Shown here: positions 1 to 24,323 of the stretch, one piece after another | How the letters are laid out: every line of letters begins with the position of its first letter | Numbering within the stretch: the first letter of the stretch is position 1 | Source of the DNA: a virus | Virus record (IMG/VR): IMGVR_UViG_3300037847_002334 | Span: 2,274 to 26,596 of that record | Reading direction: 5' to 3' (one strand) | Length of the DNA: 24,323 nucleotides | Made by a program: the position numbers and the translations under genes | Notes under the pieces: generated by a model | What the model saw: the letters and a program-made list of their open reading frames with translations, nothing else | What the model was told of the DNA's origin: nothing | Databases searched by the model: none

Positions 1-31
1 AGGATTTACAGAGCTCAATACTCATATCCTA

Positions 32-178
32 TTTGTGTGGGCTGTTGGAGTATCACGATGACCTTTAAATGGTAAGACTCCCCTTTAACAGAATACAAAT
101 GGGAACCTTTCATAGTCAGGCTTTATATCGTGGAAGGCTCAGTAACAGCTAATTTCACCTTCACCCCTCGCACACAAA
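32..178 (-). ncRNA. Candidate structured RNA (no recognised family)
   Basis: This stretch follows the stop of the 65-aa gene and holds no convincing ORF. Read on the minus strand it has nested complementary segments. An 8-bp stem pairs 178-171 (TTTGTGTG) with 39-32 (CACACAAA). A 6-bp stem pairs 149-144 (GCTGTT) with 46-41 (AACAGC). A further 6-bp stem pairs 132-127 (CACGAT) with 59-54 (ATCGTG). Inside these is a hairpin, 105-97 with 86-79, with one bulged A. Alternative pairings (GGGGUG 167-162 with UACUCC 52-47; GAGCCUU 140-134 with AAGGUUC 109-103) rely on G-U pairs that only work on the minus strand, the direction of transcription here. The GC level looks higher than in neighbouring sequence. 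Six-base complements arise by chance at this length, so the nesting is suggestive only. A 32-codon minus-strand ORF (111 down to about 16, starting MKGSHLYS) lacks a ribosome binding site but cannot be excluded. Confidence 0.35.
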
Positions 179-180
179 AC

Positions 181-378
181 TTATCTACCAATATCTAACA
201 AATCGTTCTCTGTAATATATTGGTATGCTCCTTTATTATAAACAGGAGCAATCTGTTTACGTCGTTGGGTAGCAACTTCTCGAGCTAGTATTTCACCACA
301 CTCTAAACAAGTATTTCTACCTAACGCCCACCGACCTTTATCGACAGGCTCATCACATAATTTACAAAGTCTTTTCAT
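181..378 (-). CDS. Small CxxC/CxxC zinc-ribbon-like protein (65 aa)
   Basis: This is a 65-aa protein of unknown function. Two CxxC pairs (CKLC at residues 5-8 and CLEC at 24-27) are spaced as in a short treble-clef or zinc-ribbon finger, so zinc binding is likely. The rest is basic and polar with no membrane segment. Small Cys4 proteins of this kind are common in the early regions of marine phages, where most have no assigned role; nucleic-acid or protein binding is possible. The start is well supported by a full AGGAGG Shine-Dalgarno at 385-390, a few bases before the ATG. It is the last clear gene before the window's left end and lies downstream of a GCTTTACTTT-type promoter (495-525) and a leader with competing hairpins. 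Its Shine-Dalgarno region is a 9-nt perfect complement (AGGAGGATA) to the loop of the candidate small RNA at 896-957. Confidence 0.75.
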   Translation of the reverse strand: MKRLCKLCDEPVDKGRWALGRNTCLECGEILAREVATQRRKQIAPVYNKGAYQYITENDLLDIGR

Positions 379-390
379 ATTATCCTCCTA

Positions 391-466
391 GATAAAAGGC
401 TCTTCTTCGGAACACAAGTGAGCCAAGCTTGACATTTACGGGCAACGGAAAAACAACCCTCGTTCC
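391..466 (-). promoter_or_regulatory. Leader of the 65-aa gene with terminator-like hairpin
   Basis: Between the promoter at 495-525 and the 65-aa gene, the minus strand can form a hairpin (GGCTC at 424-420 with GAGCC at 402-398) followed by TTTTATC. This is weakly terminator-like and sits just before the Shine-Dalgarno. Its loop contains GUUCC (413-409), which pairs with GGAAC upstream (466-462), so the two structures are mutually exclusive or form a pseudoknot. That is the layout of an attenuator, but the stems are only 5 bp and the U-tract is short. No riboswitch class was recognised. Confidence 0.25.
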
Positions 467-494
467 TTCTTAATTAGTAATAAATACTATATAA

Positions 495-525
495 ATAATA
501 AAAAACAATATAACGAAAGTAAAGC
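495..525 (-). promoter_or_regulatory. Repeated phage promoter element, copy A
   Basis: The minus strand carries GCTTTACTTT (525-516), the exact 10-mer found at four other operon heads. Taking TTTACT (523-518) as the -35, a 17-bp spacer leads to TATTAT (500-495), a good -10. It begins three bases after the stop codon of the 126/116-aa gene and would drive the 65-aa gene. Confidence 0.6.
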
Positions 526-528
526 CAT

Positions 529-879
529 TTACGAAAAGCGATTTATGGTATTTTTCACAGGTTTTTTAAACTGTGCTATAGCTCTACCGTCATGTAGTCT
601 TTGTACTGATCTGCTTGCTGCTGCGAATAGACGTATTTGTTGTATATACTTTGCTTCATTTTCTTCAGCTATTCTCAATATCTCTGGATCAATACTATAT
701 TCATCATAAGAACACGCATATTCGTTTATTTTATTTTCGTATTCTGGAACAGCTTTTTTAGATTTAGGACGTTTTACAGCTTTATTTTTACACTCGTCAC
801 TACAATAAACAACTCGACCTTCACCTCTGGGGATTTCTACATAACAAACATTACAATATCTGATACCGTCAATAATCAT
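529..879 (-). CDS. Cys-rich zinc-finger-like protein (116 aa)
   Basis: The protein has unknown function. Near the N-terminus it has CNVC followed about 13 residues later by CSDEC, a CxxC...CxxxC cluster typical of small zinc fingers; the spacing recalls MYM/FCS- or HNH-associated fingers. The rest is helical and rich in charged residues, with a basic C-terminal tail. The frame opens 10 codons further upstream at 909, but that ATG lies inside the terminator hairpin at 896-926 and has no ribosome binding site. I therefore place the start at the internal ATG at 877-879, preceded by TGGAATT, which is only a weak site. Expression may depend on read-through of the terminator. The gene ends three bases before promoter copy A. 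Confidence 0.65.
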   Translation of the reverse strand: MIIDGIRYCNVCYVEIPRGEGRVVYCSDECKNKAVKRPKSKKAVPEYENKINEYACSYDEYSIDPEILRIAEENEAKYIQQIRLFAAASRSVQRLHDGRAIAQFKKPVKNTINRFS

Positions 880-895
880 AATTCCATTGTATAAC

Positions 896-926
896 AAAAA
901 AAGCCCCATCGTAAGACAGGGCTTTT
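896..926 (-). terminator. Intrinsic terminator of the small RNA
   Basis: The 8-bp perfect stem AAAAGCCC/GGGCTTTT (926-919 with 906-899) has a 12-nt loop and is followed on the minus strand by seven consecutive T (902-896). This is the clearest Rho-independent terminator in the window. It would end transcription from the promoter at 964-991 and from genes upstream. Confidence 0.8.
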
Positions 927-957
927 ACATCTATTCAAGGAGGATACGATAGATTGT
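896..957 (-). ncRNA. Candidate small RNA with anti-Shine-Dalgarno loop
   Basis: A near-consensus sigma70 promoter (964-991) and a strong terminator (896-926) bracket about 60 nt with no usable ORF. From a start near 957 the RNA first forms a 6-bp hairpin, ATCTAT (954-949) with ATAGAT (934-929). Its 14-nt loop displays UCCUCCUU (944-937). The CCUCCUU part is identical to the anti-SD end of bacterial 16S rRNA. The second hairpin is the terminator. Its loop has UACGAU, complementary to AUCGUA in the first hairpin, so a kissing or pseudoknot contact is possible. Known alphaproteobacterial sRNAs of the 'cuckoo' type also expose CCUCC-rich loops, which is a precedent and not a demonstrated relation. 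Complementary sites in this window include the ribosome binding sites of the 65-aa gene (9 nt) and the 190-aa gene starting at 14708 (9 nt). Confidence 0.6.
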
Positions 958-963
958 TTATTA

Positions 964-991
964 ATCATACCTAAAACAACAAAATTGTCAA
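964..991 (-). promoter_or_regulatory. Strong sigma70 promoter for the small RNA
   Basis: On the minus strand TTGACA (991-986), a 16-bp spacer and TATGAT (969-964) give a 6/6 match at -35 and 5/6 at -10. The -35 overlaps the stop codon of the 124-aa gene. It differs from the GCTTTACTTT elements, which suggests direct recognition by unmodified host RNA polymerase. Confidence 0.75.
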
Positions 992-1362
992 CCTTCTTTT
1001 ATTATGGCTTCTACCATATCTTTTATAGGTGTATCAGCGTTTACCTCAAGCTTATCTCTTAGGATAACTTTATCGACGCTTATAAATACTTCAGGATCAA
1101 CAACTTCATTATCATCGATCTTTCTGTAGCGTTTACCGTCTACGTAAACTGATTTAACTTTAGTCAGAGCTTGTACTAAGGTCGTAACCATATCTACGTT
1201 TTTAGAGTCAGCAGGTAAAATATATTCGCCATGCAATCGTATAGTCATCGTTGGACCAAGCTTCTGAATATCATAATCAGATAATTTTGGTGCTCTAGTT
1301 TCGAGATCTTTACCATGATTATCAAACATAGTAGGATCGTAATCATCAGGATAAGTTACCAT
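988..1362 (-). CDS. Hypothetical protein (124 aa)
   Basis: I do not recognise this protein. It is acidic and soluble, with no Cys cluster, signal peptide or membrane segment. The N-terminus is rich in Asp, Tyr and Pro. The middle contains a predicted beta-rich stretch (TMTIRLHGEYILP, then SVYVDGKRYRKI), and the end is an amphipathic helix. The start is firmly placed: AGAAAGGAG lies 6 nt before the ATG, matching the other operon-head genes. It is the only gene between promoter copy B (1400-1430) and the small-RNA promoter, whose -35 overlaps its stop codon, so it is probably transcribed alone or with read-through into the small RNA. Confidence 0.7.
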   Translation of the reverse strand: MVTYPDDYDPTMFDNHGKDLETRAPKLSDYDIQKLGPTMTIRLHGEYILPADSKNVDMVTTLVQALTKVKSVYVDGKRYRKIDDNEVVDPEVFISVDKVILRDKLEVNADTPIKDMVEAIIKEG

Positions 1363-1399
1363 TTAATTCTCCTTTCTAAAAAAATTAATAACTATTTAT

Positions 1400-1430
1400 A
1401 TAGTAAAAAACAAACTTAACAAAGTAAAGC
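1400..1430 (-). promoter_or_regulatory. Repeated phage promoter element, copy B
   Basis: GCTTTACTTT (1430-1421) is present with TTTACT as -35 (1428-1423), a 17-bp spacer and TACTAT (1405-1400) as -10. It sits directly after the stop of the gene ending at 1440 and ahead of the 124-aa gene. Confidence 0.6.
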
Positions 1431-1439
1431 GATTTAAGA

Positions 1440-1919
1440 CTATTTGACTAACTTGAGCTTGCTCCTTCTTTCATCGTGTTCAAGCTTTCTCACGTATGTA
1501 AAATATTCATTTAATGCTTTAGTCTCAACTGTTTCTAATGTAAGTTCGTACAGTTTCCCAAACCACTGAGATCTCGTTAAAAAATCTACATCGGTTTCTA
1601 GGTTTTGATTTCTAAACAAATCTTCTACAGATAATTTATTTGGATAACAATTTAAATTATGTAAAACATCTTGTCGTATTAACCACTCTTGTATACCAAA
1701 ACTATCTAGCACTGGTAAACAAAACAAAGCTGAATTTATAATAATTTGTTGGGTTTTATTATCTAGGTCTGATATTTCGTAACCGTCATCGTTAAGACTA
1801 GGTTCTTGTTCATAACCAAATAGATTCTCCCAGTCCTCTATATTAGATAAATTATAAGATATGATAAGTTTATCATCCATTAACGAACCTCGTGGTGATC
1901 GAAATATGACATCCATCAT
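1440..1919 (-). CDS. Hypothetical protein (159 aa)
   Basis: I do not recognise this protein. It is acidic in its first half and basic at the C-terminus (ERRSKLKLVK), with a mid-protein hydrophobic helix (QQIIINSALFCLPVLDSF) too polar at its edges to be a confident membrane span. The frame can open at a TTG at 1934, but the better start is the ATG at 1919 (or the adjacent ATG at 1916), because GGAG lies 7 nt upstream. A third ATG at residue 14 of this form is possible. It follows the winged-helix-like gene by about 33 nt and so probably shares promoter copy C. Confidence 0.6.
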   Translation of the reverse strand: MMDVIFRSPRGSLMDDKLIISYNLSNIEDWENLFGYEQEPSLNDDGYEISDLDNKTQQIIINSALFCLPVLDSFGIQEWLIRQDVLHNLNCYPNKLSVEDLFRNQNLETDVDFLTRSQWFGKLYELTLETVETKALNEYFTYVRKLEHDERRSKLKLVK

Positions 1920-1952
1920 ACTTGAACTCCACAAGGTTTGTAAAATAGCATC

Positions 1953-2285
1953 TTAGCTAACAACTTCTAAGATACCTTCAGCTAAGAATCTTTTCTTATA
2001 AAATCTAAAGATTCTCATAGGGCTTTGGTTAGTCGTTAGAATACCTTCTTTAAAAGCGTATTCCATTAGTTCACTAACTTTAGCTTGTTTACCCTTGAAG
2101 GTTTCTAATGCTTCAAGAATAGACCACATCTGGTTAGGTAATTTAGCAGTAGCGTCTGGCTGTTGCTTAATTTTAACCACTAAAGACTCAGAGGTTGCTC
2201 TAGTCTTTTTTATAGGGGCAGGTATCACTACCTTCCCTGTAGCCTTTGGGGTTGCAGTCTTCGCTGCTTTTTTTGCTTTTGCCAT
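1953..2285 (-). CDS. Basic, winged-helix-like DNA-binding protein (110 aa)
   Basis: The first 30 or so residues are Lys/Ala/Pro/Thr-rich (AKAKKAAKTATPKATGK), like the flexible tails of histone H1-type or HU-tail proteins. From about residue 52 the sequence (MWSILEALETFKGKQAKV, then SELMEYAFKEGILTTN and FRFYKKRFLAEGILEVV) has the helix-helix-helix-strand pattern expected of a winged helix. Binding to DNA is therefore likely; whether it condenses DNA or regulates transcription cannot be said. The start is supported by AAGAAAGGAGAATATT before the ATG. It is first in its unit, behind promoter copy C (2328-2358). It could act on the repeated promoter elements around it, but nothing in the sequence shows that directly. 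Confidence 0.65.
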   Translation of the reverse strand: MAKAKKAAKTATPKATGKVVIPAPIKKTRATSESLVVKIKQQPDATAKLPNQMWSILEALETFKGKQAKVSELMEYAFKEGILTTNQSPMRIFRFYKKRFLAEGILEVVS

Positions 2286-2327
2286 AATATTCTCCTTTCT
2301 TAATTATAGGTTTACAAAAACATTATC

Positions 2328-2358
2328 ATTGTGCCTTACCAATTTCACAAAGTAAAGC
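2328..2358 (-). promoter_or_regulatory. Repeated phage promoter element, copy C
   Basis: GCTTTACTTT (2358-2349) is present with TTTACT (2356-2351), a 17-bp spacer and CACAAT (2333-2328). The -10 is the weakest of the set by its first base. It lies just after the stop of the 81-aa gene and before the winged-helix-like gene. Confidence 0.5.
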
Positions 2359-2377
2359 CATTAACGAATAAGACAAA

Positions 2378-2623
2378 CTAATGTAGTTTGACTTTTTTAA
2401 GGACACCTTCTTCTAAAAGATGATGTGCCCAAAACTCTAATAGATAGTCAGGTTTAAATTCTTTTAAACTAACATCTAATTCAGCGCCCTCATTAATCAT
2501 TACACTAGCTAATGATTGAGCAAGCTCTGTTTCACCACTCTCGTATAAAAAGATCCAAAGAGCACTAGCTAAAGCCGTGCTCATTGGAAATGATTTAGTA
2601 TCGTCGCTATGCTGCATTAGCAT
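2378..2623 (-). CDS. Hypothetical protein (81 aa)
   Basis: This is a small acidic helical protein of unknown function. Hydrophobic heptads (ALASALWIFLYESGETELAQSLASVMI) suggest a compact helical bundle and not a membrane protein. It overlaps the end of the DUF932 gene by 17 nt, so its translation is probably coupled to that gene; the start could be either the first ATG or the third codon (MLM). It is the second and last gene of the unit driven by promoter copy D. Confidence 0.6.
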   Translation of the reverse strand: MLMQHSDDTKSFPMSTALASALWIFLYESGETELAQSLASVMINEGAELDVSLKEFKPDYLLEFWAHHLLEEGVLKKVKLH

Positions 2624-3638
2624 ATTCTAACGCAAGATTGAGAGCTTTTGCTTTTCTATTTGCACCAGCACCAAACCAAGCACTATGTAAGGTATTACCT
2701 GTTTCATGCTCAGCCTTTTGGTGATCTTCTACAAAGGTGACTGCATTTAAAGCACCCCACCATGTGCCTGCTGAAGACTTCATGTTTGCTCCAGGCTGTA
2801 GATCAACTGCATCAATAACACTTTTAGCTGTTCTACCAAGCTGGTCAACAATAAGCGGCTCTTCACCAATAGCTTTACCTTCTGCTTTGGCAGTACGGAA
2901 CGCTAATAACTCATCGTATACGGTTGGTTGATATACCCTAGTTACAAATTCTTGTAATAAAGATTTATCAGCTTTTTTCTTAGCTAAAAATTCAGCCTGC
3001 TCTTTAAAGTTCTCTAACGTAGCTACAGTTAGTCCTAGGGCTTCTTCAGCTTCTTGCATAACGTCTAGGTTAAAGTCTTTAACGTGAGGCATCCTAAAGG
3101 CATTACCACCCTGTGAGAGCGCTAATGTTAAGGTGTTATTACAAACAACTCTAATAGGTGTACATCTAATAGAAAGAGATTTACCTACTTTGTGTGGTTG
3201 GTTGATTAATAAATACCCTTTTATTTCATCCCCTCCAGGAAGTTCAAAGTCGTACTTAACTTTAGCTAAGCCCCATATCTCTGAACCATTCTTGAGAGAA
3301 CCTGCAGTTTCCATAGTCATATTACCTGCTTTTGTAAATCTTTCAAAGAACTCAAAGATTTTTTCGTTTTGCACTGGTATATAACTATTACCGCAATGTG
3401 ATAATATTTCATTATCAGAATCTCTGACAACAAAATACGTACTAGGTGTTTGGATAACCTCTACAGAATCCGACCAATCAGGCTCTGATAAAGTATATCC
3501 TGGACGTTTAGAGACTGTCCAGTCTAGTCCTGCCGCCACCATCATCTCATGTGGCGAAAGGTTATCGTCGACTTTAACACCGAGTCCGTGCCAAGGCACT
3601 TCCCCTGCGTAAGCCATCGTTTCTACTAAGTGTGCCAT
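2607..3638 (-). CDS. DUF932 phage/plasmid-like protein (343 aa)
   Basis: The protein matches the DUF932 (phage/plasmid-like, TIGR03299-type) family. It has the N-terminal PWHGLGVKVDDNLSPHEMM block, the GLDWTVSKRPGY segment, an 'RCTPIRVVCNNTL' core and a C-terminal 'GTWWGALNAVTFVEDHQ' block, and its length is typical. The biochemical function of the family is not established. Members are widespread on phages and plasmids, and a role in DNA metabolism has been suggested only by gene context. The start is clear, with AAGAAAGGAGAAATAT directly before the ATG. The gene is first behind promoter copy D (3693-3723), placed for early or middle expression beside the replication operon. Confidence 0.88.
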   Translation of the reverse strand: MAHLVETMAYAGEVPWHGLGVKVDDNLSPHEMMVAAGLDWTVSKRPGYTLSEPDWSDSVEVIQTPSTYFVVRDSDNEILSHCGNSYIPVQNEKIFEFFERFTKAGNMTMETAGSLKNGSEIWGLAKVKYDFELPGGDEIKGYLLINQPHKVGKSLSIRCTPIRVVCNNTLTLALSQGGNAFRMPHVKDFNLDVMQEAEEALGLTVATLENFKEQAEFLAKKKADKSLLQEFVTRVYQPTVYDELLAFRTAKAEGKAIGEEPLIVDQLGRTAKSVIDAVDLQPGANMKSSAGTWWGALNAVTFVEDHQKAEHETGNTLHSAWFGAGANRKAKALNLALEYANAA

Positions 3639-3692
3639 ATATTTCTCCTTTCTTATTTATGACATGTCAGCCATTATTAGCTAACTTTTAAT

Positions 3693-3723
3693 ACTTTAAA
3701 TAACAGTAAAAAGAAAGTAAAGC
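3693..3723 (-). promoter_or_regulatory. Repeated phage promoter element, copy D
   Basis: GCTTTACTTT (3723-3714) is present with TTTACT (3721-3716), a 17-bp spacer and TAAAGT (3698-3693). It is 12 bases past the stop of the nuclease gene and would drive the DUF932 gene. Confidence 0.55.
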
Positions 3724-3735
3724 GATAAGCGACTA

Positions 3736-4131
3736 TTAATAATCTATTATTAAATTTAAAATAGCAAGCCAGTCTTCTGATGAATATTTTGGAGTAATTT
3801 CTAGTAAACACTCCGATGATGATAATCCTTGTTCTAATAAAGTTCTAAATTGGTTAGAGTCATATAACCTTATCCATTTATTTTGATGATGTTGGATTAA
3901 TGTAAAAACTCTACCACCAGAGGCAACTCTTTTAAAAGCCCAATTACATTGAAAATTAGAAAACTTTATTTTGTTACCTCTAGCAATTTTTAATTCTAAC
4001 CAAAACTCATATCCTTCATAACAACCATTGACATCTGGTGTTCCTTGGGTCATAGGTGATTCTATCCTTTGCCAATGTACTTGTGGTAGATTGGTTCTAA
4101 GTGATTGATATAAGGTTGTTTCTTTAGGCAT
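3736..4131 (-). CDS. PD-(D/E)XK endonuclease, VRR-NUC/resolvase-like (131 aa)
   Basis: The motif GTPDVNG (Asp33) followed by FWLELK (Glu46, Lys48) is the catalytic signature of PD-(D/E)XK nucleases. The 'QRIESPMTQGTPDVNGC' lead-in resembles small phage VRR-NUC or Holliday-junction-resolvase-like enzymes. Such enzymes cut branched or double-stranded DNA with Mg2+; in T7-like phages the equivalent (endonuclease I) resolves branches before packaging and breaks down host DNA. The length suits a stand-alone nuclease. The start overlaps the upstream HTH gene by 8 nt and has no clear ribosome binding site, so translation is probably coupled. It is the last gene of the long replication operon. Whether it cuts junctions or duplex DNA cannot be decided from sequence. 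Confidence 0.8.
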   Translation of the reverse strand: MPKETTLYQSLRTNLPQVHWQRIESPMTQGTPDVNGCYEGYEFWLELKIARGNKIKFSNFQCNWAFKRVASGGRVFTLIQHHQNKWIRLYDSNQFRTLLEQGLSSSECLLEITPKYSSEDWLAILNLIIDY

Positions 4132-4447
4132 AGGTCGAATAATTTTTGTTATTCTCTGCTACTTTTACACCTTTATCTTGTAACCATTCTTTAAATAACT
4201 TTTGTTTTTCTGACTCAGACTTGGTTAATGATTTTAAATAAGATCTAAACTCTCTAGCTAGTTTTCTACCTTCATAATAATCACCACCACCTATCTTACA
4301 ACAACAAATAATTTGATGAACTCTTTGTTTTGTAATATTAAATTGTCTACCAATCTCTTCGTAAGTCATACCATGCTCACTTAGTTTTACCATAAGTGGA
4401 TATTGGTGTGCTTTAAGTTTTCTTACTTCTTCGTCTATTCCTTGCAT
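4124..4447 (-). CDS. Sigma-70 region 4-like HTH protein (107 aa)
   Basis: Residues about 24-47 (HGMTYEEIGRQFNITKQRVHQII) form a helix-turn-helix of the sigma-70 region 4 type: 'T..EIG...N.T..RVHQI' is the pattern that reads -35 elements. The rest is charged and helical. It is too short to be a full sigma factor and is better viewed as a DNA-binding regulator. The start has AAGGAG 7-8 nt upstream. It lies between the 39-aa small gene (35-nt overlap) and the nuclease gene. Since the repeated GCTTTACTTT element covers the -35 position of several promoters, this protein is one of two local candidates for a factor acting there; this is inference. Confidence 0.75.
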   Translation of the reverse strand: MQGIDEEVRKLKAHQYPLMVKLSEHGMTYEEIGRQFNITKQRVHQIICCCKIGGGDYYEGRKLAREFRSYLKSLTKSESEKQKLFKEWLQDKGVKVAENNKNYSTYA

Positions 4448-4532
4448 TTTTATTCTCCTTATTAAAAATTCTATCCCAATTGTTATCTATTTTTTGTTTA
4501 TCTTCTGGTCTACGTTTAGATCCTTTACTCAT
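4413..4532 (-). CDS. Small conserved phage protein of the MSKGSKRRP type (39 aa)
   Basis: A 39-aa reading frame begins MSKGSKRRPEDKQKIDNNWD and continues RIF. As I recall, very small phage proteins of the form 'MSKGS.RRP...NWD.IF' recur in many phage genomes, usually next to replication genes; their function is unknown. The start codon overlaps the DNA polymerase stop as ATGA (4532-4529), and the end runs 35 nt into the HTH gene, in a different frame. That arrangement, typical of translational coupling, supports it being a real gene despite its size. The C-terminus is highly basic (ARNRRRSKK). Confidence 0.75.
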   Translation of the reverse strand: MSKGSKRRPEDKQKIDNNWDRIFNKENKNARNRRRSKKT

Positions 4533-6388
4533 TTAATTTCCCCCCAACTCTTTCCTATTTCCATATCTATTTCCATCGGCACTGATAAATTAACACAATT
4601 TATCATTGCTTCTTTTACTGTTTGTTTTTGTTCTTCTGTGCTTAAAGAAAAATCTAATTCATCGTGTACTTGTAATAATGGAATAATACCTTGTTTCCGT
4701 ACTTCTAACATAGCTAGTTTAGTCATATCTGCTGCTGAACCTTGTATTAATCTATTTAATGCTTTATATGTAAACGCTCTCTTTAACTCTGGTCCATATT
4801 TATCTAAAGCCTTTTCGATTGGTAGAGGCGATACTTCGTTATATGTACCGTTTGGTTCCCATAAGTCGAATCTTGCTTTTCTACCACCTAATGTTTTTAT
4901 ATACCCTCTATCAGATGCTAACTTAGTACAATAATCCATTAGTCCTTTTATAAAAGGTACTTTGGTATGGTACTGAGATAGTAATAAATTACCCTCCTCC
5001 TCGCTTACGCCTAGCTCGTTTATAAGCTTTTTTACACCCATCCCATAGGTAAGTCCTAGATTAATATTCTTAGCTTGTTTACGAGGTATATTAGCCATAT
5101 CTGCAACTATCTGATGGAAGTCAGCATTACCTTCTAAATAACTTCTAACCGCTTGGTCAGCTCCAGTCATCTTTAAACGACTAGCGTAATGCACTGTTAT
5201 TCTTGGTTCTTGTTGGCTATAATCAAAACAACACCACTCTTCACCATCGTCAGGTATAAATATTGATCGAATCATTGGACCGATCTCAGGGTCTCTTGCA
5301 GGCACTTGTTGTAAGTTTGGGTTTGAATAACTAAACCTACCTGTAACTGTGCCGCCTTTTTCTGAACGTGAACTATGAGCTTCTGCATGGATACGACCGT
5401 TTACTTCATGGTCAAATATCATCTTTTTAATAAACGTACCGCCAGCTTTGTTATATTTACGAGCACGAGCAATAGCTCTAGGTAAATCGTGTTCGTGGTT
5501 TTCTAACCAATTAGCTTGGAAACTCGGTGACCCTTTTTCTGTATAAGGGTAATATAAATTAATTTTATCAAAAGCTTGTTGTATTGATGCGTTAGCCCAT
5601 ATATCTACGTCTACTCCATACTCTCTTTTTATTTCTAACAAGATAGCTTGTTCTTTTACAGTTAAGTCCTTCATGGTCTTTTCTGCTTTTTCTAAATCTA
5701 CCCTAACCCCTTTCATCCTCATCTCAATAACTAGTCTTACAATATCCATCTCAGTTTGGAATACTTTGGTTAAGTTTTCTTCTTGTATTTTTTCTTTAAG
5801 TATTTTCCATAAATCTAAAGTAAGTGAGGCGTCTTGTTCTGCATAGATACCTACATACTTTGCAGGTAATTTCCACATATCCCCCTTATCTTTTAAACCA
5901 TATGCATTTAAAGCTTCATCTAATAAGTTTTCACTTTTTCTTTGATTACAATATTTTTCGCCTAAATTATCTAATGAGTAAGAAAATGAATGTTCATCTA
6001 GTAAAGGTGCAGCAATCAAAGTATCTACTATTTTACCGTTTACCGTAAAACCTTCTGAGGTTAACCAACCTAAATCATATGCAGCGTTATGAAAAACTTT
6101 AGTATTGTTAGATTCTAGTTGCTTTTTTAACCACCTATAAACTATATCTTTGTCTAGGTTACCTCCACCAAGATGAGAGAATGGAAGATAAGTTCTTCCA
6201 CCCTCCCACGCTACAGCAACACCAATAATTTCTCCATCTTTCCTAGCCCAACCTGAGCCCTTAGTTCTTAAATTTGGATCTCGAGTTTCTAAATCTATAC
6301 TGAATTCTTTACACTCAGTTAGATTAGGTAAACTTGCAGGCGGTGACCAAGAAGCGTTTGGATCAAACAGTGTTGTTTGTAGACTCAT
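4529..6388 (-). CDS. polA: Family A DNA polymerase with 3'-5' exonuclease (619 aa)
   Basis: This is the replicative DNA polymerase. The N-terminal proofreading domain keeps all acidic residues: DLET (Asp32, Glu34), NAAYD (Asn101, Asp105) and YAEQD (Tyr182, Asp186). The polymerase domain has motif A with Asp389 (CCFDYSQQEPR), motif B (RKQAKNINLGLTYG, Arg436, Lys440, Tyr448) and motif C (QVHDELD, His575, Asp576). The 5' nuclease domain of bacterial Pol I is absent, as in phage enzymes. The residue equivalent to E. coli Phe762 is Leu444; leucine here has been linked in marine virome studies to slower or more temperate replication styles. Its start codon shares one base with the stop of the 17-aa minigene (TAATG) and has no ribosome binding site of its own, so it is likely coupled to that minigene. 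Confidence 0.97.
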   Translation of the reverse strand: MSLQTTLFDPNASWSPPASLPNLTECKEFSIDLETRDPNLRTKGSGWARKDGEIIGVAVAWEGGRTYLPFSHLGGGNLDKDIVYRWLKKQLESNNTKVFHNAAYDLGWLTSEGFTVNGKIVDTLIAAPLLDEHSFSYSLDNLGEKYCNQRKSENLLDEALNAYGLKDKGDMWKLPAKYVGIYAEQDASLTLDLWKILKEKIQEENLTKVFQTEMDIVRLVIEMRMKGVRVDLEKAEKTMKDLTVKEQAILLEIKREYGVDVDIWANASIQQAFDKINLYYPYTEKGSPSFQANWLENHEHDLPRAIARARKYNKAGGTFIKKMIFDHEVNGRIHAEAHSSRSEKGGTVTGRFSYSNPNLQQVPARDPEIGPMIRSIFIPDDGEEWCCFDYSQQEPRITVHYASRLKMTGADQAVRSYLEGNADFHQIVADMANIPRKQAKNINLGLTYGMGVKKLINELGVSEEEGNLLLSQYHTKVPFIKGLMDYCTKLASDRGYIKTLGGRKARFDLWEPNGTYNEVSPLPIEKALDKYGPELKRAFTYKALNRLIQGSAADMTKLAMLEVRKQGIIPLLQVHDELDFSLSTEEQKQTVKEAMINCVNLSVPMEIDMEIGKSWGEIK

Positions 6389-6441
6389 TACTTTTTAGGT
6401 AATTGTTCTGGATCGAACCAACCACATGGATAATTAACCAT
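6388..6441 (-). CDS. Minigene, 17-aa PCGWFDP peptide
   Basis: An 18-codon frame encodes MVNYPCGWFDPEQLPKK. It starts inside the end of the DUF1599-like gene (8-nt overlap) and its stop shares a base with the DNA polymerase start (TAATG). The composition (Cys, Gly, Trp, Phe, two Pro) is unlike random AT-rich sequence and the joints on both sides are tight. It may be a real micropeptide, or a translational bridge that brings ribosomes to the polymerase, which has no Shine-Dalgarno. No function is known to me. It has no strong ribosome binding site itself. Confidence 0.5.
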   Translation of the reverse strand: MVNYPCGWFDPEQLPKK

Positions 6442-6763
6442 CTTTATCTACTACCTGATTAACTACTTCATCAGACATAAGGTCTAAACAATGCGACTCG
6501 ACTAGTAGTAAGTATTGTCTTAAATCACGTATATCGTCTAAGATACCTTCAGGTCTTTGATCTTGTAGAGCAGACTCAAAAACGTCGTAATTATTTTTCT
6601 TTACTTGGTTTTCTAACCTATCCCATTTACGTGCTAGCATCATAAAGGCTCCTATACCACCACGTTGTTTCCAACTAGTACCGTAAGACTTCTCAGCTTC
6701 TTTTAGTATTTCGACATCGCCCCACGCTAAGTCTTCTATTAATTTATAATTATTACCTGACAT
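6434..6763 (-). CDS. DUF1599 / nucleotide modification-associated domain 1-like protein (109 aa)
   Basis: The pattern YGTSWKQRGG (27-36), ARKWDRLEN (44-52) and DDIRDLRQYLLLVE (76-89) fits the small all-alpha family DUF1599, also called nucleotide modification-associated domain 1. This family resembles MazG-type NTP pyrophosphatases: a YG.SW motif, K..RL, then an acidic helix D...D. It recurs in phages beside thymidylate synthase and base-modification genes; its reaction is not established, but nucleotide handling is expected. A good ribosome binding site (AAAGGAG, 7 nt spacing) sits inside the end of the ThyA-family gene, from which it is separated by no bases. This assignment is from motif memory, not a profile search. 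Confidence 0.65.
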   Translation of the reverse strand: MSGNNYKLIEDLAWGDVEILKEAEKSYGTSWKQRGGIGAFMMLARKWDRLENQVKKNNYDVFESALQDQRPEGILDDIRDLRQYLLLVESHCLDLMSDEVVNQVVDKDG

Positions 6764-7756
6764 CTAACTTCTCCTTTGTAGATAATTTAAACAAGCGGTT
6801 TGCCAATCTTGTGATTCAATACTATTGGCTAACTGCAATGACTCTGTATATTTATTGTTTTTATAAGCGTCCCAAGATCTAACTACAGGAATAGCTACGT
6901 TTTCTAAAAAACTATTTTTGTAGCTATCTTTAAACGTTCTATCTAAAACTGTTACAACTTCTTTATCAAAAGATTCAGGATCTGTAACTAATGGTAACAA
7001 GTTCTTAGGATATGATTCTATGCTTCTATAACACGATAAACCTAACTCAACATCTATGTTAGAAACTTTATCTTTCCATATTGGGTAATCAACATAAATA
7101 TGTAAGTTATCTGTAAAATGATAATAAGACCCAACCTCGACACCTATCATTGCCGCCATATACTCATGCAACATACTAAAGTGTACTACGTTAGCTCCAA
7201 AGCAACCCCAAATTAAATCATTAGACCTATTAGTTACCGTCATACGTAAAGCACCGTCCCTAATCTTAAAATATATTTGGGTGTTACAAGGTACGTCTTT
7301 TCCTTTACCGTCTAAATGGTTTAGGTCTTGTTCTGTACCCCACATCTGTAAAACGCAACGCCTATCGTCTGGATTTCTTTTTAACATATTTATAATTAAT
7401 TTAATTTGATCTTTACCAAACATCCATCGCCACCTATAACCATAAGCGCCCCATAAACTTAAACCATCATCACTAAACTCCGACATACGTGGAACAAAAT
7501 ACTCCATAGTTTTTAAGTCACCTCTACCAGCAAGCATCCATAAACCTTCTGCTAAATGAAAAAAGGGATTACAATCTCTTGTTGAATCTAATAAAACTCT
7601 GTGGGTTGGGTTTATATACTTTATAGTAATTGGATCTTTAAGTTCCCAAACCCTTCCATTTCTACTTTCATACTCGATATAATTAACATCAGATCCAAAT
7701 AAATCTAAGCCTTTATAAAAAGCATCGTTTACATTAAACGCTGTTATTGTATGCAT
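6764..7756 (-). CDS. thyA: ThyA-family thymidylate synthase or dUMP hydroxymethylase (330 aa)
   Basis: The enzyme has the folate-dependent ThyA fold. Visible motifs are HLAEGLWMLAGRGD (Glu70), the paired Arg of DDRR (131-133), the nucleophilic Cys157 in DVPCN, NRSND (176-180), the Asn189 in GCFGAN, and FTDNLHIY (His219, Tyr221). Asn189 aligns with the residue that selects dUMP over dCMP, so dUMP is the likely substrate. Whether it makes dTMP or 5-hydroxymethyl-dUMP cannot be read from these motifs; the neighbouring hypermodification-like gene makes the second possibility serious. The frame opens earlier at a GTG (7813), but the ATG at 7756 has AAGGAG 5 nt upstream and shortens the overlap with the upstream gene to 23 nt, so I chose it. 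Confidence 0.88.
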   Translation of the reverse strand: MHTITAFNVNDAFYKGLDLFGSDVNYIEYESRNGRVWELKDPITIKYINPTHRVLLDSTRDCNPFFHLAEGLWMLAGRGDLKTMEYFVPRMSEFSDDGLSLWGAYGYRWRWMFGKDQIKLIINMLKRNPDDRRCVLQMWGTEQDLNHLDGKGKDVPCNTQIYFKIRDGALRMTVTNRSNDLIWGCFGANVVHFSMLHEYMAAMIGVEVGSYYHFTDNLHIYVDYPIWKDKVSNIDVELGLSCYRSIESYPKNLLPLVTDPESFDKEVVTVLDRTFKDSYKNSFLENVAIPVVRSWDAYKNNKYTESLQLANSIESQDWQTACLNYLQRRS

Positions 7757-8603
7757 ACTTACTCCTTGTTCTTCCTTCTCCTTTATAAATTCTTGAATAC
7801 TTATCAAACTCACATAAACCCCCTTCTATCTCTCTAAGCTCAAAAGGATGTCTATTAGAATTAAATATCATTGGGTGTAAACGCTCTTCACATATTTTAT
7901 AAAGCTCTTGCATTTCATTTACCCAATCATGTGTACGTCTTTTAAAATCTAAATCCCTACCTGTTAATCTATTGAGACCTCGCATGGCTCCTGGACCAGC
8001 ATTAGCCCATGTTAATCTATCTTCTGCGTCTCTTAAAAACATAGTAAAACTTAAATCGGTCACGACCTCATAAGCCATAAATGGACCTTGATATGGAAAC
8101 GTTTTTAAATATTCCCACATCTTTTCCATAGAGTTTTTTCTCTGATAAACTTCCTCAAGTATTTCGTCTTTCTTATACCACATATTGTTAATACATCTGA
8201 TAATACCTTGAAGCTTATCAAAACCATTAGGACTCTTAATTACGTACGCTCCTGTGATCCATTGATCTTGTTTTCTAATTTGTACATCTGCAATTAAAGG
8301 ATCCCAATCAGTTAACAAATCATATTTAACTAATGTTTCACCTGTTTGTATAAGATTAAACCACCTGAAGATAACTGTAGCCATAAATACTTCAGGAGAG
8401 TTTTCCATAGGGTTTCGTATATTATCTATATACCACCTACTTGTTCTGTCGTCGTTTCTAAATACTTGACAAAATTTATGCTCTCTTAAAATCTTATCGT
8501 AAGTCCAAGGAGGATCAAGTTGCTTTTCTTCTTTAGCAATCCTGATCCTTTCTCTTTCTTCTATCCAGTAAATATATCTATCGAGTTCCTCCTTGATAAA
8601 CAT
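7734..8603 (-). CDS. Thymine-hypermodification family protein (aGPT-PPlase / HMUDK-helical superfamily, 289 aa)
   Basis: The sequence matches the all-helical superfamily that includes the alpha-glutamyl/putrescinyl thymine pyrophosphorylases (amino acid:DNA transferases) and the helical domain of 5-hmdU DNA kinases. Blocks seen are FCQVFRNDDRTSRWY (44-58), FRWFN (79-83), GPFMAYEVVTDL (173-184), AGPGAMRGLNRLTG (202-215, resembling a helix-hairpin-helix), and LCEFDKYSR..KGEGR (263-278). Characterised members act on DNA carrying hydroxymethyl-dU, replacing the activated group with an amino acid or polyamine. No P-loop is present, so it is not a complete kinase. The clade is uncertain, and the family call comes from motif recall. 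It starts on the stop codon of the methyltransferase gene (TAATG) and overlaps the ThyA-family gene, so the three are co-translated. Confidence 0.75.
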   Translation of the reverse strand: MFIKEELDRYIYWIEERERIRIAKEEKQLDPPWTYDKILREHKFCQVFRNDDRTSRWYIDNIRNPMENSPEVFMATVIFRWFNLIQTGETLVKYDLLTDWDPLIADVQIRKQDQWITGAYVIKSPNGFDKLQGIIRCINNMWYKKDEILEEVYQRKNSMEKMWEYLKTFPYQGPFMAYEVVTDLSFTMFLRDAEDRLTWANAGPGAMRGLNRLTGRDLDFKRRTHDWVNEMQELYKICEERLHPMIFNSNRHPFELREIEGGLCEFDKYSRIYKGEGRTRSKYAYNNSV

Positions 8604-9442
8604 TACTTAGATAATCTCCAAAAACAATTATTAGAAGTTTCTGGATAAAAAGTCGCAGCAGCAACTCTCATAAATTGTCTACCAAACCTTTCTTCAAGCA
8701 TGTTAAGTTGTTCTGGTGTCCATATTTGTTTAGCTCTTTGTGCTACATTGAATTTACGCATCTGTGTAAAAACACCTACAACAGATTCTAATTTAAAATA
8801 CTTTTCTAAAAGGTCTTTTAGTTCTTGGAAACCCCACTCATAGATATGGTCTTCAGGTAATTTATCATTAGAACCATCGTGATTAGGTGTTGATATAAAC
8901 ACTGTTCCGCCTTTTTTAACTACCCTGCTTAACTCTGCAATCCAAGGCTCTACAGCTTCTCTAGGCATGTGTTCAATAACTTCTGTAGACCAAGCTACGT
9001 CAATAGATTCATTATTATGGGGTAGGGTAGGATCGACACTAACGTCTTTTAATTCTAAGGTAGCGTTAAAGTTTTTAATCCAAGTAGTATCGTCTAAATG
9101 ACCACCCTCTCCAGACCAATATTTAATTTCTTCAAAAGATGCAGGATCGATATCGTATCCATAATAAGATGAAATAACATCAGACTTTTTAACAACATAG
9201 GACTTATATAAAGTTCTAAGCACCCATACTTCTCCACAACCTATTTCTAATGTGTCTAAAGGTCTACCTTGACGTTTAGATTCATCTATTAAAAACGAGG
9301 CAATCTTCTCAAACCTAGACATATGGGCAATCTCGTCAGGTCTAAAGTTAGCGAATACACCTGCATGTGCAATATTCATACGAGTATTTTTACAATCGTT
9401 TGGATTTTGTTCAGCAGTTAATTTTTTTCTAATACTTGGCAT
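8603..9442 (-). CDS. Class I SAM-dependent methyltransferase (279 aa)
   Basis: A Rossmann-fold methyltransferase is shown by motif I LEIGCGE (65-71), YDID (96-99) at the end of strand 2, IDVAWSTEVIEHMP near residues 147-160, and KKGGTVFISTPN after it. This UbiE/SmtA-like (Methyltransf_11/23 type) core says little about the acceptor. No DPPY or NPPY motif of N6-adenine/N4-cytosine DNA methylases and no PCxQ of C5 enzymes is seen, so a small molecule, a modified base side group or another acceptor is more likely than plain DNA methylation. The start has AAGAAAGGAGAAACTT before the ATG and lies behind a weak promoter-like site (9464-9495). It heads the tightly overlapping group leading into the hypermodification-like and ThyA-family genes, implying a shared task. 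Confidence 0.85.
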   Translation of the reverse strand: MPSIRKKLTAEQNPNDCKNTRMNIAHAGVFANFRPDEIAHMSRFEKIASFLIDESKRQGRPLDTLEIGCGEVWVLRTLYKSYVVKKSDVISSYYGYDIDPASFEEIKYWSGEGGHLDDTTWIKNFNATLELKDVSVDPTLPHNNESIDVAWSTEVIEHMPREAVEPWIAELSRVVKKGGTVFISTPNHDGSNDKLPEDHIYEWGFQELKDLLEKYFKLESVVGVFTQMRKFNVAQRAKQIWTPEQLNMLEERFGRQFMRVAAATFYPETSNNCFWRLSK

Positions 9443-9463
9443 AAGTTTCTCCTTTCTTGTTTA

Positions 9464-9495
9464 CTTATAGTTAAAATTATAAAGGACAATAAAGC
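9464..9495 (-). promoter_or_regulatory. Degenerate copy of the repeated promoter element
   Basis: GCTTTATTGT (9495-9486) resembles GCTTTACTTT. With TTTATT (9493-9488) as -35, TATAAG (9469-9464) follows at 18 bp. It lies between the helicase start region and the methyltransferase gene, just after the helicase stop (9499). A strong AGAAAGGAG ribosome binding site follows, as at the other heads, so a secondary start inside the long operon is plausible. Confidence 0.35.
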
Positions 9496-9498
9496 TCT

Positions 9499-10992
9499 TT
9501 ACAAGTCGAAATACTTCCTTGATGTTGGCTCTATTAAATAAAGCCTCTTTTTTGCCCTTGTCATACCAACGTAAAACACTCTTGTTTCATCGTCAGGATC
9601 ACGTTGATAACTGTTAAATACTTTATGAGTCATATCCGTTAATAATATGACGTTATCAGCCTCTGCTCCTTTAGCAGCATGAATTGTAGATATACGTATA
9701 CGTGGTTGTTTTAAAACCTTCTCTCCACGCCTTAACATAGCTTGTAGGTAACTTCTCTCTGTTATTGATATCATATCTAAACAATCAAACCACTTTCCTC
9801 TAGGTAGTTCCCCTACTAAACCCTCTACATGCCTTCTATTTACTTTTAAGTCGCCCTCAAATAACTTTAATTGTTTTTTAGCTACTTTCTTTATATACCT
9901 TAAAAACGTACCGCATTCTTGCATAGTAAGTTCTTCATCGTTATTAAACTTCTCCCAATTACCTACAGCTTCTAATTTAATTCCAGCTATACTTTGGTTT
10001 CCTTTAACTTCAAAAAACCACCCCTCGTGTTTACAATGATCAATAATATTTTCTAACAAATAATTTGTTCTCCCTAAAACCAACCAAGTACCCTCGCTCA
10101 TATCGATATGTTCAAAACCTCTTTCCCAACTTACTAAACCCTCATCTTGTTTAGGGTTCCATGATTTAGCCACTCTTTTAGATAACCTACCTACTGTCTT
10201 TCTAGCTAGTTCGTGTACAGAAACAGGTATCCTATAACTTTGTTCTAGTACCTTTGCGTTCTTACAATTACTTATTAAATAATCAACATCAGCACCTGCC
10301 CACTTATAAATAGCTTGGTCGTCATCGCCTGCTACATAAACTTTTCTACTGCCTTCTATAATCTTTCTAACTACCGCCCACTGCAAAGGACTTAGATCTT
10401 GTGCTTCGTCTATAAATAAAGCATCTAGTTTCGGTGCATAACCTCTTTGTAAAAAGAAATCTAACATATCCGTGTAATCGTAAAGCCTTCTAGCTTTTTT
10501 ATATGCTTTGTAGCCTCGACTAAATCTATCAAGTGCATACCAATTTACTGCATCTTCTACTTCATGCCATAAATCCTCTAACGGTATCTTACGCATACGT
10601 GCTAAGTTATCTATAAACATAAGCCTATCGTCTTTAGTCATACTATAAATTGTTCCATCCTCTGTACTATGTGATCCTGTAAGCCTGACATTTAACTTAT
10701 CATTTAGTTCTATAAGATGTGTACGTTCAAATACATCTTCTTTGTTTAAACCTAGTTGATGAAAACTTAATGAATGTAATGTTTTAAAATACGGTAATTC
10801 TTTTTTAGAAAGAGAAAACTTTTGCATTGCTCTTTCCATACCTTCGTTTACAGCTCTTTTAGTAAACGTAAAGAAACCAATTTTATTTGGAGATACCCCA
10901 CTATCTAGTTCATCTTCTATTAGCTGTAACAACGTAGATGTTTTCCCTGTTCCTGGAGGTCCAAGGATCACCTGTGTTTTACTAGGTAACAT
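9499..10992 (-). CDS. UvrD-like superfamily 1 DNA helicase (497 aa)
   Basis: SF1A helicase motifs are complete and in order: Walker A GPPGTGKT (11-18), the Ia-like FFTFTKRAVNE, motif II IDEAQDLSPLQW (194-205), motif III GDDDQAIYKWAG (222-233), motif IV QSYR (251-254), motif V TIHAAKGAEADNVIL, and motif VI FYVGMTRAKKRLYL (473-486). This is an ATP-driven helicase expected to move 3'-5' and serve phage replication or repair. At 497 aa it is shorter than bacterial UvrD (about 720), suggesting reduced 1B/2B insertions as in other phage versions. The start overlaps the 58-aa gene by 11 nt and lacks a ribosome binding site, so translation is probably coupled. Confidence 0.94.
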   Translation of the reverse strand: MLPSKTQVILGPPGTGKTSTLLQLIEDELDSGVSPNKIGFFTFTKRAVNEGMERAMQKFSLSKKELPYFKTLHSLSFHQLGLNKEDVFERTHLIELNDKLNVRLTGSHSTEDGTIYSMTKDDRLMFIDNLARMRKIPLEDLWHEVEDAVNWYALDRFSRGYKAYKKARRLYDYTDMLDFFLQRGYAPKLDALFIDEAQDLSPLQWAVVRKIIEGSRKVYVAGDDDQAIYKWAGADVDYLISNCKNAKVLEQSYRIPVSVHELARKTVGRLSKRVAKSWNPKQDEGLVSWERGFEHIDMSEGTWLVLGRTNYLLENIIDHCKHEGWFFEVKGNQSIAGIKLEAVGNWEKFNNDEELTMQECGTFLRYIKKVAKKQLKLFEGDLKVNRRHVEGLVGELPRGKWFDCLDMISITERSYLQAMLRRGEKVLKQPRIRISTIHAAKGAEADNVILLTDMTHKVFNSYQRDPDDETRVFYVGMTRAKKRLYLIEPTSRKYFDL

Positions 10993-11158
10993 ATAACTTT
11001 TCTATGGGTTTTTTATCTTCTCTAGGGGATACAGTTTCTACAAACCATACATCTCTATCTTCATTCAATGCTTCTTTAGCATATTCTTTTAAATCACCTA
11101 AGTCTTTATCCATAACGTTATCGCAATAAATAACTACTTTCATATAATCTCTAGCCAT
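10982..11158 (-). CDS. Small acidic hypothetical protein (58 aa)
   Basis: A 58-codon frame (MARDYMKVVIYCDNVMDKDL...) fills the gap between the AlkB-like gene and the helicase. It begins one base after the AlkB-like stop and ends 11 nt inside the helicase gene. The N-terminal KVVIYCDN strand followed by an acidic helix and WFVETVSPRED looks like a small alpha/beta protein. I do not recognise a family. The seamless fit on both sides is the main support. Translation is probably re-initiation from the gene before it, since no clear ribosome binding site is visible. Confidence 0.65.
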   Translation of the reverse strand: MARDYMKVVIYCDNVMDKDLGDLKEYAKEALNEDRDVWFVETVSPREDKKPIEKLYVT

Positions 11159-11159
11159 A

Positions 11160-11744
11160 TTAAATACCTGTTCTAAAAGTTAAATTAATCCTGTCACCTA
11201 TAGGTGGTACAGTGTCTAAAATAGCATGGGTAGTATTCATCTGACTTTTACCGTCAAAGATTAAAACATCACCATCTTCTAATATAAATTGTTTTATAGA
11301 TTTAACGTTAAGCATAGCAGTATTAATGGTGCTAGTGTTACTTACCTTTTTTATATTCTTTTCGTAAGTTACCCATTCAAAAACTCTAGGTGATCCAAAA
11401 GATACAGATACTACCAAGTCTCTTTGTGTAGGTACTGTATCTGAATGATGGGGTATACCTTTTCCCTTTGTATCATAATAACCACACAACACAAAATTAA
11501 AATCAACTTCCCTTTTTAGTTCTCTTTTAACTAAGTTTTGTAAATTATCCCTAATATAAATAATAGGTTGTGTCCAAGGGTCTGGATCATAATTTTTACC
11601 TGCATAACTAAACTTTGTATTACCAAAAGCCCTAGTGGGTCTACCCATAACTTTCTTACCGTCGTACTCTCTTAGTTTAGGTGTGTCCCACTTTTCTATT
11701 AAAGGGCTATAACCCTTCATGCCTTCTTTTATAAATTTAATCAT
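11160..11744 (-). CDS. alkB: AlkB-like 2OG-Fe(II) dioxygenase (194 aa)
   Basis: The iron ligands of the AlkB family are visible: HSD (His100, Asp102) within the GIPHHSDTV strand and the distal His173 (TTHAI). The 2-oxoglutarate-binding arginine pattern RINLTFR (Arg185, Arg191) closely matches the RxNLTFR of E. coli AlkB. The GDVLIFDGKSQ strand matches the AlkB 'HGDVVVWGGESR' region. Such enzymes reverse 1-meA/3-meC damage in DNA or RNA by oxidative demethylation, and phage copies are usually taken as repair genes. Because a base-modification cluster lies 2 kb downstream in the same operon, oxidation of a modified base is an alternative, though unproven. The start overlaps the 35-aa gene by ATGA. 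Confidence 0.9.
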   Translation of the reverse strand: MIKFIKEGMKGYSPLIEKWDTPKLREYDGKKVMGRPTRAFGNTKFSYAGKNYDPDPWTQPIIYIRDNLQNLVKRELKREVDFNFVLCGYYDTKGKGIPHHSDTVPTQRDLVVSVSFGSPRVFEWVTYEKNIKKVSNTSTINTAMLNVKSIKQFILEDGDVLIFDGKSQMNTTHAILDTVPPIGDRINLTFRTGI

Positions 11745-11848
11745 TTTCTCTTTAGTCTTCTTGCAAACATTTTATCGGCTTGTCTTTGGAAAGACATTTC
11801 TATCCATTTATCCATGACTTTCCTAAACCACTGTCTAAGTTTACCCAT
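11741..11848 (-). CDS. Small basic amphipathic protein (35 aa)
   Basis: A 36-codon frame (MGKLRQWFRKVMDKWIEMSF...) lies exactly between primase and AlkB-like gene. Its ATG shares a base with the primase stop (TAATG), and its TGA overlaps the next start (ATGA). GGAGGAG lies upstream inside the primase gene. The peptide is strongly basic, with Trp/Phe/Met on one face, so it should form one amphipathic helix that could bind membrane, nucleic acid or a partner protein. I know of no named family. Tight joints on both sides and a good ribosome binding site support it. Confidence 0.65.
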   Translation of the reverse strand: MGKLRQWFRKVMDKWIEMSFQRQADKMFARRLKRK

Positions 11849-13377
11849 TAAATCTCCTCCTCTATATTAGTTATATCTTTTGGTATAGCAAATACTTCAG
11901 TCTGTGTTTTAAACTCAGGTACATACCATACATTTGTACCTTTACCTTTTATGTTAAAGAAATGAGAACCACCTCCCATCTGCCTTAATTTAGCGGTAAT
12001 TTTATTTCTAGCGTAATCTTTAAAACCATTTCTTGTTAAGTAGTCTACAAGATCGCTAACTCTAAAATAGGTTTTTTCTGCATCACTCCAAGGTTTATGA
12101 AGTAATATTTCATCCCTCTCTCTAGCAGGTCTTTCAGTGCAGAAAGTTTCTAATAATTCTTTAAAGTGTCCTTCATTAGATGCATCGTCTGGCATTTCTA
12201 TTACCGTTAGGTTATCTAATAGTTGTTGTATTAATTGCCTCCAAACGTTATCTTTAACCTTTGGTGGAATAATATTTAGTGCATCCATACACTTTCTTTG
12301 AAATCTATTTTGATTTAATAAGTCGTCCGTTTCTAATTCTAATCTACCCCCCTCAACGTCTAAGAACCATATAGGTGGTTCACTGTTTTGTTTTGTTAAA
12401 TTACTAAATTGTGGTGTACCTCCAGATGAACCTATACCGTATTTTCTTGTTCTACATACAGTTGAATTACAATGTCCTGCTATAGGTTGGTCATTACATC
12501 TATAAAAGTAATCTTTCTTTTGTACTTGTTTGATAATCGTAAGAACTTCTTGTGCCACTAAAGGTGGTGACATATAGTTCATATTTACTTGTTCTAGTCT
12601 TTGCTCCCAATCGTCCTCGTATTTCTTTCTAAGGAAAACACCAACATTAAATAAACCAGAGTTACGTGTACCTTTAGGAAAACCTTGTGTAATTAAATGT
12701 TGTAAACACGGTGGTGCTTGATCTAACCACTCAACGTCTTCAGATACCTCAACTGTATACTCTTCTAATTCTTTAGATGTAATTGTTTTTTCGTTAGCAT
12801 ACTCAATAAACTCTTCTGGAGTTAGAGCTATACCTGATTTACTAAAAGCATATCTAGTTGTATCCTCTCCTCCAAAATAAGGCATATTTAAAGCGCTACC
12901 TTTATCGCCCCTCTCAATGAGTAATTTTGTTTGTTTAGGAAATATTTCAGCCTGTCCAAAACCTAGACAAGCTGCAATATCTTTGAGCTTTTTCTGCATA
13001 AGTGCTGCAGGAACAGGGTCAAACACAAATAAATATATATGTGCCCCACCACTTTTACTCCGACAAAGAATTAAAGGAAGCTTTAGCTGATGTAACTTTT
13101 TCGCTAGCTTCTTTAAATCTAGCGTAAAGTCATCAACATCTATAGCGCCCCAATGACAGCAATTATTTTCATCTATAGGTACAATACCTATAGAGGTCTT
13201 ACCGTCGAGGTGCTGTTGCCAAAGCTCCTTTAGTCTATTTTCGGTTAGTTGTTCTGATACAGTAACAACACTACCACCTACTTTACCGTCGTCTCTTAAA
13301 TCAGACGATTGAGTAAATTTTCCATAAGCCTGTTTAAGCCCAGCAAAGATCCTTGCGTAATCTCTTGCTAGTGGCAT
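11848..13377 (-). CDS. AEP-superfamily primase, TOTE type (509 aa)
   Basis: The N-terminal half is an archaeo-eukaryotic primase of the type described in TOTE conflict systems. It has GAIDVDD (Asp80, Asp82/83) as the metal-binding pair, CRSKSGGAHIYLF (107-117, His113) as the SxGxH motif, and EIFPKQ (144-149). These enzymes make primers, and some also extend DNA (PrimPol). The C-terminal region has PCL (Cys224) and C-x8-C-x4-C (Cys294, 303, 308), which may bind zinc or an iron-sulphur cluster as in PriL; this is inference. The last third looks like a helical DNA-binding region. No helicase domain is fused, in contrast to T7 gp4, so the separate SF1 and SNF2 helicases probably supply unwinding. 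It follows the ssDNA-binding-like gene by 3 nt. Confidence 0.88.
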   Translation of the reverse strand: MPLARDYARIFAGLKQAYGKFTQSSDLRDDGKVGGSVVTVSEQLTENRLKELWQQHLDGKTSIGIVPIDENNCCHWGAIDVDDFTLDLKKLAKKLHQLKLPLILCRSKSGGAHIYLFVFDPVPAALMQKKLKDIAACLGFGQAEIFPKQTKLLIERGDKGSALNMPYFGGEDTTRYAFSKSGIALTPEEFIEYANEKTITSKELEEYTVEVSEDVEWLDQAPPCLQHLITQGFPKGTRNSGLFNVGVFLRKKYEDDWEQRLEQVNMNYMSPPLVAQEVLTIIKQVQKKDYFYRCNDQPIAGHCNSTVCRTRKYGIGSSGGTPQFSNLTKQNSEPPIWFLDVEGGRLELETDDLLNQNRFQRKCMDALNIIPPKVKDNVWRQLIQQLLDNLTVIEMPDDASNEGHFKELLETFCTERPARERDEILLHKPWSDAEKTYFRVSDLVDYLTRNGFKDYARNKITAKLRQMGGGSHFFNIKGKGTNVWYVPEFKTQTEVFAIPKDITNIEEEI

Positions 13378-13380
13378 CGT

Positions 13381-14127
13381 TTATAAAACGTCGTCGTGTT
13401 TTACTTGTACGTCACCAGACCTAGCAGCACCCATAAAGTCTTTAGCTTGATAAGCAAGTTGTTTATCACCACCTGTAAGCGCATCAGATTGGGTTACATT
13501 AAAACCAAACCATGAGCCTTTATCATTAGATAACTCTACAGTAGTTAATAAATACTTATAAGCAAACATAGGCGCAGGAACTAACTTTCCTTCGGAGTTA
13601 GGTATTTTAGCCATACGTAAGATAGTATTCCACTTCCTAGCTACACCTAGTTGACTTCTACTAAAGCTTAATACACATTGCTGTGGTCCTTCTTCAGGAT
13701 CTAACAATAATATAAAAAACTGTGCAGTTTCATCAATGGTGTTACCGTTTTCTAATACTAAAACACCTTGATCATTTTTAGTACATTGCCTAACGATGTC
13801 AGCAGTATGGTCAGCTGTTACTAGACCACCACCTTTTTCTCTAGGAATCCACTCAAGGTATCTTTTAGTATAAGAACATGGAACTATCTCCACGCCTTTT
13901 TCACCATCATATACAGAGTTTGTTACAGTGTTAAACAACATACCAACCTCTGCTCCATCAACGTACTCTGGAGCACGTTTATTTACTTGCGGAGACATAG
14001 CTTGTAAAACCCTTATAAAAGGTATAGCTAAATCATCGCTAGTCATCTCTTCAAGACCAGTACCTCCAGATAAAAGGTCGTCATCAAAAAGAGCGACGTC
14101 TGTGCTTTTCTTATTTTCTTCTGGCAT
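13381..14127 (-). CDS. Candidate phage ssDNA-binding protein (248 aa)
   Basis: The protein is soluble and acidic, with a disordered acidic N-terminus (DVALFDDDLLSGG) followed by a beta-rich body (FNTVTNSVYDGEKGVEIVPCSYTKRYLEWIP region and FFILLLDPEE). It ends in an acidic tail (DVQVKHDDVL). Proteins of this kind are commonly found directly before the primase in marine phages and are often assumed to coat single-stranded DNA. I infer that role from position and overall make-up, not from a diagnostic motif. The start has AGGAGG at 4-nt spacing, one of the strongest sites in the window, as expected for an abundant protein. It follows the coiled-coil gene by 8 nt. Confidence 0.5.
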   Translation of the reverse strand: MPEENKKSTDVALFDDDLLSGGTGLEEMTSDDLAIPFIRVLQAMSPQVNKRAPEYVDGAEVGMLFNTVTNSVYDGEKGVEIVPCSYTKRYLEWIPREKGGGLVTADHTADIVRQCTKNDQGVLVLENGNTIDETAQFFILLLDPEEGPQQCVLSFSRSQLGVARKWNTILRMAKIPNSEGKLVPAPMFAYKYLLTTVELSNDKGSWFGFNVTQSDALTGGDKQLAYQAKDFMGAARSGDVQVKHDDVL

Positions 14128-14135
14128 AAATCCTC

Positions 14136-14708
14136 CTATTTAATAATTTTTGCACGACTTCCAATAAAAAGACCAAATACATCTGTGGGTATGTTTCCAT
14201 TACCACCTTGTATTTGTTCTTTCACCCAAGCTTTCAGTGTTGAGGGATGTACACCTTTATTATTAAAAGGTATAAACCCCATAGCACGAAGCTGTTCAAA
14301 AGCTGATGCTGCCTCTAAAGCTTGATCTTTAGAAAATTTTACACCAACTTCATGTTTTATAATGTCACCAAACCCATTAGACTCTAGCCACTCAAAAGCT
14401 TGATTAGAGTTTTCCTTAGATATATGTGCATTATAAAAATCTTCTACAACGATTTTAGTACCGTCGTTTAATTTTATTTCGCTAAAACCTACCTCAGACA
14501 TCTTCTCAGGTAATTGTCTTTCCTGAATATCTCTTAGATCGTCTTTAGCCTGATTAAGTTGAGCAGATAGTTCATCAACTTTCTGCTTTAACTCAAGTTG
14601 TTTTTCAGCTAACTCAGATACGCTTTTCATCTGATCATCAGATGTAGCGTTTTCCCAATTAACTTCTGATTCGAAAAAATCAGCATTCAAGGTATCATTC
14701 GATTCCAC
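14136..14708 (-). CDS. Coiled-coil hypothetical protein (190 aa)
   Basis: Residues about 30-70 (SVSELAEKQLELKQKVDELS, then AQLNQAKDDLRDIQERQLPE) form a clear coiled coil. It is followed by a compact alpha/beta region with FDYNAH-like and GVHPSTLKAWVKEQI helices. No enzyme motif is seen. It sits second in the replication operon, just before the ssDNA-binding-like protein, so a role as a partner or regulator of replication is plausible but unproven. The start is GTG (14708), with GGAGG nine bases upstream; the frame begins inside the preceding gene (14-nt overlap). Its ribosome binding site AAGGAGGAT is a 9-nt complement to the anti-SD loop of the small RNA at 896-957. Confidence 0.75.
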   Translation of the reverse strand: MESNDTLNADFFESEVNWENATSDDQMKSVSELAEKQLELKQKVDELSAQLNQAKDDLRDIQERQLPEKMSEVGFSEIKLNDGTKIVVEDFYNAHISKENSNQAFEWLESNGFGDIIKHEVGVKFSKDQALEAASAFEQLRAMGFIPFNNKGVHPSTLKAWVKEQIQGGNGNIPTDVFGLFIGSRAKIIK

Positions 14709-15045
14709 TTTCTAAATCCTCCTTTGCATTTAGGTCTAAAGTTACAGGATAATAAACTTGCGTTTCCCTATCCCATTTAAGAACATTAAACTTCTGAGTT
14801 TTAGTAGCGATAATAGCTCCACATACTGCAATAGCAGAGGGATCACCAATTAATAAGAGATAATCTAACTCTGAGTCAAACTTTAGAAGTTTACGTTTTA
14901 ATGATCTAATAACAGGAATACTACTAAACATAATATTTGTATTAGCAGGTAATAGGACTTCGATATGTCCAAAAGAAGTGGCTTTCAATATGTTCTTGCC
15001 AGGATTCTCCTGAACAACATAAACCACTGGATTTTTTTCACTCAT
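14695..15045 (-). CDS. Hypothetical protein, first gene of replication operon (116 aa)
   Basis: The protein is beta-rich (VVYVVQENPGKN, HIEVLLPANTNIMF, YLLLIGDPSAIAVCGAIIA, FNVLKWDRETQVYYPVTLDL) with no catalytic motif that I recognise. Similar short proteins with a 'FNVLKWDRE..YYPV' segment are, as I recall, usual at the start of replication operons in podoviruses of this kind, without known function. The start has AGAAAGGAAG before the ATG. It is the first gene behind promoter copy E, so it is expected to be transcribed early relative to the virion genes. Its start faces the divergent SNF2 gene across a 111-nt gap. Confidence 0.7.
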   Translation of the reverse strand: MSEKNPVVYVVQENPGKNILKATSFGHIEVLLPANTNIMFSSIPVIRSLKRKLLKFDSELDYLLLIGDPSAIAVCGAIIATKTQKFNVLKWDRETQVYYPVTLDLNAKEDLESGIE

Positions 15046-15082
15046 ACTTTCTTCCTTTCTAAGTTATTAGTTAACGTTAGTA

Positions 15083-15113
15083 ACGATATAAAATAAATTA
15101 AACAAAGTAAAGC
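15083..15113 (-). promoter_or_regulatory. Repeated phage promoter element, copy E (replication operon)
   Basis: GCTTTACTTT (15113-15104) is present with TTTACT (15111-15106), a 17-bp spacer and TATCGT (15088-15083). It heads the roughly 11-kb minus-strand replication operon. Just downstream is a small imperfect dyad around 15068-15085 (GTTAAC, GTTAGTAAC) that could be an operator. Confidence 0.6.
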
Positions 15114-15114
15114 G

Positions 15115-15143
15115 TTATATTTATTTTTATAGTAATATATTAT
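15115..15143 (+). promoter_or_regulatory. Weak candidate plus-strand promoter for the SNF2 gene
   Basis: TTATAT (15115-15120), a 17-bp spacer and TATTAT (15138-15143) is the best sigma70-like pair before the only plus-strand gene. The -35 is poor and the resulting leader would be very short, so another start is possible. The GCTTTACTTT motif does not occur on this strand. Confidence 0.2.
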
Positions 15144-15156
15144 TCTTAGAAAGAAG

Positions 15157-16596
15157 ATGAAATATAAATTTAAGACAGTGCCTTATGAGCACCAAATAAA
15201 AGCACTTAATAAAAGCTGGAATAAAGAAGCTTTTGCTTACTTTATGGAAATGGGAACAGGTAAGTCTAAAGTTCTCATTGATAATATTGCTATACTTTAT
15301 GATAGAGGCGCAATAAATTCAGCAGTTATTATCGCACCTAAAGGCGTATATCTAAATTGGTTAGATAAAGAACTACCAACACACTTACCTGATCACATAG
15401 AACACTATACAGCTTTATGGAAAGCGTCACCAACTAAAAGGAAAAAAGAAGCTTTATTAAATTTATTTACTGTAAAAGATAAACTCAAGATATTGATAAT
15501 TAATGTTGAAGCTTTTTCTTCACAAAAAGGTAAAATTTTTACCGAGAAGTTTTTACAAGCAAATCAATCTTTAATAGCAATAGATGAAAGCACAACAATA
15601 AAAAATCCAAAAGCTAATAGAACTAAGAACTTATTAAAAGTTAGTGAATCAGCAAAGTTTCGTAGGATATTAACAGGGTTTCCTATCACGAAATCACCTA
15701 TGGACTTCTATACACAGTTTAAATTTCTCGATACTTATATATTAGGCTACCAATCTTTTTATTCTTTTCAGAACCATTTTGCAGAGATCATTCAAAGGTC
15801 AATAGGGTCTCATAGCTTTCGTGAAATTAAAAACTTTCGTAACTTAGACGAACTAACAGAACTTACGAAAGCCCATAGTTACCGAGTTTTAAAGAAAGAT
15901 TGCTTAGATTTACCTGATAAAATTTATAATAAACATTACGTCGAATTAACACCAGAACAAAATCGTTTATATAAACAAATGAAAAAAGATGCAATGGCTG
16001 TTTTAAAAGATCAAGAAACTGTTACCGCAACTTCTGTTATGACACAACTTTTAAGGTTACATACTATGATTTGTGGTTTTGTAAAAAACGATCAAGATAA
16101 AGTTATTGAGATAGACAACAATAGATTAAACGCTTTATTAGAACTAGTTTCTTATACAGACGGAAAAATTATTATATGGGCAAACTATATACATAATATA
16201 GAAAATATTACAAAAGTATTACAAAAAGAATATGGGATGAGCAGTGTAGTTAGTTATTATGGTGATACTAATTTAGATTCAAGAAAGGAAGCAATAAAAA
16301 ACTTTCAGTCAGATGAAATTAATCCAAGGTTTTTTGTAGGTAATCAAATGACCGCAGGTTATGGTATTACTTTAACAAAAGCTACTACAGTAATTTATTA
16401 TTCTAATAGCTTCGATTTAGAAAAACGATTACAATCAGAAGACCGTGCACACCGTATAGGACAAACTAATAAAGTAACTTACTACGACCTGACTGCAAAA
16501 GATACAATAGATGAGAAGATTGTTAAAGCTTTATGCTCTAAACACGATTTAGCTAAACAAGTTTTAGGTGACGGATATCAAGAATGGTTATCTTGA
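15157..16596 (+). CDS. SNF2-type (SF2) helicase/translocase (479 aa)
   Basis: SNF2-family motifs are present: Walker A MEMGTGKSK (30-38), motif II IDESTTIKN (142-150, DEST in place of DEAH/DEGH), motif III LTGFP (173-177), and motif VI SEDRAHRIGQ (427-436). The length fits the minimal two-RecA core seen in many podoviruses, without accessory domains. ATP-driven movement along double-stranded DNA is expected; the target is unknown. In the phage setting it could help replication fork remodelling or clear proteins from DNA. It is the sole plus-strand gene in the window, divergent from the replication operon. Its end overlaps the end of the convergent coiled-coil gene by 9 nt, with no terminator between. 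The ribosome binding site (AGAAAGAAG) is weak. Confidence 0.93.
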   Translation: MKYKFKTVPYEHQIKALNKSWNKEAFAYFMEMGTGKSKVLIDNIAILYDRGAINSAVIIAPKGVYLNWLDKELPTHLPDHIEHYTALWKASPTKRKKEALLNLFTVKDKLKILIINVEAFSSQKGKIFTEKFLQANQSLIAIDESTTIKNPKANRTKNLLKVSESAKFRRILTGFPITKSPMDFYTQFKFLDTYILGYQSFYSFQNHFAEIIQRSIGSHSFREIKNFRNLDELTELTKAHSYRVLKKDCLDLPDKIYNKHYVELTPEQNRLYKQMKKDAMAVLKDQETVTATSVMTQLLRLHTMICGFVKNDQDKVIEIDNNRLNALLELVSYTDGKIIIWANYIHNIENITKVLQKEYGMSSVVSYYGDTNLDSRKEAIKNFQSDEINPRFFVGNQMTAGYGITLTKATTVIYYSNSFDLEKRLQSEDRAHRIGQTNKVTYYDLTAKDTIDEKIVKALCSKHDLAKQVLGDGYQEWLS

Positions 16597-17589
16597 TAAA
16601 TTTGTATATCTAGGAACTGCTGGGGCAGGTGTAGACGATAATAAATTTTTAATTTGTTGTTCTATTCCTGATAATCTATTTGAAAGAGGGTTTATATCAA
16701 CCGTAGGTAAATTCCTAAATTGAGATTCTAAACTAGCTAAACCTCGTTCTATATTTGTAGGATCAAAAGCATCAGGTATATCAATCCTTGATTGTACGTC
16801 TCTTATAATAGAATCTATGTCTACTGAGGGCACTTGTGGTATATTTATACCTGATTGAACTTGATTGATAATATCTTGAATATCAATAGTTGGTGGTTTT
16901 ATATCTTGTATTTGTCGTTCTAAACTAGCAATACCTTCTCTCAAATCAGAGTTAATAGAATCTCTAAATTCAGCTGGATCGAAACGGTCATCACCTTCGA
17001 GTTCTGGTTGTGTTACAGGGGGCTTATAAGTTGGATCTGTAGTAGGGTCTAATTCTGGCATAGGTTGACCTAATGCTCTAGCTATAGATATAGCATAAGG
17101 ATCATTACCAAAACCTAATTGTGGGTAAAAGCCTGCACGTTGTCTTTGTATTAAACGTAACATAGGGTCTGATAAATCTTGTAACATATCAACATCTTGT
17201 TGAAATCTTGTTTTTTCTCCTTCTTCAGGTATTGAAGGGCTTCCCACCATTTGATTAGATAAACCACCTAATTGCATACCACCTGCATTTTCGAAGTCAG
17301 AGGTAGCATCTACAAGTTCAGATAACCTATTTTTTAAATCACCTGCTTCGTCAGAGGTGTATTTTTCTACCTCTACATCATAAACAGAAGGGTTATCTTT
17401 TCTTGACTTACCCTCTAGTTTTGTTACTTCAAACTCCATATTTTTAACCATGTTACGTAAGTTAGAACCATCACGCATAATATTACGGTTATTATCACCC
17501 TCCATATAACGATTACCTAAATCTGAAGTTTGCTGCCTAAGAGAGGCTATACCTTCCATTAAATCTTTTATTGTTTCTGATATTGCCAT
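16588..17589 (-). CDS. Repeat-containing coiled-coil protein, likely virion-associated (333 aa)
   Basis: Related segments recur: EGIASLRQQTSDLGNR near the N-terminus, then EGIASLERQIQDIKPP, RGLASLESQFRNLP and LSGIEQQIKNLL. Between them are INIP/IDIP units (IDIQDIINQVQSGINIP, VDIDSIIRDVQSRIDIP, VDINPLSNRLSG). The pattern of short amphipathic helices and Pro-bounded turns suggests a trimeric or fibrous coiled coil. As the last gene of the virion block, in the position of the tail fibre or last internal protein in T7-like phages, it is probably structural. No receptor-binding or enzymatic domain is seen. Its start shares one base with the 1010-aa gene's stop, and its end overlaps the convergent helicase gene. 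Confidence 0.6.
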   Translation of the reverse strand: MAISETIKDLMEGIASLRQQTSDLGNRYMEGDNNRNIMRDGSNLRNMVKNMEFEVTKLEGKSRKDNPSVYDVEVEKYTSDEAGDLKNRLSELVDATSDFENAGGMQLGGLSNQMVGSPSIPEEGEKTRFQQDVDMLQDLSDPMLRLIQRQRAGFYPQLGFGNDPYAISIARALGQPMPELDPTTDPTYKPPVTQPELEGDDRFDPAEFRDSINSDLREGIASLERQIQDIKPPTIDIQDIINQVQSGINIPQVPSVDIDSIIRDVQSRIDIPDAFDPTNIERGLASLESQFRNLPTVDINPLSNRLSGIEQQIKNLLSSTPAPAVPRYTNLSR

Positions 17590-20500
17590 TATTCTTCTAT
17601 TAACCTTACTTCTTCAGGTATTTCGTCATCACTTATTATACCATCATAATTACGTGCTATTAAACCACCAATAGGTGAAGTTCTTTTTATTGTATTCATT
17701 GATTTGTATCTATTTTCAATAAAACTTTCTAAAACATCTTCATCTGTGATCATTCTTGTTAAATTATCAAAAGCCCTTTCTGCCTGATTTTTATCAAATA
17801 ATCTAAACCTAACACTAAATCTATTAAGGGGTCCAAATATAAATTGAGATGCTCTTTGACCTAATGACTCAGGCATTGTTAACTGTCTAACAATATCTTT
17901 AGCATTTTGTGCATTTTCTCGTGGGATTTTAGAATTTATTCTTTTATTACTAAATTGTGCTGTTTCTGCTAATTTCTTTAAATTATTAATATATTTTGTG
18001 TCGAAAAATATACCGTAAGATTTTTCAAAGTTAGGATCATCTATAGTTTTAATTAAACTATCAAGATCAATTATCTTGCCATAAAAAGGATCTTTTGTAG
18101 TTATATCATTAAGTAATATTTTTTGTAAATGAAACCTAAATTGATTTTGTAATTCAGGTGAAGTTCTTAATATTTTATTTAGTTGCCTTCTTCTACCATT
18201 TAATAATAATTTACTTTCGTCTGGTGTTCCTTTAAATATATTATAAATATTAGTTATGACATCATCCTCTGGTCCTAAGAATCTATCAAATCTATTATTA
18301 ATTTTTTCGACTGCTTCTTGATAACTAACTTTAGCTTTTGCAACATTGTCTAAATCTCTAGCAGCTACCCTAAATATTTTTTGGTCTTGTTTAGTTGGGT
18401 ATAGTCTTTTAAATATACCGCTGTGGTTATCTAAAAATTCTTTAATAGCTGCTGGTCTAGCAGAAGGTTTTTGTCTAGCTATTTCATTTTTTAATCTTTC
18501 ACCAAAAGCAAACCTTAAATCTGTTATTAATGCGTCATCCCCTAGTTCTAATACTTCAAAAAGATCATCAAAATATTCGTTAGTTCTTGCACCTTTAACA
18601 CTTTTACTCATGGTTACATCGAATAACTCAGAGGGTAGTATTTTTCCTTGTTTTAAATCACCTATAAATTGTTTACGTGCTAATTGATTAGCTTTAGTGT
18701 ATTCATTTTTAGCAAAGTTCCAAGCTTCTGATGGAGATAGTTGATCATTACCTAATACTACTTTTTCCCCTTTTAAGTCCGCTTTATTTAATGAAGCTTG
18801 TATATCTTGATCTACTGACTTAATAAGTTTAGTAACTTCTTTAGGATTTAAATCTATATCTTTTTTACCACCTCTAATTAAGTTTAAAACTTTTCTTGTT
18901 TCGTATAATTCACCTAAACTTAAAGGTGTGGTAAATTTACCTTGAGCGTCTTTATTAGCTAATCTTAATAATAAATCTTTAGATGCAGTATCATCTTCAC
19001 CAAATAACCTTTTTGCAAAAGATGGATCATCTAGAGCTTTAAATAAAGAAGTAGGGCTTTCGCTTTCAATTAGCTCGCTTAATGTATTTCTCGTTTTAGT
19101 CAAAGTAGCAGGATAAACACTAGTGCTTTGTTTTACAGTTTCATATAAAGCGTCTTGTGCATCTAAGTTTTGTTTTATTAAGTTTGATAAATAAGTACCC
19201 CCTTCTTCAGGTAGGTCTTTATATAAACCAATACCTAAATCACCCGCAGCACCTTGATATCCAGGAAGTTGTTTTATAGTAGTTCCAGCTATTTGTTGAT
19301 TTAATTTTAAATTTCTACCTACTCTATCTAAAATAGCTTGTTTTTTATCACCTGCGGCTGCTTTAAAGTTTCTACCGAAAACTTCGATTGCTTGTTCACC
19401 AAATTCTTCTCCGTATTCTTGTGATAATTTTGTAGCGAAATCTACTAATGCTTCTTCGTTATCTTTTAAATTTTGTAAATAAGCACGACTTACATTAGGG
19501 TCAACTCCTGGAACCCTCATAAATGCATCTTCTAAAGCCAAAAGTTCAGGTGATTTATATTTTTGTCCTAAAGTAGGTTTGAAGTTTGGTATATCATTAG
19601 GTTTTAAAGTAGAGTTAGCTTCTTTCTTAGCATTTTGAAGCATCTCATTCATCTGATTTATAACATCGTTAGGCATCTTTTCACCCTTGATAGCTCTATA
19701 AACTCCTCGACCTATAAACGCTAAAGAATTAAACACACCTGTACCAGCACCTGCAAACAATGCAGGTTCGATAGATTCTTTCATCAAATCAATGTAACTA
19801 GTACCTTCGTTTAAACCAAAAAATTGTTGTCCTGCTGCTAATTTTGTTAATTCTCCAAGATAAGTTGCTATACCTGATGCACCAGCTGTTGCTGTGCCTC
19901 TAGTAATATTTTGTACAACACCTACAGGTAAGTTTTTTAATGTTTTAGTTGCTATTACTTGAGCGGTTATATCAAGACCAAGTGGTAATGCTTCTTCTGC
20001 TATAAACTCTGCTATATCACCTGCATCAGCTCCTGGACGATTAAAAGCTACTAAACGATCTCCTTTATTAGCTTGAAAAACTGTACCTACACCCTCTATA
20101 TCTTCTACATAATAGGGAGCTTTACCTAATTGATCGGTTAATAATTTTTTACTATCTTCAAAAGATAGTTGCCTAGACCCAAAACCTGATTTAACTCTAG
20201 TAATAATATCAGCGCCAGTTGAATTTACATCGAGTCCAATATTAGCTGCCGCTTGAAGTTTTTCTTCATCGTCTAACCATTGTCCTAAAGGTCTACTGAT
20301 GTTTTTATATGCGTCTAATATCGTATCTGTTTTAAGAAAAGGTGTTAAATTTATGTTTGGAAGTTTTTCTTTTGCTTTTTCTGCAATATCAGCTAGTCCT
20401 TTTAATCCTTTACCTGTTGTTTGTAATGAACTTTGGAATGTTGTAGGGTCGTAATCTACAGGTGTTCGAGGAGCTTCAACTCTTTTAATTAAATTGTCGT

Positions 20501-20621
20501 AATAATCTTTTGCAGCTGGATTTTCAGTAAATAATTTATTTTTCTCTTCATCTGATAAATTATTAATACTTTCTACTATATTTAAATCTTGTTGATTTAA
20601 AAGAGTTATCGGCTCAGCCAT
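17589..20621 (-). CDS. Large internal virion / DNA-ejection-type protein (1010 aa)
   Basis: I recognise no named domain. Most of the protein is polar and helical, with one hydrophobic region near residues 200-310 (IAEEALPLGLDITAQVIATK, then TAGASGIATYLGELTKLAAG and ALFAGAGTGVFNSLAFIG) that could cross or insert into a membrane. Position and size (largest gene, third in a run of virion genes of rising size) match gp16 of T7, a core protein ejected into the cell envelope. The hydrophobic patch fits that idea, but no lytic transglycosylase motif (as in T7 gp16) is visible. The role is therefore inferred from synteny. The gene is one base from its upstream neighbour. Confidence 0.6.
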   Translation of the reverse strand: MAEPITLLNQQDLNIVESINNLSDEEKNKLFTENPAAKDYYDNLIKRVEAPRTPVDYDPTTFQSSLQTTGKGLKGLADIAEKAKEKLPNINLTPFLKTDTILDAYKNISRPLGQWLDDEEKLQAAANIGLDVNSTGADIITRVKSGFGSRQLSFEDSKKLLTDQLGKAPYYVEDIEGVGTVFQANKGDRLVAFNRPGADAGDIAEFIAEEALPLGLDITAQVIATKTLKNLPVGVVQNITRGTATAGASGIATYLGELTKLAAGQQFFGLNEGTSYIDLMKESIEPALFAGAGTGVFNSLAFIGRGVYRAIKGEKMPNDVINQMNEMLQNAKKEANSTLKPNDIPNFKPTLGQKYKSPELLALEDAFMRVPGVDPNVSRAYLQNLKDNEEALVDFATKLSQEYGEEFGEQAIEVFGRNFKAAAGDKKQAILDRVGRNLKLNQQIAGTTIKQLPGYQGAAGDLGIGLYKDLPEEGGTYLSNLIKQNLDAQDALYETVKQSTSVYPATLTKTRNTLSELIESESPTSLFKALDDPSFAKRLFGEDDTASKDLLLRLANKDAQGKFTTPLSLGELYETRKVLNLIRGGKKDIDLNPKEVTKLIKSVDQDIQASLNKADLKGEKVVLGNDQLSPSEAWNFAKNEYTKANQLARKQFIGDLKQGKILPSELFDVTMSKSVKGARTNEYFDDLFEVLELGDDALITDLRFAFGERLKNEIARQKPSARPAAIKEFLDNHSGIFKRLYPTKQDQKIFRVAARDLDNVAKAKVSYQEAVEKINNRFDRFLGPEDDVITNIYNIFKGTPDESKLLLNGRRRQLNKILRTSPELQNQFRFHLQKILLNDITTKDPFYGKIIDLDSLIKTIDDPNFEKSYGIFFDTKYINNLKKLAETAQFSNKRINSKIPRENAQNAKDIVRQLTMPESLGQRASQFIFGPLNRFSVRFRLFDKNQAERAFDNLTRMITDEDVLESFIENRYKSMNTIKRTSPIGGLIARNYDGIISDDEIPEEVRLIEE

Positions 20622-20622
20622 T

Positions 20623-22425
20623 TTAATCTATTCCTAGTTTAATACCTGCTGCGCTAAATGCATCCCTAGCTATTTGTTCAGCTGATTTTTCTTCAGGGTC
20701 TGGTTGAGGTGTAGCTGTATCTTTAGTAGGAGGAGTATCTTGTAAATATTTCAATAAATATAGTTCATAAGGTCCAGCAACGTTGTTCATACTTGAACCA
20801 TATTGGGCTGCGTAATTTAAAAATCTTTTAAATTCTTCGTGATCTACATTATTAGGGTCTAAAAAGGTACTTACAGCACCTTTAAATTCTTGTTCAATAA
20901 CGTCAGGCGTTAAATCAAGTTGTTCTCTCATTTTTGCATATGATCTTGATTTATAAATATTACCCTCTGCTCTTGATTCTCTTTCGTTTGCATCAAAAGA
21001 TTTAGCAGCGAAATTAATAATAGTTCTCATTGCTGCTTGTGGGGTAGATGCATCACCACCTATAGTCCTTAATGCGTTAATAATATCTTTATCAGAAACT
21101 GCCCTACTTTCTTGTCCTTTTAATAATAATGAATAATAAGCTAATTCTAAAAATAAGGCTTTATATACTGCATTATCTGCAACTGCAGAACCTAGCTCCG
21201 ACCATTTAAAACCAATAGGGTCACCATTTTCATCAACTGCGCTTTCTAAACCGTTAGCTGATGTAGTTTGATTATCTGCTCCTAAATTAGTAAATAATTT
21301 ATTTGTATTATTTAAAACTTTCTTTTGATCGTCATCTAATGTACCTAATAATTTATTAGAAGCATCATCTATGTTAGTTTTAAATCTACCAATAGCATTA
21401 ATTAACGAACCTGTTACATTTGCCACGTCTGCTGGTGTATTTACACCTTGTAAAATATCTAACATCTGATTTACAGGTGTTAATATATTTCCAGCAGCAG
21501 CTACTTTTCTTGTACTACTTTGTAATGATTTATTATAATCGTCGTTATCTATTTTACCTTGAGCACCTTGTCTTAAAGTGCTTAATTGTCCTGGATTGTT
21601 AATAATTACAGTTTCTGCAGGAGCTACTTCATATATATTAGAACCGTCTTCATTTTGACCTACAACTACTTCTAAGATTTCATCACCACTTTCTGTAGTT
21701 CTAACTCTAGCGTTTTGAGTTGCTTGATCAACTGAACCACCCCCATCGATTATATCTGGTCTAAAAACATTTACTATTTTAGATTTAGCTCCACTATCTT
21801 TATCCTCTCTTAAAACAAAGTCTAGTAATTTACCATAAATTTTATCTTTAGATGCAGCTTTTGCTTGTTGATATTGTATTGTTTTTTGTTTATTTAATTC
21901 AGCTCGTGTCTTTTTAGCATTTATATAACCAGCTTGAAATTGTGGATCTTGACCAGCAGCTATAAGGTCTGAGATTAATCTACCTACTTGACTTTTTTCA
22001 TTAGAAGGTAATCCAGGATATTGTTGATCTACGATAGCGTTTGTTATATCGTCAATATTTCCTAAATTTAAATTATCTAAATTAATAGCACCTAGTAAAT
22101 CAGAAACCCCTAAACCTCCACCTGCACCTTCAGCACTAGCCATAAGTTCATCTAATCTTGATCCACTAGGTTGACTAGTTCCTGTTGGTATATTAGGAGT
22201 TTGTAATCCACTTTGAGGTAATGCACCTGATACATCTAATACTTCTCCAGCAGCAACTTGTGGCGCACCTTGTAATTGCACAGAGGGTATACCACCCCCC
22301 ATAACACTAGCGGCTCTTCTACTTAGCGGATCAGTACCACTAGCTATCTGTGAATAAGCGTCTAGTGGAAATAAACCACCACTTGACCTTATTTGTTTTT
22401 CAAGTTCTTCTAATGTTAATGCCAT
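20623..22425 (-). CDS. Internal virion-type protein (600 aa)
   Basis: This is a mostly helical, Gln/Asn/Asp-rich protein without recognisable domains. The N-terminus is low-complexity and Gly/Ser/Pro-rich. The middle has long helical segments (IDDITNAIVDQQYPG, INALRTIGGDASTPQAAMRT). The end is acidic with a Pro-rich linker (PPTKDTATPQPDPEEKS). Length and order resemble T7 gp15, the second ejected core protein, so I infer a virion-internal role; sequence alone does not prove it. The start is well placed, with GGAGG 9 nt before the ATG, inside the end of the preceding gene, and overlaps that gene's stop by one base. Confidence 0.6.
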   Translation of the reverse strand: MALTLEELEKQIRSSGGLFPLDAYSQIASGTDPLSRRAASVMGGGIPSVQLQGAPQVAAGEVLDVSGALPQSGLQTPNIPTGTSQPSGSRLDELMASAEGAGGGLGVSDLLGAINLDNLNLGNIDDITNAIVDQQYPGLPSNEKSQVGRLISDLIAAGQDPQFQAGYINAKKTRAELNKQKTIQYQQAKAASKDKIYGKLLDFVLREDKDSGAKSKIVNVFRPDIIDGGGSVDQATQNARVRTTESGDEILEVVVGQNEDGSNIYEVAPAETVIINNPGQLSTLRQGAQGKIDNDDYNKSLQSSTRKVAAAGNILTPVNQMLDILQGVNTPADVANVTGSLINAIGRFKTNIDDASNKLLGTLDDDQKKVLNNTNKLFTNLGADNQTTSANGLESAVDENGDPIGFKWSELGSAVADNAVYKALFLELAYYSLLLKGQESRAVSDKDIINALRTIGGDASTPQAAMRTIINFAAKSFDANERESRAEGNIYKSRSYAKMREQLDLTPDVIEQEFKGAVSTFLDPNNVDHEEFKRFLNYAAQYGSSMNNVAGPYELYLLKYLQDTPPTKDTATPQPDPEEKSAEQIARDAFSAAGIKLGID

Positions 22426-23882
22426 TAAACATAACCTCCAGCTAATCCAGCACCGAAGTAAGCACTTTGTGGATTAAGCGGTTGTACTGATGTTGTAGAT
22501 CCTGCTAGTGGAGCTAAGCCACCAAATATTCCTGCAACATTAGATAAAGTTTGCATAGGTAAGTTATATTGACCTACAAAGTTTTGGTAATCTAAATCAA
22601 GTCCTGCTTGTTGCATACCACGTTGAGTGCTACCAATATTACCTAATAATTGAACGTCTGCTCTTTGTAATCCTGGAAGTGCACTAGCAATACCTAGTTG
22701 TTGTCTACCTAAGTTTCCTAATCCAGACGCTAATTGTGAACCGAGTTGTCCTGTATATCTTCCAGCACCAATTCCTAATGTGCCTAATTGACCACCTAGT
22801 TGTCCTATACCTAAACCGACTTGTCGCCCTGCAGTTCCAGCAGCTTGACCAAGTGTGCCTAATTGTTGTGCTAGTTGTGATTGCTGCGCACCACCTAATT
22901 GTGTTGCTCCTAATAATCCTTGTAACCCAGCTTGTTGTCCTGCTAATGCTTGTTGTCCTAAAGCACCTGTTTGTCCTGCTAGTTGTGATAACAACCTAGC
23001 TTGATTCGCTTGTCGTGCTTGTTGTGCTTCAAAAGCTTGTTGTGCTGCTTGTTGTGCTTGACCAAATCCTGCGGCTCTTATACCACCTATTCTTTCTGCA
23101 GCACCTCTAGCAGCTTGTCTAGCTAATTCTTCAGAAACTAATCTTCCTCTTGAACCACCAAACGCACCACTTCTAACTTGTTGAGCTCTATTAGCAATAT
23201 CAGATTGAGCTAACCCCTCACTAACATCTCTTAATGTTTGTTGGACTACAGCTTCTTCGTAAGGATTATAAAACGAACTTGTAGAACTAGGATCAAAAGC
23301 TTGTGTAGATAATAAACCTGCTAATCCAGCTTCACCTAAACCACCTAATGCGGATGAAATAAAAGGAGCTTGTGTTCCTGCTAATCCTCTAAATCCTGCT
23401 TGTGCTTCTCTAACACCACGACCCACGTCTGCTGCGCCTTGTCGTGCGGCACTTTCTGCTGCAGAGTATTGCGCTAATTCAGGGACTAATGAACTTTCTA
23501 ACCCTGATATACCTCTTGTAAGAGCACCCTCAGCACCACTTAAACCTCTAGCTATTTGTTCTCTACCTTGAGCTCCTGTTTGCATAAGCTCAGAAGCCGC
23601 TTGTTCGGTCAGACCTGCACCTCTTTGTAAAAACGGTAAATATGAACCGATAGCTTGTTCACCTAATTGAAAAGCTCTTTGTTCTTGAGGTGTAAAGCCT
23701 GCAATACGTTGACCTGTATAAGTAAAAGGACTACTATCAGGTAAACCAAGTTGTGAAAGTTGTGAAACTAATTGTTGGTTTAATAATGGGAATAATCCAG
23801 GAATACCTGCACCGCTTCCAGCTAAAAAGTCTTGTACTAACCTATTAGGGGTTAATATTTGTTGTTGTGATTCTACAGCCAT
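22425..23882 (-). CDS. Gln/Ala/Gly-rich virion protein (485 aa)
   Basis: The composition is extreme: Gln, Ala, Gly and Leu dominate, with many near-repeats such as LGQQALAGQQAG, LGTLGQAAGTAG and QLGGQLGTLG from about residue 290 on. The N-terminal part has the segment FTYTGQRIAGFTPQEQRAFQ followed by long Ala/Gln helices. Proteins of this kind occur in many marine phage virion blocks; place and composition recall the gp14-type internal core protein of T7, which is Ala/Gln-rich and membrane-active. Function here is inferred. The repeated codons make the DNA locally repetitive (ttgttgtgctgcttgttgtg on the plus strand), which could favour slippage or assembly error. Its start shares one base with the preceding stop (TAATG). 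Confidence 0.6.
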   Translation of the reverse strand: MAVESQQQILTPNRLVQDFLAGSGAGIPGLFPLLNQQLVSQLSQLGLPDSSPFTYTGQRIAGFTPQEQRAFQLGEQAIGSYLPFLQRGAGLTEQAASELMQTGAQGREQIARGLSGAEGALTRGISGLESSLVPELAQYSAAESAARQGAADVGRGVREAQAGFRGLAGTQAPFISSALGGLGEAGLAGLLSTQAFDPSSTSSFYNPYEEAVVQQTLRDVSEGLAQSDIANRAQQVRSGAFGGSRGRLVSEELARQAARGAAERIGGIRAAGFGQAQQAAQQAFEAQQARQANQARLLSQLAGQTGALGQQALAGQQAGLQGLLGATQLGGAQQSQLAQQLGTLGQAAGTAGRQVGLGIGQLGGQLGTLGIGAGRYTGQLGSQLASGLGNLGRQQLGIASALPGLQRADVQLLGNIGSTQRGMQQAGLDLDYQNFVGQYNLPMQTLSNVAGIFGGLAPLAGSTTSVQPLNPQSAYFGAGLAGGYV

Positions 23883-24323
23883 TATACTAATTTTGTCCTT
23901 ATTTCTTCTAAAGCAGCAATACCCTTATCGTAACTTCCGTTACCTAAATAATCTACCATAACTTTAGGTAAAACATATTCTTGATCGCTTAAATAAACAG
24001 GTATATCGTCGCTTGTGGGTGTTCCTGGACCTCTGATTTCTCCGTCAGGTCTTACTCTTATTTCGTCAGGTTTAGGTCCGCCATTTTTCATCCCTATTTT
24101 TCCACCAAACATTGCACGTTGAGCACCTACAAATTTTTCTAAATTAGGAAATTGTGGAGGTGCGACGGTTGACCCTTTTATATATTCATTATTTTGTAAA
24201 GGATTTACAGCTGGTCTTAAACCTTGTTGTGCAAATTGTAAAGATTGTGTTCCGTAAGGATCTGAGCCATAAATAGCTTCAACTATTTTAGGCATTAATA
24301 AACTTTCTGCTAATCTTGCAACA
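23882..24323 (-). CDS. Virion-associated protein with GPGTPTSDDIP motif (partial, at window edge)
   Basis: The visible part ends with RPDGEIRGPGTPTSDDIPVY and LSDQEYVLP. This 'GPGT.TSD.IP..LSD.E' motif is common in small phage virion or tail-associated proteins; its role is not established. The first ATG, at 24295, has no ribosome binding site, and the same frame stays open to the window edge with sensible residues (VARLAESLL before MPKIVE). The gene therefore probably begins outside the window, and I mark it as partial; a start at 24295 (137 aa) remains possible. It precedes the Gln/Ala-rich gene with a one-base start/stop overlap. Confidence 0.6.
   Translation of the reverse strand, partial: VARLAESLLMPKIVEAIYGSDPYGTQSLQFAQQGLRPAVNPLQNNEYIKGSTVAPPQFPNLEKFVGAQRAMFGGKIGMKNGGPKPDEIRVRPDGEIRGPGTPTSDDIPVYLSDQEYVLPKVMVDYLGNGSYDKGIAALEEIRTKLV

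Follow-up and report, generated by a model that had tools for sequence, protein, structure and literature searches.

Why would a phage place a near-consensus sigma70 promoter directly before a strong intrinsic terminator, with no open reading frame between them and with a complement of ribosome binding sites displayed in the intervening RNA? The window analyzed here, a stretch of 24,323 nucleotides, is part of IMG/VR record G000 (26,596 bases) from an uncultured phage, and the arrangement lies on its minus strand, between a 124-aa gene and a 117-aa zinc-finger-like gene (Table 1). The evidence assembled below supports the interpretation of this unit as a free-standing phage small RNA gene with an exposed anti-Shine-Dalgarno (anti-SD) loop.

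Table 1. Coordinates of the small RNA unit and its flanking genes in the window.
Feature	Position	Strand	Description
sigma70-type promoter	964..991	-	TTGACA-16-TATGAT; 11/12 consensus bases
-35 box	991-986	-	TTGACA, then 16-bp spacer
-10 box	969-964	-	TATGAT
Predicted small RNA	896..957	-	~62 nt; conserved in L002, L005 and G001/L019
Hairpin 1	929..954	-	6-bp stem and 14-nt loop
Hairpin 1 arms	954-949/934-929	-	AUCUAU/AUAGAU
Hairpin 1 loop	948-935	-	CGUAUCCUCCUUGA, 14 nt
Anti-SD nonamer in loop	938..946	-	UAUCCUCCU; 9/9 identical across both lineages
Hairpin 2 (intrinsic terminator)	899..926	-	12 bp, 5 G-C, then 7-T run
Upstream 124-aa gene	988..1362	-
Downstream 117-aa zinc-finger-like gene	529..882	-	126 aa from an upstream start

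Of the 18 promoter-like sites found within the first 6 kb of the window, this promoter ranks highest, and its -35 box contains the stop codon of the 124-aa gene. The predicted start of the small RNA follows from the position of the -10 box, and its end should lie within the T run. The loop of hairpin 1 includes UAUCCUCCUU, the complement of ribosome binding sites (CCUCC), which is unpaired at 96–100% in the predicted ensemble. An earlier sequence-only reading had described this succession of promoter, 6-bp hairpin and terminator without an intervening ORF, and the coordinates bear it out: G000 and the related 58-kb contig G001 each have a single locus at which a promoter of at least 11/12 lies 15–70 nt ahead of a strong terminator, against 0 of 300 genomes shuffled by first-order resampling, which preserves dinucleotide composition only on average. 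The MFE of positions 958-893 is -19.8 kcal/mol (z -4.8), a signal that comes mostly from the terminator, hairpin 1 alone being not unusual (z about -1.4).

Two lineages of related phages carry the unit at the same locus. Contig L002 is a 99.7% copy of the window lineage, and the second lineage, consisting of L005 and G001/L019, is about 75% identical to the window over the element and about 74–85% over most aligned stretches. The case that the earlier reading had named as speaking against a functional RNA was a relative that keeps the terminator and loses CCUCC; in the second lineage, promoter, loop and terminator are all kept together. The promoter, spacer included, is nearly identical in G001, against ~55–75% identity in the flanking coding DNA, and the 5-bp core of the hairpin 1 stem (UCUAU/AUAGA) is unchanged, as is the loop nonamer. 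In the G001 terminator three stem pairs differ, each on one side only, with pairing retained in all. The lineages have diverged on either side of the unit, upstream in the last part of the 124-aa gene and downstream in the bases past the terminator. The proposed identity of the loop with the CCUCCUU of the 16S rRNA tail is correct for the window; it is not conserved, G001 having CCUCCUC, so that the invariant part is UAUCCUCCU. Covariation cannot support hairpin 1, since there are just two lineages with an identical hairpin 1, and no double change is found between the two distinct sequences. In the more distant relatives G002 and G003, the locus between the homologous flanking genes contains neither TTGACA nor a hairpin-terminator unit, which makes the unit a recent or variable feature of this phage group, for which isolated phages provide distant relatives only. 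Taken together, we consider it very probable that the unit is real and conserved, and probable that it yields a discrete RNA.

The wider distribution of such units was explored by scanning three patterns and then filtering the matches for a terminator. Protein probes located the 124-aa product at one locus, the 117-aa product at three and the DUF932 neighbor at 42. With a promoter-plus-loop pattern, which matched 81 contigs, Lactobacillus phage LfeInf alone survived besides the known lineages. There were at least 126 hairpin-like TATCCTCCT sites with a -10 box, some of them entered more than once through overlapping loci; among the matches listed, a terminator within 80 nt was present only in these lineages and LfeInf, and all the terminator-bearing sites had a perfect TTGACA even though the pattern omitted the -35 box. 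A hairpin-plus-GGCTTTT pattern, with hits in 71 bacterial and 19 viral contigs, added a few new terminator sites, none of them with a promoter-like sequence above 8/12. Several candidates were rejected: the two extra matches to a loop-plus-terminator pattern (L049, L050) as an SD sequence read backwards and coding sequence, L058 for a merely weak terminator, and L120, by inspection, for a CCUCC that is folded away. A search of model R1 over 24 phage records gave strong matches in G000 and G001 only and a weak one at the LfeInf unit, and a blastn search with the unit as query found nothing beyond short chance matches in isolate phages.

The LfeInf unit (L089 1910-2020) follows an endolysin gene, between two genes, and comprises a TTGACA-TATAAT promoter, a 5-bp hairpin predicted to expose CCUCCUUCAA in its loop, and an 11-bp terminator, which together would specify an RNA of ~75 nt (L089 ~1940-2015). 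It belongs to another phage group with another host, and its promoter spacer and terminator differ from those of the window unit; as we saw no homology in the sequence beyond the motif, the resemblance is probably convergent. Other isolate phages matched this locus just in the neighboring endolysin gene, and LfeInf is a single example from the pattern scans. To our knowledge, no small RNA gene has been described at this site. That unrelated phages, namely the two window-group lineages and LfeInf, independently arrived at minimal double-hairpin RNAs under sigma70 control, which would rival the 16S tail for Shine-Dalgarno sites and serve as a general tool for resetting host translation during infection, is a generalization to which we give a low probability. 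Unlike the uncultured window phage, LfeInf is an isolated phage, with Lactobacillus fermentum as its host, and so permits a direct test.

The sequence-only reading went further and proposed that the RNA divides the phage's own genes into sensitive and less sensitive classes. The sites it cited are real: the 65-aa gene of the window has the ribosome binding site AGGAGGATA and the 190-aa gene AAGGAGGAT, to which we add a site absent from that reading, AGGAGGAT ahead of the 248-aa gene. The 65-aa gene, however, does not hold up as a perfect target, its site being AGGAGAAAAAATT in G001, which nevertheless keeps the RNA, and AGGAGGATATT in G003/G004. For the 190-aa and 248-aa genes, GGAGG sites recur at the orthologs in G001 and likewise in G002 and G003, and AAAGGAGAA leaders are common to the relatives, including those without the RNA at this locus. 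The GGAGG/GGAGA split is thus also present in G002 and G003, which lack the RNA at this locus, and was discarded as evidence of function. With sites shared with these two relatives and the 65-aa site lost in G001, no phage target tracks the RNA, and we regard the proposed sensitivity classes as very improbable.

The 65-aa gene is followed by another non-coding stretch, which occupies window positions 1-180 (minus strand), continues to ~1980 of G000, and corresponds to L019 9720-10200. It is about 95–99% identical between genomes that are otherwise about 75–85% identical, has no Rfam match and a fold z of only -1.4, and is a candidate for a large RNA, an origin or a packaging element. Intergenic stretches of a similar kind lie nearby in G002 and G003, with no clear alignment to it. 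Adjoining the left end of the window, at G000 ~2190-2273, the record contains a short run of N and a duplicated piece of the end of the 65-aa gene, apparently a scaffolding fault, which makes the left edge of the window unreliable.

How might the RNA act? The best explanation, to which we assign a slightly better than even chance, is that a phage-encoded ~62-nt double-hairpin small RNA occludes GGAGG ribosome binding sites in trans. Host sigma70 RNA polymerase would transcribe it from its own promoter, the transcript would end at the strong intrinsic terminator, and hairpin 1, in the predicted fold that is conserved in two lineages, would present UAUCCUCCU single-stranded. Judging by its complementarity and by known double-hairpin RNAs, the loop could then pair in trans with AGGAGG-type SD sites and block binding of the 30S subunit. 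In simple duplex calculations that ignore loop strain and concentrations, the loop outpairs the 16S tail at GGAGG sites of the phage (-11.8 to -14.2 vs -10.2 to -11.7 kcal/mol), and at the common AAAGGAGAA leader the two loops reach -10.0 and -7.5 vs -8.7 kcal/mol for the tail; the RNA could thus plausibly compete with ribosomes at GGAGG sites. Repression would be strong for AAGGAGGATA and AGGAGGACTT leaders and weak for AAAGGAGAATA, and we would guess that host messages with GGAGG sites are the likeliest targets. The unit has the own promoter, intrinsic terminator and ORF-free interval of a trans-acting anti-SD RNA, as well as the exposed, conserved SD complement; targets conserved together with the RNA were not found among the phage genes compared. 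Action through SD pairing in trans, a step argued by analogy, appears to us evenly poised.

The promoter offers a further indication. Other leader regions of these phages are marked by a recurrent motif, (A)AT(G/C)GCTTTACTTT (GCTTTAC), found on the minus strand at window positions ~530, ~1434, ~2350, ~3720 and ~15110, and in G001 too, mostly followed within about 50–75 bases by an AAAGGAG-type SD sequence. This motif probably acts as a phage promoter of another kind than the plain sigma70 promoter of the small RNA, a difference that suggests transcription of the latter by unmodified host polymerase. A 107-aa protein encoded at 4124-4447 (minus strand) matches sigma70 region 4 (PF04545, E 4.8e-06) and possibly reads the GCTTTAC motif.

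Not every feature of the locus demands a trans-acting RNA. The terminator ends about 16 nt ahead of the zinc-finger-like gene, for which we found only a weak SD sequence and no promoter of its own between terminator and gene, so that its transcription has to run past the terminator; the homologous gene of G002, which lacks the unit at this locus, sits in a tightly packed stretch. The unit might therefore be an attenuator, that is, a leader and terminator limiting expression of this gene, the RNA being a by-product whose loop might respond to ribosomes or to some protein. An in-frame ATG for the gene lies at 909, inside the terminator, and is not conserved. The mutually exclusive antiterminator of a genuine attenuator was sought and rejected, the forced alternatives (-7.6 and -5.4 vs -19.8 and -16.1 kcal/mol) being weaker by 10 kcal/mol or more; moreover, the leader contains no conserved ORF, no conserved downstream sequence pairs well with CCUCC, and LfeInf has the same layout ahead of an unrelated gene. 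We consider attenuation unlikely, if the least unlikely of the alternatives.

A more prosaic possibility is that the unit marks an operon border, at which the terminator of the upstream operon adjoins a spare promoter and the CCUCC loop is a coincidence or the relic of an SD sequence on the other strand. The dense packing of the phage genes and the ordinary stability of hairpin 1 are compatible with this, and the plus strand indeed reads AAGGAGGATA here, an SD form common in these phages. A plus-strand gene using that site was rejected for want of an ORF: no ATG follows it, just a short non-conserved frame. A promoter immediately before the terminator makes little sense at such a border, and the loop and stem core are unchanged although the sequence just past the terminator has diverged, all of which leaves this explanation quite improbable. 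Slightly less credit still goes to a sponge or decoy, in which the loop would bind not mRNA sites but a small host RNA rich in G, or some other RNA resembling an SD sequence. Phage-encoded sponges are known (AsxR and AgvB, mentioned in PMC12559287), and the invariant UAUCCUCCU reaches beyond the 16S-like core; on the other hand, the loop is an exact match to the SD core, and naming a partner would require the host.

Occlusion of SD sites in trans also finds its nearest parallel among described RNAs. Among Rfam families of this layout, RF02278 (Betaproteobacteria toxic sRNA) comes nearest; its 'double-hairpin RNAs' include ncS03, ncS05, ncS27 and ncS62 of Burkholderia cenocepacia (PMC5688073), to which S17 of Bordetella pertussis is related by sequence (PMC11722255). 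Family and window unit alike are about 60 nt long and form two hairpins, the first with UCCUCCU in its loop and the second serving as terminator, and the alignment and folds place the unit within the ~57–67-nt double-hairpin layout, spanning positions 8-63 of the 64 in the RF02278 model, loop on loop. No Rfam family matches the unit at gathering thresholds; the RF02278 scores, 18.6 bits for the window and 17.0 bits for L019, fall far below the 50-bit cut-off, the E-value of 0.0036 applies to G000 alone, and sub-threshold matches at E up to 1 occur in 11 of 14 control bacterial genomes. Since other families equal or surpass these scores over the same stretch of the window (MicC 27.4, Phe leader 26.3 and RsaE 22.2 bits, all below their cut-offs), the resemblance rests on layout, not on score. 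We therefore compare the unit to RF02278 in plan, without filing it as a member, and a shared mode of action would be by analogy.

The RF02278 RNAs were reported from betaproteobacterial genomes, of which those of Burkholderia have three to five copies each, whereas the window unit is phage-encoded, A+T-rich and single-copy. The family was named for its toxicity in E. coli (PMC4603805). The B. cenocepacia RNAs are 57–67 nt long, or processed to that length, and have CU-rich regions complementary to ribosome binding sites; overexpression of ncS27 slowed growth, and expressing an RNA reverse-complementary to its CU-rich end had the opposite effect (PMC5688073). S17 represses mRNAs at or near the ribosome binding site and showed no similar toxicity in E. 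coli BL21 (PMC11722255). In Caulobacter, the small RNAs SisA-D bear an anti-SD signature, through which they are believed to pair with many mRNAs (PMC12559287). Small RNAs of phage origin have likewise been reviewed (PMC12197685), and the passages of that review covered here describe no use of an anti-SD loop among them. If transcribed, the RNA of the window would represent a phage version of the double-hairpin anti-SD RNAs reported from bacteria, giving a phage a 60-nt, protein-free means to bias translation.

Follow-up and report, generated by a model that had tools for sequence, protein, structure and literature searches.

Thymidine hypermodification of phage DNA, as it is understood, begins with a kinase and continues with amino-acid transfer, and its canonical tailoring enzymes are PLP and radical SAM enzymes, an FAD lyase and an acetyltransferase. 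In the M6/PaMx11 type (M6, Ab18 and PaMx11 of the Mesyanzhinovviridae, and cyanophage Pam3) the HMUDK_hel gene lies close to a dUMP hydroxymethylase gene and near the gene of DNA polymerase PolA, as in the marine cassette described here, and the cassette proteins share 35-43% identity with those of the Mesyanzhinovviridae. The two types differ in that phages of the M6/PaMx11 type encode their own P-loop 5-hmdU kinase, the amino acid:DNA transferase ADDT and tailoring enzymes, none of which was detected with the marine cassette. A pair of genes for ThyA and aG/PT-PPlase1 has been published for HTVC023P-type pelagiphages of clades V, VIII and IX (PMC9599517); this is very probably the same gene pair, near PolA in the same phage lineage.

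Two further arrangements bear comparison. In AXL3-type phages (Stenotrophomonas phage AXL3, Pseudoxanthomonas phage PW916 and the Manatee Spring phages) a methyltransferase (MTase) remotely homologous to that of the marine cassette adjoins a ThyA-family hydroxymethylase, and it sits beside a dCMP-hydroxymethylase-like gene at 21 of 22 loci and in four phages. These MTases score 71-76 bits against the marine profile (UbiG control, 11). The AXL3-type phages differ in that their hydroxymethylase has a "cytosine-type" Asp and in that they carry NTP pyrophosphohydrolase, dTMP-kinase-like and dCMP deaminase genes; HMUDK_hel was not found in them. AXL3 DNA is resistant to 35 of the 37 restriction enzymes tried on it (PMC7504290), a point in favour of the scheme proposed below, though the resistance could be due to bare hydroxymethylcytosine or to another gene. 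The HMUDK_hel + TAGT clusters of Brevibacterium phage LuckyBarnes, the IMG/VR record behind locus L202 and Microbacterium phage Neferthena resemble the marine cassette in having a hydroxymethylase-like ThyA and no detected PF18748 kinase, but their decorating enzyme is a glycosyltransferase; the Neferthena ThyA groups in the tree with T4 dCMP hydroxymethylase.

The window, a 24,323-nucleotide stretch of IMG/VR record IMGVR_UViG_3300037847_002334 (positions 2,274 to 26,596), carries a four-gene cassette between a helicase gene and polA (Table 1). All four open reading frames are intact, lie on the minus strand and contain zero internal stops. The MTase and HMUDK_hel genes share one nucleotide (TAATG), HMUDK_hel and ThyA overlap by 23 nucleotides (7734-7756), and ThyA abuts the 109-residue protein gene with 0 nucleotides between; the cluster, its joints and the family labels of its first three members had been read correctly from the sequence beforehand. 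The ThyA start is taken as the ATG at 7756, the GTG at 7813 given by the ORF finder being an upstream extension.

Table 1. Features of the cassette and its neighbours (positions in the window)
Feature	Coordinates	Strand	Length	Match or position
UvrD-type helicase	9499..10992	-		PF00580 1.5e-30; upstream border of the cassette
Class I SAM methyltransferase (MTase)	8603..9442	-	279 aa	Pfam Methyltransf_23 5e-11
HMUDK_hel / aGPT-PPlase clade 1	7734..8603	-	289 aa	PF18723 151.6 bits, 3.8e-44
ThyA family, predicted dUMP 5-hydroxymethylase	6764..7756	-	330 aa	Thymidylat_synt 9.5e-22
109-aa conserved protein, Pam3_54-type homolog	6434..6763	-		downstream of ThyA
Family A DNA polymerase PolA (3'-5' exonuclease + polymerase)	4529..6388	-		PF00476 1.7e-60, DNA_pol_A_exo1 1.5e-12

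The order MTase - HMUDK_hel - ThyA - 109-aa protein - PolA holds with no exception, wherever the sequence extends far enough, across some 130 marine loci (in sets that overlap in part, retrieved by MTase or by HMUDK_hel alignment); because the same order recurs wherever these loci extend, the arrangement is far beyond chance. Judged by its sequence, the source phage is of the HTVC023P type: PolA is 53% identical to that of pelagiphage 023Pt_psg01, 48% to that of HTVC023P and 47% to that of HTVC027P. The cassette was not seen adjoining PolA in HTVC023P or HTVC027P, and the helicase-PolA interval of the cassette-less 023Pt_psg01 and HTVC023P holds short open reading frames only. Relatives of HMUDK_hel number at least 590 in IMG/VR, and close relatives of the MTase 57 in viral contigs; the Ab18 and LuckyBarnes HMUDK_hel queries recovered two loci each from viral contigs, too few for kinase-side statistics. 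The MTase family is restricted to phages. No match was found in the plasmid search, and the search of bacterial genomes gave three weak partial matches and one 5.2-kb MAG contig (94% identity) that is probably phage DNA.

In this phage and its many cassette-bearing relatives, thymine in the DNA is very probably replaced by hydroxymethyluracil through the action of the cassette. We propose that the SAM-dependent MTase replaces the kinase/amino-acid branch, so that the DNA would carry a methylated 5-hmdU; for the scheme as a whole we would claim a little less than an even chance. The ThyA-like enzyme would, by strong inference, convert dUMP to 5-hmdUMP for entry into phage DNA, and the neighbouring PolA would need to draw on a dNTP pool containing the modified nucleotide. 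HMUDK_hel, going by its fold and contexts, may bind or flip 5-hmdU in DNA, whereupon the MTase would methylate the 5-hmdU nucleotide, most simply on the 5-hydroxymethyl oxygen, to give perhaps 5-(methoxymethyl)-2'-deoxyuridine. The modification would shield phage DNA against nucleases, and the 109-residue protein would be an accessory. That the MTase and HMUDK_hel make precisely this nucleoside in marine phage DNA, while the AXL3-type relatives make the cytosine counterpart, is a bolder proposal, offered tentatively and with the balance of probability against it. We know of no report of 5-(methoxymethyl)-2'-deoxyuridine as a DNA base; a literature search, with coverage far from complete, found no relevant paper on a methoxymethyl pyrimidine in DNA.

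The MTase is the constant partner in the cassette, occupying the position immediately upstream of HMUDK_hel that the 5-hmdU DNA kinase holds in M6, Ab18, PaMx11 and Pam3, and it is probably the decorating enzyme; the sequence-only reading had raised methylation as no more than a possibility. Its motif I reads LEIGCGE, and E66, GCG 68-70, DID 97-99 and STPNHDGSN 184-192 are invariant in the alignment. The model (pLDDT 80) has a class I (Rossmann) fold that matches class I methyltransferases at Z 14-17; among the nearest solved folds is CmoM, which O-methylates a side chain on C5 of uridine, and METTL6 and others tie with it to within 1 Z. The class I fold is common to hundreds of enzymes. Should the DNA instead contain plain 5-hmdU, the MTase would be co-regulated only and would act on an ordinary base, tRNA, protein or small molecule, a reading that we consider improbable, if the best placed of the alternatives. 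It is favoured by the very broad fold class, in which no characterised close relative of the MTase was found, and by the AXL3-type partner making a different base, which makes it conceivable that the two kinds of MTase share a target other than the pyrimidine. Against it, the MTase gene adjoins and overlaps that of HMUDK_hel without a break across the marine loci, and its homologs lie next to hydroxymethylase genes in a second and distant group of phages.

HMUDK_hel had been placed in the thymine-pyrophosphorylase/HMUDK-helical superfamily by the sequence-only reading, and the profile search assigns it to aGPT-PPlase1/HMUDK_hel (151.6 bits against a curated cutoff of 25). It is 40-43% identical to the homologs of PaMx11, Ab18 and Epa5. 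The model (pLDDT 93) is all-helical, with a DNA-glycosylase-related fold, and its best PDB match is PaMx11 gp46/PUGT (8z2n; Z 11.4, 3.8 A over 217 residues), followed by DUF2419 and HhH glycosylases (Z 7-10 for HhH); helical folds reach middling Z scores by chance, and Foldseek alone gave no E value below 0.001. There is thus moderate evidence, from the model, that HMUDK_hel may share a glycosylase-related all-helical fold with the amino acid:DNA transferase. Identification as an ADDT by sequence was rejected, the profiles of the two families not matching. We know of no experimental demonstration of HMUDK_hel activity. Since its partners vary among kinases, glycosyltransferases (in other phages, where no kinase was detected) and this MTase, HMUDK_hel appears to be separable from kinase function.

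HMUDK_hel might itself attach a small group (an amino acid or amine) to 5-hmdU with no need of a kinase, leaving the MTase to methylate that group. The structural match is to a 5-PmdU glycinyltransferase, the family bears the name aGPT-PPlase1, and its invariant residues are the same in the kinase-partnered and MTase-partnered versions. Known transferases, however, require a phosphorylated base and the kinase was not found; sequence similarity to ADDT is undetectable, and the occurrence of HMUDK_hel together with ADDT in M6, Ab18, RHph_I72 and Pam3, and elsewhere with glycosyltransferases, suggests a different job. We rate this route slightly below that of a methyltransferase with another target.

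The 109-residue protein lies downstream of ThyA in every locus extending that far, and Pam3 carries a homolog, Pam3_54 (47% identity over 76%; hhalign 1.6e-38), which is annotated "nucleotide modification" and sits in the canonical thymidine-hypermodification cluster of that phage. It had been called DUF1599-like, a label that failed: neither hmmscan of 25 family members nor the whole-record search gave a PF07659 match. The sole Pfam hint, Cucumo_coat, was judged spurious.

The source record is a 26.6-kb fragment, and the absence of a kinase therefore rests on its relatives. The 5-hmdU DNA kinase family PF18748 was found in none of 19 marine records (two closed circles among them) but in all four reference phages, PF18748 being an imperfect detector that gives the Ab18 kinase 15 bits only; ADDT (PF18724) was likewise found in 0 of 19 as against 4 of 4. 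Five records (56-68 kb each), of which two are the closed circles, contain no kinase Walker A motif, and the P0002 protein search for the kinase gave no match. Walker-like matches near PolA in three loci (L177, L182 and L191) were rejected as kinases, being DUF932 proteins. Among 64 open reading frames of one closed genome (those of 95 residues or more that lie whole within a piece), Pfam recognised no tailoring family of the PLP, radical-SAM, FAD or acetyltransferase kind, nor was a dTTPase or dTMP-kinase-like gene, which could account for the exclusion of T, recognised there, only MazG. A P-loop kinase elsewhere in the genome, as the sequence-only reading had allowed, is contradicted by the two closed relatives and the further marine records; a marine-phage kinase of undescribed fold is possible. 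Of the earlier suggestion of 5-hmdU or a derivative, the 5-hmdU-making cassette stands, given the PF18723 match and a ThyA that groups with hydroxymethylases, whereas amino-acid hypermodification of the phiW-14/ViI/M6 type is unlikely because no amino acid:DNA transferase was detected either. It would be less likely still than the two preceding alternatives that canonical kinase and amino-acid chemistry operates in this phage, its kinase and transferase being diverged, supplied by the host or undetected. Canonical clusters do share HMUDK_hel, the hydroxymethylase, the Pam3_54-type protein and synteny with PolA, and PF18748 detects kinases imperfectly, but three independent kinase searches were negative, ADDT is absent and the closed genome lacks the tailoring families.

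The ThyA-like enzyme matches phrog_5131 (359 bits), and its best PDB match is the CMP 5-hydroxymethylase MilA (7.6e-23). It keeps the catalytic Cys and phosphate-binding Arg residues of the ThyA fold (equivalents of C146, R21, R126, R127 and R166). In common with the enzymes of M6, Ab18, SPO1-like CampHawk and Vi01, it has the "uracil-type" Asn (E. coli N177; also in the marine homologs, with Asp in the AXL3-type enzymes) and a KDxPCN motif (with D and N in place of E. coli L143 and H147, respectively), and lacks the thymidylate synthase tryptophans W80/W83. Rather than clustering with true dTMP synthases, it groups with enzymes of 5-hmdU phages (M6/PaMx11/RHph_I72, support 92.9/97) in a tree that includes one dTMP synthase (E. 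coli) only and is thinly sampled in its outgroup. These features argue strongly for a dUMP 5-hydroxymethylase. It is highly improbable that the enzyme is an ordinary dTMP synthase raising the thymidine supply of a phage whose DNA is unmodified: Pfam and NCBIfam do label the protein thymidylate synthase, but its score falls far under every NCBIfam equivalog cutoff, both tryptophans are lost, and the KDxPCN signature and tree position are those of 5-hmdU phage enzymes.

The sequence-only reading had suggested that a compact marine version would be new. The ThyA and aGPT-PPlase1 pair was already in PMC9599517; the available portion of that paper reports the pair only, with no mention of the lack of a kinase and transferase, of the MTase that is always present or of the 109-residue protein. 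Relative to that portion the kinase/ADDT absence, the MTase, the 109-residue protein and the fixed order appear new, and no report of them was found. The proposal is directly testable, the predicted base being of defined mass and AXL3 being a cultivated phage with an MTase relative and unexplained restriction resistance. If true, it would add a third way of decorating 5-hmdU, besides amino acids and sugars, in a phage lineage that is common in the sea.

The source record, a linear IMG/VR fragment of 26.6 kb, encodes a PolA whose closest relatives are those of 023Pt_psg01 (53%) and then DSL-LC04, HTVC023P and HTVC027P, which makes this a phage of the HTVC023P type. In 023Pt_psg01 and HTVC023P the interval from the UvrD helicase gene to the PolA gene holds nothing but short ORFs; in the window it is occupied by a four-gene cassette. 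Its ORFs and joints are exactly as described in the sequence-only reading, and the ThyA-like protein starts at the ATG at 7756, as in its homologs, the ORF finder's GTG at 7813 being an upstream extension. Membership of the second gene in the HMUDK_hel family (PF18723, or aGPT-PPlase1) was likewise borne out with Pfam. The DUF1599 identity proposed for the 109-aa protein found no Pfam match. This protein is homologous to Pam3_54 of the cyanophage Pam3 cluster (aGPT2-kinase-aGPT1-Nmad5-ThyA-5'-deoxynucleotidase-Pam3_54-DnaA-PolA), and thus belongs with such cassettes. According to PMC9599517, phages of HTVC023P-lineage clades V, VIII and IX have ThyA and aG/PT-PPlase1 close to PolA, and the paper ties these genes to M6-like phages, so that the ThyA and HMUDK_hel pair is already known from that source.

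Genes of the cassette, and two genes upstream of the helicase (window coordinates)
Gene	Position	Strand	Evidence or remark
MTase (class I SAM methyltransferase)	8603-9442	-	Methyltransf_23, 43 bits (Pfam)
HMUDK_hel	7734-8603	-	151.6 bits (Pfam)
ThyA-like	6764-7756	-	Thymidylat_synt, 77.8 bits (Pfam)
109-aa protein	6434-6763	-	no significant Pfam match
AlkB-like 2OG-Fe(II) oxygenase	11160-11744	-	PF13532; just upstream of helicase region; in many, not all, relatives
Primase, TOTE-type archaeo-eukaryotic domain	11848-13377	-	PF22548; kept upstream of helicase in relatives

The firmest single prediction is that of a dUMP hydroxymethylase for the ThyA-like enzyme. Its best PDB match is the CMP 5-hydroxymethylase MilA. 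Numbered as in the E. coli enzyme, C146 and N177 are retained, L143 is replaced by D, H147 by N and W83 by F, and W80 is missing, a pattern common to M6, Ab18, CampHawk (SPO1-like) and Vi01. A maximum-likelihood tree with thin outgroup sampling groups it with marine and M6/PaMx11/RHph_I72 enzymes (92.9/97).

Marine loci fetched with the MTase have the order helicase-MTase-HMUDK_hel-ThyA-109aa-PolA wherever sequence reaches, with some small ORFs between MTase and HMUDK_hel in L034. A partly overlapping set, fetched independently by HMUDK_hel alignment, shows the same: the MTase is the recognised upstream gene wherever a locus has sequence on that side (L126 starts just before HMUDK_hel). This set draws on the best 80 among at least 590 relatives, and marine contexts of more distant members lie outside it. 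The phages collection holds HMUDK_hel in 174 records and the MTase in five, and HMUDK_hel was found in none of its four distinct MTase phages. A 5.2-kb contig labelled as a Maricaulis MAG (L221, NZMJ01000039.1) carries the MTase at 94% identity and is probably a piece of phage DNA that ended up in a bacterial MAG through binning. The MTase model has a class I fold (pLDDT 80), and its top VIA matches are structures of CmoM (Z 16.6 and 16.2), an O-methyltransferase acting on the C5 side chain of uridine; because METTL6 and others are tied within 1 Z, the modelled likeness is only suggestive. Jointly, the findings would be most simply explained if the MTase caps a 5-hydroxymethyl pyrimidine. DNA with plain 5-hmdU, the MTase having an unrelated target, would sit with so loose a likeness, and appears unlikely beside the recurrent gene order.

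The confident HMUDK_hel AlphaFold model (pLDDT 93) gives weak matches with Foldseek alone; VIA-align ranks first PaMx11 gp46/PUGT, a 5-PmdU glycinyltransferase (Z 11.4), followed by the queuine salvage enzyme DUF2419 and HhH DNA glycosylases (Z 7-10). The first match would favor HMUDK_hel itself attaching a side chain that is then modified, which is judged quite unlikely. Conserved residues are common to the kinase-partnered and MTase-partnered versions, and HMUDK_hel occurs with ThyA and TAGT glycosyltransferases, with no PF18748 kinase found, in LuckyBarnes, Neferthena and the record behind L202; a putative general base-recognition role therefore fits better than a kinase-specific one. Such loci (L202:1170-2081 and 4968-5939; L091:2315-4777) suggest a sugar-decorated hydroxymethyluracil. 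The Neferthena ThyA-like protein (L090:5220-6086), with HMUDK_hel and TAGT nearby, falls with T4 dCMP hydroxymethylase, and the range of HMUDK_hel may thus extend beyond uracil.

In Ab18, PaMx11, M6 and Pam3, a P-loop protein gene directly precedes HMUDK_hel, whereas the window has the MTase in that place. This protein is annotated "terminase small subunit" in Ab18, PaMx11 and M6; the label, carried by P-loop kinases NC_007809.1 gp054 (L003:5339-5902), NC_026594.1 ORF12 (L002:5348-5917) and Vi01_061c (L220:215-877), looks like a spread misannotation. The 5-hmdU DNA kinase profile PF18748 matches the M6 and Pam3 proteins and Vi01_061c (386 bits), and only weakly the clearly P-loop Ab18 protein; the amino acid:DNA transferase (ADDT, PF18724) is found in M6, Ab18 and Pam3. 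The suggestion that a P-loop kinase lies elsewhere in the genome gained no support among marine relatives. Among 19 marine records, all but one longer than 40 kb, neither profile found a match, while the positive controls M6, Ab18, P26218 and RHph_I72 all scored; the Ab18 kinase as protein query likewise had no match in 18 marine records. Two relatives, G001 (60.7 kb) and G004 (58.4 kb), share ~98 bases between their own two ends and are thus closed circles; the only convincing Walker A motif in them is that of the UvrD helicase, three more records of 56-68 kb agree, and Pfam on 64 G001 ORFs found no kinase, PLP, radical-SAM, FAD or acetyltransferase family. Since PF18748 is an imperfect detector, a kinase may have been missed. 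On these searches, an undetected canonical pathway is very unlikely.

Remote homologs of the MTase are encoded by AXL3, PW916 and a pair of Manatee Spring phages. Each adjoins a gene for a ThyA-like protein that has the Asp of the cytosine type, and NTP pyrophosphohydrolase and dCMP deaminase genes are present as well. The homology extends to the C-terminus, with 71-76 bits where a UbiG control scores 11. When viral contigs were scanned with the AXL3 protein, 21 of the 22 loci had the hydroxymethylase close by, the remaining locus ending too soon. A conserved cluster of MTase, NTP pyrophosphohydrolase, dTMP-kinase-like, dCMP-hydroxymethylase-like and dCMP deaminase genes recurs in AXL3 (L097), PW916 (L096), L094, L095 and L098-L119, which suggests that these phages have a base derived from hydroxymethylcytosine. 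AXL3 DNA resists 35 of 37 restriction enzymes, the two that cut both having A/T-only sites (PMC7504290), which is consistent with a modified cytosine. Because the AXL3-type homologs adjoin cytosine-type hydroxymethylase genes, one MTase family stands beside a hydroxymethylase in two distant phage groups whose predicted hydroxymethyl bases differ. In the marine phages, which have HMUDK_hel as well, capping would perhaps take place on DNA and would yield 5-(methoxymethyl)-dU.
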